A DNA stretch of 64,000 nucleotides, taken from Sutcliffiella sp. FSL R7-0096 (lineage in GTDB: Bacteria > Bacillota > Bacilli > Bacillales > Bacillaceae_I). The translations under genes were made by a program, and so were the position numbers. The notes under the pieces are model-generated. The model saw only the letters and a list, made by a program, of their open reading frames with translations. It searched no databases and was not told the origin of the DNA. How positions within the stretch are numbered: the stretch's first letter is position 1; each line of letters starts with the position of its first letter. Below are positions 1 through 64,000 of this stretch, one piece after another. The stretch lies in the NCBI RefSeq assembly GCF_038595065.1, contig NZ_CP152003.1, positions 786,001 through 850,000 of the forward strand, read 5' to 3'.

Positions 1-805
1 GTTTGTAAGTGGATTTCCAATTTTCGTAAGTTGTTTCCATTGGATCCGAATCGTTATCTACAAAGTCATATCCACCTTTGTAGGCATTTCTTAAGTCAGG
101 ATGATTATAATCTATTCCAGTATCGATTACGCCAATTTTTATCCCTTTTCCGGTCAAACCTTCTTCATGCAGTCGGTCAATTCCTAGGTGGGGGTTGCTG
201 TCTGCCATTTTAGTAGTAATTCCGAGATTAGCCACTTCACTTAAATCTGGTGGATTAATGCTGATTGTTTCATTTCCCCAAATAGTTTTTACGGCCCCGG
301 TTTGCATTACTGTTTTTATCTTGTTAGCAGGCAATGTAATCGCCATTCCGTTAAATATTTCTGAGTATTGATGTTTAATGGAATAAGAGTCACTTTTCCC
401 ACTGTCTTTGAAAATGCCACTTAACTCTTCTTTGAATTTCTTCTGTTCATGGTTAATATTGCTTTTGGCTTTTGATTCTGCTACTTCTTCCCCCTTCAAA
501 CTTGCTATTAGTTGTGCAACCTTAGCTGGCTTTTGATGAAATTCTAAGATAACAGAGATCTCTTCATCAGTGTCCAAGTTAACTGCAGGAGGCAATTGCA
601 GCCCAGTTTTATCGTTTAATTCTAAATACTTCATGGCTTTTCTTTGTGCGTCTGTAAGATTGTTTAGTATTTCCATGCTAGAAGAGCTTATTTTTCCTAG
701 TGATTCCCCAGATACCCTTTCAGGAGAATAAGATATAGTACTGAAAAGCATACTTAATGACAATCCGACTACAGTGACACTTTTAAATAACTTACTTTTG
801 TCCAA
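1..805 (-). CDS. Secreted S8 (subtilisin-like) peptidase, N-terminal part, cut by window edge
   Basis: I translated the reverse strand from a TTG at 805 (ribosome site GAAGGAG just upstream) and the frame stays open to the window edge. It begins with a basic, hydrophobic signal peptide. A propeptide of the same type as the neighbouring peptidases follows, then the start of the S8 catalytic domain with VIDTGIDYNHPDL, where the catalytic Asp is about residue 228. The His and Ser motifs lie beyond the edge. It is clearly paralogous to the peptidases at 1313 and 12688: all share the YKGGYDFVDND stretch. It is divergently transcribed from the 1313 gene. The role is extracellular proteolysis. The TTG start is inferred from the ribosome site and signal peptide. 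Confidence 0.85.
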   Translation of the reverse strand, partial: MDKSKLFKSVTVVGLSLSMLFSTISYSPERVSGESLGKISSSSMEILNNLTDAQRKAMKYLELNDKTGLQLPPAVNLDTDEEISVILEFHQKPAKVAQLIASLKGEEVAESKAKSNINHEQKKFKEELSGIFKDSGKSDSYSIKHQYSEIFNGMAITLPANKIKTVMQTGAVKTIWGNETISINPPDLSEVANLGITTKMADSNPHLGIDRLHEEGLTGKGIKIGVIDTGIDYNHPDLRNAYKGGYDFVDNDSDPMETTYENWKSTYK

Positions 806-1312
806 GTGATACACTCCTTCTTCAATATTATTAAGAAATCATAATCTTCTTAATAAATTTAATAATCTCACATGTGAATTGAAGAATGTATGGGGGTAAC
901 ATAGGAGAGTACGGGCAGCAACAACGAAGCTTATGTCCTAGTTAAATCGTAATGTTTATAGAGATTTTCAGGATTTTTTAAGCTGGCGTTTTAACGATAT
1001 AGTTCATTAGAACTGTTTGTTTTTCCCAAGTTGTATAATTTAAAATAGGCGACTCCATTCAACTATGCATTAGTAGTTTTGCTGATAGTAATATCCCCCA
1101 AATTTCATAAGTATTTAGAACTGGTTCTTTGGATGCGGTTCGTATCAAATAGAATAGAAAATCTATGAAAAGTGTGATGATTCAGTGTTTAGTATTTAGT
1201 TATTAAAATACTTTTAAGTTTTCCCTTTCATAATTTGACAAAATTACCCCCAATGACATGAAAGCGATTCGACACTAAAATTATTAGTAGAATGACACAG
1301 GGGGTAAAAAGG
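806..1312. promoter_or_regulatory. Divergent intergenic region between two S8 peptidase genes
   Basis: About 500 AT-rich bases with no credible gene. Two copies of TTACCCCCA are visible, one on each strand facing its own gene: complement of 891-899 and direct 1244-1252. The left one sits inside TATG-N7-CATA (889-903), an imperfect palindrome loosely like a PlcR box. A TTGACA lies at 1235-1240. Binding by the nearby RNPP-type regulators is inference only. Confidence 0.35.
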
Positions 1313-4300
1313 ATGAAAAGTAGTAAGTTGCCGAAGATCGTGCTATGTGTTGGAATACTTTTAGGTTCTGCTTTGCCAATCAGTTCAGAACCAGTTGTCC
1401 GTGCAGAATCAACGCAGAATGCCATGAGTATTCTTGCGAGTCTATCAAAAGAACAACGTGAGGCACTCGATAAATTAGAGACAAATCGTTCGATTAAAGG
1501 CCTTCAATTATCTAGGGCAATTGATTTAAAGAGTGAGGAGAATGTGACAGTCATTGTTGAATTCGAGCAATTACCTGCGAAGGCAGAGACAGTCTACAAG
1601 TCACTGCAAGGGGAAGAGGTCCCTCTTGAAAAGGCGAAAAAAATGGTGGAAGACTCACATGAAAAATTTAGAAAAGAATTAGATGATAAGCTTGTGCCAA
1701 AGGCGAAATCCGGGAAAGCGAACTACGAAGTAAAGCACACCTATAAAAATGCTTTTAATGGAATTACCCTGTCCTTACCGGCCAACAAGGTTGAAAATCT
1801 ATTAGACTCTGAGGTGGTTAAAGCAGTGTACAGCGAATTGGAAGTACAGCTTACTCCTCCACCTAAATTAACGGAGGAAGAAGAGGCAACAACCAAAGTG
1901 GACAGTATCCTTTTTATGAATATCGATCAGTTACATAAAGAAGGGTTCACAGGTAAAGGGGTAAAGGTTGGCGTTATAGACACAGGGGTTGATTATAATC
2001 ATCCAGATATCAAAGATGCTTACAAAGGTGGATATGACTTTGTAGACAATGATGATGATCCGATGGAAGCCACATATGAGGATTGGAAAGCAGCTCCTGG
2101 GTATCCTGAAGTGAACCAAGGTAACACATACTATACAAATCATGGAACACATGTATCAGGGACAATTATTGGTCAAGCTGAAAATGATTCGGACTATAAG
2201 GTCATTGGTGTTGCTCCTGAAGCCGATTTGTATGCTTATCGTGTATTGGGGCCTTATGGAAGCGGATCGAATAGCTCGATTATTGCCGGCATAGATCGTG
2301 CAGTTGCAGACGGTATGGATGTCATTAATCTATCGCTTGGAGCACAAACGAACAATCCTTTAGATGCTGCTAGCTTAACGGTCAATAACGCCGTCTTAAG
2401 CGGTGTGACGGCAGTCGTAGCTGCTGGAAACTCAGGAGATTTAGGTAACAGTACATTAGGTTCGCCTGGGGCTGCTGCACTTGCTTTGACGGTAGGAGCC
2501 AGTTCAGCCTCCTCTTTTGTCACGACATATAATGGTATGTTTTCTTCAAATGGCAAGGAGTCGGACGGTACCTTGCAGTTAATGACCAACAAATGGACGG
2601 ATGATTTCAGGAAGCTCAAGGGACAAAATTACGAGATGGTCGAAGTTGGAGAAGGCGGACCTGCTGATTACAACGGAAAAGATGTAAATGGAAAGGTTGC
2701 ATTCGTTGCCAGAGGGACCTATGCCCTTATTGATAAAATGAACTATGCTAAACAAAATGGCGCAGCGGGTATTGTAATTTATAACAATATACCAGACGAA
2801 GGCCATATTCCACACTATCTAGGAGAAAACAACGGAAATATCCCTACTTTTTCTCTATCAAATCAAGATGGTTTAGCAGTAAAAGAATTATTCAAAGAGG
2901 GTACACCAACTATCACACTTGGAGAAATGGGTGAAGCGGAAATTAGCGGAGACGAGCTTGCTTCTTTCAGCTCAAAGGGTCCATCAGGCACATTATATGA
3001 TATCAAGCCAGATGTAACGGCACCGGGTGTGAATATTTTATCCACCGTCCCAGCATATATGCATAATAAAGAAGATCCTACTGATTATTCCTTTGCATAC
3101 CAACGCTTATCAGGAACATCCATGGCAGCTCCTCAAGTTGCCGGAATTGCCGCGTTACTATTACAAGCACATCCGGATTACACTCCGAGTGATATTAAAT
3201 CTGTCATCATGAATACAGCAGACCCATTAAAAAATCAATATAGTGTATTTGAAGTAGGAGCGGGGCGAGTCGATCCAATGCAGGCACTTCACTCAGATAC
3301 GTTAATTTCTGTGCTGGATGAAACGCCATTTATTGAAAACGGAGAAGAAATACTCATCCCAGAACAAACGGGTGGCTTAAGTTACGGTTTCATTCCAATG
3401 GGGGATGAACATATCACCAAAACAACGAATCTATCGATCACAAATAATAGTAAGAAAAACAAAAAATATGATATCACCGTTGAGTATAATGTTGGAGCAA
3501 AAGCATCAGGGTCGCTGGACGCAGAGAAAAACGGTGTAAGACTGAATATTCCTAGTACGATTCAAGCGAAAAAAAATAAAGAGGGACGCTTTAATGTTTT
3601 TCTTACAATTCCTAAATCCGCTCAAAAAGGAACCTATGAAGGGTATATTGTCATTAAAAACCAAAAGGATACAGAAGAAATCTACCGTATTCCATTTGGA
3701 GCAAAGGTAGTGGAAGAAGGGATCGGATACTTCGAAGTATATACACCGAGTATTTCTACTGACCGGGTGAAAAATCCTTACAGTAGGAAGGCTACAGATC
3801 TTGACTTTAGATTAAATTCCCCAATGGAAACATTGGATTGGATATTGGTGGATCCGGCTACGAAAGCAGAGTTGGGGTGGATTACAGGAGTAAACGCAAC
3901 GGGAGCAGCAATTGATTATGACTATTTTATTGATGATGGATTTGCGGGTTATTATTTTCCGTTTACGGGTCACGAGAAGAAGCCAATTAGTTACACAAGA
4001 ATTAGAGCAGAAGATGGCATATATGAAGTCAAGATGATTGGAACGACAAAGGATGGCAGGCAATTTGCCAGAACGTCGACCATAAGCCTTGATAATAGTG
4101 AACCAAAAGTGACCTTTGATGAGACAAATGCCATGCCTAAAGGGGACATTCCGATAGTTGTCCTGCCAGAAGGACAAGACACCGTAACGCTTTCAGGTAC
4201 TGTGATAGATCAAGAACTACATGAAGCACAACAAGCAGGCATTTCATTGAGTCAAGCAAATAACAATCTTTGGTATGGTCCAAGCGGTCCAAATTATCGA

Positions 4301-5413
4301 CTTGAGGTAGATGAAAATGGTAAGTTCAAAACAGAGTTAAATGTTGCAACAAGCTCCATAAGAGAAATGCAATATCTTGGTGCCGATTATGCGGGAAATA
4401 CCGCTATTCCTAAAGTCGTTTATTATGTAAAAGAAGGATCACAGTTTATATATGCAAAGCCAGACAAAGAGTCTTATCAAATGGGTGATAAAATAAAGTA
4501 CACGTTCTATGCACATAATCTAGTAAATGCTAAGGACTTCTCTATGACTCTAAATTATCAAGATAAGTTCTTTGACGAAGCTATTGATTTCCAATTAGGG
4601 GAGCAGCTGCCGGAAGGTTCGGAATTAATTGAAACAACTACTAAACCTGGTACAACCAGGACGATTATTGAAATAACCATTCCTGATGAAGGTGTTTCGG
4701 GGGATGTAGCATTATTTGATATGATTGCGGATACAAATGCAGATGAATTCAGACATGTTTATTCACCACTTTTCAGTACTACCACTATGCAGATAAATAA
4801 AGGACCACGAATACCTACAAAAATCGGACTTCACCCAATTTATCCAGCAATTTCCCAAGTTGATGCAGGGTATTTAAGTGCTGAAGGGTTGTTAACGGAT
4901 AAAGGTGGGATCGATTATAGCAGGGATTATTCGATGGTGGGAGCAGCTATTCAATTAAAAGGCATGGAAGGAACCTCGTATCCTGCGAGATTAGAAGCGA
5001 ATGGTCGAATTTATGTCGATAAACTCCCAGTAACAGTAAAGAACTATACCATGGTTATCGATGTACCAGGACATTATACGACGTACACGCCATTAGAAGT
5101 CGGTTACCAAGCAAATGGGATTGATATTGGAGAATGGATTTCCTATAGAACTGCAGTATCCAAGCCAGGAGATATAAATAAAGACGATGTTGTAGATATT
5201 TATGATGCATTATTACTTCAAGAGTATTGGGGGACAGATAATAGAAATACGGATATAAATTTCGATGGCACGACAGATGAGTTGGATTTTCAGCTTCTTG
5301 AAAAGTACTATCTATCAGAAAACGACTTTGTCCTTGATACTCCAGACCCTCAATCTGAAGCGAGTGGAAAGAATATTGAAAAGATTAAACTAGAGCTAGG
5401 AATGACTCCTTAA
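1313..5413 (+). CDS. Secreted multidomain S8 peptidase with cohesin-like and dockerin C-terminal domains
   Basis: A 1366-aa extracellular serine endopeptidase. The start at 1313 is chosen over 1292 because GGGGGT lies just upstream and the signal peptide then begins MKSSK. Order: signal peptide (about 1-33); I9-like propeptide; S8 domain with Asp223 (VIDTGVDYNHPD), His277 (NHGTHVSG) and Ser603 (SGTSMAAP); and a PA-type insert around 455-500 (NGKVAFVARG). Long beta-rich repeats follow, then a region near 1040-1140 resembling cohesin/Big folds (YQMGDKIKYTFYAHN). A dockerin-like pair of calcium-binding repeats is at about 1286-1343 (GDINKDDVVDIYDA, then DINFDGTTDELDF). It lacks an LPXTG motif, so surface retention, if any, would need another mechanism. 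It is close in design to the 12688 gene and divergent from the partial peptidase on the left. Confidence 0.9.
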   Translation: MKSSKLPKIVLCVGILLGSALPISSEPVVRAESTQNAMSILASLSKEQREALDKLETNRSIKGLQLSRAIDLKSEENVTVIVEFEQLPAKAETVYKSLQGEEVPLEKAKKMVEDSHEKFRKELDDKLVPKAKSGKANYEVKHTYKNAFNGITLSLPANKVENLLDSEVVKAVYSELEVQLTPPPKLTEEEEATTKVDSILFMNIDQLHKEGFTGKGVKVGVIDTGVDYNHPDIKDAYKGGYDFVDNDDDPMEATYEDWKAAPGYPEVNQGNTYYTNHGTHVSGTIIGQAENDSDYKVIGVAPEADLYAYRVLGPYGSGSNSSIIAGIDRAVADGMDVINLSLGAQTNNPLDAASLTVNNAVLSGVTAVVAAGNSGDLGNSTLGSPGAAALALTVGASSASSFVTTYNGMFSSNGKESDGTLQLMTNKWTDDFRKLKGQNYEMVEVGEGGPADYNGKDVNGKVAFVARGTYALIDKMNYAKQNGAAGIVIYNNIPDEGHIPHYLGENNGNIPTFSLSNQDGLAVKELFKEGTPTITLGEMGEAEISGDELASFSSKGPSGTLYDIKPDVTAPGVNILSTVPAYMHNKEDPTDYSFAYQRLSGTSMAAPQVAGIAALLLQAHPDYTPSDIKSVIMNTADPLKNQYSVFEVGAGRVDPMQALHSDTLISVLDETPFIENGEEILIPEQTGGLSYGFIPMGDEHITKTTNLSITNNSKKNKKYDITVEYNVGAKASGSLDAEKNGVRLNIPSTIQAKKNKEGRFNVFLTIPKSAQKGTYEGYIVIKNQKDTEEIYRIPFGAKVVEEGIGYFEVYTPSISTDRVKNPYSRKATDLDFRLNSPMETLDWILVDPATKAELGWITGVNATGAAIDYDYFIDDGFAGYYFPFTGHEKKPISYTRIRAEDGIYEVKMIGTTKDGRQFARTSTISLDNSEPKVTFDETNAMPKGDIPIVVLPEGQDTVTLSGTVIDQELHEAQQAGISLSQANNNLWYGPSGPNYRLEVDENGKFKTELNVATSSIREMQYLGADYAGNTAIPKVVYYVKEGSQFIYAKPDKESYQMGDKIKYTFYAHNLVNAKDFSMTLNYQDKFFDEAIDFQLGEQLPEGSELIETTTKPGTTRTIIEITIPDEGVSGDVALFDMIADTNADEFRHVYSPLFSTTTMQINKGPRIPTKIGLHPIYPAISQVDAGYLSAEGLLTDKGGIDYSRDYSMVGAAIQLKGMEGTSYPARLEANGRIYVDKLPVTVKNYTMVIDVPGHYTTYTPLEVGYQANGIDIGEWISYRTAVSKPGDINKDDVVDIYDALLLQEYWGTDNRNTDINFDGTTDELDFQLLEKYYLSENDFVLDTPDPQSEASGKNIEKIKLELGMTP

Positions 5414-5450
5414 CATAACGTAAAAGGCTCTGACAGACACTTACAACGAT

Positions 5451-5492
5451 GAACAAGGGTAGTCCTAATCTTTAGGCTGCCCTTGTTCTATT
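5451..5492 (+). terminator. Stem-loop after the S8 peptidase gene
   Basis: Perfect 9-bp arms GAACAAGGG and CCCTTGTTC enclose a 20-base loop, 38 bases after the stop codon. Only a weak T-rich tail follows, so it may be a weak or processing hairpin. Confidence 0.55.
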
Positions 5493-5638
5493 GCATCATT
5501 TAAAAATGGATTAAATTTTAGATTATAAATTATCTCAAAAAACTAATAATACTACTGCATCTGAATGCAAATAAAAGGTATGATAAGAAAAAGCACCATA
5601 CAGTGTATAGTATATAGAATAGTTGGGAGTGTGTTGCA

Positions 5639-6874
5639 TTGAGTTTGGGAATCCTAATCAAATTCCATAGGGAAAAAAATGGCCTGACACAAGAAGAATT
5701 GGGAAAAGGGGTCTGTTCTGTAACTCATGTAAGTAAAATTGAGCGGGGAACGACTCAGTTTTCATCAGAGATCACCAATTTATTAAGTGAGAAGCTAGGA
5801 ATTAATATGGAAGAAGAATTACAATCGCTTCAGAAATTTGAAAAACTTCTGCATCAATGGCACGATTGTATGGTTTTGCAACAGAACAATGAAATTGAAC
5901 GACTCAAAAATCAGATTGAAAAGAATTCTCTGTTTTTAATCCAATCGGTGAAAAATAAATATTTTCTTCTGCAAGCTAGGTATTTTCTATTGCAAGGGGA
6001 AATAACGAGTGCCAAAGCACTTATTAATAAAATTTATAACGTCCGAAAAGATTTAAATATGTACGAAACTCACTTACTCCACCATCTATTAGGAATATTA
6101 GAACTTCAAAAAGGTAACTTCAAAAAAGCACTTGAATATCTTCTTAAAATAAATGAAAAAGAATATCAGAACCAGGAATTCTATTATCAGATTGCAATTG
6201 CCTATCACAATCTTCAATTTAAAGTAAAAGCTTACTATTATAGTGAACTTTCACTTGAATATTTTCAAAAGACAAATAATTTCAAAAAAATTGTTGATGC
6301 AGAAACTATCAAATTAATCAATGAAGGAAGAAACGAGCTTTGGGATATTGATAATCTTGTCAATCGATATAACCAATTGATTGCGCAATGCGAAATAATA
6401 AATGATACTTCAAAAAAAGCCAACTTGCTAAGTAATTTAGCTTATGAATATTCTTATACTGGGGATAATGAAAACGCAAGAATATACTATAAAAAGACAT
6501 TGGACCTGCTTAAAGGTAATAAAAAATCTTCTATTTTCTTGAATAACCTTATAGGATATATTTACTGTTGCTTACAGATAAAAGAAAATAAAGTAGATAG
6601 TATGCTGACGCAATTGATTCAAACGGGTATGGAAATATCAAAGGAAATCAAAGATCATAGTAGCTTAGCATTCTTTCAAATGCTTCGTTTGCTGCACGAT
6701 GATGAAAAAGAGCTTTATTATCAATTTATTGAGGTGAAAATCATCCCTATGCTTAACAAAAACGGGAATTATCATCAGTTGCATACTTATGAAAAAACGA
6801 TGTTTCAATACTACCTAGACCAAGGCAAGCATGAGGAGGCTAACAGATATGCTAGCAGACTCCTTAACAATTAG
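5639..6874 (+). CDS. HTH + TPR transcriptional regulator, RNPP (NprR/PlcR-like) type
   Basis: 411 aa from a TTG start with GGGAGTG seven bases upstream. Residues about 1-60 form an XRE-type helix-turn-helix (LTQEELGKGVCSVTHVSKIE), the layout seen in NprR and PlcR. The remainder is a chain of about 34-residue helical repeats of TPR type. In that family the repeats bind a short exported peptide that controls DNA binding. The gene lies downstream of one S8 peptidase and upstream of the sipW/camelysin/S8 group. It is paralogous to the regulator at 17142-18371 (409 aa). I could not find a convincing peptide gene directly downstream, where papR or nprX normally sits. The family call is good; the peptide dependence and the targets are inferred. 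Confidence 0.75.
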   Translation: MSLGILIKFHREKNGLTQEELGKGVCSVTHVSKIERGTTQFSSEITNLLSEKLGINMEEELQSLQKFEKLLHQWHDCMVLQQNNEIERLKNQIEKNSLFLIQSVKNKYFLLQARYFLLQGEITSAKALINKIYNVRKDLNMYETHLLHHLLGILELQKGNFKKALEYLLKINEKEYQNQEFYYQIAIAYHNLQFKVKAYYYSELSLEYFQKTNNFKKIVDAETIKLINEGRNELWDIDNLVNRYNQLIAQCEIINDTSKKANLLSNLAYEYSYTGDNENARIYYKKTLDLLKGNKKSSIFLNNLIGYIYCCLQIKENKVDSMLTQLIQTGMEISKEIKDHSSLAFFQMLRLLHDDEKELYYQFIEVKIIPMLNKNGNYHQLHTYEKTMFQYYLDQGKHEEANRYASRLLNN

Positions 6875-6953
6875 TAGGATGAGAGAGTTTACTGCTGGTC
6901 TTCCCTGTGAGACCCATACGATTAAAGGATTTCTAAACTTATAATACATTTTT

Positions 6954-6984
6954 GCTGTTCCAATACTATTGGACAGCTTTTTTT
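6954..6984 (+). terminator. Rho-independent terminator after RNPP-type regulator
   Basis: GCTGTTCCAATA pairs with TATTGGACAGC (one bulged base), followed by seven T residues. The rest of 6985-7266 has no gene I can support. It carries TTACCCCC at 7047-7054 and presumably the promoter of the sipW gene. Confidence 0.8.
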
Positions 6985-7266
6985 GTTTTGATTTTATAAA
7001 GTGTGAAAGTTGGGGGAATGCACTAGGGTTATTGTACTGGTTGTTTTTACCCCCTTCTTCTTTTTCTATTAATATATTCCTATTCTATCGAACTTTGAGA
7101 GGTTTTTTTGATGAAAAGTCATCGTATTTGCAGAGCAGATTACTATTAAATCCCCCAATACCCTTCCCCTCATAACTGTGCAATAATTTTATTAGAAGTA
7201 AAAATCAGAATATTATCCTTCAACTATAAACCTTATTGGGATAACAACTAGAAACGAGGGTGAGAA

Positions 7267-7806
7267 ATGGAAAAGGCTGCAGCATTTTTTAAAAAAGGTT
7301 TAACGGTCACAATCATCTTATTTATTATGGTCATCCTATTTTCCATTTTCGCTAGCCTTAACACTAACAAACCACTAAGCGTTTTGGGATTAAAGCCTCT
7401 CACCGTTTTATCGAATAGTATGGCACCAGTTTTTGAGGCTGGGGATGTCATTATTACTCGAGAGGTTGATCCAGGTGATCTTAGCAAGGGTGACATTATT
7501 TCTTTTTACAACGAAGAGCAACTATTGATCACTCATAGAATCACGTCCATTGTTGAGGCAGATGGGGGGAGGCATTTTTATACAAAAGGTGATAACAATA
7601 ATTCAGTAGATGAGCATGTCACTAAAGCTAATGAGATTGTAGGAAAAAAAGTATTTCTGGTTCCGTTCTTAGGCTTCTTCTCTCAATTTACAAAAGGCCC
7701 ACTAGGTTTCTTACTGTTCATAGCTCTACCTTTAACAGGCTATGTATGTATAGTGGTATTTGAAAAAATGAAACCAAAAAGTAAGAAAGAAATTAAACAA
7801 TCATAA
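7267..7806 (+). CDS. sipW: SipW-type (ER-like) signal peptidase I
   Basis: 179-aa membrane protease that removes signal peptides from selected exported proteins; in Bacillus subtilis SipW processes TasA and TapA. The N-terminal membrane segment is at about 14-33. The catalytic Ser is in VLSNSMAP (Ser51). A His replaces the usual Lys in LLITHRIT (His90), which defines the ER/archaeal-type family. YTKGDNN is the conserved GDN box. A second membrane segment lies near the C-terminus (about 142-165). The start has GAGGGTGAG upstream. The camelysin-family gene begins 18 bases after the stop, so the peptidase and its probable substrate form one unit. No tapA-like gene is present. Confidence 0.88.
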   Translation: MEKAAAFFKKGLTVTIILFIMVILFSIFASLNTNKPLSVLGLKPLTVLSNSMAPVFEAGDVIITREVDPGDLSKGDIISFYNEEQLLITHRITSIVEADGGRHFYTKGDNNNSVDEHVTKANEIVGKKVFLVPFLGFFSQFTKGPLGFLLFIALPLTGYVCIVVFEKMKPKSKKEIKQS

Positions 7807-7824
7807 TGGATATGGGGGATACAC

Positions 7825-8535
7825 ATGTTTAAATTAAAAAATGCTTTCTTAGGTAGTGCGTTGGTAGGAACGATTGTAGTCTCGGCGAGTTTCGGTACAT
7901 ATTCTTGGTTTACTTCTGAAACAAATGCTAATGGACAGATTACAAACGGTATTTTAGAAATTAATAACGGACAAGACATGGAGACAATGATAGTTGATCA
8001 TAGTGGCTTTGCACCATCTCAATTAGTTTACGGTGAATGGTTAACAATCGAAAACACTGGGGATATGGATGTTTATCTAAAAGCAACATATAACCAGTCT
8101 GTAGATGCTGATGTTTCTCTTGATGCTTATAAAATAGGATATATTGCCTACAAGTTCTCTGAAGGAGAAGAGATGACGGATGACATCCTGGAAGAATCAA
8201 GAATCTACTTGGATCAGCTATTCAATGGGCCAACAAATGAAGCCAAGACTTTATCTAAAGAGATTACTCCTGGAGTTGAAATGGTAGTTGGATTTGTAGA
8301 AGAAGATATCCAACCAGGGGCAAAAAGCAGTAATGGAAAAGCGAAGATGGTATTAGGTGAGGGGTCTAAAGAAGGAGAGAAGCATGAGTTCTGGCAATTG
8401 AACGATAATCAATATATCGACCTTTCCTTTGCTATTAAATTGGATCATAAAGCAGGAAATGAATACCAAGGCGTCACATACTCTTCAAACTTAAATATAC
8501 AAGCAAAACAAATGGTTGATGGGGCTAAATATTAA
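7825..8535 (+). CDS. TasA/camelysin (M73) family surface protein
   Basis: 236 aa. The N-terminus LKNAFLGSALVGTIVVSASFGTY has the form of a SipW-cleaved signal peptide, followed by the TasA/CalY-type start of the mature chain (SWFTSETNANGQITNG). The body is a beta-rich domain with the 'ENTGDMDVYLKATY' type stretch common in this family. Family members form extracellular fibres in biofilms (TasA) or act as cell-surface metalloproteins (camelysin). It follows the sipW-type gene in the same operon and precedes an S8 peptidase. I cannot tell fibre-forming from protease function from sequence alone. Confidence 0.82.
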   Translation: MFKLKNAFLGSALVGTIVVSASFGTYSWFTSETNANGQITNGILEINNGQDMETMIVDHSGFAPSQLVYGEWLTIENTGDMDVYLKATYNQSVDADVSLDAYKIGYIAYKFSEGEEMTDDILEESRIYLDQLFNGPTNEAKTLSKEITPGVEMVVGFVEEDIQPGAKSSNGKAKMVLGEGSKEGEKHEFWQLNDNQYIDLSFAIKLDHKAGNEYQGVTYSSNLNIQAKQMVDGAKY

Positions 8536-8673
8536 TAGATAAAGGATTTAATATGTGCAGTAAAGACAATCAATAGGAGATATCCCTGTTAGGTTGTATT
8601 TTCTAAAAGGTTGCATTTGTATTGAACTTCTATGAATCTACTTAATTAAATCTATTAATAAAAGGGTGAGAGG

Positions 8674-11600
8674 ATGAAGGGTTCATCATCAAAAAGGCTA
8701 TCGTTGATTTTCATAATCGTTTTGTTTTTTAGCAGCATTGTCACACCAGCTGGTGCAGAATTCTATCAGCAAAAAGAGGGCCAATTAGTGAATCCTCTGC
8801 AACAAGATAGAGAACTTCCAATGGATGATTTGAATGAGAATAAAGAAAACGATCCATTATATGGGCAGGATATGACATCTTTTGATCCAAATGAAAATGT
8901 GCGTTTAATCGTCCAAGTGGATGTAAATGATAAAGCGAGAACTGTACCTGAAAAACAAGTAGAGCAAGTAAAGGATACGTTCATAAAGAAAAGAAATGGT
9001 TCCACTGAAATAAGGCATACCTATGCCACAGACTTTTATGGATTCAGTATCGAAACAACCATGAAGGAAGCAGAGAAGTTAAAAGAGGTTGAAGGCGTAA
9101 AAGATATTCGCATCGCTAAAACCTATGAGCACAGCGTGTTGAAGAGTAAGGAAATTGTGGAAGCAATGAATGTATGGACAAAGTATCATTATAGAGGAGA
9201 AGGAATGGTCGTTGCCATTGTTGATAGTGGAATTGATTACGAGCATGAGGCAATGCAGCTTTCAGAAAAAGGGAAGAAGGAAGCGAAGTATAATATAAAT
9301 AATATCCAAAAGAAGTTGGATGAAACAGATGTAGAGGATATTTGGTACACGGATAAAGTACCGACTGGATATAACTGGGCAGATAAAAACACAAATGTCA
9401 AATCAACTAACAATTCTCACGGTACGCATGTGGCAGGAATTGTTGGAGCATATGAAGAGTCTCAGAAGAAGGCAGTAGGAGTCGCTCCGGATGTCCAGTT
9501 GCTTGCCGAGAAAGTATTTTCTGATAGTTTAGGATTTGCATACGATGATGACATCGCGGCTGGTATTTACCACGCTGTTGAGCTGGGTGCAGATGTTATT
9601 AATTTAAGTTTAGGTTCAGAGGCTGGGATGGTGGATCCGGATGATATCGTACAACGGGCAATCCAATTTGCTACGGATCATGGGGTGCTGGTAGTAGCAT
9701 CGGCTGGAAATGCTTCATACAGCACAAAACAAAGCCTGCTAGAACGCTCTCAATTACCATTGGCCAAAAATCCCGATATCGGTCTTGTCGGTGACCCTGG
9801 TATTACGCCATCTGCTCTGCAGGTTGCTTCTTCTGAAAGTGATCTGATGAAAGTAGATTCCCTTAAAATGAATGATGGAAGTATACTAGGCTATCAAATT
9901 CAATCAAGATCCCAAAAGATTATAGATAACCTAGAAGTTAGTAAGGATTATGAATTAATTTTTGCAGGTGAAGGATTTGGAAAGCATTTGGACGGATTGG
10001 ACTTAAAGGGGAAAATCGTTGTTGCACAACCGGAGAAATCCTATTCAACGTATAGCACTCTTCAATTTGATACGGCAAGAAATGGGGCGGTCGCACTTAT
10101 TGTGATTCCGCCAAGTACCGTTCCTTCGTATGCCAATTTACTTTTTACTCCCAATAGCATTCCGGCAGTAACAACCAGTCACGAAATGGGGTATCAGGTG
10201 GTAGAGCGGTTAAAAAGTGGAGAAAATTTAACGGTACAATTATCAAACGATGGACTTTGGGTGCAAAACCCTGCAACCGAGCCAATGTCAGATTTCTCAT
10301 CATACGGTTCACCTACAGACCTAAGCTTTAAGCCTGAAATTACGGCTCCTGGGGGAAAAATAAACTCGACCGTCCTGAACAATCAGTATGAAACAATGAG
10401 TGGAACGTCTATGGCTAGTCCGCATGTCGCAGCAGGTGGAGCTTTACTTCTTCAAAAATATTACGAAAAGCTTCATCTACCTAAAGATAAAAATACTATT
10501 TTACTAGCAAAGAATGTCTTAATGAACACCTCTGAAGTAATCACAAATCCGAATCACCACAATTTAGCGTATTCTCCACGAAGACAAGGGTCAGGAATGA
10601 TGAAAATTGAACAAGCAATTAAGACTCCATATATGCTACATCATGTTGATGCCCCTTTAGAACAAGCTTCATCTGTTGCTTTAAAAGAAGTGGACCGTAC
10701 TTTTGATTTCACCTTAGATGTAAAGCCGTTAGCCAAAAATTTAGAAAAGGCGAATCACCAGTATGAAATCGTTGTAGATGTGTTGATGGATGAAACCGAG
10801 AATAGAACTTATAACGGAGTAGAAAGAGAGTATTTAACATTAAACTCTATTCCTATCGAAGAAGCCAGCATTAAAATTAATGGAAAAAAACAACATAAAC
10901 ATACTAAATTCCAATACAAACCAAGAAGAGACGGGGAAGTAAACATCTCTATAACATTACCAGAGAATTTAAGCGATGGAAGATTCGTAGAAGGATTCGT
11001 TCGTTTTATACCAAAAGGCAGTTCTGTAAAAGATTTGACAACGTTAACAATACCATTTATGGGCTTCTATGGTGAGTGGGATTCCATTGGCAATCTTGAT
11101 GAAAGCCCAGTTGATAGCGACCCATTCTTGGGCTATACAGTATTGTGGAATGACATGCTGGAGCTTCCAATGGGATATGATCAGACTACGGGAACATTTG
11201 AACCAGAAAAGGTTGGGTATTCACCAAGATCCATTGCGACAGGAATCTACCCTTCATTTACGGCATTACGAAATCTGAAAGAAGTGTCTCTCAGTATCCA
11301 AGATAAAGATGGGAACATTATCTCCAGCATCTCTAACTTTAGTGAATTCACCGAGGATGACAGCCCTTATGCTTTTAGAAAGAACATCATGAGCCGTAAC
11401 GATTTCTACTATAGTTTTGATTGGTTATTTTGGAGTGGCCACGATGACGAAGGAAAGATTCTACCGGATGGAAACTATTACTATGTATATGAAAGTATAT
11501 TAAATTATGAGGGAGCAGAGCCTCAGCAAACCAAAATTCCAATTAAAATCGATTCCGTTTCACCAGTAATTGAAAATATAAAGATAGAAGACCAACCAGA

Positions 11601-12102
11601 TGGAAAATATAAAATATCTTGGGATGTTATCGAAGAAGATAGTGGCTATATAGGAAGCAAGCTTTGGGTGAATGGTAAATCTAAGAGCTTGAATTCCAAA
11701 AAAAATGAATACATTTCGGATGAAAGTCCTCAAATGGTGATGGTTTCAGCGATTGATGCGCTCCGTAATGTAGGGGTGGGATATGTTGGAGAAGATGAAT
11801 TGCTCCATGCAGAACCATTTATCAACTATTTGCACGTTTCCGGAACGAATGTAAATGAAACGAAGCCAGCTTCCATCCTACTCTTTGGTTATAAGCGTTT
11901 GGATTGGCTCTTTGAGATTTCGGATGCAGATGGTAATGTGTTGGAGTATGCCGAAATCGAAAATGAGCATTCTATTTATGGGTTGAAATGGTCCCCCGAT
12001 GCTGACTACCCAGATGGTGAATATTATTTGACTGTAACAGGAACGGATGAAACAGGATTGTCGTTAACCTCTGTGCCAAAGGTTATAACGGTAAAACAAT
12101 GA
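8674..12102 (+). CDS. Large secreted S8 peptidase (lactocepin-like layout)
   Basis: 1142 aa; start ATG with AGGGTGAGAGG upstream. Signal peptide about 1-28 ending at TPAGA. A propeptide follows, then an S8 domain with Asp184 (AIVDSGIDYEHE), His249 (SHGTHVAG) and Ser579 (SGTSMASPHVA). A PA-like insert separates His and Ser, containing LKGKIVVAQPEKS. The C-terminal third has Fn3/Ig-like beta domains including FlgD-type 'PDGNYYYVYE' and 'PDGEYYLTVTGTDETG' repeats. Unlike the two flanking peptidases it has no dockerin and no evident sorting signal. It sits 138 bases after the camelysin gene, possibly co-transcribed. It probably degrades large extracellular proteins. Confidence 0.88.
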   Translation: MKGSSSKRLSLIFIIVLFFSSIVTPAGAEFYQQKEGQLVNPLQQDRELPMDDLNENKENDPLYGQDMTSFDPNENVRLIVQVDVNDKARTVPEKQVEQVKDTFIKKRNGSTEIRHTYATDFYGFSIETTMKEAEKLKEVEGVKDIRIAKTYEHSVLKSKEIVEAMNVWTKYHYRGEGMVVAIVDSGIDYEHEAMQLSEKGKKEAKYNINNIQKKLDETDVEDIWYTDKVPTGYNWADKNTNVKSTNNSHGTHVAGIVGAYEESQKKAVGVAPDVQLLAEKVFSDSLGFAYDDDIAAGIYHAVELGADVINLSLGSEAGMVDPDDIVQRAIQFATDHGVLVVASAGNASYSTKQSLLERSQLPLAKNPDIGLVGDPGITPSALQVASSESDLMKVDSLKMNDGSILGYQIQSRSQKIIDNLEVSKDYELIFAGEGFGKHLDGLDLKGKIVVAQPEKSYSTYSTLQFDTARNGAVALIVIPPSTVPSYANLLFTPNSIPAVTTSHEMGYQVVERLKSGENLTVQLSNDGLWVQNPATEPMSDFSSYGSPTDLSFKPEITAPGGKINSTVLNNQYETMSGTSMASPHVAAGGALLLQKYYEKLHLPKDKNTILLAKNVLMNTSEVITNPNHHNLAYSPRRQGSGMMKIEQAIKTPYMLHHVDAPLEQASSVALKEVDRTFDFTLDVKPLAKNLEKANHQYEIVVDVLMDETENRTYNGVEREYLTLNSIPIEEASIKINGKKQHKHTKFQYKPRRDGEVNISITLPENLSDGRFVEGFVRFIPKGSSVKDLTTLTIPFMGFYGEWDSIGNLDESPVDSDPFLGYTVLWNDMLELPMGYDQTTGTFEPEKVGYSPRSIATGIYPSFTALRNLKEVSLSIQDKDGNIISSISNFSEFTEDDSPYAFRKNIMSRNDFYYSFDWLFWSGHDDEGKILPDGNYYYVYESILNYEGAEPQQTKIPIKIDSVSPVIENIKIEDQPDGKYKISWDVIEEDSGYIGSKLWVNGKSKSLNSKKNEYISDESPQMVMVSAIDALRNVGVGYVGEDELLHAEPFINYLHVSGTNVNETKPASILLFGYKRLDWLFEISDADGNVLEYAEIENEHSIYGLKWSPDADYPDGEYYLTVTGTDETGLSLTSVPKVITVKQ

Positions 12103-12191
12103 TGTTAAAGGTCTAGTTTTTCTACTTGAAAGCTAAATTTTGGTATTCTCTTTGTCACCATTGCCACAACATATAAAAAGGGAGAGATTCC

Positions 12192-12452
12192 ATGGAAAAC
12201 CAGGACAGACTGATAAATTCATTTAGTGAGATCAATTTTTCAAAGTATAAAATGCCGATCATAGTTATATTTTCTAGTCCGACAGATTATCAGGACATGT
12301 ATATAGCAAGGATATTCGATGTCAATAAACCTACTAACTATATCTTGATGAGAACAAATTTAGAAGCTATTAGAAAGGAAATACCTAAGGGATTTTCTCT
12401 AATAAAAAAATCACCCGGTGATGATCCAACAATTGTTGAAACTTGGATTTGA
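12192..12452 (+). CDS. Small hypothetical protein
   Basis: 86 aa with a clear ribosome site (AAGGGAGAG) nine bases before ATG. It is soluble, has no signal peptide or membrane segment, and is mixed alpha/beta in character (IIVIFSSPTDYQDMYIARIFDV). It lies 90 bases after the S8 peptidase and is followed by a repeat element. I do not recognise the family. Codon use and spacing support a real gene. Confidence 0.6.
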   Translation: MENQDRLINSFSEINFSKYKMPIIVIFSSPTDYQDMYIARIFDVNKPTNYILMRTNLEAIRKEIPKGFSLIKKSPGDDPTIVETWI

Positions 12453-12458
12453 TATTTA

Positions 12459-12614
12459 GGCTCTGTTAAGCGCAGCTGTTGATTTCCGCAGCAGACTGCG
12501 CTTATTCAAGGGCGAGCTTGAGTCTCCTCGGGCTTCTCCCTGCGGGGTCTCAAGATTGCCGGTACCTCTGCAGAAGTAACAGCTACAACCCTACTAATAT
12601 CAACAATCAGAGCC
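12459..12614. repeat. Structured intergenic repeat with short terminal inverted repeats
   Basis: A 156-bp GC-richer block bounded by GGCTCTG (12459-12465) and its inverse CAGAGCC (12608-12614). The interior contains TCTCCTCGGGCTTCTCCC and TGCGGGGTCTC. These match, in reverse orientation, the GACCCCGCAGGGCGTAGCCCG core of the element at 16894-17103. Both look like diverged members of the common Bacillaceae intergenic repeat. No clear target duplication is seen here. Confidence 0.6.
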
Positions 12615-12687
12615 AATTATTATGAGTCTACTACATTTCTTGATTACCATGCTTTAGGTTTAGAATAAATTTTTCAGGAGGAACGTT

Positions 12688-15600
12688 ATGAAATTTGGAA
12701 AAATAAAACATATAATTACAGGAACATTAGTTGCTAGTTTGTTATTTTCCACGGGGACTTCATATAAAGCTATTGCTGAAGATAATTATCAGAATAATAA
12801 AAATAGTTTGGAGCGGATGTTAGTTAATTTAACGGAGCAGCAAAGGAAAGCGCTGAAAGAACTTGAAATTACACCAGGATTTGTTGTTTCACCAGATATT
12901 AACAAAGAGAGTTCAGAATTAGTCAACGTGATTGTAGAATTTAATTCTGACCCAGCAGAGGTGGAAGTGGCAAAGAATGCTGTAAAAGGAAAAAGAATGA
13001 CTCTTTCTACGGCAAAAAGTAAAGTGAAAAAAGATCACGATACGTTTCAAAAAGAATGGAAAACTATCAAAAGCTTAAATAGACCAAATGAAGAAAAGAT
13101 GAAAGACTCCGAGATTACGAGAGAATACCATGAGGCATTCAATGGAGTAGCGATGACATTACCGGGAACGGCAGTGCAAGAGTTACTTAGTACAGGAGTT
13201 GTCAAACGTATTTGGAAAGATGATGAAGTGAAGCTTGATCTGCCAGAAGAAGCAAGTGAAATGAAATCATCAACTTCATCAAAGATAGATGATAGCCTTG
13301 TGCAAATTGGTGCAGACAAGCTGCATCAAGAGAATATTTCCGGTTCGGGAGTAAAAGTAGGGGTTATTGATACAGGAATTGACTATAATCACCCAGATTT
13401 AAAAGATTCTTATAAAGGTGGATACGATTTTGTTGATAATGATTCGGATCCAATGGAGGCAACTTATCAGGAGTGGAAGGATTCCGGAAGACCTGAATTT
13501 GAAGGTGGTTCCAGTTACTATACATTACATGGAACACATGTAGCTGGATCTATCGCGGCACAAAAGAAAAACAGCTCGGCATCTGCAGTAAAGGGAGTAG
13601 CCCCTGATGTGGATCTATATATGTATCGTGTGTTGGGTTCTTATGGGAGAGGCTCGCTCGCTTCAGTCATTGCAGGTATTGACAGGGCGGTTCAAGATGA
13701 GATGGATGTTATCAATTTATCGTTGGGATCAAGTATTAATGACCCGCTCAATCCGACATCTATAGCGGTTAATAATGCGATGCTCTCTGGAGTTGTTACG
13801 GTCGTTGCGTCAGGAAACTCAGGACCTGGTGAAAAGACGCTAGGATCTCCTGGAGCAGCAGCATTCGGAATTACGGTAGGGGCCAGTGATGTTTCGGTAA
13901 CCATTCCAACGATTACTGCAAGTGCAGGGGAAGCCAAGATCACTGATATGAAATTATTGGCACAGAACTTTACAGATAAATTAGAAGATCTCGAAAATAA
14001 AACCTTGCCTACTGTCGATGTGGGAATAGGAACTAAAAGCGACTTTAACAATAAAGATGTTGCTGGTAAGGTAGCAGTCATTCGACGAGGAAATATTACA
14101 TTTGATGAAAAAATACAAAATGCCAGGGATGCAGGTGCTAAAGCTGTAATTGTCTACAACCATGTTGATGGTGAAATAGAAGCTTATCTTGGAGAAGGGA
14201 TGCATTATATTCCTACTTTCCAGATTACAAAAGCTGACGGAGAACAGTTGCTTTCACAATCAGAAATTACCTTTGAATCATTAGGCAGCATCAAGACAGA
14301 AGGAGACCGCTTAGCTGAATTTAGTTCGAGAGGTCCTGCTAACGGGAATGATGACATTAAGCCAGATGTCGTTGGACCGGGAGTAGCAATATTTTCTACT
14401 ATTCCTGAGTTTATTAATGATCCACAGGACGGGGAAGATTACGATAGCGCGTATGCTCGTCTTCAAGGAACATCCATGGCTGCTCCTCATGTAGCTGGGA
14501 CTGCCGCACTTATCTTGCAAGCAAATCCAGATTATACGCCTTTTGATGTGAAGGCTGCCATAATGAATACAGCGGATAAAATGAATGGTGATTACTCTGT
14601 CAATGAAATTGGATCAGGCAGGATCAATGCGTATGAAGCTGTCCATGCGGATACATTAGTGAAGGTAATGGATAAAACGATGCATGAACAAGATGGTAGT
14701 TTAATAGAAATTGATGAAGAAACAGGTTCCATTGCTTTCGGCAGTCATTTCAAGGAGGAAGACGGCCCTGTTGAAGACAGCAGGAAAGTAGTTATACGGA
14801 ACTTAGATGAAAAAGATGTGAAGGAATTTAACACAAAGGTCGAATTTATATCAGCTAGGGGAGAAATCAAAGATGCTGATAAAAATGACGTAGGAATAAT
14901 AATAGAAAATACTGTTTTCATTGAAGCAGGAAAATCTAAAGAGATAGAGCCGAGTATACGTGTTTCAGAAGCAGCGGAATTCGGGCGGTATGAAGGATAT
15001 ATTCATCTAGTAAATTCGAACAATGAAGAAGAGCACTACCAAATACCATTTTCCATCCGTGTGGCAGAAAAAGGATTTGAGAAGATGGTATTGACAAGGC
15101 CGATGATTGCGAATGATTCGAAGGCACATCCGTATTATACGCCATATACCAATGCAATCGTAAAATTATCAAATCCATTAAAGACGATTGATGTGGTGGT
15201 AAAAGATGGGGAATCAGGAGAAGCGATTGGATTCATTGCAACCATCAATGCAAGCCATTTATTGACAGGTATAGATTATTGGGCAGATGCAATTTTTAAA
15301 GGAAGGGTGTACCCATTCACCAATGATCCTTCGCAGCCAATTTCTGATAAAGAGGTGAAACTGCCTGAAGGTGATTATACGTTTGAGATGATTGGGTATG
15401 ATGAGCAAGGTATTCCCCGAAGTAAAGGCGCAATTGTGATGATTGATAATACGCCTCCTGAAGTAGAGGTATCCATGGATCCTGGTATTTATGAAGTGGA
15501 TGATTCGATGTACACGAAAGAAGACGGATATGACGGCCCTGCAGTATGGGTGCATGGGAACGTATATGATTCGACAGTCGATGCTCTCAAACAGAAAGGA

Positions 15601-16854
15601 ATGGCTATCGATCAATCTGTGAATGGGGCACTTTGGTGGGAGTATAACTACTATAATCATTATTTCCTTGCGGTGGATAGCGAAGGGAACTTTAGATTTC
15701 CTGCAACGAAGGAAAGAATTGACCAAATGTCTTATTTAGATTCCAATTTATTTGTATTTGATAATGCAACAGCTTCAGTAGGATATCCGCAAGGTATAAA
15801 TCGTTACCTGTTCATAAAAGAAGGGACGGAATACGCGGTTCCAAGTTATGATAAAGAAAAGGTGCGTCTAGGGGACGAAATTACAATGACATTGAATTTG
15901 AACAATGTTAAGCAACTGGCCTCTGGAGAATTCAATGTATCTTTCTATAATAAACACTTTGAATTTCTGAATGTCAAAGTCAATGAGGCCTTTAAAAAGT
16001 ACGCAGATGAAAAGGGTGTAAACCTTATATTAGATGAACCAACATTAAATGCTAGTAATGTCAAAGTGGGAGCTTCGATTGAGGAAGATGATTTAGCTAT
16101 CGATCAGAACCTGCCGTTCTTGGATGTCACATTCAAAGTCATTAACGACGAAAACTACAATTACCAAGAGGGATTATCATTTGATATTACAGCCTTTAAA
16201 TATAAGAAAACATCTGATTCTAATACTAATACAATTCGAGTATATAAAGACAAGTCTTTTATAATTCTAGCAAAATACTCCATCGTAAATGGAAATATGA
16301 AACCAGAAGCATTCTTGAGAGACAATGGTCAATGGGATACTACAATTGATTTCTCTAAGCTTGGAGCGAAGGTATATGCGAAAAATAAGAAAGGAAAAAC
16401 CTTTGAAGCATCGATTATTCATAGTAATGCTTACTATACAATAGATAAACTACCAACTACAGAACCAGAGTATGATATCTATGTGCAAGTACCAGGTCAT
16501 CTTACGAGCAAAACGACTGAGACTGTAGGGACGTACATTGATGGTGAGATAGTGGGGACACGACATATAGCCCAAATAGAAACAGGCTATGCGGGTGACG
16601 TAAATGGTGACAATATGATTGATATAGAAGATGCGATTATTGCGGTTTTCTCCTATGGGAAAGAGAATGTAGGTGTAAACAAAGGAGACATTAATCAAGA
16701 TGGTAAAGTAGATGAAAAAGACCTTCGATACATCGAGAAAAACTTCTTGAAAGTAGGGGCAGATGTCAAAGGGAATAAAAAACCTAAAGAAAAATCAGGC
16801 AAAGTAACGTTGGAGAAATTATTCCATTCAATAGGGCTTGAATTGAGAAATTAA
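12688..16854 (+). CDS. Secreted multidomain S8 peptidase with C-terminal dockerin repeats
   Basis: 1388 aa; CAGGAGG lies seven bases before ATG. Signal peptide about 1-31 ending SYKAIAE; I9-like propeptide. The S8 domain has Asp228 (VIDTGIDYNHPD), His281 (LHGTHVAG) and Ser596 (QGTSMAAPHVAG). A PA insert is near 455-520 (AGKVAVIRRGNITFDE). Long beta-rich modules follow, including a cohesin-like segment near 1050-1175 (VRLGDEITMTLNLNN) and an X-module-like domain (KLGAKVYAKNKKGK). A two-repeat dockerin lies at about 1304-1365 (GDVNGDNMIDIEDAI, then GDINQDGKVDEKDL). It is the closest paralogue of the 1313 gene. A protein holding both cohesin-like and dockerin-like parts could self-associate, but that is inference. 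Confidence 0.9.
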   Translation: MKFGKIKHIITGTLVASLLFSTGTSYKAIAEDNYQNNKNSLERMLVNLTEQQRKALKELEITPGFVVSPDINKESSELVNVIVEFNSDPAEVEVAKNAVKGKRMTLSTAKSKVKKDHDTFQKEWKTIKSLNRPNEEKMKDSEITREYHEAFNGVAMTLPGTAVQELLSTGVVKRIWKDDEVKLDLPEEASEMKSSTSSKIDDSLVQIGADKLHQENISGSGVKVGVIDTGIDYNHPDLKDSYKGGYDFVDNDSDPMEATYQEWKDSGRPEFEGGSSYYTLHGTHVAGSIAAQKKNSSASAVKGVAPDVDLYMYRVLGSYGRGSLASVIAGIDRAVQDEMDVINLSLGSSINDPLNPTSIAVNNAMLSGVVTVVASGNSGPGEKTLGSPGAAAFGITVGASDVSVTIPTITASAGEAKITDMKLLAQNFTDKLEDLENKTLPTVDVGIGTKSDFNNKDVAGKVAVIRRGNITFDEKIQNARDAGAKAVIVYNHVDGEIEAYLGEGMHYIPTFQITKADGEQLLSQSEITFESLGSIKTEGDRLAEFSSRGPANGNDDIKPDVVGPGVAIFSTIPEFINDPQDGEDYDSAYARLQGTSMAAPHVAGTAALILQANPDYTPFDVKAAIMNTADKMNGDYSVNEIGSGRINAYEAVHADTLVKVMDKTMHEQDGSLIEIDEETGSIAFGSHFKEEDGPVEDSRKVVIRNLDEKDVKEFNTKVEFISARGEIKDADKNDVGIIIENTVFIEAGKSKEIEPSIRVSEAAEFGRYEGYIHLVNSNNEEEHYQIPFSIRVAEKGFEKMVLTRPMIANDSKAHPYYTPYTNAIVKLSNPLKTIDVVVKDGESGEAIGFIATINASHLLTGIDYWADAIFKGRVYPFTNDPSQPISDKEVKLPEGDYTFEMIGYDEQGIPRSKGAIVMIDNTPPEVEVSMDPGIYEVDDSMYTKEDGYDGPAVWVHGNVYDSTVDALKQKGMAIDQSVNGALWWEYNYYNHYFLAVDSEGNFRFPATKERIDQMSYLDSNLFVFDNATASVGYPQGINRYLFIKEGTEYAVPSYDKEKVRLGDEITMTLNLNNVKQLASGEFNVSFYNKHFEFLNVKVNEAFKKYADEKGVNLILDEPTLNASNVKVGASIEEDDLAIDQNLPFLDVTFKVINDENYNYQEGLSFDITAFKYKKTSDSNTNTIRVYKDKSFIILAKYSIVNGNMKPEAFLRDNGQWDTTIDFSKLGAKVYAKNKKGKTFEASIIHSNAYYTIDKLPTTEPEYDIYVQVPGHLTSKTTETVGTYIDGEIVGTRHIAQIETGYAGDVNGDNMIDIEDAIIAVFSYGKENVGVNKGDINQDGKVDEKDLRYIEKNFLKVGADVKGNKKPKEKSGKVTLEKLFHSIGLELRN

Positions 16855-16866
16855 ATAAATGCAAAA

Positions 16867-16893
16867 AATGCCAGGGAGAAATCCCTGGCATTT
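16867..16893 (+). terminator. Terminator hairpin truncated by a repeat insertion
   Basis: Perfect 11-bp arms AATGCCAGGGA and TCCCTGGCATT around a GAAA loop, 12 bases after the peptidase stop. The T tail is absent because a repeat element begins at 16894. The 3' arm reappears at 17104-17118 next to the convergent regulator gene. The original hairpin probably ended both genes. Confidence 0.75.
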
Positions 16894-17103
16894 CAGCGTG
16901 TAGACAAAGCTTAAAATAATGAAATTCTCTAGTTGATCGCAGTGGAAGGAGCGAAGACTCCTGCGGGAGGAAAGGACATGGAAGACCCCGCAGGGCGTAG
17001 CCCGAGGAGGCTTCCGGACTGCCCGCGGAAAGCGTAGCTCCTGCAACGAAGATCAACTCTTCCAACAGATAACCTAACTAGTTTATAGTTTGTCAACAGT
17101 CTG
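16894..17103. mobile_element. MITE-like element with imperfect terminal inverted repeats and 15-bp flanking duplication
   Basis: A 210-bp block. The left end CAGCGTGTAGACAAA matches the complement of the right end (CAGACTGTTGACAAA) at 12 of 15 positions. It is flanked by identical 15-bp copies of AAATCCCTGGCATTT (16879-16893 and 17104-17118). The interior carries GACTCCTGCGGGAGG, GACCCCGCAGGGCGTAGC and CCCGCGGAAAGCG, the hallmark of a GC-rich repeat found between genes in many Bacillaceae. It codes for nothing. Confidence 0.7.
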
Positions 17104-17141
17104 AAATCCCTGGCATTTATCTAGAACATACTCTACATTTT

Positions 17142-18371
17142 TTAACCATTATTAATTAATAAATCCGCAAGTTCTAGAGCATTATCGATTTGGCCGGTTT
17201 TTAAATGATAGTTAAAAAGTTCCTTTTCATAGCGCCTTACTAAAGAAACATAACCACATTTTTTATAGTAAGGTAAAGCTTTAGTACTTAAGTAATGAAG
17301 GTATTCCGGATTTTGATTGTTGATCTTATACAGAAGAAGTTGGAAATTTATTGTATAAAGAGTTTGGTTAATCTCTCTTGCAATCACTAATCCCTCGTTT
17401 CCAAGCTGTTCTAATTTATCATTTGATAAAATTCTTCCTTCATAGCAACATCGTATAAAAGCTTCCAAAGAAGTTAAGTATTCAGCTGATTTTTTGACTT
17501 TTAGTAGCATGGATTTATGATACAGTCGGCTAGAAGCCTTATAATCTTTTCTGCAATAATGTTCATGTGCTAAATTATGAAGAACGCTTGCCTTTTTATC
17601 ATGGGCATGGCAAAGATCACAGGTTTGAATTAAAACTTCATACTGCTCGACTGTTTTGTGGAAATCACGTTGCCCTTCACCTTCCCGAGTTATTAGCATA
17701 ATCAGTTCGGCATCTATAGCCCTTAAGTAATTATTGGTTCTGATGAAAAATCGCAAAGATAATTCTGCATAGTAATAAGCCAATATCTTCGAATTCACTG
17801 TAAGATAAGCGGTTGCTAAAGTTAAATAATGGTCTGGATGATTATAAACATCGCTGTTAATCGTTCGTAAAATATGGACTGCCTTTATCATATCCTTAGT
17901 AGCGAGGTAATAGATCCCTAATATGTGCTTTAGTAGGTTATTTTCATATGGAGGCAATTTTATTTGTTTTTTTTGGACAGTATTTATAATTTTGTCTGCT
18001 TCTATTAAATTGTTATGTAGAAGATGATATCTCGCTCTAAGTAAATCATAAAGGATTTGATATTCACTGATTTTGATTAGTTCTTCTTTTTCTAATTCCT
18101 TTTTTATTGTTTCAATAGCTCCGATTCGTTGCATAATGATCGCATCATGCCAGCGAGTAAGAGTTTTCTTTAAGTTATGAAAACGGCTTAATTCCTCTTC
18201 GATATTTATTCCAAGCCGTTTAGATAGCAGCATTGTGACCTCTGGGGAATATTCTGTCATCCCCCGTTCGATTTTACTTACATGAGTGTCAGAACATATC
18301 CCATCCCCAAGCTGCTGTTGTGTTAATTTAGCTTTCTTGCGAAAATATTTTATTATTCTTCCTTCATGCAT
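17142..18371 (-). CDS. HTH + TPR transcriptional regulator, RNPP (NprR/PlcR-like) type
   Basis: 409 aa. The start ATG at 18371 is chosen because GGGGAG lies seven bases upstream and the length then matches the 411-aa paralogue at 5639. The N-terminal XRE helix-turn-helix has LTQQQLGDGICSDTHVSKIE; the rest is TPR-like repeats (for example SVLHNLAHEHYCRKDYKASS). It is convergent with the dockerin S8 peptidase and divergent from the regulator at 18588. With its paralogue it brackets the sipW-camelysin-S8-S8 segment, so control of protease output by an exported peptide is a reasonable guess. No downstream peptide gene is recognisable; a repeat insertion sits just past its stop. Confidence 0.75.
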   Translation of the reverse strand: MHEGRIIKYFRKKAKLTQQQLGDGICSDTHVSKIERGMTEYSPEVTMLLSKRLGINIEEELSRFHNLKKTLTRWHDAIIMQRIGAIETIKKELEKEELIKISEYQILYDLLRARYHLLHNNLIEADKIINTVQKKQIKLPPYENNLLKHILGIYYLATKDMIKAVHILRTINSDVYNHPDHYLTLATAYLTVNSKILAYYYAELSLRFFIRTNNYLRAIDAELIMLITREGEGQRDFHKTVEQYEVLIQTCDLCHAHDKKASVLHNLAHEHYCRKDYKASSRLYHKSMLLKVKKSAEYLTSLEAFIRCCYEGRILSNDKLEQLGNEGLVIAREINQTLYTINFQLLLYKINNQNPEYLHYLSTKALPYYKKCGYVSLVRRYEKELFNYHLKTGQIDNALELADLLINNG

Positions 18372-18587
18372 GTTATTTTCTCCCCTAACAAAGTTAGATT
18401 CTAAGTTTATCCGAATATATTTAAAGGAATGGAATTTTAAAGCTTGAAAAATCCTATCTTGCACCTTTTATAACCTTATTCCTTTTATTATAATTAGATT
18501 TGATAGAATAATAATTTTGAAAAATTCTATCAAATTTTTATACCATAATTTGTTAATTTTTTAATAAGAATAGGGTGAATAGGAAAT

Positions 18588-19844
18588 ATGAATGTTATGC
18601 TTTTTCTTGAGATCCAAAAATATATGCAATGGAAAGAGTGGAATAAAACGGAACTTTCGAAGAATTCAGGAATTCATATTAGCGAAATAAGTCGTATCCT
18701 CAATCATAGACAGCCGCTTTCTTTGCAAAATTTAGATACTATTACAAGTGCTTTCGGACTAGCTGAAGGTACACTCTATTCATACTATATAGAAGAATGC
18801 TTGAATGAAGGAAACCGCATCGATAAACGAAGAAGTACACAGTTCTTATATAAGTGCGCATCCAAAGGCTATAAAAAGCATTGTAATGATTTATTAAGTT
18901 TTATGTTGGAAGAAAATTCGAAAACAATTAGAAAGAAAAACTTACTATACATTTTTTCAGTGGCGGAAAAGCTTTTTCATGAAGGAAAAGAAAAACAAGC
19001 ACTACCTCTGTATGAGGTAATTATTGATAATGAGGTGGATCGCTTTTCTGAAAAAATATCGGTTAGCTATTTTCGGAAATTTTATATCGTAAGAATGACA
19101 TACGAGGGCCAGCATGCACTAACTCATTTACTAGATCAACTGGCAAATATGCCAATTGAAAATAGGAAAGAAGCATTCATGTGGATCATGGCAGATTACT
19201 ATCGGCGCGAAGATTGGAGTCAGGTTCTGAATTACGCTGAAAAATTAGAGAAATTGGCATCTGAAGGCGAGTACTATGGGCGGGCTCTAATGTATAAGAG
19301 TTTTGCGTTGACAAGATTAGGGGCTTCGCTTGAAGCAGTGCTAGATCTTATAAAGCAGTATGCACAAATAAACCATTTTTTTGCGGATATATCTGTTGGT
19401 AATCGGTATGTTGCCCTATTGGACTTTGGACAGACAGAATATGTAGATGAATATCTCTCCTGGCTGGAGGGGAGAGAAGATTTGTATGTGGGCCTGCCTA
19501 GAATATTGGAGACATATGTTCGATTAGATCGTATAAATGATGCTAAATATTTAACAAGAAAATACAAACATATTATTGATGATATGGCTGTAAGTAAGGA
19601 ACCATGGTTAAAAGAAAAAATGAATTTGGATTTCCGCTATGCATATGCTTTGTTTCAATGTAAATGCAGTCAATATGAAGAGGGGATGATAGAGCTATTA
19701 GACGTGGCAGAATTATCTAATAGAATAGGAAATATGGAAAGGTTTAAAAAATGTTTGTTAGCGTTTTGGCAATATAGATCCTATGCTACTTGGGAGCATG
19801 ATGAGAAATATACCAATTTATTGAGAACAGGGAACAGAATTTAA
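18588..19844 (+). CDS. HTH + helical-repeat regulator, AimR-like in layout
   Basis: 418 aa. The N-terminal 65 residues form a helix-turn-helix (KTELSKNSGIHISEISRIL). The remainder is all-helical repeats like those of AimR-type arbitrium receptors and other peptide-sensing regulators. A weak ribosome site (AGGGTGAATAGG) precedes ATG. It lies upstream of the gerA-type operon in the same direction. Its last 75 residues are duplicated, in degenerate form, at 24040-24284 beyond that operon. No aimP-like peptide gene is evident downstream. The AimR resemblance rests on architecture only; a plain XRE/TPR regulator is the alternative. Confidence 0.65.
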   Translation: MNVMLFLEIQKYMQWKEWNKTELSKNSGIHISEISRILNHRQPLSLQNLDTITSAFGLAEGTLYSYYIEECLNEGNRIDKRRSTQFLYKCASKGYKKHCNDLLSFMLEENSKTIRKKNLLYIFSVAEKLFHEGKEKQALPLYEVIIDNEVDRFSEKISVSYFRKFYIVRMTYEGQHALTHLLDQLANMPIENRKEAFMWIMADYYRREDWSQVLNYAEKLEKLASEGEYYGRALMYKSFALTRLGASLEAVLDLIKQYAQINHFFADISVGNRYVALLDFGQTEYVDEYLSWLEGREDLYVGLPRILETYVRLDRINDAKYLTRKYKHIIDDMAVSKEPWLKEKMNLDFRYAYALFQCKCSQYEEGMIELLDVAELSNRIGNMERFKKCLLAFWQYRSYATWEHDEKYTNLLRTGNRI

Positions 19845-19963
19845 AAGATACGAACCTAAAAACAAGGCAGGCGTTTGTAATATAAAATTAAAGTTGAAAA
19901 GCAACAATCTTAGAGAAAGTTATAAACTCCATTTTTCAGTAAGATGCATGCTTCTACTATATG

Positions 19964-19997
19964 ACTCTGTCCCATTATGGACGGAGTTTTTTTTTGA
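19964..19997 (+). terminator. Rho-independent terminator upstream of the germination operon
   Basis: ACTCTGTCC pairs with GGACGGAGT (one mismatch) around a CATTAT loop, followed by nine T residues. It separates the AimR-like gene from the gerA-type operon, so the operon needs its own promoter. Confidence 0.85.
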
Positions 19998-20024
19998 ATA
20001 ACATTCCCATTGTTGCAAAAACTA
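19995..20024 (+). promoter_or_regulatory. Possible sigma-G-type promoter of the germination operon
   Basis: TGAATA (19995-20000), 17 bases, then AAAACTA (20018-20024; 5 of 7 match to CATACTA). It is 32 bases before the first ger gene. Forespore sigma-G control is the rule for gerA-family operons. The -10 match is imperfect. Confidence 0.35.
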
Positions 20025-20055
20025 AATATTACTTAATATCAAGTAGGAGAAAAGC

Positions 20056-21507
20056 ATGAAACTAAATGAATCAAAATCAGAGCAATCAGCGAGTGCGAAG
20101 AAATTAAGTAAAGACCTTGACAGTAATATGAAACTCCTTAAAATGGTCATGTCCCATACGGATGAATTAAAGGAAAGAACGATATGTGTTCATAAACACC
20201 AGGTAGTAGTGGTTTATTTGGATTCTATGATCGACAAGCGCGCATTAGAGACGAATATTATAGAACCGATAGTTGAATTACACACAAAACAGACTAGTAA
20301 AAGGTCTTTCTCTAAAGATTTTATTATGTCATTAATCACAGCAGCTGAAGTTAGCTTTTCCGAGAATTTAACAGAGATCTCATCGGGTTTGCGGTCGGGA
20401 GCAAGTATTCTTTTTTTAGATATTGAAAATACCGCTATTATAGTATCGGTACCGAATTCTGAAAATCGATCGATTCAGGAACCAGAAGCCGAAAAAATCA
20501 TAAAAGGATCTCGTGAAGGATTTTCAGAAAGTCTAAATACAAACATATACCTTCTACAAAGAAGGAATCAAGATGAAAATCTCATTGTGAAAAATTTTTC
20601 AATAGGAACTAAATCAAAAACGAAAGTTTCTATGATGTATATAAATGATCTTGTAAATCAGGATATTTTGTCTGAGGTATTGAAAAGAATACAGAATATT
20701 AAAGCAGAAAACATACAGTCTTCAGGAGAATTAGAAGAGTTAATAGAAGATAGTCGGTATACCATTTTCCCCCAAGTGTTAACAACTGAGAGGCCCGATC
20801 GAGCAAATTCTTATTTATTGGAAGGAAAAATAATTATGATTGTTGATCGAACTCCTCAAGTATTGATACTGCCAATCACATTCTTTAGTTTTTATCAATC
20901 CCCTGATGATTACAATAATCGCTGGATGATTGGTCTGTTTTTTCGCTATATCAGATTATTGAGTTTTTTAATAGCAATCACTTTGCCTGCCTTATATATT
21001 TCCGTTGTTTCTTTGCATTCAGAGATTCTTCCAATTGGATTGCTTTATGCACTTAGAGTTCAAACGGAATTTATACCATTATCCCCACTTTTCGAAGCAA
21101 TAACTATGCAAATAATTCTGGAATTATTGAAAGAAGCAGCGATACGACTCTCCTCCCCAATTGCTCAAACGGTTGGTATTGTTGGCGGATTGGTGATAGG
21201 AACAGCGATTGTGGAAGCAGGTCTTGTCTCGAATATCATGATTGTGGTGATAGCGTTGACGGCTATTGCATCATTTGTAGCGCCAGTCAATCAAATGGGG
21301 ACCGGTGTAAGGATACTCGCTTTTCCTATTATGTTAATGGCGAACAGTTTTGGATTTTTAGGAATAACAGTGTCCTTGGTTATCTTATTCACACACCTTT
21401 GCAAATTGGAGTCCTTTAAGACTCCGTATATGTATCCAATTGCCCCTTTAGATTTTAATGGAATTAATAATGAATTTGTGCGTAATAGAAAAAAAGTTCA
21501 TTCGTGA
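20056..21507 (+). CDS. Spore germination protein, GerA (A-subunit) family
   Basis: 483 aa; GTAGGAG lies seven bases before ATG. The soluble N-terminal domain of about 280 residues contains LEGKIIMIVDRTPQVLILP, typical of GerAA-type subunits. Four to five membrane segments follow in the C-terminal half (for example LLSFLIAITLPALYISVVS). The PLSPLFEAITMQIILELLKE and SPIAQTVGIVGGLVIGTAIV stretches are characteristic of the family. A-subunits oligomerise as nutrient-gated ion channels in the spore inner membrane. It is the first gene of an A-B-C operon. The length is normal and nothing is broken. The nutrient cannot be deduced. Confidence 0.92.
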   Translation: MKLNESKSEQSASAKKLSKDLDSNMKLLKMVMSHTDELKERTICVHKHQVVVVYLDSMIDKRALETNIIEPIVELHTKQTSKRSFSKDFIMSLITAAEVSFSENLTEISSGLRSGASILFLDIENTAIIVSVPNSENRSIQEPEAEKIIKGSREGFSESLNTNIYLLQRRNQDENLIVKNFSIGTKSKTKVSMMYINDLVNQDILSEVLKRIQNIKAENIQSSGELEELIEDSRYTIFPQVLTTERPDRANSYLLEGKIIMIVDRTPQVLILPITFFSFYQSPDDYNNRWMIGLFFRYIRLLSFLIAITLPALYISVVSLHSEILPIGLLYALRVQTEFIPLSPLFEAITMQIILELLKEAAIRLSSPIAQTVGIVGGLVIGTAIVEAGLVSNIMIVVIALTAIASFVAPVNQMGTGVRILAFPIMLMANSFGFLGITVSLVILFTHLCKLESFKTPYMYPIAPLDFNGINNEFVRNRKKVHS

Positions 21508-21570
21508 ATGTGAATATGAAATTTTATCAAGATTAAAATAAATGGAAAGTGATAATGAGGTCTGAGTATT

Positions 21571-22665
21571 ATGGGCACAAAACTTGGGTTAACAAAAACG
21601 CAAATTTTCTTCTTGATTGTTCATACACAGATAGGGATTGGAATGCTTAACTTGCCACATAAAATACAAGGTACCGCTAAACATGATGGCTGGATATCAA
21701 TCTTATTGGCAGGGTTATGTATTCAAGGGATTTTATTTCTTTATTGGCTACTGATGAGGCGCTTTCCAAATTCTGATTTTTATAAGATAACGCAGAGTGT
21801 TTTGGGGATCCATTTAGGAAGAGTATGTAATTTAGCCATTTATGTCTACTTAATCATAACCTCTGCATTTGTACTGCTGGTAGCTACACAAATGATCCGA
21901 GAAATCCTATTAAATCGGACACCCTATTGGGCAGTAGGGCTATTAATTTTTATTATGTGCATGTACATATGTAATAGCAGCATACATGTATTGGCTAGAA
22001 TCCTAACTGTTTTGTCCGTGACCTTTTTGTTTTTATTTCTTCTATCGTTGTTCCCCTTTACTCTGGACATGGATTTAAAGAATCTATTGCCGATTGGAAG
22101 TTCAGGGGTTAAAAATATAGTATTCGGAGTAAATGATTCCTTAATATCTTTATTCGGATTTGAAATTATATTGTTTCTATATCCACTCGCAGCCGAGAAA
22201 AACAAAGCGTTTTTAAAAAATATTTCGTATATTAATTTGTTTGTCGTTTGCATAACCGTATATTTAACGATCCTTGCGATGGTGGTGTTTTCCAATAAAG
22301 TTATAGCACAAGTGAAATATCCGGTGATCTACATATTTAGACCAATACAGCTTATGTCTTTAGACCGGATTGATCAATTATTTTTTTCTATTTGGTCCAT
22401 TCCCATGGTATTATCCGTCTCCGTCTATGTCTTTTTTGCAAGTAAGTTCTTAAAGAATAATCGTAAACACAGATCAATACCGATTTTACTTACTGGTGGT
22501 TTGGCGTTTGTGTTATTTCTTCTGGCAGAAAAAACAGATGCCATGATAGAACAATATTCAAATATTGTTACCATATTTGGTTTTTTGATTATAGGTATTG
22601 TTCCCCTAGTACTTTTAGTGACGTCCATACTATTGAGAATTGAAGAAAAGGAGGATACAATTTGA
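21571..22665 (+). CDS. Spore germination permease, GerB (B-subunit) family
   Basis: 364 aa with about ten membrane segments, an APC-superfamily permease of the endospore germination type. The start GLTKTQIFFLIVHTQIGIGM, with its helix-breaking glycines, is typical of GerB proteins. In the germinant receptor this subunit binds the nutrient. It is 63 bases after the A gene and overlaps the C gene by 4 bases (ATTTGA region), so it is translationally coupled. Confidence 0.92.
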   Translation: MGTKLGLTKTQIFFLIVHTQIGIGMLNLPHKIQGTAKHDGWISILLAGLCIQGILFLYWLLMRRFPNSDFYKITQSVLGIHLGRVCNLAIYVYLIITSAFVLLVATQMIREILLNRTPYWAVGLLIFIMCMYICNSSIHVLARILTVLSVTFLFLFLLSLFPFTLDMDLKNLLPIGSSGVKNIVFGVNDSLISLFGFEIILFLYPLAAEKNKAFLKNISYINLFVVCITVYLTILAMVVFSNKVIAQVKYPVIYIFRPIQLMSLDRIDQLFFSIWSIPMVLSVSVYVFFASKFLKNNRKHRSIPILLTGGLAFVLFLLAEKTDAMIEQYSNIVTIFGFLIIGIVPLVLLVTSILLRIEEKEDTI

Positions 22666-23783
22666 AACCATTCCAATTGGCTGTTTTATTCATTTTAGCT
22701 ACATTGATACTAGCTGGGTGCTGGGACAAAAGAAATATAAAAGACACAATCATAATAAATGGTCTGACTTTTGATACTTTTGAAGAAGATCCTGAAATGA
22801 TCCAATCTTCCGTTCGAGCATTAAACATACAAGGTAGTGGTGGGGGGAAATTTAACATAAATGATGAACTGGTTACAACAGAAGGAAAAGATGTAATTGA
22901 AATAGATATCAACTTTACTAATGGAATTTCCGGTGAAATGGATATCAGTAAGGCCCATGTAGTCGTTATCGGTGAAGATTTAGCTAAATCAAAAGGGGTC
23001 TTACCATTATTGGAACCGGTAGTGAGGTCCAGGTTTGGTTATATCTCATCAAAATTGCTGATCGCTGAGGGTAGAGGCATGGATATCCTCTCTGTACAAA
23101 TGGATAGTAGTCCCATAGCCTTTAGATTATTAAAGATGTTCAAATCCGCAGAAGAAAGGACACATATACCAGATGAAACGGTTTTTTCCATTTGGAACAC
23201 AATTGAAGATGTTCAGCGAGATCCCATAATCCCTCTCGTGAAAAAATCTGGTGCCAATGAGATTGAAATTTCAGGAACTGCTCTTTTTAACGGGGATAAA
23301 TATAGCGGGTATTCTCTTTCGCCTGAGCAATCAACTTTACTACTATTTATGATGGACCATTTTAATAAATTGAATTTCTTCCACATAGAGCACAATGAGG
23401 AAGATATGTCCCCATTTAGTATTATAATTAATGAAGTAAAACAAAAGAAAAAGTTAAAGTTAGATGAAGTGAATGATGTTGAGGAAATTGTGTATGAAGT
23501 AGATATTAAATTATTGGCTGAAATCAATAATTATGGTGGCAGTATATCCAAAACAGATATGAAAAAATTCAACAGTCTAGCTTCTCAATACATGACCGAA
23601 AAAGCGAAGGAAGTGGTAAATATATTAATTGCTGCTGAAAGTGATGTTCTAGGCATCCAAAAGGAAATCTCCGTCCATTATCCACAATATCTAGACAATA
23701 AAGAATGGAAAAATGTTTATAGTAACATTCAAATCAAACCGAATATTACTGTAGAAGTAACTGGTTCCCTAAATATAAAATAA
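22662..23783 (+). CDS. Spore germination lipoprotein, Ger(x)C family
   Basis: 373 aa from a TTG start with AAAGGAGG upstream, overlapping the B gene. A lipoprotein signal ends LILAGCWD, with the lipidated Cys at about residue 19; CWD is strongly conserved in GerC lipoproteins. The body has the Ger(x)C domain (GKDVIEIDINFTNG; HVVVIGEDLAKSKG). It anchors the receptor at the outer face of the spore inner membrane. It completes a full A-B-C set, so the receptor is probably functional. Confidence 0.92.
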   Translation: MKPFQLAVLFILATLILAGCWDKRNIKDTIIINGLTFDTFEEDPEMIQSSVRALNIQGSGGGKFNINDELVTTEGKDVIEIDINFTNGISGEMDISKAHVVVIGEDLAKSKGVLPLLEPVVRSRFGYISSKLLIAEGRGMDILSVQMDSSPIAFRLLKMFKSAEERTHIPDETVFSIWNTIEDVQRDPIIPLVKKSGANEIEISGTALFNGDKYSGYSLSPEQSTLLLFMMDHFNKLNFFHIEHNEEDMSPFSIIINEVKQKKKLKLDEVNDVEEIVYEVDIKLLAEINNYGGSISKTDMKKFNSLASQYMTEKAKEVVNILIAAESDVLGIQKEISVHYPQYLDNKEWKNVYSNIQIKPNITVEVTGSLNIK

Positions 23784-24039
23784 TACCATTTCAAAAGTCC
23801 TATTATTTCTTGGGTTTCGTTTGTTATATTTTTGTTTATTACCATTTACAGCAATTTTGCCACGAGTTTATCGTTTACCCCTATTATCCCATTTATTTAA
23901 TTTTATGTAAGTGTAACCTATCAGTATACATGCAATCCCTATCTATTTTCCCATATGAATGTAATGAAGTCCTGATTACTTATTGTCTTTCATGATTTCC
24001 CCCCAATGCTGCAGTTTCATAAGTTATAATAAAAAAATT

Positions 24040-24284
24040 CCAACAGGTCATTGATGACTTGGCGGTCAGTAAGGTACGCTTTGTTTGAATGTACATGCAA
24101 TCATTACGAAAATGGTTTGATGGAATTAGTGGATGTGGCGGACTTATCCAAAAGAATAGGAAATATGGAAAGATTTAAAAAGTGCCTGTTAGCATTTTGG
24201 CAATATAGATTCTATGCTACTCCTAGACATGAAGAAAAAGATACCCAACTATTGAGAACAGGGAACAATCCACAAAAATCATAA
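24040..24284 (+). pseudogene. Truncated duplicate of the 3' end of the AimR-like regulator
   Basis: The region reads, in two frames, as the last about 75 codons of the gene at 18588-19844. IDDLAVSK is followed after a 44-base deletion (a frameshift) by ALFECTCNHYENGLMELVDV and RIGNMERFKKCLLAFWQYR. The RIGNMERFKKCLLAFWQYR stretch is identical in the two copies. There is no start or ribosome site. It lies beyond the ger operon. The rest of the gap between 23784 and 24421 contains no gene I can support. Confidence 0.85.
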
Positions 24285-24421
24285 ATAGATATAGTGTCAG
24301 TGATTTGACAGAGAATTGTTACCTAGGTTACTTTTTGTACTTCTTAGAAAATAAAAGACAGTTTCCCTTTAGTAGGGGGAATGGGTCAGCGTGCCTCACT
24401 CCCCCCGGGAACCCTGTCCTC

Positions 24422-25291
24422 TTAGTTCGGCTCCACATGTACATGAACGTCATGAACGCCATGCTCCATCATCAAAATCGTTTCCACACGGGTTGCGATA
24501 TCATGTGCTTCTACTATATCCAGTGTGGATTTTACGAGGATGACGACATCGATGACTTCGTTGTTTCCGTAGTTGCGTCCGCGGATTTCCTTTACGCCTT
24601 TTACCCCATCAAGCTGTAAGATGATTGTGCGATAATGTTGGATCTTTTCTTCATCAAATCCGTCAGACAGTTCATGAGAAGCTTCACGAAAAATTCCCCA
24701 AGCCGTTTTACATATCAGTAATCCAACAAGAATCGCTGCCACACTGTCCAACCAAGGCATTCCAAGCTGCGAGCCGACTATCCCAATGGCCGCCCCGATA
24801 CTCACCCAGGCGTCAGAAATATTATCTTTTGCCGCGGCCATCACGGACTTGCTTTTAATTTTTATGGCAAGCTTCTTGTTATAGATGTATACCAAATACA
24901 TGACGACAGCTGAAAAGAAAGCAACATATGCTGCCATCACATTTGGTGCTTCCTTGCCACCTTCGAACATGGTGCGAAATGCATCTAAAACCACTTGAAT
25001 CCCGACTGCTGCCATAATAAAAGAAGCAATCATGGCGGCGATGGTTTCACTTTTCCAATGGCCATAGCCATGGTCTTTATCTGGAGGTCTCTGCGAAAGT
25101 TTAAGCCCTATAAGCACGGCGAGAGATGCGATGATATCGGTGGTATTATTAAGTCCGTCCGCCTTTAAGGCAGCTGAATTGGTCATAAAACCAACCACTA
25201 GTTTTAGGATGGATAGACATATGTATGCGACAATGCTGATGATTGCTCCGCGTTCCCCTAATTTAAGGTTATTATATTTTTCTTGTTCCAT
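24422..25291 (-). CDS. Cation diffusion facilitator (CDF) family metal exporter
   Basis: 289 aa from ATG at 25291 with GGGAGG seven bases upstream; a longer reading back to 25393 lacks these signals. Six membrane segments. The metal-site motifs are ALKADGLNNTTDI (HxxxD site as ADxxN/D) in helix 2 and AAAKDNISDAWVSIG in helix 5. The cytoplasmic C-terminal domain ends HDVHVHVEP, the usual metal-sensing dimer domain. CDF proteins exchange Zn, Fe, Mn or Co for protons. The substrate is not predictable here. It stands alone, convergent with the region holding the regulator remnant. Confidence 0.88.
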   Translation of the reverse strand: MEQEKYNNLKLGERGAIISIVAYICLSILKLVVGFMTNSAALKADGLNNTTDIIASLAVLIGLKLSQRPPDKDHGYGHWKSETIAAMIASFIMAAVGIQVVLDAFRTMFEGGKEAPNVMAAYVAFFSAVVMYLVYIYNKKLAIKIKSKSVMAAAKDNISDAWVSIGAAIGIVGSQLGMPWLDSVAAILVGLLICKTAWGIFREASHELSDGFDEEKIQHYRTIILQLDGVKGVKEIRGRNYGNNEVIDVVILVKSTLDIVEAHDIATRVETILMMEHGVHDVHVHVEPN

Positions 25292-25440
25292 GGTTTTCCT
25301 CCCTGATTTGCACTTACATATAATAGCAAGCAGCAATCGAGTGGGTCTAGAGCAACCTTTTTGCCCTGTGGTATATGAATGGGAGGCTTGCAAATAAGTT
25401 GTCTTAGGGAAAAATAAAAAAGTAGGGATTTGCTCCCTAC

Positions 25441-26817
25441 CTACCCTAACAGCACCTTAACGGTAGTTCCACTACCAAGCTCACTTGTTATGGTGACTTT
25501 TCCGCCATGGGCTTCGGCTATATCTCTGGCGATGGCCATTCCGAGGCCGGTGCCACGAATGTTTTGGGTGTTTGTTCCGCGGTAATATCGTTCAAAAATA
25601 TGCTCTAAATCGTGTGGTGGGATTCCTTTTCCAGTATCTTTGATTACGATGCCATTTGACATAACCTGTATGCTCACTTCAATATCCTCCTCATTATGAA
25701 TGAGCGCATTATAAACAAAGTTAAGTATGGCCCTCTTCATTAAATGGCGGTCCATATTCCATTTTAATTCTGGTGACAAGCTCTCAAAAGAAATATGGTA
25801 TTTGCCGAATTGAGGGTCATTCAATAGGTCGATGACGATTTCTCTTATAAAGCTCTCCACCCGTGTTTCCTCTAAATTTAGTGGCATCTCATGATTCCTC
25901 AATCTTATCGTGAGATTAAAATCATCAAGCAAATCCTTCATATAGATGGATTGCCGTTCTATGACTTCCGCATATTCCAATCGCTCTTCTAAAGTTAAAT
26001 CCTGATAGCAGAGTAACTCCGCATATCCCCTGATGGAAGCAAGTGGTGTTTTTAAATCATGAGAAACGTTGCTGATCCAATCATCTCTCAATTTCTCAAG
26101 CTTTAATCGTTCATTCTCATGGTCTTGGAGGGTTTTGGATACATCATTCAGATTGGCGAATACAGGCTTGAAAATACCCATTCTCTTCATTTCCAAAGTA
26201 GAAAAATTACGTTTTTTCAATTGTGTTATACGGTCGATCATCCTTGTTATCGGCCTTGTTAATATAGTACTGAACAGTAACCCTACAATGGATGCAATGA
26301 GTAGGTCCACGATAAGAATGACAAGTATGGATTTGGAAAGAAAAGTGAAAATAGATTCAGCTTCCAGCATGAAGACCACACGTTGCTCTTTAGAGTTTGG
26401 AACTCCAATTAGATAGTCATATGGTTTAAACTCCCCAATAAAATACGTGACGAACTGATCATCCATGTATTTATAAATATGTATAAGTTCTAAGGGACTA
26501 TAATGGTCAGGCGCATTTTCTGGTGCTAAGGAAGAGGTGACGACATTCCCGTTGGCATCAAGTATTTGAATCCATGCACCAAATGATTGCAGAGCTTCCA
26601 TTCCTTCTTCGGAGACAGCAGGCTGTCCGTTTTCCATCACTAAGTACTTGTAGAAATGACGGGAAAACACCTCTCCAGAATGGCTTGAAACATCATCCAT
26701 TCCTTGTCCTTGTTGATGAATGAACATACCGATAAGAATTACGGTGTTAATCAAGATCACAATAAAGACAATGATGAGAACAGACACTAAATAACGCCCG
26801 GTCAGTTTCCATTTCAC
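25441..26817 (-). CDS. Sensor histidine kinase with extracellular domain and HAMP
   Basis: 458 aa. Membrane segments at about 10-33 and 160-185 enclose an extracellular domain of about 125 residues, followed by HAMP, the HisKA box NVSHDLKTPLASIRGYAELL and HATPase motifs (NALIHNEED, DTGKGIP, RGTGLGMAIA). It begins ten bases after the response regulator ends, so they form one operon. The divergent genes encode a Bce/Yxd-like transporter. Bce-type kinases normally have only a short loop between two helices, so this larger sensor is unusual for that setting. GTG is used as start. Confidence 0.88.
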   Translation of the reverse strand: MKWKLTGRYLVSVLIIVFIVILINTVILIGMFIHQQGQGMDDVSSHSGEVFSRHFYKYLVMENGQPAVSEEGMEALQSFGAWIQILDANGNVVTSSLAPENAPDHYSPLELIHIYKYMDDQFVTYFIGEFKPYDYLIGVPNSKEQRVVFMLEAESIFTFLSKSILVILIVDLLIASIVGLLFSTILTRPITRMIDRITQLKKRNFSTLEMKRMGIFKPVFANLNDVSKTLQDHENERLKLEKLRDDWISNVSHDLKTPLASIRGYAELLCYQDLTLEERLEYAEVIERQSIYMKDLLDDFNLTIRLRNHEMPLNLEETRVESFIREIVIDLLNDPQFGKYHISFESLSPELKWNMDRHLMKRAILNFVYNALIHNEEDIEVSIQVMSNGIVIKDTGKGIPPHDLEHIFERYYRGTNTQNIRGTGLGMAIARDIAEAHGGKVTITSELGSGTTVKVLLG

Positions 26818-26827
26818 AAGTACTCAC

Positions 26828-27538
26828 CTACCTTGGGATGAATCGATAACCAAGCCCTTTTACAGTAATGATATAGGTTGGCTTGGACGGTGTATCTTCT
26901 ATTTTTTCTCGTAAACGTCTGATATGTACCATTAATGTATTGTCCGCACCGTAAAATTCTTCTCCCCACACTCGATTAAAAAGTGTTTCTTTACTGAGAA
27001 TATGATTTGGGTTTCTCATGAAGCATGACATTAACCCAACTTCTTTGGCGGTTAATTCTAGCATTTCCCCATCCTTCATCACTTCCGTTTCCTCATGATT
27101 GATGGAAAAGGGACCAACGGAAATCACTTTTTCAATTTTGTTGGAAGTTGGTTCGCTAACCGTACTGTAGCCTGCACGACGAAGCTGGGCCTTTACTCGA
27201 AACGCCACTTCTTTTGGACTGAAGGGTTTTGAGATATAGTCATCGCCGCCGATTGCCAGCCCCAAAATCTTATCCACTTCTTCCGTTTTGGCTGATAGAA
27301 ATAACACAGGTACCCGCGATATCTCACGTATTTTTTTGCATAAATCATAGCCTTCACCATCAGGTAGCATGACATCCAGAATGACGATGTTTGGGTTGTA
27401 GTCGGTGAACTCTTCCCATCCCTGTTTAACGGTCCCGGCCATTCTTATTTCAGAAAACCCCTCTTTTATCAGGGCGGTTTTAATCAATATACACAGATCC
27501 TTTTCATCATCCACTATTAATATTCGTGGCTTGTCCAT
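26828..27538 (-). CDS. OmpR-family response regulator
   Basis: 236 aa. ATG at 27538 is chosen because GAGGAGGTG lies nine bases upstream; an alternative GTG at 27550 overlaps that site. The receiver domain has the acidic pair (IVDDEKD), phospho-acceptor Asp in VILDVMLPDGEG and Lys in YISKPFSP. The winged-helix DNA-binding domain ends GLGYRFIPR. It pairs with the adjacent kinase and probably drives the divergent ABC-transporter operon, as YxdJ and BceR do in Bacillus subtilis. Confidence 0.9.
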   Translation of the reverse strand: MDKPRILIVDDEKDLCILIKTALIKEGFSEIRMAGTVKQGWEEFTDYNPNIVILDVMLPDGEGYDLCKKIREISRVPVLFLSAKTEEVDKILGLAIGGDDYISKPFSPKEVAFRVKAQLRRAGYSTVSEPTSNKIEKVISVGPFSINHEETEVMKDGEMLELTAKEVGLMSCFMRNPNHILSKETLFNRVWGEEFYGADNTLMVHIRRLREKIEDTPSKPTYIITVKGLGYRFIPR

Positions 27539-27650
27539 TATTCCAATCACCTCCTCATATATATATAGCTATCTCATTTCTACTAGTATAAATCAATGCC
27601 TGAACTAAATGTATGTCTTTTCCACCTGTCTTGCGTTATTTAAGGATTTT

Positions 27651-27693
27651 GTAAGGTACCGTTGATTTTGATGTAAGGTTGGCTCGTTATAGT
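27651..27693 (+). promoter_or_regulatory. Putative response-regulator operator and promoter of the ABC operon
   Basis: Direct repeats GTAAGGT at 27651-27657 and 27673-27679 are 22 bases apart, about two helical turns, as expected for tandem OmpR-type monomers. A -10-like TATAGT follows at 27688-27693. No good -35 is seen, which suits an activator-dependent promoter. The assignment to the adjacent regulator is inferred. Confidence 0.45.
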
Positions 27694-27720
27694 AAGGACA
27701 TACGAAAGAGGTGCATATTA

Positions 27721-28488
27721 TTGGAACCATTATTAGTGGTAGATAAAGTAGAAAAAATATATGGCAAGGGAACAAATACTTTTAACGCACTTCAGGATAT
27801 CTCATTTGAGATACATCCTGGGGAGTTTGTTGGGGTGATGGGTCCTTCAGGTGCCGGGAAATCCACCTTGTTAAACGTCTTGGCGACAATTGATTCTCCG
27901 ACCAAGGGAGATATTTTTCTTGGAGAAGAAAATATTTCAAAGCTGAAGGATGAAGCACTTGCCGATTTCCGTCGTGACCATCTGGGGTTCATTTTTCAGG
28001 ACTATCACTTACTGGATTCTCTAACAGTAAGGGAAAATATTTTGCTGCCATTAGCGATTGCAAAAAAGCCGGCAGCGGAAATAAAGGGAAGGGTAGAGGC
28101 GATGGCAGAGACATTTGGTATTTCATCCTTGTTAAATAAATATCCTTATCAGCTGTCAGGCGGGCAAAAGCAACGGACTGCCGCAAGTCGTGCCCTTGTT
28201 ACAAATCCGAAGCTGATTTTTGCGGACGAACCAACAGGTGCACTTGATTCTAAGTCTGCATCCGATTTACTCACAAGCTTAAGTAATCTGAATGAAGAAC
28301 ATGAGACGACTATCATGATGGTGACGCATGATGCTTATGCAGCAAGCTACTGTCGCAGAATCTTGTTCATAAAAGATGGGGAATTGTCTAAGGAGTTATA
28401 TCGCGGAACAAAGTCGCGTAAGGAGTTCTTTCAACATATATTAAGCGAGCTCGCTACATTGGGCGGTGACGTGCATGACGTTATTTGA
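27721..28488 (+). CDS. ABC transporter ATPase, BceA/YxdL-like
   Basis: 255 aa from TTG at 27721, with AAGAGGTG seven bases upstream. An upstream TTG at 27679 is rejected because it precedes the -10 element. Walker A GPSGAGKST, signature LSGGQKQR and Walker B LIFADEPTGALD are present, along with the H-loop MMVTHD. It overlaps the permease gene by 14 bases. Bce-type transporters sense and remove cell-wall-active peptides and signal to their kinase. Confidence 0.9.
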   Translation: MEPLLVVDKVEKIYGKGTNTFNALQDISFEIHPGEFVGVMGPSGAGKSTLLNVLATIDSPTKGDIFLGEENISKLKDEALADFRRDHLGFIFQDYHLLDSLTVRENILLPLAIAKKPAAEIKGRVEAMAETFGISSLLNKYPYQLSGGQKQRTAASRALVTNPKLIFADEPTGALDSKSASDLLTSLSNLNEEHETTIMMVTHDAYAASYCRRILFIKDGELSKELYRGTKSRKEFFQHILSELATLGGDVHDVI

Positions 28489-30337
28489 TTTAGCTTTAAA
28501 GAATATTCAACGTAATGTAAAGAGCTATTCCCTTTATATTGGTACTACCATCTTTTCCATCGTCATTTACTTCACATTTGTGACACTTAAATATAGTGGG
28601 GACATTAGTGCCCTTGCAGAAACATCTAAGCAGATTCAAGGGATCATGAGTGCTTCCGCATTCGTATTGATGATATTTGTGGCAATCTTTATCATTTATT
28701 CAAATTCGTTCTTTATGAAAAAGAGAAAAAAGGAAGTAGCGCTCTATTCTTTATTGGGCGTACGTAAACGTTCGATTGGATTTCTACTCTTTTTTGAGAA
28801 CATGGTGATTGGCCTGTTGTCGCTAGTGATCGGAATCGGGCTCGGCTTTTTACTATCTCGTGTTTTGCTATCAATCTTGATGAAATTAATGAATATGGAT
28901 ATGATGGTCGGTTTTGCTTTCTCCATGGACGCCGTACTCAACACGTTGATGGTGTTCTTCGTTATTTTCCTATTTACGTCATTGCAAGGATATCGGGTTA
29001 TGTATCAATTTAAGCTTATTGATCTTTTCCATGCTGAGAAAAAGGGGGATGAAATACCGAAGGCCCGGCTGATCCCAGCGATATTGGGAGTTGGTGCTTT
29101 AGCTGGAGCGTACTGGCTCGCTCTTCAGGATCTTTTGACATCAGAAGCGTGGCGTACCCTTGGACTAGCAATGCCCATCGTCATTATCGCTTTGACTGTC
29201 ATTGGTTCAGGCCTTATTTTCCACAGCGTTCTGGTCTATATATTGTCCTTTTTACAAAAGAGGGAAGCTTGGGCTTGGAAAGGGCTTAATCTGATGACGG
29301 TATCACAGCTGCTCTACCGGATCCGCGGCAATGCCAAAACTCTTACGATCATCGCCATATTAAGTGCCACTACCATCACTGCAGGTGGGGCGGTCTTTGG
29401 CATTTACTATAATGCGGAAAAAAGTGTCCTGGAAAACGCACCGTTCACCTTTATGTGGGAGGGTGACCCAATTGCGATTGATGCTAATGTGATCGAGCAT
29501 GAAGATACCATAACAAGTAAAGCAATCCGTGTGACAGAGGATGGATATGAAAGAGAGTATTCGGTCATCAGTCAATCTACTTTTGAGAGGATCGCCGGCT
29601 ATCTGGAATGGACTGATTTGCATGCCATCAAAGAAGGTGAAACCCTACTGATTGATGCTTTTTATGACGAAAGGTGGTCTTTCAAACAAGAATCGCTTGT
29701 CATTGATGAAAAGGAGCATACAATCGTCAAGCAATACGACAAAGCATTATTAAATACCTTTTCCTTTGGAAGCATCACGGTTGTCGTAACAGATGAGGAG
29801 TATAGCAGCATCGCATCTGATGAGCGTACTTTTCAAGCGGTACAGGTGGAGGATTACAAAAATCAACTGGCTTTGTCAGAGGAATTAGAAGCTTCACCTG
29901 TCTCAGAAAATTTTTCTAGTGCCACAAAGGATTATCAAGATTCTATTGAAGCATTTGGCTCACTACTGTTTGTCGGAAGCTTTCTAGGATTGGTCTTTCT
30001 AGTAGCGACAGGGAGTATCATCTTTTTCAAAATGATGACAGAGGCTGAAGAGGATAAAGAAAAGTATGTGATGCTTCATAAGCTTGGTGTTTCAACTCGG
30101 GAGAGAAAACGCACAGTTCGAAATCAAGTGGCGGTTATCTTTACGGCACCGCTCGTGTTAGGTCTGATTCACGGTGGGGTTGCCCTGACCGCATTCTCCA
30201 AGCTGTTCATGATGAATCTGCTCGTTCCTGTTGTCCTGTGGATGCTTGCATACACCTTTATCTATACCATTTACTATTTTGTGACTGTTAGAGGCTTTAA
30301 TAAAACTATTCAACAACACTATTTGGGGGGATCTTGA
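28475..30337 (+). CDS. ABC transporter permease, BceB/YxdM-like (FtsX family)
   Basis: 620 aa with ten predicted membrane segments and a large extracellular domain of about 200 residues between segments 7 and 8 (about 315-500), the BceB hallmark. FtsX domains flank it. ATG at 28475 is chosen within the end of the ATPase gene. The stop overlaps the start of the YxeA-like gene. With the ATPase it should act on antimicrobial peptides targeting lipid II-cycle intermediates; the actual substrate is unknown. Confidence 0.9.
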   Translation: MTLFDLALKNIQRNVKSYSLYIGTTIFSIVIYFTFVTLKYSGDISALAETSKQIQGIMSASAFVLMIFVAIFIIYSNSFFMKKRKKEVALYSLLGVRKRSIGFLLFFENMVIGLLSLVIGIGLGFLLSRVLLSILMKLMNMDMMVGFAFSMDAVLNTLMVFFVIFLFTSLQGYRVMYQFKLIDLFHAEKKGDEIPKARLIPAILGVGALAGAYWLALQDLLTSEAWRTLGLAMPIVIIALTVIGSGLIFHSVLVYILSFLQKREAWAWKGLNLMTVSQLLYRIRGNAKTLTIIAILSATTITAGGAVFGIYYNAEKSVLENAPFTFMWEGDPIAIDANVIEHEDTITSKAIRVTEDGYEREYSVISQSTFERIAGYLEWTDLHAIKEGETLLIDAFYDERWSFKQESLVIDEKEHTIVKQYDKALLNTFSFGSITVVVTDEEYSSIASDERTFQAVQVEDYKNQLALSEELEASPVSENFSSATKDYQDSIEAFGSLLFVGSFLGLVFLVATGSIIFFKMMTEAEEDKEKYVMLHKLGVSTRERKRTVRNQVAVIFTAPLVLGLIHGGVALTAFSKLFMMNLLVPVVLWMLAYTFIYTIYYFVTVRGFNKTIQQHYLGGS

Positions 30338-30702
30338 TGAAAAAGTTCATCATTTTTATTAGTGGTATGTTCATTCTTCTTGTGGGAATCGTCCTTGTCT
30401 TGGCAAACGTTGATTTCAATAGGCTAGCAAAAGACAATGCATATGTCCAAATTACAAAGGCCACTTCTGTGGAGGAAATGAAGTTGGATTCTGGTGAAAT
30501 CATTACTACCTACTGGTACACGTTGCCCGCATATCATGAAGACGGAAGGATGATATCAGTAGAATTCTCAGCCACCAAAGAATTGCGCGAAGATGCCTAC
30601 CTCATGCTTTACCTAACAAATGACGACAACGTAACATCATATGACGAAGTTTCCTATGAGGAATACCAGAGGGCTGTGGGTGGAGGTTCCGCCACTCAGT
30701 AA
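30337..30702 (+). CDS. YxeA-like (DUF1093) small exported protein
   Basis: 121 aa, one N-terminal membrane segment or uncleaved signal (FIIFISGMFILLVGIVLVLA), then a small beta-rich domain with ITTYWYTLPAYHEDGR. That pattern matches the YxeA family, which in Bacillus subtilis follows yxdLM. GGGGGATC lies upstream of ATG. The gene order kinase-regulator / ATPase-permease-YxeA reproduces the yxdJKLM-yxeA arrangement. Confidence 0.78.
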   Translation: MKKFIIFISGMFILLVGIVLVLANVDFNRLAKDNAYVQITKATSVEEMKLDSGEIITTYWYTLPAYHEDGRMISVEFSATKELREDAYLMLYLTNDDNVTSYDEVSYEEYQRAVGGGSATQ

Positions 30703-30797
30703 ACATTATCTTGGTCTTCTTTTGCTCAGGGGCAGAAGTTATTTGGAGCTCCAGGGGCCATGGGTGTTGCAAACTCTTGAAGGTTAAATAAATTTAC

Positions 30798-30834
30798 AAA
30801 TGGAGCAGGGATTTCTTTCCCTGCTCCATTTTTT
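30798..30834. terminator. Bidirectional rho-independent terminator
   Basis: AAATGGAGCAGGGA and TCCCTGCTCCATTT form a perfect 14-bp stem with a T run on one strand and an A run on the other. It serves both the YxeA operon and the convergent HxlR gene. Confidence 0.88.
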
Positions 30835-31198
30835 AATTCTGATTTAAAATGCTTTCCTCCAGGTATCCTTCTTTTGTGCCATGCACTTTGATGATGTGCT
30901 GCTCGCCCCAATCGCATAGGAGCGATAAGATCCCTTCTAAAGAACGGCCGTAATCGCTTAGCTCATATTCCACACGCGGGGGAACTTCATGATACAGAGT
31001 ACGAATAATCACGCCATCTTCTTCTAGCTCCCGGAGCTGTTGCGTCAACATTTTTTGTGAAATGTTTGGCATGAGGCGCCGCAGTTCATTGGTGCGTTTT
31101 TTACCATGTGTTAAATGGCAGAGGATGACGCATTTCCATTTTCCTCCGATTACTTCGAGTGTTGCTTCTACGGATATATTATATTTTTTTGCTTTCAA
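30833..31198 (-). CDS. HxlR-family transcriptional regulator
   Basis: 121 aa from TTG at 31198 with GGGAGG seven bases upstream; longer in-frame readings to 31324 lack a ribosome site and exceed the usual family length. The winged-helix domain shows the family signature EVIGGKWKCVILCHL, LMPNISQKMLTQQLRELE and PRVEYELSDYG. HxlR proteins often repress divergent detoxification genes, and here an MFS pump and aldo/keto reductase are transcribed away from it. Cys residues in ...KCVILCHL could sense electrophiles, which is speculative. Confidence 0.85.
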   Translation of the reverse strand: MKAKKYNISVEATLEVIGGKWKCVILCHLTHGKKRTNELRRLMPNISQKMLTQQLRELEEDGVIIRTLYHEVPPRVEYELSDYGRSLEGILSLLCDWGEQHIIKVHGTKEGYLEESILNQN

Positions 31199-31233
31199 GT
31201 CATTTCCTCCCTTGATATCACCCATTAGGAACA

Positions 31234-31269
31234 AAAAGGTACCTATATAACAAAAAAGTACGTACTTTT
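31234..31269. promoter_or_regulatory. Palindromic operator in the HxlR-MFS divergent region
   Basis: A perfect 16-bp palindrome AAAAGTACGTACTTTT (31254-31269) and a related AAAAAGGTACC (31234-31244) lie between the two divergent starts. These are probable HxlR binding sites by position and symmetry. Confidence 0.5.
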
Positions 31270-31355
31270 CAATTTGTTCTTTAGGAGTAATAATAGCATG
31301 TATCGATCGAAGCGTAAAACTCATGAGTGATTATTATAAAGGAAGGTTGATCAAG

Positions 31356-32585
31356 ATGGCATTGGATAAAAAGAGAAGCACATTGGCATTGCTTGCATTG
31401 GCCATTACTGCTTTTGCGATAGGAACAACGGAGTTTATCAGTGTAGGTTTATTGCCGCTGATAGCAGAAGATTTGGAAGTAACAACGACAGTTGGAGGTT
31501 TGACTGTATCCCTGTACGCACTTGGTGTGGTGATAGGTGCTCCTGTACTCACTGCATTGCTGTCAAATATATCTAGAAAGACATTATTATTGTGGATTAT
31601 GATCGTTTTCATCGCTGGTAATACGATTGCGGCATTCTCTACCACGATTGGCCTGCTACTTACTGCGAGGGTGATATCTGCCCTTTCGCACGGGGTGTTC
31701 ATGTCGATTGGTGCGACGATTGCAGCAGATCTGGTCCCACCCAACAAAAGGGCGAGTGCCATTTCCATCATGTTTACCGGTTTGACGGTGGCTACCGTAA
31801 CGGGAGTGCCGTTTGGAACCTTTATCGGCCAACAATTTGGCTGGAGAATCGCCTTTATGGTCATTGTGGCCATCGGTATCATAGCATTGGTCTCAAACCT
31901 GATCCTTGTGCCATCGAATTTAAAAAATGGGGTTCGCTCCACTTTCAGTGACCAACGTAAGCTTGTGACAAATGGCCGCTTGCTATTGGTGTTTCTGATC
32001 ACAGCCCTTGGATATGGAGGCACATTTGTAGTATTTACCTATCTCTCCCCGTTATTGCAAGAGGTTACCGGTTTTTCCGGAACGAATGTCGCCATTATAT
32101 TACTCGTGTATGGGGTGGCGATTGCCATTGGAAACATGGTTGGTGGAAAGCTTGCTAATGCAAACCCGGTCCGGGCTCTCTTTTATATGTTTATTTTCCA
32201 GGCGGTGGTCTTATTTATCTTGGCGCTAACTGCGCCTTTTAAAGTAGCCGGATTGATCACTATTTTGGTGATGGGGGTATTTGCCTTCATGAATGTGCCT
32301 GGCCTGCAGACCTATGTGGTGACATTGGCGGAGCGATTCGTTCCTAGTGCTGTTGACGTGGCATCTGCCATTAATATTGCCGCTTTTAATGCCGGGATTG
32401 CGATTGGATCTTATGTAGGCGGAGTGATTGCGGATTCCATTGGGCTCATTCATACGGCATGGGTTGGTGGTGTGATGGTAGTATTGGCCGTTCTATTGAC
32501 AGGTTGGAGTCGTCAGTTGGAGAAAAAAGATAGAAAAGAAAATCAGACAAGTATTCATGCAGAAATTAAAATGGTGGAGGTTTAA
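31356..32585 (+). CDS. MFS drug/sugar efflux transporter (DHA1, AraJ/PbuE-like)
   Basis: 409 aa; ATG at 31356 is preferred because AAAGGAAGG lies ten bases upstream and the protein then begins MALDKKRSTLALLALAIT, typical of this group. There are 12 membrane segments. TEFISVGLLPLIA in helix 1 is the characteristic start of the AraJ/YdhP-type exporters. It is divergent from the HxlR gene and followed 4 bases later by the aldo/keto reductase, probably a co-regulated detoxification pair. Confidence 0.88.
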   Translation: MALDKKRSTLALLALAITAFAIGTTEFISVGLLPLIAEDLEVTTTVGGLTVSLYALGVVIGAPVLTALLSNISRKTLLLWIMIVFIAGNTIAAFSTTIGLLLTARVISALSHGVFMSIGATIAADLVPPNKRASAISIMFTGLTVATVTGVPFGTFIGQQFGWRIAFMVIVAIGIIALVSNLILVPSNLKNGVRSTFSDQRKLVTNGRLLLVFLITALGYGGTFVVFTYLSPLLQEVTGFSGTNVAIILLVYGVAIAIGNMVGGKLANANPVRALFYMFIFQAVVLFILALTAPFKVAGLITILVMGVFAFMNVPGLQTYVVTLAERFVPSAVDVASAINIAAFNAGIAIGSYVGGVIADSIGLIHTAWVGGVMVVLAVLLTGWSRQLEKKDRKENQTSIHAEIKMVEV

Positions 32586-32589
32586 GAAT

Positions 32590-33432
32590 ATGACAACACA
32601 TTTACAAGAAAGAGTGACATTGAATAACGGAGCAAAAATGCCTTGGTTGGGACTTGGGGTGTTCCGGGTAGAAGAAGGGGCAGAACTTGTTGAAGCAGTG
32701 AAATCTGCCATCAAACAAGGCTATCGCAGCATTGATACTGCCGCGATTTATGAGAATGAAGCTGGGGTTGGGGAAGGAATTAAACAAGGATTGGAAGAAG
32801 CAGGATTGAACCGGGAAGAGTTATTTGTGACCTCTAAAGTATGGAATGCGGATCTATCCTATGAAGGCACCATTCAGGCCTATGAGAAAAGCTTGGAGAA
32901 ACTAGGGTTGGAGTACCTTGATTTATACCTAATCCATTGGCCGGTGGAAGCTAAATATAAGGAAGCGTGGCGGGCACTGGAACATCTGTATGAAGAAGGC
33001 CGCGTGAAATCGATCGGTGTGAGCAATTTCCAAATCCATCATTTAGAAGACTTACTAAAAGATGCGAAGGTAAAGCCGGTCATCAACCAAGTGGAATATC
33101 ATCCGCGTTTGACACAAAAGGACCTTCAGGCATTTTGTGAGCAGCATCAAATCCAATTGGAAGCATGGTCCCCATTAATGAACGGACAAATTATTGAGCA
33201 TGATTTGATCAAGGACCTTGCGAGCACCTATCGGAAAACACCTGCTCAAATCGTCATCCGCTGGGATCTTCAAAATGGCGTGGTAACTATCCCTAAATCG
33301 ACAAAGGCACATCGCCTAGCCGAAAATGCCGATGTCTTTGATTTTGAATTAAGTGAAGGGGACATGAAGCAAATTGATCAATTGAATGAGGACCACCGCA
33401 TAGGTCCAGATCCTGATAATTTTGATTTTTAA
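32590..33432 (+). CDS. Aldo/keto reductase
   Basis: 280 aa NADPH-dependent reductase of aldehydes and ketones, like YvgN/YtbE of Bacillus subtilis. ATG at 32590 has GGTGGAGG upstream. The catalytic tetrad is visible: Asp and Tyr in SIDTAAIYENE, Lys in VTSKVWN, His in LYLIHWP. Cofactor-binding residues are in VTIPKSTKAHRLAEN. It is co-transcribed with the MFS pump. Confidence 0.92.
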   Translation: MTTHLQERVTLNNGAKMPWLGLGVFRVEEGAELVEAVKSAIKQGYRSIDTAAIYENEAGVGEGIKQGLEEAGLNREELFVTSKVWNADLSYEGTIQAYEKSLEKLGLEYLDLYLIHWPVEAKYKEAWRALEHLYEEGRVKSIGVSNFQIHHLEDLLKDAKVKPVINQVEYHPRLTQKDLQAFCEQHQIQLEAWSPLMNGQIIEHDLIKDLASTYRKTPAQIVIRWDLQNGVVTIPKSTKAHRLAENADVFDFELSEGDMKQIDQLNEDHRIGPDPDNFDF

Positions 33433-33445
33433 CCAGTTGACCAAG

Positions 33446-33477
33446 AGGCGCATGAGAAATATTCATGCGCCTTTTTC
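33446..33477. terminator. Terminator between aldo/keto reductase and small membrane protein
   Basis: AGGCGCATGA pairs with TCATGCGCCT, then a T run. The 3' end of the convergent small gene (stop at 33463) lies inside the hairpin. Confidence 0.85.
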
Positions 33478-33741
33478 TAATGCAATCTTTTTCCCATTGA
33501 AAAAGATGATGACCTGGTTACGTCGTTTACGGGTCAGATTAAACTGTCGCAAGGTTTGAATCAGGTAAATTCCAAGAAAGTAGATGACTGCTATGATGTT
33601 GAGCAGAATGCGGAACTCGAGCATGGCTTGTGGTTCCACCATTCCACTGACCAAAAAAGAAATCGCCCAGCAGCCTACCAATAGCCAAAAACCAACCAAA
33701 TATCCCAATGTCCCGTTGTTGCTTTTCTCATGCTGTACCAT
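33463..33741 (-). CDS. Small membrane protein, hypothetical
   Basis: 92 aa from ATG at 33741 with GGAGGTGC immediately upstream. Two membrane segments (LGYLVGFWLLVGCWAISFLV and LLNIIAVIYFLGIYLI) and a basic C-terminal tail. No family is recognised. It is a monocistronic gene between convergent and divergent neighbours. Confidence 0.65.
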   Translation of the reverse strand: MVQHEKSNNGTLGYLVGFWLLVGCWAISFLVSGMVEPQAMLEFRILLNIIAVIYFLGIYLIQTLRQFNLTRKRRNQVIIFFNGKKIALEKGA

Positions 33742-33924
33742 CCTGCACCTCCTTATGTGCCCTGCAATCACGGTATCGTTAAACAGGGTATGTTGGGTGG
33801 ACGGTTATTAGAACGGGGGCAAGTTTTGTGAGCAAAGCGCTTGTCCCAGTTTCAAAATTGTGGAAAAATGTAGAAGGATGTAGGTTGTGTAGATGATTCT
33901 TTATTTAATGGGGGTTATTTTAAT

Positions 33925-34581
33925 ATGAAGAAATGGACGACCGTTCTTGCTTTTAGTATATCGATGAGCATGCTTGCAGGCTGTGCCGACGATGAGCGTA
34001 CCAAAAGTGTTCCTCCTGCTGATGAAGTGAGAGAAGAAGCGGGTATTGAAACGTCAAGTAGTGAGGAAGGAAATGCAACTGCAAGTGAGGAAAAGGAAAC
34101 TTCAACAAATGAAGCTACTAACATGGATTCAAAAGAAAATGAGTCTGCCAATGGGGATGTAGTAGAGGACCATGAGCCCTTGGCTCAGTACTCCAGTGAA
34201 CAAATCGAATATGCAAGAATCTGGTTGCAACTTGGTCCAAACCAGGATGTGGACGGATTGTATGTCGAGCATATCCCGGCTGGGACAAAGCTTGATCCAG
34301 ATGGTGATATAGAGGTTATCTACCCAGAAGATGTCATCCAGATAACTGGTAGCCGATTAGTGGATGGAATTGTCACATACAGGGGTAACGGCGATGGCTC
34401 AATCTATCTATATGAGATTCCAAGACGTTGGTATGGCGGCATGACTCCGCCAAAGGATATGGATGAAGATAAAGTTCGGGAAGACATGGAGGCAATTTTA
34501 GCAAATAAGGAACTTGTGTATGTAGATCCAGGGGACGATGAGGAAGTTATCAGGTTGATAGAGAAGATCCAGTTGCCTTAG
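33925..34581 (+). CDS. Acidic lipoprotein, hypothetical
   Basis: 218 aa. A lipoprotein signal with lipobox LAGC (Cys at about residue 19) is followed by a Glu/Ser/Thr-rich low-complexity linker (about 25-85), typical of cell-wall-spanning tethers. A folded domain of about 130 residues follows (SSEQIEYARIWLQLGPNQDVDG; ETPRRW-like end region). It overlaps no gene but is 1 base from the next one, so the two are probably coupled. Function unknown. Confidence 0.75.
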   Translation: MKKWTTVLAFSISMSMLAGCADDERTKSVPPADEVREEAGIETSSSEEGNATASEEKETSTNEATNMDSKENESANGDVVEDHEPLAQYSSEQIEYARIWLQLGPNQDVDGLYVEHIPAGTKLDPDGDIEVIYPEDVIQITGSRLVDGIVTYRGNGDGSIYLYEIPRRWYGGMTPPKDMDEDKVREDMEAILANKELVYVDPGDDEEVIRLIEKIQLP

Positions 34582-34582
34582 G

Positions 34583-34825
34583 ATGAGGAAACAAACTCTC
34601 AAGTTGGCGTCCCTGATTTGTTTTGTTATTTGTGTGCTTCTTTGGGTTCCTAATGTGTTGCTGGAGGTTGCTAGTCCCTTTTGGATGTTGACATTCCTAG
34701 TAGGACCAATTGGCCTTGCATTGGGACTTGTAGGCAAGCATTATTTTTTGGCGATATTAAACTTCATCATGACCTTCAGCTTCTTTTGGATCATGGCCAT
34801 TGGTTATTATTTTCTAGGTCCTTAA
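34583..34825 (+). CDS. Small membrane protein, hypothetical
   Basis: 80 aa with two to three hydrophobic helices (LASLICFVICVLLWVP, FWMLTFLVGPIGLALGL, FIMTFSFFWIMAIGYYFLG). ATG lies one base after the lipoprotein gene's stop. The family is not recognised. Confidence 0.65.
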   Translation: MRKQTLKLASLICFVICVLLWVPNVLLEVASPFWMLTFLVGPIGLALGLVGKHYFLAILNFIMTFSFFWIMAIGYYFLGP

Positions 34826-34845
34826 GGTAGGTAAAGTGAAATAAG

Positions 34846-34892
34846 GACGGTGCTTTTCCTCCATGCGTAATGGATGCGGAGTACCGTTTTTT
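34846..34892 (+). terminator. Rho-independent terminator
   Basis: ACGGT...ACCGT arms with inner pairing TCC/GGA and CCAT/ATGG, then six T residues. It ends the lipoprotein pair. Confidence 0.7.
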
Positions 34893-34965
34893 AATAAGTT
34901 TTCACACGGAATGCATATATCTTTTCTCCTTTTTCATACTAAGAATTGAAAAGGAGGGATTAGTA

Positions 34966-35148
34966 ATGGCAAAACGTAATGGCAAGACGGACGCTGAGCA
35001 AAAAAATAAAAAGGGATTCGACTCCAGTCAGACGGATTCGGAGTTCTCCAAAGAAATGGGCAGTGCAGCTGCTAATCGTGCACATAAAGAAAAAGCCAAA
35101 GAAGAAAAGGCGTCCAAAAATCAAGGAGAATGGAATGGGATGAACTAA
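34966..35148 (+). CDS. Small hydrophilic protein, possibly spore-related
   Basis: 60 aa from ATG at 34966 with AAAGGAGGG nine bases upstream. It is very rich in Lys, Glu, Ala and Asn, has no hydrophobic core, and contains DSEFSKEMGSAAANRAHKEK. It resembles small acid-soluble or YfhD-type spore proteins in size and composition, but I cannot match a family signature. It is flanked by terminators on both sides, so it is monocistronic. Confidence 0.6.
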   Translation: MAKRNGKTDAEQKNKKGFDSSQTDSEFSKEMGSAAANRAHKEKAKEEKASKNQGEWNGMN

Positions 35149-35210
35149 TTATATTCTTGATTTCCTAAAGAAAGATAACAATCTAAAAATGCAAGGTAAA
35201 CAAACAGGAA

Positions 35211-35266
35211 AAGGGCGGCACTTTAGTTCCATAAAGTTTATGGATGCGGAAGTACCGTCCCTTTTT
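35211..35266 (+). terminator. Rho-independent terminator
   Basis: AAGGGCGG...CCGTCCCTTTTT with inner ACTT/AAGT and CCATAAA/TTTATGG pairing. The loop side shares TGGATGCGGA with the terminator at 34846, suggesting related sequences. Confidence 0.75.
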
Positions 35267-35295
35267 GAAGAGGAGGTGGGGCGGGGTGCCTGTCC

Positions 35296-35847
35296 CTATG
35301 ATACCTTGAAGGCCTCGAAGTTGGAGCTGTAGGCGAAGTCAGGGATTTCGACGTCTGGTTCGATGACTCCGTTGACGGTGCTTTGACCGAAGATTTCGAC
35401 GAGGTCGCCGGCTTGGAGTTGAAGGACGGCAGAGACATTGACGACGTTGAGGTTAGGTAGTTGGTTCCAGAAATCATTATCGACTTGAACGGTGACGCCA
35501 TTTACAACAATATCTGCACGCGTGCGATACGGAACATTTGCTTCCGGGGCAAATGTAAAGCTTGCTGCTACATAGTAGACGCCACTTTCGCGGGGAACAA
35601 AGGTGGAAGAGTTAGGATTATAAATGTTCCCGATATCAAATTGCTCCTGTTCAAACGTGATTTTAGTGGATTCGCCTGCTACAAGTGGCTGAATGTCTTC
35701 TTTCAATGCCCTGAACGCAGGATTTCGGCGGCTTCTACCATGATCGCTACCTCCACAATCAACTTTAATGGTGATATCTTTGGAGCCTTTCTTGTGGTTT
35801 TGATAAAAAGGAGTTCCTGGATCATTTTTATAATGGTAAGTTTTCAT
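35296..35847 (-). CDS. C1q/TNF-like jelly-roll domain protein
   Basis: 183 aa with GAGAGGTG before ATG. After a Lys/Gly-rich N-terminus, about 60-183 forms one beta-rich domain with SGVYYVAASFTFAPEAN, RTRADIVVNGV and LQLQAGDLVEIFGQS, the pattern of the C1q-like fold found at the C-terminus of exosporium proteins such as BclA. There is no collagen-like repeat and no signal peptide. Such proteins are often trimeric spore-surface components; that role is inferred. Confidence 0.65.
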   Translation of the reverse strand: MKTYHYKNDPGTPFYQNHKKGSKDITIKVDCGGSDHGRSRRNPAFRALKEDIQPLVAGESTKITFEQEQFDIGNIYNPNSSTFVPRESGVYYVAASFTFAPEANVPYRTRADIVVNGVTVQVDNDFWNQLPNLNVVNVSAVLQLQAGDLVEIFGQSTVNGVIEPDVEIPDFAYSSNFEAFKVS

Positions 35848-36016
35848 CTATTCACCTCTCTTTCTTCTATTATTGTATGGAAGTCTAGTAAAAAGGTACG
35901 GGTGTTTGAGAGGGAAGGTAGTTTTTTTATTGGAAAAAGTGCCCTTTGGTAGTGTCTATTGCTGGAACATTCGGATAAAATAGAGTTGTACATATTAAAT
36001 ACTAGGGGTGAAGTTA

Positions 36017-36430
36017 GTGTCAGTTGATGTTTATCTTGTATTTGATGGAAATTGTAGGGAAGCGGTCGAATTTTATGCGAAGGTTTTTCAAACAGAAGCT
36101 CCGCAGATTATGACTTTTGGGGAGAGCCCGCAGCATCCGGATTATCCACTTCCAGAGGAGGCCAAAGAACGCATCATGCATACCCGTCTTTCCATTGACG
36201 GTAGCAATGTTATGTTCTCTGATACCTTCCCGGGCCAGGAATATAACCAAGGCAACAATGTCACACTGGCTCTGGTAAGCCACAACATGGATGATTTGAA
36301 ATCGTGGTTTGAGCAATTAAAAGAAGGCGGCAAGGTAGAAATGGAACTGCAAGAAACCTTCTGGAGCAAGCTATACGGACAAGTAACGGATAAGTTTGGT
36401 GTGCATTGGCAACTGAATTATGGTGAGTAA
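36017..36430 (+). CDS. VOC-superfamily protein, PhnB/YjdN-like
   Basis: 137 aa from GTG at 36017 (AGGGGTG six bases upstream). A single glyoxalase/bleomycin-resistance fold: YLVFDGNCREAVEFYAKVFQ at the start, IMHTRLSIDGSNVMFSD in the middle, DKFGVHWQLNYG at the end. That is the pattern of PhnB-type proteins, often annotated as 3-demethylubiquinone methyltransferase-like. The substrate is unknown. Confidence 0.85.
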   Translation: MSVDVYLVFDGNCREAVEFYAKVFQTEAPQIMTFGESPQHPDYPLPEEAKERIMHTRLSIDGSNVMFSDTFPGQEYNQGNNVTLALVSHNMDDLKSWFEQLKEGGKVEMELQETFWSKLYGQVTDKFGVHWQLNYGE

Positions 36431-36461
36431 TTATTTTAAGGAAATAGAATAGACTTTTGAA

Positions 36462-36492
36462 AAAAATGCCTTCACATTATGGGGGCATTTTT
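36462..36492 (+). terminator. Rho-independent terminator
   Basis: AAAAATGCC and GGCATTTTT form a 9-bp stem ending in T residues, 32 bases after the VOC gene. The remainder up to 36750 has no gene that I can support. Confidence 0.8.
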
Positions 36493-36750
36493 CTTTGTGT
36501 TTTTGCGCCTGGTCGATTTTTGTTGGTTTTTGTCGCTTCGTTTGTACTAAGGGTAGTTCGAACAGTAAGTGAGAGTGGTAAAAAAATGAAGCGAACTTTT
36601 TGCAGGAAAGCAACCGCTACATCTTAAGTTGTAGCCATTCCAACAAGTTATTGGTTACAAAGCAGTACTCAAAGTTCCTCCCTATGCTGAATGTTGCCCT
36701 TTCCCTTTCCATTTATGATAAAGGTATCAAAGGTGGAGAGGGAGACCGGC

Positions 36751-37974
36751 ATGAACAGTTTATATAGGGATAGAAGGTTTCGGTTTATTATTTTGGCAAA
36801 TGTGGCATCAGCGATTGGGAGCGGGATCACGATGATTGCGATACCGTGGCTGTTGGTGACGAGCGAGAATGGGAATGAAGTCTTTGGCTATGTGGCCATT
36901 TGCATGACGATCATCAACTTTATGCTTACACCATACTTGGGGTATTTGATTGATAAAATTTCCAGGAAAAGAATGATCGTAAGCAGTAAGGTGGTCAGTC
37001 TCATCGCATTAGCTCTATTTTCAGGTATCGGTTTCGTTGGGTTGGAATACGAGCTTTGGCATTACATCGTCATTTACATGATTGGCAGCCTTTATTACAC
37101 GATTTTTTACCCAACGATGTTTGCCCTAAATCAGGAGCTGTTTCATAAAAATCAATTTAAGGTCCTTAATGGCACGATGGAGGTTCAGGGGCAGTTATCT
37201 AGCATGCTTGCTGGTGCTATTGCCAGTATCCTTTTATTGAAATGGGATCTTCATTACATTCTCCTTTTGGATGTGTGTACGTACGCACTAGCCATCTATT
37301 TTTTCGTGAAAATCCCGTATGTGAGGAAGCGAGAAGGGGGTGCACCGGCCGCCGGAACAAAGGTGAGCGCATCGGCGGCTATTGAATTTGTGAAAAGGAA
37401 ACCAGGTGTGTTCCTGTTTCTGCTGGCATCATCCTTGCCGTTTATCGGTGTGATGCTCACAAACTATCTGTTCCCGGTCTATTTGGCAGATGTGTTGAAA
37501 GTAGAGGGGAATATTTACGGGATCCAGGGGATGGTGTATGGATTGGGAGCTGTGTTGGCTGGTATCTTTGTACCGATTGCCGCCCGGAAATTCGAGGACG
37601 AGAAGCTGATTGCGGCAGCCATGGTTCTTTTTACGCTGGCCATTTCTGTCATGGTGTATCTATCTGTTGGAGGCTATCTAATCATGATGTTATTCATCGC
37701 CATCGGGAACAGTGGTGCAAGGGTTGCCCGGAATGCCTTCATGATGGAACGCATTCCAAATGAAATTATCGGAAGGGTCGATGGCTTGCTGAGAGCATTG
37801 GGGCTTTTGCTGCGAATTGTGTTGTTGGGTTTGTTTACAGGGTTGGTTTCGATGGGGCAGATCTTAGTGTGTTTTTCCATTCTAACGGGGTTTCTGATGG
37901 TCGCTTCGGTTTATGTGGTCGTATTTTCGCGGAAAAGCGTTAGTGTGGCTGGGCGTGAAGTTGTAAAGGTATAG
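36751..37974 (+). CDS. MFS transporter, macrolide-efflux-like
   Basis: 407 aa; ATG at 36751 follows GGAGAGGGAG, while the longer reading from 36691 has no ribosome site. About 12 membrane segments with the MFS_3-type start RFRFIILANVASAIGSGITM and the loop motif LGYLIDKISRKRMI between helices 2 and 3. Members export macrolides or other drugs; the substrate is not predictable. Confidence 0.85.
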   Translation: MNSLYRDRRFRFIILANVASAIGSGITMIAIPWLLVTSENGNEVFGYVAICMTIINFMLTPYLGYLIDKISRKRMIVSSKVVSLIALALFSGIGFVGLEYELWHYIVIYMIGSLYYTIFYPTMFALNQELFHKNQFKVLNGTMEVQGQLSSMLAGAIASILLLKWDLHYILLLDVCTYALAIYFFVKIPYVRKREGGAPAAGTKVSASAAIEFVKRKPGVFLFLLASSLPFIGVMLTNYLFPVYLADVLKVEGNIYGIQGMVYGLGAVLAGIFVPIAARKFEDEKLIAAAMVLFTLAISVMVYLSVGGYLIMMLFIAIGNSGARVARNAFMMERIPNEIIGRVDGLLRALGLLLRIVLLGLFTGLVSMGQILVCFSILTGFLMVASVYVVVFSRKSVSVAGREVVKV

Positions 37975-38001
37975 GGGGAGGGGAGGCGTGTCCCCCTTCC
38001 A

Positions 38002-38472
38002 TTAATAATTCCACTTCTCGTATGTTCCATTCGGATAAAACGCCTTAATCTTTTCTAACTTTTCTTCGCTTATGTGAAACCAAAATTCGAAATTCTTGTG
38101 TTCGAAGTACCTTACTTCATCACCATTAATGGTTAGGTGAGAATAGACCGGTTCAAGTTTCCCGCAATAGATGGAAGGGGAGATGTTAAGGTTAGCATTC
38201 ATTTTGGACTCGCAATTTACATTCTTTTTAAACTCCCATTCATTCTTGTCTTTTTCAAAATAGCTGATTTGCATGGAGTGATCAGGTTGATTTTTTGTAG
38301 AAGTGGTGTAAGCAACAATGCCAGTTAAATGCTCCTCACTTGAATACACAATAGTATAATCAGTTATTTCGTGGTTCTCTTCAACAAGAGAGATGATCTT
38401 TTCATCTAAAGACGGTTGATTACTACAACCAACTATTACTAGTAAAAATAAGGGGATCATTAACTTATACAT
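38002..38472 (-). CDS. Lipoprotein, hypothetical
   Basis: 156 aa. Short lipoprotein signal with lipobox VIVGCS (Cys at about residue 16), then a soluble domain with alternating strands (TIVYSSEEHLTGIVAYTT; FEFWFHISEEKLEKIKAFYP). Convergent with the MFS gene. No family is recognised. Confidence 0.72.
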   Translation of the reverse strand: MYKLMIPLFLLVIVGCSNQPSLDEKIISLVEENHEITDYTIVYSSEEHLTGIVAYTTSTKNQPDHSMQISYFEKDKNEWEFKKNVNCESKMNANLNISPSIYCGKLEPVYSHLTINGDEVRYFEHKNFEFWFHISEEKLEKIKAFYPNGTYEKWNY

Positions 38473-38709
38473 ACTCTTCCCATTTGCTCCTTTATCTTTG
38501 CTTATGTACTGGATATTACAGGATAATTATAGAGAAGGGAAATAGAGTGTTAATCTAAAAATATAGGTTACTGGGATTATATGATTCAAAAGTCATGGAA
38601 TCTAATGTTTATTTAGTAGTTTCCTGTAAAATCATTGGAAGAAACTATGGTTTCGGTGAAATATTGCTTATTTTTATATTTTTTGTGAACGGGAGAATGG
38701 GCAGCCTGG

Positions 38710-38790
38710 GATTTTATAGTCCAACTTTTTGATTTATGAGCCAACTTTCGATTTTATAATCTACTTCTTTAATTTATAAGCCACTTTAGG
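38710..38790. repeat. Four degenerate 20-bp direct repeats in a long intergenic region
   Basis: Four adjacent units of the type GATTTATGAGCCAACTTT start at 38710, 38731, 38750 and 38771. The whole gap 38473-39097 holds no gene that I can support. Near its end is the GGGTCAGAGTACCTGCCTC string (38993-39011). Confidence 0.6.
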
Positions 38791-39097
38791 TGATATAATT
38801 GCCATTCGATTAAAACCGCCATAATTCTACAAGTGTAATCCTGCCAGCTGTCGGAAACAGTGTTCCTCACCCCACTACAATCCCACGACCTTTAACCAAA
38901 ACTAAGTTTTATTTTTCCTGTGATCGGGAATGTAAAAAAAAGGTAGTGCTTTTAATGATGGGAATTCTGACGGATTTTTTTGAAGTGAAAATGGGTCAGA
39001 GTACCTGCCTCTAGGCTCCTTTTTAAAGCATAACTCCTATTTTATATGGGTTTTGGAATTGGTAAAATTAAACTATCTATGCAGGTGGTGATGGTAA

Positions 39098-40768
39098 TTG
39101 AAGACATTGGAAGTAGCTTCGTTTCTTTCAGATATTCAATTGATTTTGGAAAAGCTGGAGCTACAGAAGGAAGCTGTTGAAAAAGTACATAGGGATGTGA
39201 TGGGAATCATTGGACTTGAAGATGCTTTAAAGGGCGCAGGGGGCAACGCGATCAGGTCCTTTTACCAGGATTGCCATATTCCTTTATTAACCTATTACCA
39301 AGGTTTGCTCGATGAGTATAAAGGTGTGTTGAATGGAATAAAAAGTGCCATACAGACAGTCGAACCAGCGAGCAATGGATATATAAGTGAAAGCTTCTTG
39401 AATAATGATCTTTCTCGTTCGTTGGATAACGTGAGAAGGATGGCAATGGAACTGACCAATGAGACCAATCAAGTCATGCACTCTGTCAATGACATTGTTT
39501 CTTTACCTCAAATGAGGGATGATAACTTTGTGGAACAGGTAAGGGTAGCAGAAAAACAGATTGATCAGTCGCTTGAAAAGTTACATGTTTTTGATAATGA
39601 GCAAACTAGAAAACTAGATACGGTCTCGGAAAGTAGTTTTGTTGCCAGTGGGTATATCGAACAAATTAACTCAATGTTTAAAGGGAAGAAAATAAGCATC
39701 AGCGGGTACGAGTCAGGTTCATTAATGAAAAAGCTGGCAGAGCAAGCCATTCAATCTGGCGTGAATTCTTCTGGCAATTCGCCGGGTGTTACGCTCACTA
39801 GTAATTCCACCAGTGAACGCGCGCTTGGCTTATTGATTTCCCATGAAAGCAAAATGAAACTTGTAGACGCCAGAGCCGAAGAAAAATCAGACGGTATTCT
39901 GCATGCAATAAAGGAAGGCGCATTCGATGCCTTTGCCCCACTTGCTGTTTTGGTGGCAGCACACAAATCAAAGCTTCTTCGGATTGAGTACACGAAAAAA
40001 AAGAATCATTATACGTTTAAATATAATAGGAAAGTTTCACAGTTTCTTAAAGGTAGAATTGGGCCGAAATGGTCACGGTTGCTTATTCAGAAGATTAATA
40101 GGACTTCTAAGCAGTATAGGAACTTAGAGAAAACCTTGAAGGCGCAAAAGGCTTCGCTTGGAAAGGAATTTAAGGATCCTAGAAGTACTGTGCAGAAAAT
40201 AAAAGGGGCCACTTGGAAAGGTGTTACTGAGAACAGTACTTTAACAGGAGTTGTTAAAGGTAAGGTTGTTCAGCACTCTTCAACAAAAATGGTCATACCT
40301 AAGGAAGCTTTTAAGAGAGTAGCTGCAAGAGCGTCTGGATTAGGTGCTTTAATTGTTGGCGGCCTTTCAACTGGTTCAAGGATAAGAGGCAGATGGAGTG
40401 AAGGGGATACTTTAAAAGGGAAAGATCAATTCAGTGTAAGGGGGCGGGGAGTAGCAGAAGAACTAAATACATTTGCTGGAAGTTTAGCCGGTGCTACTGC
40501 GGGAGCTTATGTTGGTGCAGCAATCGGCGGTGTTCTTTCTGGTCCTTTGGCACCGTTTGGAGCTGCAGCTGGAGCAGTCATTGGAAGTGCAGTCGGAGCG
40601 ACGGTCGGAGAATGGGCTTCAAAATATACCAAAAAATGGGTTGGAGATGCGGGAGCTGTAATCGGTGAGAAAGCTTATGATACAGTTGAAAAAGCAAAAG
40701 GTGCCCTAAAAAGTGCTAATAATGCATTAAGCGATGCGAAAGATTCTTTATTCGGCTGGGTTGGGTAA
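39098..40768 (+). CDS. LXG-domain polymorphic toxin with glycine-zipper C-terminus (predicted type VII secretion substrate)
   Basis: 556 aa from a TTG start behind GGTGGTGATGG. The first about 200 residues are all-helical and match the LXG layout (KTLEVASFLSDIQLILEKLE; GGNAIRSFYQDCHIPLLTYY), which marks toxins exported by Firmicute type VII systems. The middle is basic. Residues about 458-505 are a glycine zipper: AGSLAGATAGAYVGAAIGG and FGAAAGAVIGSAVGATVG. Glycine zippers occur in membrane-disrupting LXG toxins such as TelE and in TspA-like toxins. No nuclease or ADP-ribosyl domain is visible. Usual LXG partner genes (small helical chaperones) are missing upstream, and no secretion apparatus is in the window. 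Five small membrane-protein genes follow immediately. Confidence 0.78.
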   Translation: MKTLEVASFLSDIQLILEKLELQKEAVEKVHRDVMGIIGLEDALKGAGGNAIRSFYQDCHIPLLTYYQGLLDEYKGVLNGIKSAIQTVEPASNGYISESFLNNDLSRSLDNVRRMAMELTNETNQVMHSVNDIVSLPQMRDDNFVEQVRVAEKQIDQSLEKLHVFDNEQTRKLDTVSESSFVASGYIEQINSMFKGKKISISGYESGSLMKKLAEQAIQSGVNSSGNSPGVTLTSNSTSERALGLLISHESKMKLVDARAEEKSDGILHAIKEGAFDAFAPLAVLVAAHKSKLLRIEYTKKKNHYTFKYNRKVSQFLKGRIGPKWSRLLIQKINRTSKQYRNLEKTLKAQKASLGKEFKDPRSTVQKIKGATWKGVTENSTLTGVVKGKVVQHSSTKMVIPKEAFKRVAARASGLGALIVGGLSTGSRIRGRWSEGDTLKGKDQFSVRGRGVAEELNTFAGSLAGATAGAYVGAAIGGVLSGPLAPFGAAAGAVIGSAVGATVGEWASKYTKKWVGDAGAVIGEKAYDTVEKAKGALKSANNALSDAKDSLFGWVG

Positions 40769-40825
40769 TGTAGTAACTAATTATAAAAAATAGAGAAGGT
40801 AGTGTTTAAGGGTGTTAGATGCCTA

Positions 40826-41134
40826 GTGGGGATAATCGGTGATTTTTTCTTTCTAATTGGAATACTTATATTAATTAACTTCTTTTTCAGTCTTTTATAT
40901 ATATTTAGTAAAACAGTAGCAAATGGATTTTACCGTTGGATAGTTCTTGATATGGACTTCCTAGCGATTTTATTCTACCCAATTTTTGGTGTGACTCATT
41001 CTGTTGCTAATAGAATGTACGATCGATTTAATTGGTTTGTTGCAAGGTTGTTGCTAGTTTTATATGCAATATTACTATTGATTTTAGCGGTACTTAGCTT
41101 CATTTTATTTGGATATATTGCAGATAGGCATTGA
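40826..41134 (+). CDS. Putative immunity membrane protein, paralogue 1
   Basis: 102 aa from GTG at 40826; this start is chosen because it aligns with the starts and the 102-aa length of paralogues 2 and 4. Hydrophobic helices at about 4-25 and 78-100 with a semi-hydrophobic middle. Shared motifs are LLYIFSKTVANGFYRW, then DMDFL, then YDRFNWFVARLLL. It lies 57 bases after the LXG toxin gene. An immunity role is inferred from position and membrane location. Confidence 0.65.
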   Translation: MGIIGDFFFLIGILILINFFFSLLYIFSKTVANGFYRWIVLDMDFLAILFYPIFGVTHSVANRMYDRFNWFVARLLLVLYAILLLILAVLSFILFGYIADRH

Positions 41135-41200
41135 TTAAATGTGGGGTTATGGGTTATGGAAAGACCAAGACTAGAAATAGTATAGGATGTTAACTAAACA

Positions 41201-41509
41201 ATGGAGTTTATCGGAACTTTTTTATTTATGATTGGAGTATTTCTATTATTTAATTTCCTGTTTTCCCTCTTATATTTACTTAGTAGATCAGCAGGAAATG
41301 GCTTTTATCGTTGGATAACTCATGACCTGGATTTCCTGATAATTTTATCTTTTCCCCTATTTGGATTGACACAATGGGTGGCAAGTAGTGTGTATGAGCG
41401 CTTTAATTGGTTTATAGCAAGGTTATTGATAATTATATATTCTGTTTTCATATTTATTATAGCGATAGTTTGTTTTTATATGTTTGGAGCAGTTGAAGGT
41501 TGGTGGTAA
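41201..41509 (+). CDS. Putative immunity membrane protein, paralogue 2
   Basis: 102 aa. Same architecture as its neighbours: FSLLYLLSRSAGNGFYRW, HDLDFL, FGLTQWVASSVYERFNWF, then a C-terminal membrane helix. The ribosome site is weak (GGATGTTAACTAAACA before ATG). Most similar to paralogue 4. Confidence 0.65.
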   Translation: MEFIGTFLFMIGVFLLFNFLFSLLYLLSRSAGNGFYRWITHDLDFLIILSFPLFGLTQWVASSVYERFNWFIARLLIIIYSVFIFIIAIVCFYMFGAVEGWW

Positions 41510-41564
41510 TTTATTTTTGAAGCAACTGTAAAAGAAACTTCGTAAAGGTGGTGCTAACTACTTA

Positions 41565-41869
41565 ATGGGATTAATTGGTACCTTTTTCTTTGTGCTGGGA
41601 GCATTCTTGTTTTTAAATATTCTCTTTTCCCTCTTATATATACTTAGCAAGTCCGCTGGGAATGGATTTTACCGATGGGTTACTTATGGTGGTCTTCTGA
41701 GGGCTTATATTCCCCAATGATGGGCTTAACTCAATGGGCTGCAACTAGTATTTATGAACGGTTTAATTGGTTTGTAGCGAGGTTGCTTCTAGTTTTTTAT
41801 TCCGTATTAATATTTATTATTGTAATACTCTGCTTTATCGGGTTTGGGTATACTTTAGAAAATCAGTAA
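41565..41869 (+). pseudogene. Putative immunity membrane protein, paralogue 3, frameshifted
   Basis: ATG at 41565 reads MGLIGTFFFVLGAFLFLN and GNGFYRWVT like its paralogues, but then stops early at 41702. The homologous second half (LTQWAATSIYERFNWFVARL) continues in another frame to 41869. Comparison with paralogue 4 shows a net loss of four bases around 41680-41700, where the others encode HDLDFL. Only the first helix could be made. Confidence 0.75.
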
Positions 41870-41952
41870 TTGAATGTGATTTGAGTAATCTATTTAAGTA
41901 AGTTAGTGTCACAAACATTAATAGAGTTAGTTTAAAAGGATGCTAAATAATA

Positions 41953-42261
41953 ATGCAATATATCGCGATTTTTTTCGGTATGCTTGGGTTTTTCTTATTG
42001 ATAAATGTCTTTTTTTCCCTCTTATATTTACTAAGCCGGTCAGCAGGCAGAGGTTTTTATCGGTGGCTTACTCATGATCTTGATTTTCTGAAGACTATGG
42101 CTTCCCCGTTTTTCGGTTTGACTCAATGGGCAGCACCTAGTATTTATGAGCGGTATAATTGGTTTGTAGCGAGGGTGCTAATCCTCATATATGCCGTATT
42201 TATATTTATTATTGTGATACTCTGCTTTACCATGTTTGGTTATCTAGCAGATAAGGTGTGA
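41953..42261 (+). CDS. Putative immunity membrane protein, paralogue 4
   Basis: 102 aa; ATG at 41953. FSLLYLLSRSAGRGFYRW, HDLDFL, FGLTQWAAPSIYERYNWF, and a long C-terminal hydrophobic helix. Intact. Spacing between successive starts in the array is 347-388 bases, which suggests tandem gene duplication including upstream DNA. Confidence 0.65.
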   Translation: MQYIAIFFGMLGFFLLINVFFSLLYLLSRSAGRGFYRWLTHDLDFLKTMASPFFGLTQWAAPSIYERYNWFVARVLILIYAVFIFIIVILCFTMFGYLADKV

Positions 42262-42299
42262 GTTCGTTTTGAAAACTTGTATAGAGGTAGTGTTATAGG

Positions 42300-42584
42300 A
42301 TGTTAGAAACTATTTACTTTGTAATTGGGGCAATGCTATTTACTAATTTCTTCTATGCCCTCTTATATTTACTTAGTAGAACAGCTGGTGACAGGTTATC
42401 GGATGGGTTTAGTAAGTATGCAGATTGTCTAGGAGTTTTGATGTTTTTCCCGTTTTTGGGATTAACGAATTTATCAGCAATGCTTATTTATGATCGATTT
42501 AATTGGTTTGTAGCTAGGCTGGTATTGCTCTTATATGCCGCATTATTATTTATTCTATTTTCCGTTTTAATATTAGTATCATAG
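42300..42584 (+). CDS. Putative immunity membrane protein, paralogue 5 (divergent)
   Basis: 94 aa, GAGGTAGTG upstream of ATG. It keeps ALLYLLSRTAG, FPFLGLTNLSAMLIYDRFNW and the C-terminal helix, but the central loop differs (DRLSDGFSKYADCLGV instead of GNGFYRW...HDLDFL). It is the most diverged copy and could recognise a different toxin variant. Confidence 0.62.
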   Translation: MLETIYFVIGAMLFTNFFYALLYLLSRTAGDRLSDGFSKYADCLGVLMFFPFLGLTNLSAMLIYDRFNWFVARLVLLLYAALLFILFSVLILVS

Positions 42585-42630
42585 ATAGATTGTTGGTAAA
42601 CAAGTTTGGAAAAAGAAAGGAGTTACTCAA

Positions 42631-43335
42631 ATGACGTATACTCTTACTGCGGAAGAATACATATTATCGCTGTTATTGCTTGATGGGGCTGAAGTTGCAG
42701 CTTCAATAAAGGACGAGGTGTTTGGGGATATTTCAGATCAATTATTGGAGTGCCGGTTGGATAGTGCGACTAGTGGGTTAATTTCTAAAGGTTTATTGAA
42801 GGTTGACGGTAATCAAGATACGGTGGATGAAGAGTTCCGCAAGTTTTTGATGGGACTGACAAATGTGAAGCGCGTCATTCGTTGCCAACTCGCAACAGAG
42901 GGGGGAGCAAGCACCGTGTCGCTTTTTTGTCATGAAGAATTTACTGTCCAACAATCCTTGTATGATAATCGGGTCTTTAAGTTGTTTAAGGAAAACGATG
43001 AAGAGAAGCTTAGCAAATTAATTGACATGAGTACGATCAAGGTAAATGGGAACCAATTCACTTTAAAAGAATCTCAATTTGAACCGGTTGTGGACAAATT
43101 ATTAGCGGGAATAGAGCTGAATAAAGAAGAGTCCGACTTGTTCTACCCGGACTTCCTTCGAGTGCTGGTTTCTAAAAAAGGGAAGTTGAATTCTTTATAT
43201 GATTATCATCTAGGTGAGCAGGTGATGATTGGTACCCTGTTATACGTAACAGATGGGGAGCAGACATGGTTTATTGAAAATAATGATGATGTACTGGTAA
43301 TTGCCCCATTTTCGTATGGGACTTTGTTTGAATAG
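42631..43335 (+). CDS. Hypothetical protein at the end of the LXG locus
   Basis: 234 aa with AAAGAAAGGAG before ATG, 46 bases after the last paralogue, so probably in the same operon. Soluble. The N-terminal about 75 residues look like a winged-helix-type fold (TAEEYILSLLLLDGAEVA; ISKGLLKVDG). The rest is mixed and includes LGEQVMIGTLLYVTDGEQTW. The layout loosely recalls EspG-type secretion chaperones, but the similarity is too weak to claim. A chaperone, adaptor or second immunity function is possible. Confidence 0.6.
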   Translation: MTYTLTAEEYILSLLLLDGAEVAASIKDEVFGDISDQLLECRLDSATSGLISKGLLKVDGNQDTVDEEFRKFLMGLTNVKRVIRCQLATEGGASTVSLFCHEEFTVQQSLYDNRVFKLFKENDEEKLSKLIDMSTIKVNGNQFTLKESQFEPVVDKLLAGIELNKEESDLFYPDFLRVLVSKKGKLNSLYDYHLGEQVMIGTLLYVTDGEQTWFIENNDDVLVIAPFSYGTLFE

Positions 43336-43340
43336 TATAC

Positions 43341-43380
43341 GGACAGGCACGGCAATCCAATCGGGTCGCCCTGCCTGTCC
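43341..43380. repeat. Perfect 9-bp inverted repeat between convergent genes
   Basis: GGACAGGCA (43341-43349) and TGCCTGTCC (43372-43380) could form a hairpin between the LXG locus and the convergent CPBP gene. No T run on either strand, so it is not a clear terminator. Confidence 0.55.
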
Positions 43381-43394
43381 CCTCAACCCACCCC

Positions 43395-44078
43395 TCACCC
43401 CACCACCGTCAACACCACCGCTAATCCATTAAACACTCCATGAACAATTATTCCCGGAATGATCGACCCTGATCTCTCATAGGTCCACGCAAAAATCACA
43501 CCAGAAATGAAGTTGACCGGCAGCGTATTGTAGGTCGGAATATGGACGAGGGTGAATATGAGTGAGCTGACCAATATACCTGCCCCCATACCCCACCTAC
43601 CACGAAACCACTTATACAAAAACCCTCGGTAAAAGATCTCCTCGTATATGGGGGAGACAACGGCGGCTGAAAGAAAAGCGATGGTGAAGGTGAACCAGGT
43701 GACCTGTGCATTCAAAGATTCTGTTTTATGGTTGTCGACGCCGACTCCCAAACCTTCCATAACGACTACGAGTAGAATACTAGAAACAATCAAGATAACG
43801 GTCCAGACCGGGATCCATTTCCAATAGCTTCTTGAAAAGGTACGGAGGCCGACAATATCCCATCCCAACCTTTGTGGCATAAGTGCTACCAAGTAAACAC
43901 TTAGTGTAAAGATAATGGACATGACAAAACCTGTCATAGTGCCTGCGTAGAGTGTGTTCTCAAATAGACGCAATAAAAATCGGTGCAGCCAAAACTCAAT
44001 TAAGATCGGCACAAAAACGAGTGCCATTAAGAGTAGCAGGATCAATTCTTTTAAATTCCATTTTGTGTTAATATTCAA
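43395..44078 (-). CDS. CPBP-family intramembrane metalloprotease
   Basis: 227 aa from TTG at 44078 with GGAGG eight bases upstream. About six membrane segments. The catalytic motifs of the CAAX/bacteriocin-processing (Abi) family are present: EEIFYRGFLYKW, then FTLVHIPTY, then IIVHGVFNG. Some homologues protect against or mature bacteriocins, which is notable beside a toxin locus, but it is on the opposite strand and probably independent. Confidence 0.88.
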   Translation of the reverse strand: MNINTKWNLKELILLLLMALVFVPILIEFWLHRFLLRLFENTLYAGTMTGFVMSIIFTLSVYLVALMPQRLGWDIVGLRTFSRSYWKWIPVWTVILIVSSILLVVVMEGLGVGVDNHKTESLNAQVTWFTFTIAFLSAAVVSPIYEEIFYRGFLYKWFRGRWGMGAGILVSSLIFTLVHIPTYNTLPVNFISGVIFAWTYERSGSIIPGIIVHGVFNGLAVVLTVVG

Positions 44079-44163
44079 TGTGATTTCCTCCAGAATTTTT
44101 GTATGATAGATGTAGGATAAATGGTGACGTTACGTAACCTGCAAGTAGTTTAGGGGGGATTGC

Positions 44164-44907
44164 ATGAATTATTTTTCATCGGGAGAGGTAGCAAAGAAAT
44201 TAGGAGTTTCTTTGCGAACGGTACGGTATTATGACGATATTGGATTGGTAAAGCCGACAAGCAAGGACGACAGTGGAAGGCGGTTGTATACGGCAAAGGA
44301 TATACTGAAGCTTCAAAAAGTAATGCTTTTGAAGGAAACCTCCATGCCTCTGAAGGACATTCAAAAAGTATTGAATCAGATCTCGATGGAGCGGATTCTT
44401 CTTTTACATAAGGAAAAGTTGGAGAGGGATCTTAAGCAGTTAAGTCTGTCCCTCGATCACACACATTCTTTGTTAAACATGTTCAAGCTTGAAAAAGAGA
44501 TCCAATGGGAGCATCTCATTCCTTTATTGGGAGAGGACTTAGAAGAAAAACGCCAGCAACGATCGGCAGCAATGGAAATGGTGTTCAGCGGGGAAGAGCA
44601 AGAGATTTTACAAAGGTACATGCCTAAGTTGGAAGATAAATCGATGGAGGTTGCAAAGTGGATCAATATCATCAAGCGGATCGAGCTTTGTATTGCGGAT
44701 GGAAAATCTTCGGAATCCGCAGAAGCCCAACTGATCGCCGAGGATGTGATGATTTTGTCGGAGGAAACCTTTAGTGGTAATACTGAACTGGCAGAAAAAT
44801 TTTGGAGAGTGAGGAAGTCGGAAGAAGAGTCAGCAAGGTTGGGGTTATATCCGTTGAGTAAGGAAGTTTTGGAGTTTTTGGAGAAGGCATTTTTAAAAAA
44901 AATTTAG
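44164..44907 (+). CDS. MerR-family transcriptional regulator
   Basis: 247 aa; N-terminal MerR helix-turn-helix with GEVAKKLGVSLRTVRYYDDI and RRLYTAKDILKLQKVMLL, then a dimerisation helix, then a C-terminal domain of about 130 residues (TipAS-like in length). No Cys pair for metal sensing is apparent, so a small-molecule or drug ligand is more likely. GGGGGGATTGC precedes ATG. Divergent from the CPBP gene. Confidence 0.85.
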   Translation: MNYFSSGEVAKKLGVSLRTVRYYDDIGLVKPTSKDDSGRRLYTAKDILKLQKVMLLKETSMPLKDIQKVLNQISMERILLLHKEKLERDLKQLSLSLDHTHSLLNMFKLEKEIQWEHLIPLLGEDLEEKRQQRSAAMEMVFSGEEQEILQRYMPKLEDKSMEVAKWINIIKRIELCIADGKSSESAEAQLIAEDVMILSEETFSGNTELAEKFWRVRKSEEESARLGLYPLSKEVLEFLEKAFLKKI

Positions 44908-45026
44908 GTATCTAAAACTAAATAACAAAACTTTTTCCGTATAGTTTCGTCTATTAATTGTAGCCAAAATAATCCAGTGATAGGCTACTCCACATACATA
45001 CATAATGCAGGATTAGGGTGAGAGAG

Positions 45027-46421
45027 ATGAGATTAGAAGAAATTACAGGGATACTTAGTCGATATTTTGAGTTGGCATTGATTGCGGTCGTTGTAATAGG
45101 GGCAGTATTAGCTGTCGGCTATTTTTTTGTTTATCGAAAACTATTGGGTGGAAAGAAGCGGCTCTCTATAAAAAGGTGGCTCGTTGGAGGAATGTTTACG
45201 GGCTACATCATCATGGTGTTAGGAGTTACATTTCTGAGCAGAGGGCCAGGATTTGAGAACGAAATGAATCTCTCGTTGTTTTATAGTTATCGCGATGCGT
45301 GGTATACCTTTAGTGTTCGGCCTTGGCAGTTTGTCATCCTTAACATCGTCATGTTTGTTCCGTTGGGAATCTTATTACCACTATTGCATCCACGTTTTCA
45401 AAAGGCTGCATGGACACTTGGTGCTTCCTTTTTGTTCACGCTATTTATTGAAAGCACTCAGTACGTGACGAAGTTTGGAAGATTTGTCGTGGACGATCTT
45501 TTTAATAACTTTATAGGTGGCGTGATCGGGTATGGCATTTGCATGGGCGTGATGAAGTTGAGGGAGAAGCGGGTGAAACCGGCCATTCTATATTTCTCGC
45601 CTATGTTGCTTGTAGTAGCCATGTTTGGCGGGATTTTTGGATATTATCATTTGAAAGAGTTCGGGAACCTCGCGATAGTGCCGGCAATAAAGGTAGATAT
45701 GAGTAAGGCATATATCACTACAGATGTGGAGTTTGATGATAGGAAAGTTACTTCCACCGTGTATAAAGCACCGTTTTATACACAGGAGGAAGGGGATGCT
45801 CTCGCTTTAGACTTGTTTGATAGAATGGGTGTGGATACTTCTGACTTGGAAACTATCTATTATCCAAATGAAGGGATTTATAGGGCAGGAACTAACGGTT
45901 CATATAGTTTATGGTTTTATGGTATAGATGGAAGTTACAATTATTGGGACTGGTCAGCCAATGGTGAAAGTGTAGAACCAAAAGAAGTTGAAGAGGAAGA
46001 CCTTAGAGGGGAATTGGTAGATTTCGGGATTGTCTTGCCAGCTGAAGCTTCTTTTAAGCAAGTAGAAGATAGTGGCCATTATAACTTTACCGTAGACAAA
46101 CTGCTAGATGGGGACAACCTGATTGACGGAAATTTGACAGTCGGCTACTACAGCGACGATACAATAAAAGTGATAGATAATTCTCTTATCACCTATGAAA
46201 AGGTCAGGGACATTGAAATGAAGAGTGAACAGGAAGCCTATGAGCAGATATTAAAAGGGAAATTCCGACACTTTTCTCATGATAGAAAGTTAGAAAGGTT
46301 GCATATTTACGACGTAACGGTCAGCTACTTTTTGGACTCAAAAGGATATTATCAACCTGTTTATGCTTTTTATAGTGAGTTGGATGGGGAAGAAGTGACT
46401 ATTTTGGTTCCTGGAATATAA
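45027..46421 (+). CDS. VanZ-like membrane protein with large C-terminal domain
   Basis: 464 aa. ATG at 45027 follows AGGGTGAG; GTG at 45018 is an alternative. Residues about 10-180 hold five membrane segments of the VanZ-like family (RPWQFVILNIVMFVPLGILL; FTLFIESTQYVTKFGRFVVD). After another helix at about 188-207, an extracellular or cytoplasmic domain of about 250 residues follows, with no family that I recognise. VanZ in enterococci confers low-level teicoplanin resistance; the function here is unknown. Confidence 0.8.
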   Translation: MRLEEITGILSRYFELALIAVVVIGAVLAVGYFFVYRKLLGGKKRLSIKRWLVGGMFTGYIIMVLGVTFLSRGPGFENEMNLSLFYSYRDAWYTFSVRPWQFVILNIVMFVPLGILLPLLHPRFQKAAWTLGASFLFTLFIESTQYVTKFGRFVVDDLFNNFIGGVIGYGICMGVMKLREKRVKPAILYFSPMLLVVAMFGGIFGYYHLKEFGNLAIVPAIKVDMSKAYITTDVEFDDRKVTSTVYKAPFYTQEEGDALALDLFDRMGVDTSDLETIYYPNEGIYRAGTNGSYSLWFYGIDGSYNYWDWSANGESVEPKEVEEEDLRGELVDFGIVLPAEASFKQVEDSGHYNFTVDKLLDGDNLIDGNLTVGYYSDDTIKVIDNSLITYEKVRDIEMKSEQEAYEQILKGKFRHFSHDRKLERLHIYDVTVSYFLDSKGYYQPVYAFYSELDGEEVTILVPGI

Positions 46422-46552
46422 AGGCTGAGTTACAATTGTTTTTGTTTTCCCCTCAATCCTCTATTGAACTCTTGTCCTGGGGTGACTTATGATAGAGAAG
46501 TAAGTTGGTATATATTAGAAATGGAAGCAGAAAATCCAATAGGAGGGGTACT

Positions 46553-46948
46553 ATGGGAAGATTAATTCATTTCGAAATTCATGTGGATAACATGGAGCGT
46601 GCAAAGGGGTTTTATGGAGAGGTATTCGGTTGGTCATTTCAAGATTGGAGCGAGTATGCCGGAACGCCTTATTTTGGAGCCGTGACAGGGGACGAGAATG
46701 AGCTTGGAATTAACGGGGCGTTGATGCAACGAAAAGGTGCCGCGCCTGCAGGAAATCAGCCCTTAAATGGGTTTGCCTGCACAATGGGAGTGGAAGAGTA
46801 CGATGTCACAGAAGAGTTGATCCTTGAGAACGGCGGTAAAGTGGCAGTGCCAAAGTACGCATTGCCTGGAATGGCATGGCAGGGGTACTATGTGGACACA
46901 GAAGGAAATGTGTTCGGCATCCACCAGCCAGATCAGAATGCAAAATAG
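46553..46948 (+). CDS. VOC-superfamily (glyoxalase-like) protein
   Basis: 131 aa; ATG at 46553 follows AGGAGGGG. A single VOC fold: GRLIHFEIHVDNMERAKGFY at the start, LGINGALMQRKG in the middle and YVDTEGNVFGIHQPD at the end. The metal-binding His/Glu pattern is partly conserved. The substrate is unknown. A strong terminator follows at once. Confidence 0.82.
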   Translation: MGRLIHFEIHVDNMERAKGFYGEVFGWSFQDWSEYAGTPYFGAVTGDENELGINGALMQRKGAAPAGNQPLNGFACTMGVEEYDVTEELILENGGKVAVPKYALPGMAWQGYYVDTEGNVFGIHQPDQNAK

Positions 46949-46960
46949 ATAGAGTGGGAA

Positions 46961-46990
46961 ACAAGACCTTTTTTGGTCTTGTTTTTTTTG
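46961..46990 (+). terminator. Rho-independent terminator
   Basis: ACAAGACC and GGTCTTGT around a T-rich loop, then a run of T residues. Confidence 0.88.
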
Positions 46991-47144
46991 GGTGTTTGGG
47001 ATTGGTGTGATTGCTTTCCGGATTTCAGGGTTTTATCGTCTGTTCACGTGAATTATTTTCCATCCCAAAAATTAAGTGCTTTTCGAGGTCCCCCAATCAT
47101 TCCCAAAACCCAGCACGTCTGCCCCCCTCAGCCCTCATCCTCCA

Positions 47145-47711
47145 TCACCGCAAATCCGACAACCCGCGATTCAAGAACCCGTTCAGTATCCCCGCCATTT
47201 CCTTGGGTGACTTGTTCATCCCGCTCTCCAGCCAGTTTTTGATCAAGTAAATACTTCCGCTGACGAAGAATATACTTAAGTATTCAAAGGTTTCGGGGTC
47301 AAGCTGCTTGTTTGGACTCCAATTGTTCAATATGTACTCCTTGGCGATCATCATGCCTTTTTTCTGGAATTGCACTTCGGTGTTTTCACTTAATAGAATC
47401 CGGCAGATATCGCTTTTGGAGGCGATGTAGGCGAATATCTTTTCGGTCATTTGGTATGCTTCGTCTTCTTTGGAGAAATTATATTGGTTAAGTGTTTTGA
47501 CCATGTCCTCAGTAAATTCGTCGTCAATTGCATTCAGCAGGTCATATTGACTGGAATAGTGGGCGTAAAAAGTGGAGCGGTTTATATCCGCCTTTGTACA
47601 TATCTCTTTTATAGTAATACTTGCAATGGATTTTTCTTTTAATAAATCCAACAAACTTTCCTTCAGTACCATGCGTGTGTACTGCTTTCTTCTGTCCATC
47701 TTTGCACTCAT
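47145..47711 (-). CDS. TetR-family transcriptional regulator
   Basis: 188 aa from ATG at 47711 (GTG at 47720 is possible). N-terminal helix-turn-helix SITIKEICTKADINRSTFYA with HYSSQYDLLNAI, then a helical ligand domain with the TetR_C_7-like LIKNWLESGMNKSPKEMA. It is divergent from the MMPL exporter and its partner across a 52-bp tandem-repeat array, so it probably represses them. Confidence 0.88.
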   Translation of the reverse strand: MSAKMDRRKQYTRMVLKESLLDLLKEKSIASITIKEICTKADINRSTFYAHYSSQYDLLNAIDDEFTEDMVKTLNQYNFSKEDEAYQMTEKIFAYIASKSDICRILLSENTEVQFQKKGMMIAKEYILNNWSPNKQLDPETFEYLSIFFVSGSIYLIKNWLESGMNKSPKEMAGILNGFLNRGLSDLR

Positions 47712-47895
47712 CTTCCACACAACCTTTCATGAAAAACAACACAATAGAATCATTTGTTGTCTATCTAACATTCAGAACACAACTGTCTGTTGAATACCCA
47801 ACACCGTGTCTAATATAATAATAAGATGTAAAACTGTTTTCGTAAAGCTGTTGCTTTTTCGTTTGTGTAAACCAGTCATTAAATTACTGGAAGAC

Positions 47896-48415
47896 CGTAT
47901 GGAACCACGAGAGCCCGAAAAAAGGGAAAGTCAGTCGTCATAGAGGGCGAATGGAACCACCAGAGCCCGAAAAAAGGGAAAGTCAGTCGTCATAGAGGGC
48001 GTATGGAACCACCAGCACCCGAAAAAAGGGAAAGTCAGTCGTCATAGAGGCCGTATGGAACCACCAGAGCCCGAAAAAAGGGAAGGTCAGTCGTCATAGA
48101 GGTCGTATGGAACCACCAGAGCCCGAAAAAAGGGAAGGTCAGTCGTCATAGAGGGCGTATGGAACCACCAGAGCCTGAAAAAAGGGAAAGTCAGTCGTCA
48201 TAGAGGCCGTATGGAACCACCAGCACACAAAAAAAGGGAAAGTCAGTCGTCATAGAGGTCGTATGGAACCACGAGAGCCCGAAAAAAGGGAAAGTCAGTC
48301 GTCATAGAGGCCGTATGGAACCACCAGCACACAAAAAAAGGGAAAGTCAGTCGTCATAGAGGCCATATGGAACCACCAGAAACACAAAAAAAGAGAAAGT
48401 CAGTCGTCATTGAGA
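47896..48415. repeat. Ten-copy 52-bp tandem repeat array
   Basis: Ten head-to-tail units of exactly 52 bases, beginning CGTATGGAACCACCAGAGCC and ending GTCAGTCGTCATAGAGG; starts at 47896, 47948, 48000 and so on to 48364. The last unit is the most diverged. Length differences are absent: only substitutions occur. 52 is not a multiple of three and there is no open frame through it, so it is non-coding. It fills the TetR-MMPL divergent region (47712-48494), leaving about 80 bases before the exporter. Confidence 0.95.
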
Positions 48416-48494
48416 GAAGCTATAAAAGTCCTAATGCCGACAGAGCTACAATACTTTGAAAAGAGCCTCGCAAAGGGGAAAGACACAAGAGAGG

Positions 48495-50559
48495 ATGAAA
48501 AACGATAAATATTGCATCACGTATTATTAAACATAAAAAGGCTGTCCTGATCATATTTGCTTTGGTGACCATCATCTCGACCGTGGCGCAGTTTTTTGTC
48601 TCGGTCAATTATAATATGGTAGATTATCTGCCCGAGGATGCCCAGTCGACCAAGGCGATGGAGATCATGGAAAAAGAATTTACAGGCTCTGTTCCGGATA
48701 CGAGGGTCATGGTGACGGATGTATCCCTTCAGGAAGCAGTTTCGTATAAAGAAAGATTAGAAGCCATAGAGGGCGTGGCTGAAGTGATCTGGCTCGACGA
48801 TGTGGTAGATTTGAAGACGCCACTCGAAATGGCGGACATAGAAATGGTGGAATCATACTACAAAAATGAGAATGCCCTTTTTTCCATCAGCGTCCGCAGT
48901 GGGGATGAGGTGGCGATCACGGATACTATCTATGAATTGATTGGAGACAATGGCGCGATTGCTGGGGAAGCGATCAATACGGCAACCTCACAAAAAATGG
49001 CGGGGAACGAATCGATGTATGCGGCCATGCTGCTTGTGCCGATCATCATTTTCATTCTGATCATCTCCACGACCTCATGGGTGGAGCCGGTTTTCTTCCT
49101 GACCGCCATTGGGGTGTCAGTGCTTATCAACTTAGGAACCAACATCTTTATAGGAGAGGTTTCCTTTGTGACGCAGTCGGTTGCTCCGATTTTGCAGCTT
49201 GCTGTGTCACTTGATTATGCGGTGTTTCTGCTACACAGCTTCGCAGAATATCGTAAAAAGACAAACAATCCGGAAGAGGCCATGGAGCTTGCGATGAAAA
49301 AGTCGTTCCCGGCCATCACTGCAAGTGCGGCGACGACATTCTTCGGATTTATTGCCCTTACGTTTATGGAATTCGAGATTGGTTCTGATCTTGGATTGAA
49401 CCTGGTGAAGGGGATTGTTTTGAGCTTTATTAGTGTCATGGTGTTTTTGCCGGCATTGACATTGTTCTTTTATAAATGGATGGATAAAACCCAGCACAAG
49501 AGCTTTATCCCAAGCTTTGAGGGAATCGGGAACTTCGTGGTGAAGTTAAGGGTTCCTAGTTTACTAATCGTACTCGCATTATTGGTTCCGGCGTTCCTTG
49601 CGCAGACCAATACATCTTTTACATATGGATTTGGTGAACTGCCAGACCATACGAGAGCGGGTTCGGATTATAAGCGTATCAATGAATCCTTTGGGGAAAT
49701 CACCCCGATCGTGCTCTTGGTGCCAAAGGGTGAGGTGGCCAAAGAGGAGGAGCTTGTTGCGGAAATCGAGGCCATGGATTATGTCACAAGTGTGGTGTCT
49801 TATGTGAACATGGTGGACCCGGTGATTCCGCCGGAGTACCTGGATGAAGAGGTCCGGAGTGAATTCTATTCGGTGAATTACAGTCGGATCGTTATCAACA
49901 CCAACCAGGCGACAGAAGGAGACATTCCTTTTGCCATTGTGGAAAATGTGGATAAAGCCGCATCTGACTATTACGGGGATTCTGCGCTCAGCCTTGGGGA
50001 GAGCGTGACCTTGTATGATATAAAAAATACAGTCACCAAGGATAATATTCTCGTCAATGTGCTGACGGTCGTAACGATTGCCATTGTGCTACTGATTGGT
50101 TTCCGGTCGATTTCCATACCGGTCGTGCTGCTGTTGACTATTCAGTCCGCGGTATGGATTAACCTGTCGATTCCGTATTTTACGGAGACTTCCCTCGTGT
50201 TTGTGGGGTACCTCATCATCAGTACGGTGCAGTTAGCAGCAACTGTAGATTATGGGATATTATTTACAGAGGCCTATACGCACCATCGTAAGGAGATGTC
50301 TGCGAGGAAGGCAATTATAAAAACGCTGGATGAGAAGACCTTCTCGATTTCAATCTCGGCAGCCATTCTATCGAGTGTCGGGTTTATTTTATGGATTACG
50401 TCTTCTAACCCGATTGTCGGATCGATCGGACTGTTGCTTGGAAGAGGGGCGCTGCTGGCGTTTATCATGGTACTATTCTTCCTGCCGGCGATGCTGCTTG
50501 TGTGTGATAAATTCATCAAAAAAACAACATATAAGTCCAATTTTAAAGAGGAGAAGTGA
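48495..50559 (+). CDS. MMPL/RND-family exporter, with an apparent frameshift at the fifth codon region
   Basis: About 687 aa. Two repeats each of one membrane helix, an extracellular domain and five more helices, as in YdfJ-type MMPL transporters. SLDYAVFLLHSFAEYRKK and TVDYGILFTEAYTHHRKE are the paired proton-relay segments. The frame is open from 48499 and reads KTINIASRIIKHKKAVLIIF, a typical start, but the only good ATG (48495, after GAGAGG) is one base out of frame because of an A5 run. Removing one A would restore it. The alternative start TTG at 48562 would delete most of the first helix. Confidence 0.8.
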
Positions 50560-50561
50560 TG

Positions 50562-52364
50562 ATGAGAAAGAAAAAACTACTTTATGCTGTACTTGCCGGA
50601 ATGATTTTCTTGCCTTCATTTCTTGGGAATGCGAGTGGGGTTTGGGCTGAGGATGAGAGGAATGTCCGGTCCAAGGAAGAGGTCGTGTATGCCACGTTGA
50701 AGGCGAACGGGGACCTCGGACCGATCTATGTGGTGAATACCCTTGAGGTTGCAAAGGCTGGGGAAATCCTGGATTTTGGAAACTATAAAACAGTAAAGAA
50801 CCTTACAGATAGAACAGAGCTACAGCAAGAAGACGAACGGGTTGTAGCGGATGTGGAACAGGAAGGAAAGTTCTACTATCAAGGGGACTTGGAAGAAGGA
50901 ACGGAACTACCGTGGGATGTGACGGTTACTTATCTGCTGGATGGAAGTAAAGTGGAACCTACTGAACTTGCAGGAGAGAGCGGTCATGTTGAGATTCAAG
51001 TGGAAACGAGAGCCAACGAGAATATGGACTCCGTCTTTTATGAAAATTATTTGCTGCAAGTATCCCTGACGCTGCCAAATACGTACAAGAATATTGAAGC
51101 ATCCTCTGGTGGCATGCAGGCGAATGCCGGGAAAAATAAACAAATTACGTTTACCGTGATGCCTGGAAAAGAAGAGCAGCTTAGTGTGGAGGCGGATGTG
51201 GATAACTTTGAATTCAATGGAGTGGAGATTGCCGCAGTCCCATCCAGCCTTCCGATTGATACAACCGGAACGGAAGGGATGACCGATGATATGGCAGAAC
51301 TGTCAGATGGCATCGGGCAATTGAATGATGGGGTTTCTGAACTTCAGGACGGTGTTTCGCAGTTGAATGACGGTGCTGGGAAGCTTCGAGATGGCTCAGG
51401 AAAATATAAAAATGGCATCAGCCAACTGAATGGGTCCTCTTCACAGCTTGTTGGGGCATCGAATTCTATAAAAGAAGCGCTTGGGACCATTAACCGTGAG
51501 CTTTCCGGTGGTGCGGCTGACGTTGATTTGAGCAGTTTGATGGAATTGCCGGCTGGGTTGCGTGAGCTTGCGAAAGGCTTGAATGAAACGGCAAACGGCC
51601 TCGCTACTTTACAGGAAAACTATGGAGCGGCATATGCTGCACTTGATGGTGCGATCACAGAAATCCCTGCTGGAGACCTTTCTGAAGCAGAGATTACCTC
51701 GTTATATGAAAGCGGAGCAGATCCTGCCGTTGTGGATAGGTTAGCAGCCAATTATGCGGCTGCACAAAAAGTAAAGGGGACTTATGCACAGGTTCGGGAA
51801 GCATTTGCTGCAGTGGAGCCATCTCTCACGCAGGTCGATGGAGCTGTAAGAGGAATGAGTGGCACGTTGACGACGATTGCCGATGAGCTCTCTGCTTCCT
51901 TAAAGGAAACCGACTTGAGTGGGTTTGCGGAACTAACGAAAGGGATGGAAACATTGGCAGCCAATTATAATCAGTTCCATTCAGGACTTGTGAGCTATAC
52001 AAACGGGGTCGGAGAACTATCCACATCCTATTCACAGCTTCATAGTGGCTTGATTGGCTTGACGGATGGTACGAGTGAATTGTCTTCTGGTGTCGATGAG
52101 TTATCTGAAGGTACAAAGGAATTGCATTCCGAAACAAAAAACCTGCCTGAAAAAATGCAAGCCGAAATCGACAAAATGATTCAGGAGTACGATAAATCGG
52201 ACTTCAAGCCGGTGTCGTTTGTATCAGAAGAAAATGAGAAAGTCACTTCGGTTCAGTTTGTGATTAAGACCGAAGCAATTAAAATGGAAGAAAAGAAAAC
52301 GAAGGAAGCGGAACCTGAGAAGAAGAAGGGGTTCTGGACTTTGTTGAAAGAGTTGTTTCAATAA
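50562..52364 (+). CDS. Secreted or surface protein with heptad-repeat region, partner of MMPL exporter
   Basis: About 600 aa; AGAGGAG lies eight bases before ATG, overlapping the exporter's stop. Signal peptide about 1-30 ending ASGVWA. A beta domain of about 200 residues follows, then repeated X-X-L-X-X-G motifs (LSDGIGQLNDGVSELQDGV; LTDGTSELSSGVDELSEGT) like those of YhgE/Pip-type proteins. The tail is Lys/Glu-rich with a weakly hydrophobic end (FWTLLKELF). Such proteins commonly accompany MMPL exporters in Bacilli and may form an envelope-spanning part. The long helical region suggests coiled-coil assembly. Confidence 0.72.
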   Translation: MRKKKLLYAVLAGMIFLPSFLGNASGVWAEDERNVRSKEEVVYATLKANGDLGPIYVVNTLEVAKAGEILDFGNYKTVKNLTDRTELQQEDERVVADVEQEGKFYYQGDLEEGTELPWDVTVTYLLDGSKVEPTELAGESGHVEIQVETRANENMDSVFYENYLLQVSLTLPNTYKNIEASSGGMQANAGKNKQITFTVMPGKEEQLSVEADVDNFEFNGVEIAAVPSSLPIDTTGTEGMTDDMAELSDGIGQLNDGVSELQDGVSQLNDGAGKLRDGSGKYKNGISQLNGSSSQLVGASNSIKEALGTINRELSGGAADVDLSSLMELPAGLRELAKGLNETANGLATLQENYGAAYAALDGAITEIPAGDLSEAEITSLYESGADPAVVDRLAANYAAAQKVKGTYAQVREAFAAVEPSLTQVDGAVRGMSGTLTTIADELSASLKETDLSGFAELTKGMETLAANYNQFHSGLVSYTNGVGELSTSYSQLHSGLIGLTDGTSELSSGVDELSEGTKELHSETKNLPEKMQAEIDKMIQEYDKSDFKPVSFVSEENEKVTSVQFVIKTEAIKMEEKKTKEAEPEKKKGFWTLLKELFQ

Positions 52365-52374
52365 ATTAAAATGA

Positions 52375-52415
52375 GGGAGGTTTCTACTGATGCACAGAAG
52401 AAACCTCCCTTTCCT
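52375..52415. terminator. Terminator between convergent operons
   Basis: GGGAGGTTTCT pairs perfectly with AGAAACCTCCC, followed by T-rich sequence. Confidence 0.82.
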
Positions 52416-52422
52416 TATAGGG

Positions 52423-53720
52423 CTAAATTTCACTTGGCTCGACGATATCTTTCCGTCTGTAAACACTTAAGATAATCCCTAAAACGGCGGAATAAAAAAT
52501 CAGTGTGGTTCCGCCATAACTGATAAAAGGTAAAGGCACATTTATAATTGGTGCAAACCCTAAGCCCATTAGTATATTCCATATGGCTGGGATAGCGATT
52601 AAGGTAACTCCGCCCACTACTAGTATCCTTCCATAAGAGTCCTTTGTCTTGAATGCATTTTGTGAAATTTTCCATATAAACACTATCAATAGCATACAAA
52701 GAAATATTCCGAATGCCCAGCCGAGTGAGTGAACAAGATAGGGGAAAGCAAAATCTGTATGGGCGTCCGGAAGGGATTGAATGGCACTGTTCCCATTTAG
52801 CCCATTTCCGAACCAGCCTGCGTCAGCAAGGAGTCCCTTGATTAAGATATACATATAACCCGGTCCATTTAAATATTTTTCAGGAGAAAGAAAAGAGAAT
52901 AATCTTTCACTTAAAAGGCTGCCCCGAGAGCTGATTAAAATCGGCAAAATAAAAAGTAGACACGTGGTCAGTTTTCTGTGATCATGATGAATTTGCTCTT
53001 TTTCGGTATATGGGAAAAAGTGAACATTATTAACACACAGAAAAAATAAAAAATACTGTAAGGAAAGGAAGGAAGCATCATGTAAAGAATGACTGGTACC
53101 CAAAATAGACCAAACATCATTCCTTGTCTCCACCCGTTAAACAATCCAGGTTTAGTAAAAATACCAGACCACGCAAGGAAAATCAAAAGCATAGAAATAG
53201 TAGCTGCATCTATCGTAAATCCGCCAAAAGAAACCCATCTCTTGACTCCGCCTACTGAAACGCCGAATACAAGAAGGTATAAAAGCAAAAGCACGCCACT
53301 ACTATAAAAAATGAACCACCAATTTTTCAGTTTTCTATAATCAAATAATAGGAACGAAATCAGGACGACTGTTCCCAGGCTATACCAGATTGCCTGCTTC
53401 TCCAAAAATAAAGAGCCTGGTGCATTCCCGATTAAGGGGAGAAAGCTAATCGCTCCTATAATGGTAAACAGAATGATGAGCATCCAATCCATTCTAGGTT
53501 TATGAAGCTTATTTAATTTCTCCCCGATTGAGTAAGGATTCCCCATTTCTTGAACGGCTTTTTCCTCAGCTTTTTCTTTGGAATCCTCACGATTCTGGAA
53601 TGACTGGCTTAGTTCTAGGAGGTGATGATAGAGTTCTTTTTTTATCATGCTGTGAGCATCTTTGGATTTTACTTTTGACATTACTTTTGTTAAAAATTCA
53701 TCAAATATTGGCGAACTCAT
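52423..53720 (-). pseudogene. FtsW/RodA/SpoVE-family protein with N-terminal HAAS-like domain, frameshifted
   Basis: Two overlapping frames make one protein of about 432 aa. From 53720: a helical HAAS-like prefix (about 1-75; KKELYHHLLELSQSF, AVQEMGNPYSIGEKL), then membrane helices with GVSVGGVKRWVSFGGFTIDA. The frame breaks near 52999-53003. The second half continues in another frame with DAHTDFAFPYLVHSLGWAFG and NVPLPFISYGGTTLIFY, both diagnostic for SEDS glycosyltransferases. Adding one base to the A5 tract (minus strand) joins KKSK to KKEQIHHDHRKLTT. Last gene of a sigma-PadR-FtsW operon, overlapping PadR by four bases. A sequencing error or a real mutation are both possible. Confidence 0.8.
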
Positions 53721-54154
53721 AAGGCTGCCTCCTCTAGCAAATCTTTTAATAGAAACGGGTGTTTAGCATATTCTTTTCTAGAGGCGGCTGCCAAGTACTT
53801 CCTACCTTTTGTGGTTAGTGCATAATACTTCTTATCCGCTCTCCACATAGAAACCAAAACTTCTTTATTCTCTAACAAATGTAAAAGTGTATAAAGTTGT
53901 CCTTCATTGTGCAAAAAACTGTGTTCTTCTTTTTGGAAAAGTTGTGTGGAAATCTCAAAGCCGTGTTTGGCCACCAGTTGTAGAGATTTCAAAATTTCAA
54001 GGACGGTATCTTCATTAAATGAGTGAAGCGTAGAGGATGAACGCTTTGCCTGTATCGCTTCGTTCACTCTAGCTTTCCTTTCTTCCGTAAAAGAGAGATC
54101 CTTGAAAACATTCTTCTTCATAGATTTTCTGAAATTTAGAAATGGATCATTCAT
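53717..54154 (-). CDS. PadR-like transcriptional regulator
   Basis: 145 aa. An N-terminal extension of about 45 residues precedes a winged-helix domain with HNEGQLYTLLHLLENKEVLV and KYYALTTKGRKYL, the PadR pattern. It lies between an ECF sigma gene (3 bases upstream) and the FtsW-like gene (4-base overlap), so all three are translationally coupled. It may modulate the sigma factor or the operon promoter. Confidence 0.75.
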   Translation of the reverse strand: MNDPFLNFRKSMKKNVFKDLSFTEERKARVNEAIQAKRSSSTLHSFNEDTVLEILKSLQLVAKHGFEISTQLFQKEEHSFLHNEGQLYTLLHLLENKEVLVSMWRADKKYYALTTKGRKYLAAASRKEYAKHPFLLKDLLEEAAL

Positions 54155-54157
54155 CCT

Positions 54158-54706
54158 TTATACCTCCACCATCATGTGTTCTTTTAATATTTCCCTTGCA
54201 CGTTTCAATCTGGTTTTTAATGTATTGACATTGACTGAAGTAATAGCACTTATTTCAGTCAAAGGGAGATCCTCATAGTAATGAAGTATTACCACCTCAC
54301 GGAATTGTATCGGTAATTCCATTACTGCTTTGGTCAGGCTGGCTTCTTCACTTTTAGCTATTACTTCAAGCTCTACATCTTTAGCTTTGGAGGGTATATA
54401 GTTCAATATTTTCTCATTGAGTAATAGCTTTCGATAATGCCAGCTCTTTAGATAGTCTTTGCAATGATTGCTTGCAATGCGGTAGAGCCAAGTTTTTATA
54501 GAAGACTGATGATGGAATTGCTCTATCTTTTCATAGCATTTAATAAAAATCTCTTGTGTCAAATCCTCCGCTATCGTCCGGTTCTTAACATATGTAAAAA
54601 CAAGGTGGAGAACCGCGTCCCCGGTCTCATTCATTAATTCATTGATAAGCTGTTCTTTATCTGAAACAAATTCTTTAGAAACAGCCTTATGTTCTAGTTC
54701 GTTCAT
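54158..54706 (-). CDS. ECF-type RNA polymerase sigma factor
   Basis: 182 aa; GGGGGGATATC precedes ATG. Sigma region 2 has AEDLTQEIFIKCYEKIEQF and SSIKTWLYRIASNHCKDYL. Region 4 has LPIQFREVVILHYYEDLPLT and VNVNTLKTRLKRAREIL. No anti-sigma gene adjoins; the neighbours are PadR and FtsW-like genes. An ECF-type promoter lies just upstream, suggesting autoregulation. Confidence 0.9.
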   Translation of the reverse strand: MNELEHKAVSKEFVSDKEQLINELMNETGDAVLHLVFTYVKNRTIAEDLTQEIFIKCYEKIEQFHHQSSIKTWLYRIASNHCKDYLKSWHYRKLLLNEKILNYIPSKAKDVELEVIAKSEEASLTKAVMELPIQFREVVILHYYEDLPLTEISAITSVNVNTLKTRLKRAREILKEHMMVEV

Positions 54707-54731
54707 GTAGATATCCCCCCTCTCACCATTT

Positions 54732-54760
54732 TAGACGAAGCACCTACTGTTTGGGTTTGG
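54732..54760 (-). promoter_or_regulatory. Putative ECF-dependent promoter of the sigma-PadR-FtsW operon
   Basis: On the minus strand CCAAACC, 16 bases, then CGTCTA, about 25 bases before the sigma ATG. This resembles AAC-N16-CGT sites of Bacillus ECF sigma factors. Confidence 0.45.
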
Positions 54761-54883
54761 GTAAAAAAGAAAATATTGTATTTATCATTTTTCAGTGACG
54801 CTCTTTTCCAAAGATTGTTGCTATATACTAGTAAAAAGTCGGTAGAAATACGCAAAAACAACAAAGTTTACGAAACAGCCTTC

Positions 54884-54919
54884 AGTAAAAAAGCCAATCC
54901 CACCAAGGATCGGCTTTCT
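54884..54919 (-). terminator. Rho-independent terminator (minus strand)
   Basis: On the minus strand AAGCCGATCC pairs with GGATTGGCTT (one mismatch), followed by six T residues in total. It directly follows the small reading frame at 54923. Confidence 0.75.
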
Positions 54920-54922
54920 GCG

Positions 54923-55069
54923 TTATAGCACTCTATCAATAATCTTCTCGAACTCATCACTCACAGATTTTCTATCATTCAGAATCTGCTCATTCTTAAA
55001 CGTGACGCTGCCTCTTGTTTTATCCAAGGTCAACTTATCCATCATGGAGGATAATGGATTTCTCCGCAA
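54923..55069 (-). CDS. Short hypothetical protein or gene remnant
   Basis: 48 aa from TTG at 55069 with TAGGAG five bases upstream. Reads RRNPLSSMMDKLTLDKTR, then SVTFKNEQILNDRKSV and EKIIDRVL. It is soluble, charged and protein-like, and ends 4 bases from a strong terminator. It could be a small gene or the last part of a decayed one. No family is recognised. The flanking intergenic DNA (54761-54883 and 55070-55260) shows nothing else clear. Confidence 0.45.
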   Translation of the reverse strand: MRRNPLSSMMDKLTLDKTRGSVTFKNEQILNDRKSVSDEFEKIIDRVL

Positions 55070-55260
55070 CTTATCTCCTATACTAATTAGTACGATACAC
55101 TCTAAAAGGTAAAAATGAAATGAATACAGTTAATTGAACATTTAAAAGTGATTTTATCAATTTCCAATTTTTTCAGTATAACTTCAGCTTGTAATGCCAA
55201 ACTATTTATAGGGTAATTTTTCCTGTATTCCTTAATAAATTGAATGGGGTGTTAAGTAAG

Positions 55261-57387
55261 TTGAGGAAAAAAGAGCAATCAAGAAATTTAGAAAATAAAA
55301 AGGATGAACAGCTGGAAGACTATCGGGTTGATCACAAGGATACAAAGTTGACGACAGATCAGGGAGTGAAGGTTTCGAGTACGGTGGACTCGTTGAAGGC
55401 CGGTGACAGGGGACCGACACTGATGGAGGATTTCCATTTTAGGGAGAAGATGACGCATTTTGACCATGAGCGTATTCCTGAGCGCGTGGTTCATGCGAGA
55501 GGATTTGGTGCCCATGGTTATTTCCAGGTGTACGAGCCTATGACAGAACTGACCAAGGCAGGATTTTTACAGGATCCTTCCGTTAAAACTCCTGTATTCG
55601 TGAGGTTTTCAACGGTTGTAGGTTCCCGTGGTTCAGCTGATACGGTTCGGGATGTCCGGGGATTTGCCACAAAGTTTTATACAGAAGAAGGGAACTATGA
55701 TTTGGTGGCTAACAATATGCCCGTTTTCTTCATTCAGGACGCGATAAAGTTTCCAGATGTGGTACATGCGATCAAGCCGGAGCCTGATAATGAAATACCT
55801 CAAGCCTCCGCTGCCCATGATACGTTTTGGGATTGGGTGGTCAATAACACAGAATGTGCCCACATGATTATGTGGCTGCTCTCAGACAGAGGGATTCCAC
55901 GGAGCTTCCGGATGATGGAGGGCTTTGGGGTACATAGCTTCCGCTTTGTTAACGAACAAGGAAAGGCACGTTTTATAAAATTCCACTGGAAGCCATTGCT
56001 TGGTGTTCATTCCCTTACATGGGACGAAGCGCAAAAGCTTGCGGGCAAGGATCCGGACTATCTTCGCCGCGACCTTTGGGATGCAATTAACAAAGGGGAA
56101 TATCCTGAGTATGAATTCGGCGTGCAAATCTTGGAAGAGGAAGACGAGTTTAAATTCGACTTCGATATTCTCGATCCCACGAAGATATGGCCTGAAGAGC
56201 TAGTCCCTGTGAAAATTATCGGAAAGATGACGTTGAACCGGAATCAGGATAATTTTTTTGCGGAAACGGAACAAGTGGCCTTTCACACAGGGAATGTCGT
56301 GCCAGGAATTGATTTTACGAATGATCCGTTGTTGCAGGGCCGTCTGTTTTCTTATACAGATACTCAGCTACTCCGGCTGGGTGGTCCGAACTTCCACGAG
56401 ATTCCGATCAACCGTCCGATAGCGCCGATCCATAATAATCAGAGAGATGGATTCCACCGGATGACCATTGATCGTGGAAAAGTGAGCTACACAAAGAATT
56501 CGCTTCAAGGCAACACGCCGGATGTCGATAAGGAGAAGGGGTTTGTTCACTATGCCGAGAAAGTGGAGGGGCATAAAATCCGAAATCGTAGCGAAAGCTT
56601 CAATGATCATTATTCGCAAGCGACCCTTTTCTGGAATAGCATGTCTGACTATGAGAAGCAGCATATTATTAAAGCGTTCCACTTTGAGGTCGGAAGTGTA
56701 AAAGATAAAACGATCAAGCAGCGTGTGGTGGAGATGTTCAACAATGTGGATGGTCAACTGGCAACTGAAATTGCCAAAGGGGTAGGGGTTGCACCTCCAA
56801 CCGCTGTTGGTGGTACCGGTGTGACTGCTGCATCCCCTGCTGTGAGCCAGGCAAATACGATTATGGGGGCAAGAACAAGGAAAGTGGCCATTCTGGCCTT
56901 TGATGGGTTTGCCCTGAATGAACTACAGCAGGTTCAAGCCGCATTGCAAACTGCCGGAATACATGTGGATATAATCAGCAAGAACCTTGGAATGATCCAA
57001 AGCGCAAACAATCAGGAAGTCGAAGTCAACAAGAACTACGCCACTAGCGGAGCGATCATGTATGATGCCGTCTATATCGCCGGTGGTCAGCAATCGGTTG
57101 ATAACCTGATGATGCATAAAGAGGCAAAAAACTTCATTAATGATGCATTTGTTCATGCCAAACCTATCGGAGCGACAAATGAAGCAGTTGACCTCCTAGC
57201 AGTAACCGACATAAAGAACATTACTCTTGCGGATAAGGAAAGCAAAGGAGCGGTGTCTGCAGACATGGGAATCGTGACTGCACGTAATATGAATGACCTG
57301 GCAGGGTTTACTGAGGCTTTCGTATCCGCGATTGCCCAACACCGCCATTGGATGCGGGAAAGTCTGGACGGGAAAATGTCAGGATAA
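55261..57387 (+). CDS. katE: Large-subunit (clade 2) haem catalase with C-terminal DJ-1/PfpI-like domain
   Basis: About 708 aa, decomposing hydrogen peroxide. TTG at 55261 is chosen because GGGGTG lies nine bases upstream; TTG at 55240 is possible. The catalytic His is in ERVVHARGFGAHGYF, the distal Asn in NNMPVFFIQDAIKFPD, and the haem-ligand Tyr in GRLFSYTDTQLLRLGGPNF. Residues about 540-700 form the flavodoxin/DJ-1-like domain typical of large catalases (KVAILAFDGFALNELQQV; YDAVYIAGGQQSVDNLM). The length fits the HPII/KatE class. In Bacillus such enzymes are often general-stress or spore proteins; I did not find a convincing sigma-B site. Confidence 0.93.
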   Translation: MRKKEQSRNLENKKDEQLEDYRVDHKDTKLTTDQGVKVSSTVDSLKAGDRGPTLMEDFHFREKMTHFDHERIPERVVHARGFGAHGYFQVYEPMTELTKAGFLQDPSVKTPVFVRFSTVVGSRGSADTVRDVRGFATKFYTEEGNYDLVANNMPVFFIQDAIKFPDVVHAIKPEPDNEIPQASAAHDTFWDWVVNNTECAHMIMWLLSDRGIPRSFRMMEGFGVHSFRFVNEQGKARFIKFHWKPLLGVHSLTWDEAQKLAGKDPDYLRRDLWDAINKGEYPEYEFGVQILEEEDEFKFDFDILDPTKIWPEELVPVKIIGKMTLNRNQDNFFAETEQVAFHTGNVVPGIDFTNDPLLQGRLFSYTDTQLLRLGGPNFHEIPINRPIAPIHNNQRDGFHRMTIDRGKVSYTKNSLQGNTPDVDKEKGFVHYAEKVEGHKIRNRSESFNDHYSQATLFWNSMSDYEKQHIIKAFHFEVGSVKDKTIKQRVVEMFNNVDGQLATEIAKGVGVAPPTAVGGTGVTAASPAVSQANTIMGARTRKVAILAFDGFALNELQQVQAALQTAGIHVDIISKNLGMIQSANNQEVEVNKNYATSGAIMYDAVYIAGGQQSVDNLMMHKEAKNFINDAFVHAKPIGATNEAVDLLAVTDIKNITLADKESKGAVSADMGIVTARNMNDLAGFTEAFVSAIAQHRHWMRESLDGKMSG

Positions 57388-57413
57388 AGATAAAGTTGAA
57401 CGAAGAAAAACAC

Positions 57414-57455
57414 AAGGACGGATCTCTTGCTTAAGAGAGGCCGTTCTTTTTATTT
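57414..57455 (+). terminator. Rho-independent terminator after catalase
   Basis: AAGGACGG and CCGTTCTT with an inner CTCTT/AAGAG stem, then TTTTT. Confidence 0.85.
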
Positions 57456-57484
57456 TGTGATATTACTATTTTTAATAAATTACT

Positions 57485-57513
57485 TTGACACACACAGTAA
57501 TGTGTTGTAAATT
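57485..57513 (+). promoter_or_regulatory. Sigma-A promoter with palindromic spacer upstream of padR
   Basis: TTGACA (57485-57490), 17 bases, TAAATT (57508-57513). The spacer contains ACACA...TGTGT symmetry (about 57490-57505), a likely PadR autoregulatory operator. Confidence 0.6.
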
Positions 57514-57534
57514 AATAACAGGAGGTGATGTAAT

Positions 57535-57894
57535 GTGGTCAATAAAATATCAACAGATCTGATACGAGGACACACGGATACCATTATTCTGAATGTCTTG
57601 CGCCAAGGGGACAGCTACGGCTATCAGATCTACAAGACCATCATCGAACTGAGTAAAAACCAGTATGAACTGAAAGAGGCAACCCTTTATACGGCTTTTC
57701 GGCGCCTTGAGAAGGAAGGATCTATTGCTTCTTATTGGGGAGATGAAACGCAAGGCGGGCGGAGGAAGTACTACAAGCTTACCGAAGACGGCAGAGCACG
57801 CTATGATCGATACAAGGAAGAATGGAAATTTGCAAAAGAGATATTACATTACTTAATAGAGGGAGGAATCGAAATTGATGAGAAACCAGAGTGA
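57535..57894 (+). CDS. PadR-family transcriptional regulator
   Basis: 119 aa from GTG at 57535 with GGAGGTG seven bases upstream. Classic PadR_N domain: RGHTDTIILNVLRQGDSYGY, YELKEATLYTAFRRLEKEG, GGRRKYYKLTEDG. Overlaps the following HAAS-membrane gene by 20 bases. PadR-HAAS pairs are a common Bacillus autoregulated module in which the membrane partner may sequester or signal to PadR. Confidence 0.92.
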   Translation: MVNKISTDLIRGHTDTIILNVLRQGDSYGYQIYKTIIELSKNQYELKEATLYTAFRRLEKEGSIASYWGDETQGGRRKYYKLTEDGRARYDRYKEEWKFAKEILHYLIEGGIEIDEKPE

Positions 57895-58543
57895 CTTGGA
57901 TAAGAAAATTCATGCATATGTGAATGGCCTGTTTTCCGGCGTAGGGGAAAGTCAGCAGTTATATGATCTAAAGGAGGAGCTGGCAACCAATCTGAAAGAA
58001 AAAATTGCGGACTATAAAAAAGAAGGAATGGATGAGTCGACTGCATTCAAAGAAGCAGTAAGTTCGATGGGGGACCTTAGCGGACTTGTGGATGATATGC
58101 GTGAAGTGGGTCAGAACAAAGCGAAGCAAGCGGTCTATTCGTCGATGACAGAAAGAATAGCTGTCGCCGGATTGATTACGGGAATTTTGCTAATTATATT
58201 CGGGGTATTAACATCTGCCATGTTGTTTTTCATGGGTCTGCAATTGGAAACTGTCACAGGTACTGCGATATTCGCCGTTTTTGGGATTGCGATCATTACG
58301 TATAGTATGCTTACAAGAGAAACGAGTAAGAAGTATGGGATGAATAAGGTACGGGCTATTTTTTATGCTGTTGCAATAGGGTTGATCGCTTTTAGCCTGT
58401 ATGTGGCATTCACTTCAGGATTTGCGACTGGCGAGGTGTATATCGCTATCAGTTCCTTCATGATTTTCTTTATCATCGGACTCGGACTATGGTTAGGGCT
58501 TTTATTTACGGGAACGGACCGCAGGAAGATGGTGTCGAGGTAG
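57875..58543 (+). CDS. HAAS-domain membrane protein (PadR partner)
   Basis: 222 aa from TTG at 57875 (ATG at 57878 is next); GGAGG lies eight bases upstream of the TTG. Residues about 1-75 are a HAAS/permease-prefix helical domain (YDLKEELATNLKEKIADYK; DESTAFKEAVSSMGDL). Four to five membrane helices follow. Function beyond partnership with PadR is not known. Confidence 0.82.
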   Translation: MMRNQSDLDKKIHAYVNGLFSGVGESQQLYDLKEELATNLKEKIADYKKEGMDESTAFKEAVSSMGDLSGLVDDMREVGQNKAKQAVYSSMTERIAVAGLITGILLIIFGVLTSAMLFFMGLQLETVTGTAIFAVFGIAIITYSMLTRETSKKYGMNKVRAIFYAVAIGLIAFSLYVAFTSGFATGEVYIAISSFMIFFIIGLGLWLGLLFTGTDRRKMVSR

Positions 58544-58569
58544 TGATTTCACGAGTAATCTGGACAAAA

Positions 58570-58612
58570 GAAAACCACCTTATGCTTCGGTAAAAGAAAA
58601 AGGTGGCTTTCC
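58570..58612. terminator. Bidirectional terminator
   Basis: AACCACCTT and AAGGTGGCTT arms lie between the HAAS gene and the convergent bioY gene, with A-rich and T-rich flanks. Confidence 0.65.
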
Positions 58613-58693
58613 TACTAAGATTGAATCGGAGAGAGAGGTGTTGGCGCACTTCTCTCTTTTTTAATATACCCCAGAGTGTTAGATGCACCTAGC

Positions 58694-59263
58694 TTAGGCA
58701 GCCACATCCCCTTTAACCTGTAAAAGGTTCGCCTGCTTCAGACGCCTTCTTACGGTTATACCTATCCAGCTTGCCAAGAATGCTTTAATCAGACCCACCA
58801 CAATAAAAGGATAGACCCCGAATTTTAATGCATCTGCCCATGTCATAGCCATCACCATTTTTAACTGGATGGTTCCTGCAACTAAGGTAATGATCATTCC
58901 AACGGTGTTTGCGATCATGGCCCATTTTAAGGTGAAAGATGTTTTCTCCAAAATGTACCCAGTAAAGAAAGCTGCTAGGATAAAGCCGAATATGTAACCA
59001 CCAGTTGGACCGACGAGCACACCAGCTCCGCCCTTCATTTCAGCAAACACCGGCAAGCCGACAGCTCCAAGAAGAACGTAACAGACCATCGACATTGCTC
59101 CGTATCTGCTTCCGAGGATGGTTGCCGCAAGCCCCACCGCAAGGGTTTGCCCGCTGATCGGTACAAGCGGTAATGGGATTTCCATTTGTGCCAGCACTGC
59201 CGTGATGGCGGCGAACATTGCACATAATATAAGCCATCTTAGTCTTTCGTTTTTTGCGTTCAT
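58694..59263 (-). CDS. bioY: Biotin transporter substrate-binding membrane subunit BioY
   Basis: 189 aa with six membrane helices; S component of a biotin ECF-type importer. Family motifs are LPLVPISGQTLAVGLAATIL, GAGVLVGPTGGYIFGF and YPFIVVGLIKAFLA. AGGAGG lies upstream of ATG. It stands alone, so it would use the shared energising module from elsewhere or act alone. A BirA operator lies at its promoter. Confidence 0.94.
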   Translation of the reverse strand: MNAKNERLRWLILCAMFAAITAVLAQMEIPLPLVPISGQTLAVGLAATILGSRYGAMSMVCYVLLGAVGLPVFAEMKGGAGVLVGPTGGYIFGFILAAFFTGYILEKTSFTLKWAMIANTVGMIITLVAGTIQLKMVMAMTWADALKFGVYPFIVVGLIKAFLASWIGITVRRRLKQANLLQVKGDVAA

Positions 59264-59281
59264 TTGATGTTCCTCCTGATT

Positions 59282-59310
59282 TGTTAACTTAGTTTATAAT
59301 TAAGTTTACA
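59282..59310 (-). promoter_or_regulatory. BirA operator of bioY
   Basis: TGTTAAC (59282-59288), 15 bases, GTTTACA (59304-59310): this fits the Firmicute BirA box TGTTAAC-N15-GTTAACA with one mismatch. It places bioY under biotin repression. Confidence 0.75.
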
Positions 59311-59411
59311 TAAACTTTTGGATAATGAAAAGGCTTTTTAATCCATTCTATTAAAGGATTTTATTGAAATACATAGAATTTGTTACCACATAAACCTTAA
59401 AGGAGGAAGAA

Positions 59412-59798
59412 ATGATGATCACTAAACTCGGCCAAATCATGCTTTATGTTAATGACCAGGATGAAGCAGTTAAGTTCTGGACGGAAAAAGTAGGGTTCCA
59501 TGTTATTTCAGAAGAAGACAATGGGGAAGGGATGAGATGGATTGAAATAGCAGCCTCTAAGGAATCGGAAACAAGCATCATCATTCATAATAAGGAGTTT
59601 GTTGCTAAAATGTCACCAGGCCTTAACCTGGGTACACCTTCTTTGATGTTTTTCGCGGAGGATCTTGAAGGGCTATATGGAGATTTGACGGGAAAAAATG
59701 TAACGGTTGGCGAGATGGTGAATATGCCTTCCGGAAAGGTGTTTAATTTTGCCGATGGGGAAGGGAATTATTTTGCGGTGATGGAGAAAGGAAAATAA
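59412..59798 (+). CDS. VOC-superfamily (glyoxalase/bleomycin-resistance-like) protein
   Basis: 128 aa; AAAGGAGG lies before ATG. A single VOC domain: GQIMLYVNDQDEAVKFWTEK at the start, RWIEIAASKESETSIIIHN in the middle and FNFADGEGNYFAVMEKG at the end. The substrate is unknown. Confidence 0.88.
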   Translation: MMITKLGQIMLYVNDQDEAVKFWTEKVGFHVISEEDNGEGMRWIEIAASKESETSIIIHNKEFVAKMSPGLNLGTPSLMFFAEDLEGLYGDLTGKNVTVGEMVNMPSGKVFNFADGEGNYFAVMEKGK

Positions 59799-59909
59799 CA
59801 GTCGGCTTGATATGCCTGGCTCTAAACGGTCCTCAATGATAGCTCCTTGTTTTGTCACTACTCCTGCAGGGAAGATAAAACGATAACCTATTTTACAGGA
59901 GGAGTTCAA

Positions 59910-60692
59910 ATGGCTAAAACAATATTCATTACAGGAGCGGGAACCGGGCTTGGAAGAGGGGCTGCGTTAGGACTTGCGGAGAAAGGCCATAGAGTCATCG
60001 CAACGACGGAACTGACATCCCAAAAAACCGATTTGATGCGGGAAGTTGAGACCCGAGGGCTGGATATGGAAGTGTTCAAGCTCGACATTACCAACCCTCT
60101 GGATTTGGAGCAGATGGAGAAATACGATTTTGACGTGTTTGTGGCGAATGCTGCAATCAATGAGGGAGGGCCGCTTGGGGAAGTGCCGATGGAAAGATTC
60201 CGCGCCCTTTTTGAAATCAATGTTTTCGCGACCCTTGAAACTGCCCAGATTGCTGCAAGGAAGCTGGTGAAAAGGGGAAGTGGAAAGATAGTCTTCATGA
60301 GTTCCATGGCGGGCATTTCCGCGACTCCATATGTGGGTCCTTACACGGCAACCAAGCATGCATTGGAAGGCATCGCGCAGACAATGAAATCGGAGCTGGA
60401 AGAGTTCGGGGTAAAAGTGGCGACAATCAATCCAGGGCCATACGCCACTGGCTTCAATAAACGAGCTGCTGAGGAAAAGTGGAAATGGTTTGATGAAGAA
60501 AAGCATTTTACAAGAAAAGCAGATATGAAAGAGCAGGAAGAGCAGTTGAAAGAGTTCCATCCTGAAGATATGATCGAAAAGATGGTGGAAATCATTCCGG
60601 CTGATGACCATAAGTTCCGTACCGTTTATCCTGAGGAAACGGAGAAGCAGTTGAAAGAGACGGAGCGAGAGCGATGGGATATGAGAATATAA
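59910..60692 (+). CDS. Short-chain dehydrogenase/reductase (SDR)
   Basis: 260 aa; ATG at 59910 with AGGAGG seven bases upstream. NAD(P)-binding TGAGTGLGRGAALGL, the structural VANAAINEG, and the catalytic Ser-Tyr-Lys in VFMSSMAGISA and YTATKHALEG. Classical SDR of unknown substrate. Independent of the upstream VOC gene by spacing (111 bases). Confidence 0.9.
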   Translation: MAKTIFITGAGTGLGRGAALGLAEKGHRVIATTELTSQKTDLMREVETRGLDMEVFKLDITNPLDLEQMEKYDFDVFVANAAINEGGPLGEVPMERFRALFEINVFATLETAQIAARKLVKRGSGKIVFMSSMAGISATPYVGPYTATKHALEGIAQTMKSELEEFGVKVATINPGPYATGFNKRAAEEKWKWFDEEKHFTRKADMKEQEEQLKEFHPEDMIEKMVEIIPADDHKFRTVYPEETEKQLKETERERWDMRI

Positions 60693-60714
60693 ATAGAGAA
60701 TGTAGAAACCGGTG

Positions 60715-60746
60715 ACCTTCATTCCAGGAGGTCGCCGGTTTTTTTA
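60715..60746 (+). terminator. Rho-independent terminator
   Basis: AAACCGGTGACCT and AGGTCGCCGGTTT (one mismatch) followed by T residues. Confidence 0.9.
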
Positions 60747-60847
60747 CATCTATTGAATAAATATAGAGTATTTAAAGTTATTATAGGGATGGTTCTTCTG
60801 CTTCTAATTGGGTTGTGGGAGTGCCATCCTATTATTTTTCCTTTTTT

Positions 60848-60875
60848 TAAAACTTTTTCGAAGTTCGAGCGTCTA
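60848..60875 (+). promoter_or_regulatory. Putative ECF-dependent promoter
   Basis: TAAAAC (60848-60853), 16 bases, CGTCTA (60870-60875), 33 bases before the sigma start. It fits AAC-N16-CGTC and suggests autoregulation. Confidence 0.55.
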
Positions 60876-60907
60876 TACAGTGTCAAAAAAATGAGGGGGA
60901 AAACCTG

Positions 60908-61435
60908 GTGTCATTTTATAAAGAAAATGAGATAGAGGAATGGTATAGCCAATACCATCAGACTATCTTCAAATATATTATTCTCATGGTCAAAGACAGT
61001 CAGCAGGCAGAGGATTTGACGCAAGAGACTTTTTTAAGGGCATATAAGCACCATCATACATTTAAAAGGGATTCTTCACCGAAGACATGGCTATTCAAAA
61101 TCGCACATAACACTACTGTCGATTATATCCGTAAAATGAAGCCGATTAGGTTATTCCATCAAGTATTTAACAAGGAACTGACAACATCAACAGAGGATAT
61201 CGTCATCCTTAAAGAGAATTCCCGAGAACTTTACGAGGCTCTAAGTAATATGAAAGCTACATATAAGCAGGTAATCATTCTTAGGAAGATCAAAGGATTT
61301 TCCATTGTGGAAACAGCTCATATCTTGGAATGGTCCGAAAGTAAAGTGAAGTCTACTTTGTTTCGGGCGATGCAGACCTTGGAGGAAAAAATGAAGGGGG
61401 AGGTAAAAGATGATGAAAAGCAGGTTGGAAGGTGA
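60908..61435 (+). CDS. ECF-type RNA polymerase sigma factor
   Basis: 175 aa from GTG with GAGGGGG eight bases upstream. Region 2: QQAEDLTQETFLRAYKHHHT and KTWLFKIAHNTTVDYI. Region 4: KQVIILRKIKGFSIVETAHI and WSESKVKSTLFRAM. It overlaps the next membrane-protein gene by 26 bases, the usual sigma/anti-sigma coupling. Clearly paralogous to the sigma factor at 62283. Confidence 0.9.
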   Translation: MSFYKENEIEEWYSQYHQTIFKYIILMVKDSQQAEDLTQETFLRAYKHHHTFKRDSSPKTWLFKIAHNTTVDYIRKMKPIRLFHQVFNKELTTSTEDIVILKENSRELYEALSNMKATYKQVIILRKIKGFSIVETAHILEWSESKVKSTLFRAMQTLEEKMKGEVKDDEKQVGR

Positions 61436-62141
61436 CTCCCGGTTGGAGCAATCATTGAAGAGATTGGAGCATGATTTGGAGTGGAATCAGGAGCGTGCCG
61501 GTTTGGTAAGAGATCAAATTGGGTGCAATATCCGAAGCATCAAAAAAAGGCGAGTTGCCTCAAAGTTTCTAATTGCCATTGCAACATTGTTACTGATGAT
61601 AAGTATTCCTGTTATCGTGATAGAAAAACAGGAAGTGTCTGTGAAAGAGGAAAATCTTTATCAAGCAGTTCCAAATACGGAGAAGAATGCTGAAACTAAA
61701 GGTATCGAATTTGACCCAATATTTCAAGTGTTTCCGATGAATGCAGAAGATTATATTGATGCCATCATTGGTGAGCCATTAATTACGGAGGATAGTATCT
61801 ATGGCGCTTACTTTTACCAGCTTGGTAATCGTTCTCCTGAATTACTTCATATTAACACTTATGAAAATGAGTATTCCATAGAACAAAGGATGGAAATGTT
61901 ATTACCACACCCGAAATTTCCATCAGCATCCTATGAATCTACAGAGATTCTAGTAGGGGATCACCGGGCAGTATTGACTGTTTCAAATCAAGAATATGGG
62001 GGAGTGAAACTAGACGTCGTAAGCGACAATTATGTATACAGTTTTTTCCCACCCTTTCAATTTAAGGATATGACAGACAAAGAGGCAGAGCAGCTGAAAA
62101 GGGATATAGTCGAACTTGCAAAGCTTTTACAGTTTAAATAA
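61410..62141 (+). CDS. Putative anti-sigma factor, single-pass membrane protein
   Basis: 243 aa. A cytoplasmic helical N-terminus (about 1-50), one membrane helix (FLIAIATLLLMISIPVIVI, about 53-71) and an extracellular domain of about 170 residues (VGDHRAVLTVSNQEYGGVKL). The topology and the overlap with the ECF sigma gene make an anti-sigma role likely. No zinc-binding HxxxCxxC motif is present, so it is not a ZAS-type factor. Confidence 0.68.
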   Translation: MMKSRLEGDSRLEQSLKRLEHDLEWNQERAGLVRDQIGCNIRSIKKRRVASKFLIAIATLLLMISIPVIVIEKQEVSVKEENLYQAVPNTEKNAETKGIEFDPIFQVFPMNAEDYIDAIIGEPLITEDSIYGAYFYQLGNRSPELLHINTYENEYSIEQRMEMLLPHPKFPSASYESTEILVGDHRAVLTVSNQEYGGVKLDVVSDNYVYSFFPPFQFKDMTDKEAEQLKRDIVELAKLLQFK

Positions 62142-62211
62142 AGGAAGATAAAGTTCCATTTGCTTTCTAGTGTAAACTAGAGTTGCAGGTGGACTTTTTT
62201 TGTAAAAGTGT

Positions 62212-62236
62212 AACCAAAGCACGTTCCTCACGTCCT
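62212..62236 (+). promoter_or_regulatory. Putative ECF-dependent promoter
   Basis: AAC (62212-62214, in GTAAC), 16 bases, CGTCCT (62231-62236), about 46 bases before the sigma start. Same pattern as at 60848. Confidence 0.5.
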
Positions 62237-62282
62237 TAAAGTAAGCAAATTTGCGATAGCTATAGAGAGATAGGTGAAATAC

Positions 62283-62816
62283 ATGGAGGGAGAATGGTCA
62301 ATTCGAAAGCTGAATGATTGGTATGAGCGGTATAGCGATGAGGTTTTTCGTTATGTTCTGATGATGACCGGTGATCCAGAGATGGCGAAGGACTTGACGC
62401 ATGATACGTATATCAAGGCTTATCAAGCAATAGATCGATTTAAAGGGGAGACAAGTGAAAGGAATTGGCTGTACCGGATTGCGCGGAATGCGACAATTGA
62501 TGAGTTTCGGAGGAGGAAGCCTTTTCGTTTTGTGGCAGATTCTTTTGTAGCTACTGCCATGCTTTCGACATCTGAATATTTACCCGAACAAGTGGCGCAA
62601 CAAGGCGAGTATGAGGCATACCTGTATCGTGCCCTGCAGCAATTGAAAAGATCATATCGGGAGGTCATTATTTTACGAAGAATAAAGGATTTGACGGTGC
62701 GGGAGACAGCAGAAATCCTGGGTTGGAGTGAAGGTAAGGTGAAGACCACTTTGCATAGAGCGTTGGAAGCCTTGAAGAAACAAATGCTGAAGGAGGGCTA
62801 TAACCATGACGCATGA
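62283..62816 (+). CDS. ECF-type RNA polymerase sigma factor
   Basis: 177 aa; ATG at 62283 follows AGGTGAAATAC. Region 2: PEMAKDLTHDTYIKAYQAID and RNWLYRIARNATIDEFRRRK. Region 4: REVIILRRIKDLTVRETAEI and WSEGKVKTTLHRALEAL. Overlaps the following membrane-protein gene by 11 bases. With 60908-62141 it forms a tandem pair of related sigma/anti-sigma operons. Confidence 0.9.
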   Translation: MEGEWSIRKLNDWYERYSDEVFRYVLMMTGDPEMAKDLTHDTYIKAYQAIDRFKGETSERNWLYRIARNATIDEFRRRKPFRFVADSFVATAMLSTSEYLPEQVAQQGEYEAYLYRALQQLKRSYREVIILRRIKDLTVRETAEILGWSEGKVKTTLHRALEALKKQMLKEGYNHDA

Positions 62817-63645
62817 GAAAGAGGAGAATCGCCTGGATCGGACATTGAAAGGGTACCAGGCAATTAAGTTGGATGATGAAGGGAAAAAGGAACTTCATGA
62901 AAGAGTGATGGGGTCGGTTAGGCAACCAGAGAAAAGACAACAAAGGAGATGGGATATGAGGCCGGTCGTTTCATTTATGTTAGCTGGGGTGTTATTGGTG
63001 ATAGGTGGGTACTTTCTTGCGACAGAGGTGATTTTTTCAGATACGGAAAAGAGCTTGACGGTGGAGGACGAGACTGAAACTGGTTTGGATGCTGGCAATG
63101 GAGGGGTGACTCCGTATACCAATTTAGAGAAAATTGCATCTGCCAAGCTAGGGACAGAGGTTCATATACCGTTTCATGCTGATGTTCCTTTAAAGGTGGC
63201 TACCATTATAAAAGACGGGTACATTATTGATGATGAAGCTCATATCGGCGAGCCAGTTTACGGAGTTTTCATTTATAGTACATTGGATGCTGGAGAAGAG
63301 GAAAAGGAGCAGTCAGATGAACTGGAGAAACGATATGGGGGCGTCTTTGGAGATATCATTTACGGTGAGCCATTGGTTGTTGATAAACACATGGTTAGTC
63401 TAAGCATCTTAAATGGAGATACCAATCATATAGATAATATCAATAGAATGTTGATTGGAGAAGAAAAGAGAATCGCCGGCAAAACTGTCTACTATAGTCA
63501 TAGAAAAGACTCTATACCAGATTCATTAAGGATAAGTTTCCGGGTCAATGACGATGTATATACATTCTATTTTAATACAAAAAGAGTGTCTGAAGACTAT
63601 GCGTATTCTTTTGTGGAGAAGTCGTTGAAGCAGATTCAGGAATGA
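62806..63645 (+). CDS. Putative anti-sigma factor, single-pass membrane protein
   Basis: 279 aa. Cytoplasmic N-terminus with charged helices, one membrane helix (VVSFMLAGVLLVIGGYFLAT, about 48-67) and a large extracellular domain (VYGVFIYSTLDAGEEEKEQS; RIAGKTVYYSHRKDS). It is coupled to the upstream ECF sigma gene. The layout parallels the 61410 protein, and both have GEPL motifs in the outer domain. Anti-sigma function is inferred from context. Confidence 0.68.
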   Translation: MTHEKEENRLDRTLKGYQAIKLDDEGKKELHERVMGSVRQPEKRQQRRWDMRPVVSFMLAGVLLVIGGYFLATEVIFSDTEKSLTVEDETETGLDAGNGGVTPYTNLEKIASAKLGTEVHIPFHADVPLKVATIIKDGYIIDDEAHIGEPVYGVFIYSTLDAGEEEKEQSDELEKRYGGVFGDIIYGEPLVVDKHMVSLSILNGDTNHIDNINRMLIGEEKRIAGKTVYYSHRKDSIPDSLRISFRVNDDVYTFYFNTKRVSEDYAYSFVEKSLKQIQE

Positions 63646-63684
63646 GGGAAGGACGGCTCCATTATGATTTCTAACTTTTGTAGG

Positions 63685-64000
63685 TATGAAGACAATCTGG
63701 AAGGTGATTTTTAGTTAAGATTGTCATTATACTGCTTATGAAGACAATCTGAAAGGGGCTTTCTAGTTGAGATTGTCATCATACCGCTTATGAAGACAAT
63801 CTGGAAGGTGATTTTTAGTTGAGATTGTCATCATACCGCTTATGAAGACAATTTGGAAGGTGCTTTCTAGTTGAGAATGTCAACATACTGCTTATGAAGA
63901 CAATTTGAAGGTGCTTTCTAGTTGAGATGGTCATTATACTGCTTATGAAGACAATCTCGTAGCTTATTTCTTGTTGAAAAGGACTTCATATCGTTTATGA
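63685..64000. repeat. 52-bp tandem repeat array of hairpins, running off the window edge
   Basis: Six units plus the start of a seventh, at 63685, 63737, 63789, 63841, 63893, 63944 and 63996 (periods 52, one of 51). Each typical unit has ATGAAGACAATCT, a loop of about 19 bases, and AGATTGTCATCAT, giving a 13-bp stem with one mismatch. Non-coding. Unrelated in sequence to the array at 47896 but of the same period. Confidence 0.92.

Follow-up and report, generated by a model that had tools for sequence, protein, structure and literature searches.

A 52-bp tandem array of ten units, lying between a TetR-family regulator gene and an MMPL-family exporter gene of Sutcliffiella sp. FSL R7-0096, is one member of a dispersed family of paired-site DNA. 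I put at roughly one in two the probability that the arrays of this family are phased sites for a putative oligomerising DNA-binding protein, as judged from sequence comparison. The window analysed here is a stretch of 64,000 nucleotides, which carries two of the arrays. In the examined stretches of the 4.9-Mb genome (G000), 32 arrays with about 249 units were found, the second window array included, by using two-unit consensus queries of the two window arrays and then fetching the loci.

The window array and its insertion site

The features of the window are as follows.

47145–47720, minus strand: TetR-family regulator gene, neighbour of the array (Pfam TetR_N and TetR_C_8)
47790–47819, plus strand: sigma-A-like promoter TTGAAT-18-TATAAT, between the TetR gene and the insertion (alignment and consensus scan)
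47833–47894, plus strand: left part of the MITE-like dispersed repeat enclosing the array (40 matches with E ≤ 1 in the same genome, itself included; insertion boundary)
47895–48414, plus strand: 52-bp tandem array of the window type, ten units GTATGGAACCACCA-17(A-run)-AAGTCAGTCGTCAT-7, or ATG..CAT of 43 bp plus a 9-bp linker (TRF, printed units and geometry count)
48415–48471, plus strand: right part of the MITE-like repeat, containing ...TTTGAAAAGAGCC (match by eye to the copies read; insertion boundary)
48505–50559, plus strand: MMPL-family exporter gene, neighbour of the array (Pfam MMPL, ORF and alignment)
63685–64000, no strand assigned: second 52-bp array, of the main type (ATGAAGACAATCT..AGATTGTCATCAT), about six units, whose end in TRF lies 2 bases past the window end

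TRF reported the first array with a period of 52 bp, 10.0 copies, 92% match, 0% indels, and a score of 842, at ends one base off those of the first-pass annotation. Since 31 further arrays of the same period exist in the same genome, an array with this score is not a product of chance. Thus, the ten-unit array described between the TetR and MMPL genes is real according to TRF and Pfam. The accompanying claim of no length variation is true of units 1 to 9, which differ by substitutions only, and fails for unit 10, which has one extra base (ATG...CAT of 44 instead of 43) and a diverged end; nine of the ten units are 52 bp. The second array, missing from that annotation, differs in sequence from the first.

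The MMPL protein was used as a query and gave 31 loci, 30 of them from close relatives (Sutcliffiella, Rossellomorea, Metabacillus, and others) and one from a distant one (L111, 29% identity). The TetR gene was detected by blastn in 27 of these loci, and in none of the 31 did TRF detect a 52-bp array in the gap that precedes the MMPL gene. Fifteen loci have a clean empty site, in which the alignments of the two intergenic parts lie no more than about 15 bases apart. Since the two flanks nearly abut in these relatives, the additional stretch of about 639 bp in the window (47833–48471) is an insertion, with AAA at the junction. Judging from these alignments, the window array is a strain-specific insertion nested inside a MITE-like repeat. 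When 40 of the 73 candidates for the left part of this repeat were scored, 39 matches besides itself were obtained, while the right end searched alone gave no other convincing copy (one match, E=0.995). The 20 copies read (L112–L131) are mostly about 180 bp long, ranging from 78 to 220 bp by a rough end rule. As a rule, they end with GGCTSTTTTC..GAAAAGAGCC (GGCTSTTTTCGTAAAC...GAGAAAAGAGCC).

All ten aligned relatives share the -10 element TATAAT of the promoter, with TTGAAT or TTGTAT as the -35 element. A consensus scan gave two sites against a shuffle mean of 1.5, no better than the shuffles, so the case for this promoter rests on its conservation. Because the array lies downstream of this promoter, the insertion adds about 0.64 kb to the MMPL leader; the array is not the TetR operator. 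The special link to the regulator and its probable target that had been proposed is thus not borne out: the array is a strain-specific nested insertion downstream of the promoter, it is not conserved between regulator and target in the related loci, and the same family occupies 31 other sites of the genome. An array of TetR operators was rejected on the basis of the empty sites and the position relative to the promoter. A striking repeat between a regulator gene and its target need not be an operator.

The frame of the MMPL gene lacks ATG, GTG, and TTG at its conserved beginning (48505–48507), and the sequence ATAAATATYGC behind AGAGAGG is kept there in 10 of 10 aligned relatives. The MMPL start is probably the conserved ATA at 48505, whereas the mechanically called ORF begins with TTG at 48562. 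The conservation suggests either a non-standard start codon or a short overlapping leader ORF.

Array family and unit geometry

By crude ORF calling, 23 of the 32 arrays lie in gaps between same-strand genes, 6 between convergent and 3 between divergent genes; a mechanically called ORF of 103 aa overlaps one array, L046. Thus, by this calling, the family consists of high-copy intergenic inverted repeats. Twenty neighbour proteins at 11 of the arrays were scanned against Pfam, and they include tRNA synthetases, COX1, signal peptidase II, a ketoacyl synthase, and a nuclease-related (NERD) protein. No function is common to them, two have no match at 1e-5, and no recombinase, transposase, or toxin family is among the 20. 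The flanks of ten window-type arrays are unrelated and have no common ends. One mobile element around all window-type arrays was rejected, as the flanks differ; the common insert ends of a MITE or TIR transposon were not observed in these ten, nor was a target duplication when solo units were inspected by eye. The window-type array L041 sits between main-type units, and both L041 and L064 have units of another type beside a homogeneous core. In this set, gathered by similarity to two queries, more arrays lie towards the contig ends than towards the middle: 23 of the 32 fall in the end-proximal half (p=0.02).

The main-type unit, ATGAAGAC-29-GTCTTCAT, forms a dyad of 45 bp around an A-run; its frame is ATGAAGAC(n6)-17-(n6)GTCTTCAT, followed by a 7-bp linker. 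When the core was relaxed, a length of 45 bp was counted for 124 of 129 units at the loci fetched from G000 (the others are 41, 43, 44, 46, and 50 bp, one each). Of the 115 linkers, 112 measure 7 bp and the remaining three 6 bp. A whole-genome search that allowed gaps from 20 to 48 (29 lengths) returned at least 100 matches per strand, while the reversed control returned none. Among the matches listed, all are 45 bp except one of 46 bp and one of 43 bp, and several are solo units. The window type reaches the same period by a different partition, 43+9 (62 of 65 units are 43 bp and 63 of 63 linkers are 9 bp). In this type, the palindrome does not extend past CATA/TATG, and a homodimer would therefore find unequal half-sites there. 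At the one site of the GAGGAC type, the partition is 42+9 or 43+9 (28 and 12 of 40 units, both strands counted), giving 51 or 52 bp. The predominance of 51 bp in this type counts against strict invariance. Over all consensus rows of TRF, 66 of 69 are 52 bp, two are 51 bp, and one is 53 bp; without seven repeat listings, 59 of 62 are 52 bp, some rows being orthologous sites.

For ten units and a helical repeat of 10.4–10.5, the phase coherence is 67–100% with a 52-bp period and 4–22% with a 51-bp period; at a helical repeat of 10.6, the value for 52 bp is only 6% (0.06). The arrays have 25 indels to 774 substitutions relative to their array consensus, a figure somewhat lowered by the preference of TRF for indel-free arrays, and the 20 MITE-like copies of the same genome have 37 to 480.

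The arms of the main-type unit are symmetric beyond the cores used for finding them. At positions 9 to 12, 36, 36, 39, and 27 of 46 units are symmetric, compared with 20.5, 19.3, 23.9, and 17.8 in shuffled sets (P ≤ 0.0024 each); the 46 units, not all independent, were picked for both cores, so that positions 1–8 carry little information. In G000 alone (n=29), the count is 112 of 174 against 75.6. At positions 13–14 symmetry does not exceed shuffling, and at position 5 it is if anything below. The majority sequence of the pooled half-sites is ATGAAGACAATCTC. An A occupies positions 21–23 in 36, 38, and 43 of the 46 units, numbers inflated by orienting the units on their A-content.

Inverted repeats of this kind could pair in a transcript, and use of the conserved promoter would make the window array part of the transcribed MMPL leader. 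Thus, a row of transcribed hairpins, acting as a stabiliser, an antitoxin-like RNA, or a decoy RNA, was considered. The mismatches between the arms are 20 G-T and 20 A-C, which gives no sign of RNA pairing, and the strand of the A-run relative to the genes is mixed (8 versus 12). No Rfam family matched at the gathering threshold across the window, no toxin family is among the scanned neighbours, and the window type is not palindromic. RNA hairpins were rejected on the wobble count, the mixed orientation, and the Rfam result, and I regard the whole structured-RNA explanation as very improbable. In contrast, the earlier proposal of a period of about five turns in an architectural or protein-binding array acting at the DNA level gained support. 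The 52-bp period recurs across unit sequences and partitions (45+7 and 43+9), solo units have a fixed length, and no RNA wobble bias is seen.

Distribution and turnover of the arrays

Is the family common in the genus and in the order? Pairs of ATGAWGAC with gaps of 29–59 occur 19 to 681 times (both strands) in 14 of 16 genomes of the genus, against 0 to 4 in the controls. One to three pairs, read as background, are present in G003 (80% complete), in G004, and in the single genomes that represent the family's two other genera. The pattern ATGAAGACN44ATGAAGAC, with cores spaced 52 bp, was found in 36 of 397 genomes and 16 of 135 genera of the order (taken as Bacillales); 14 of the 36 are from this genus, some have a single match, and the reversed control matched in 9 of 397 genomes, up to 13 times. 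The window type was not found among the loci examined outside G000, most of which were chosen by other criteria. The window array has no match in 72,556 plasmid or 50,697 phage records, and the window-type pattern is present in no viral contig. A main-type pair occurs once in each of 29 viral contigs, none of which has a 51–53-bp array. A phage or plasmid origin was rejected because there were no matches or single motif pairs only.

A second class of intergenic tandem repeats, AT-rich and with periods of about 20–21 and 40–42 bp (two and four turns), was observed at L081–L109, at 38710–38799 of the window, and at L178. At Rossellomorea aquimaris L096:7827–8337, there is an array of 20 copies of a 25-bp unit with the palindrome GAGCCAGGCTC.

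The search for single units that had been recommended was productive: solo units exist and have a fixed length. The solo L222 occupies the same place in G000, G011, and G007 (three of three aligned) and is 45 bp in each; its ends ATGAAGACAA...TGTCTTCAT are kept, while its middle is diverged and its flanks contain indels. The solo L216 is 45 bp in G011 and G006 with decayed cores, and the site holds three units in G009. In 20 orthologous-site comparisons covering 12 arrays, TRF detected an array of the 52-bp class in 12 and none in 8. At the site of the second window array, S. horikoshii biET1 has an array of about 320 bp (about six units), and FJAT-14233 has a gap of about 130–150 bp with four recognisable half-sites. 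At L065, there are about five units in G000 and one in biET1; at L219, there are five in G000, two in biET1, and none in two other aligned genomes. L214 has two units in G000, one of 44 bp in biET1, and a half-site only in G005. The site of the window-type array L046 is empty in biET1. At L044, where G000 carries a 52-bp array, biET1 carries a 20-bp array, which belongs to the second class, and no 52-bp one.

At most of the shared sites the half-site type is the same; FJAT-14233 has a different one at L064, L067, and L071. The idea that each genome has its own site type was too strong and was dropped, since a type is common to many orthologous sites, in FJAT-14233 as well (L050, L051, and L218). 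The genome-wide counts of GACAATCT are 75/83 in G000 and 1/2 in G007, and those of AGACCTC are 23/9 in G000 and 228/100 in G007; for AGACCTC, the reversed control reached 7/7 (G011) and 2/11 (G013), so that small counts mean little.

Copy number thus varies between strains in whole units, as in minisatellites or VNTRs, and the absence of arrays or units at several orthologous sites is expected for neutral or selfish DNA. The first-pass annotation had argued against a slippage-prone satellite, which is half right in view of these shifts; variable copy number and units across the genome, which make up part of what it had named as speaking against a binding array, were both found. Might the arrays be an ordinary minisatellite like the MIRU VNTRs, whose 52-bp period goes back to a single ancestor and owes its persistence to homogenisation alone? 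Units are alike within an array and arrays differ from each other, and the constancy of the period within an array could result from descent and homogenisation. However, the constant 45 bp of solo units cannot be the work of homogenisation, and the unit types reach 52 bp through different partitions. Furthermore, the 31 loci chosen by the MMPL protein contain 13 tandem arrays of at least 100 bp, four of which have a period of 52 or about 104 bp, two of these (L083 and L103) with 52-bp units of other sequence; among the rest, seven have multiples of about 20–21 bp, one has 25 bp, and one has 89 bp. A minisatellite alone is therefore an improbable explanation.

The gains and losses of whole units would also be explained by an array of crossover sites for a tyrosine recombinase, and the inverted 14-bp arms around a 7-bp centre (14-7-14) resemble lox and dif sites. 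In this case, solo units should keep the 35-bp core, but they keep the 45-bp dyad with the A-run. In the window type, the centre is 9 bp and the arms are unequal, and the scan of 20 neighbours gave no recombinase. This explanation is hardly credible.

A putative binding protein and known systems

The fixed solo length, the different partitions leading to 52 bp, the symmetry at the DNA level, and the A-run fit paired half-sites and an oligomerising protein. In the proposed model, a main-type unit would offer two inverted half-sites of about 14 bp, 17 bp apart, with the A-run between them. Units would follow every 52 bp, or about five helical turns, and half-site centres would alternate at 31 and 21 bp (about three and two turns), which would place all half-sites on one side of the helix. 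A putative oligomerising sequence-specific protein may bind the half-sites cooperatively and bend or wrap the DNA, and such binding and bending would select for the 52-bp spacing. The copies may have spread locally by tandem duplication, and the window type also by insertion into other repeats.

A broader version of this model was also entertained, in which a satellite-like system of helically phased paired sites across the chromosome, present in several families of the order, would serve one fast-evolving putative DNA-organising protein. Its subtypes would expand and decay at the same loci without loss of the five-turn period, as in the decayed units of another type next to homogeneous cores at L041 and L064. 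I regard this version as rather unlikely to hold in full. In either form, the fixed spacing would point to a putative binding protein behind an abundant non-coding element of nearly base-pair precision, and the turnover of subtypes at fixed loci would allow the co-evolution of satellite-like DNA and its binder to be studied in bacteria. No description of the 52-bp array family was found in the titles and abstract openings of the open-licence literature.

By genomic behaviour, the closest known kind is the REP/BIME elements. According to the available text of PMC3733652 and PMC3116915, REP, BIME, and REPIN sequences are dispersed intergenic inverted-repeat units that occur as singlets and tandem arrays and are amplified in different subtypes per genome; tandem REP arrays are known in P. 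fluorescens SBW25 (PMC3116915). The main rival is therefore selfish DNA of this kind, a short inverted repeat copied by a trans-acting transposase, sometimes in tandem, without a host role. The high copy number, intergenic position, dyad symmetry, solos and arrays, and subtypes amplified differently per genome all agree with it, and 16 of 16 genomes of the genus have one or two Y1 transposase matches (in G012, a 24-bit fragment with a stop). However, 12 of the 20 Y1 matches were examined and none has a 52-bp array within about 1.5 kb, while G003 and G004 have Y1 genes yet lack ATGAWGAC arrays. On reading, the ends are ATGAAGAC/GTCTTCAT or ATGGAACC/GTCGTCAT, with no GTAG/CGTC tag; no target duplication was seen by eye at the solo units, and some positions and lengths are retained over divergence. 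The arrays also differ from REP elements in the A-run centre of the 45-bp dyad and in the 52-bp period. REP sequences driven by a RAYT (a Y1 transposase) were rejected, since the examined Y1 genes are unlinked to arrays, and the selfish-DNA explanation as a whole is possible but doubtful. The Y1 (IS200-like) match of G000 at L210 (G000:C1:4620007–4620336) has a C-terminal end that is diverged or cut relative to its orthologues.

Two other repeat families share some of these features. The MIRU minisatellites of mycobacteria have a unit size near 53 bp. Like them, the arrays are dispersed intergenic tandem units of strain-variable copy number; unlike them, the arrays have dyad-symmetric paired half-sites, have fixed-length solos, and occur in several genera. 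The BOX elements of Streptococcus are small mobile repeats with a variable number of tandem units, whereas the ten window-type arrays have no common ends and only some lie inside another repeat.

In the available text of PMC8789054, the paired PurBoxes of Bacillus PurR are two inverted 14-bp boxes 16–17 bp apart, and PurR is thought to wrap DNA and oligomerise. The main type has the same spacing (14-17-14), while the window type differs (43 bp). The central CGAA of each box is absent, the core here being GAAGAC, and there are dozens of arrays compared with the 12 PurBox sites given there. Thus, the paired PurBoxes offer the closest studied geometry, with a different sequence, and may be taken as an analogy for how the proposed protein would meet its sites.
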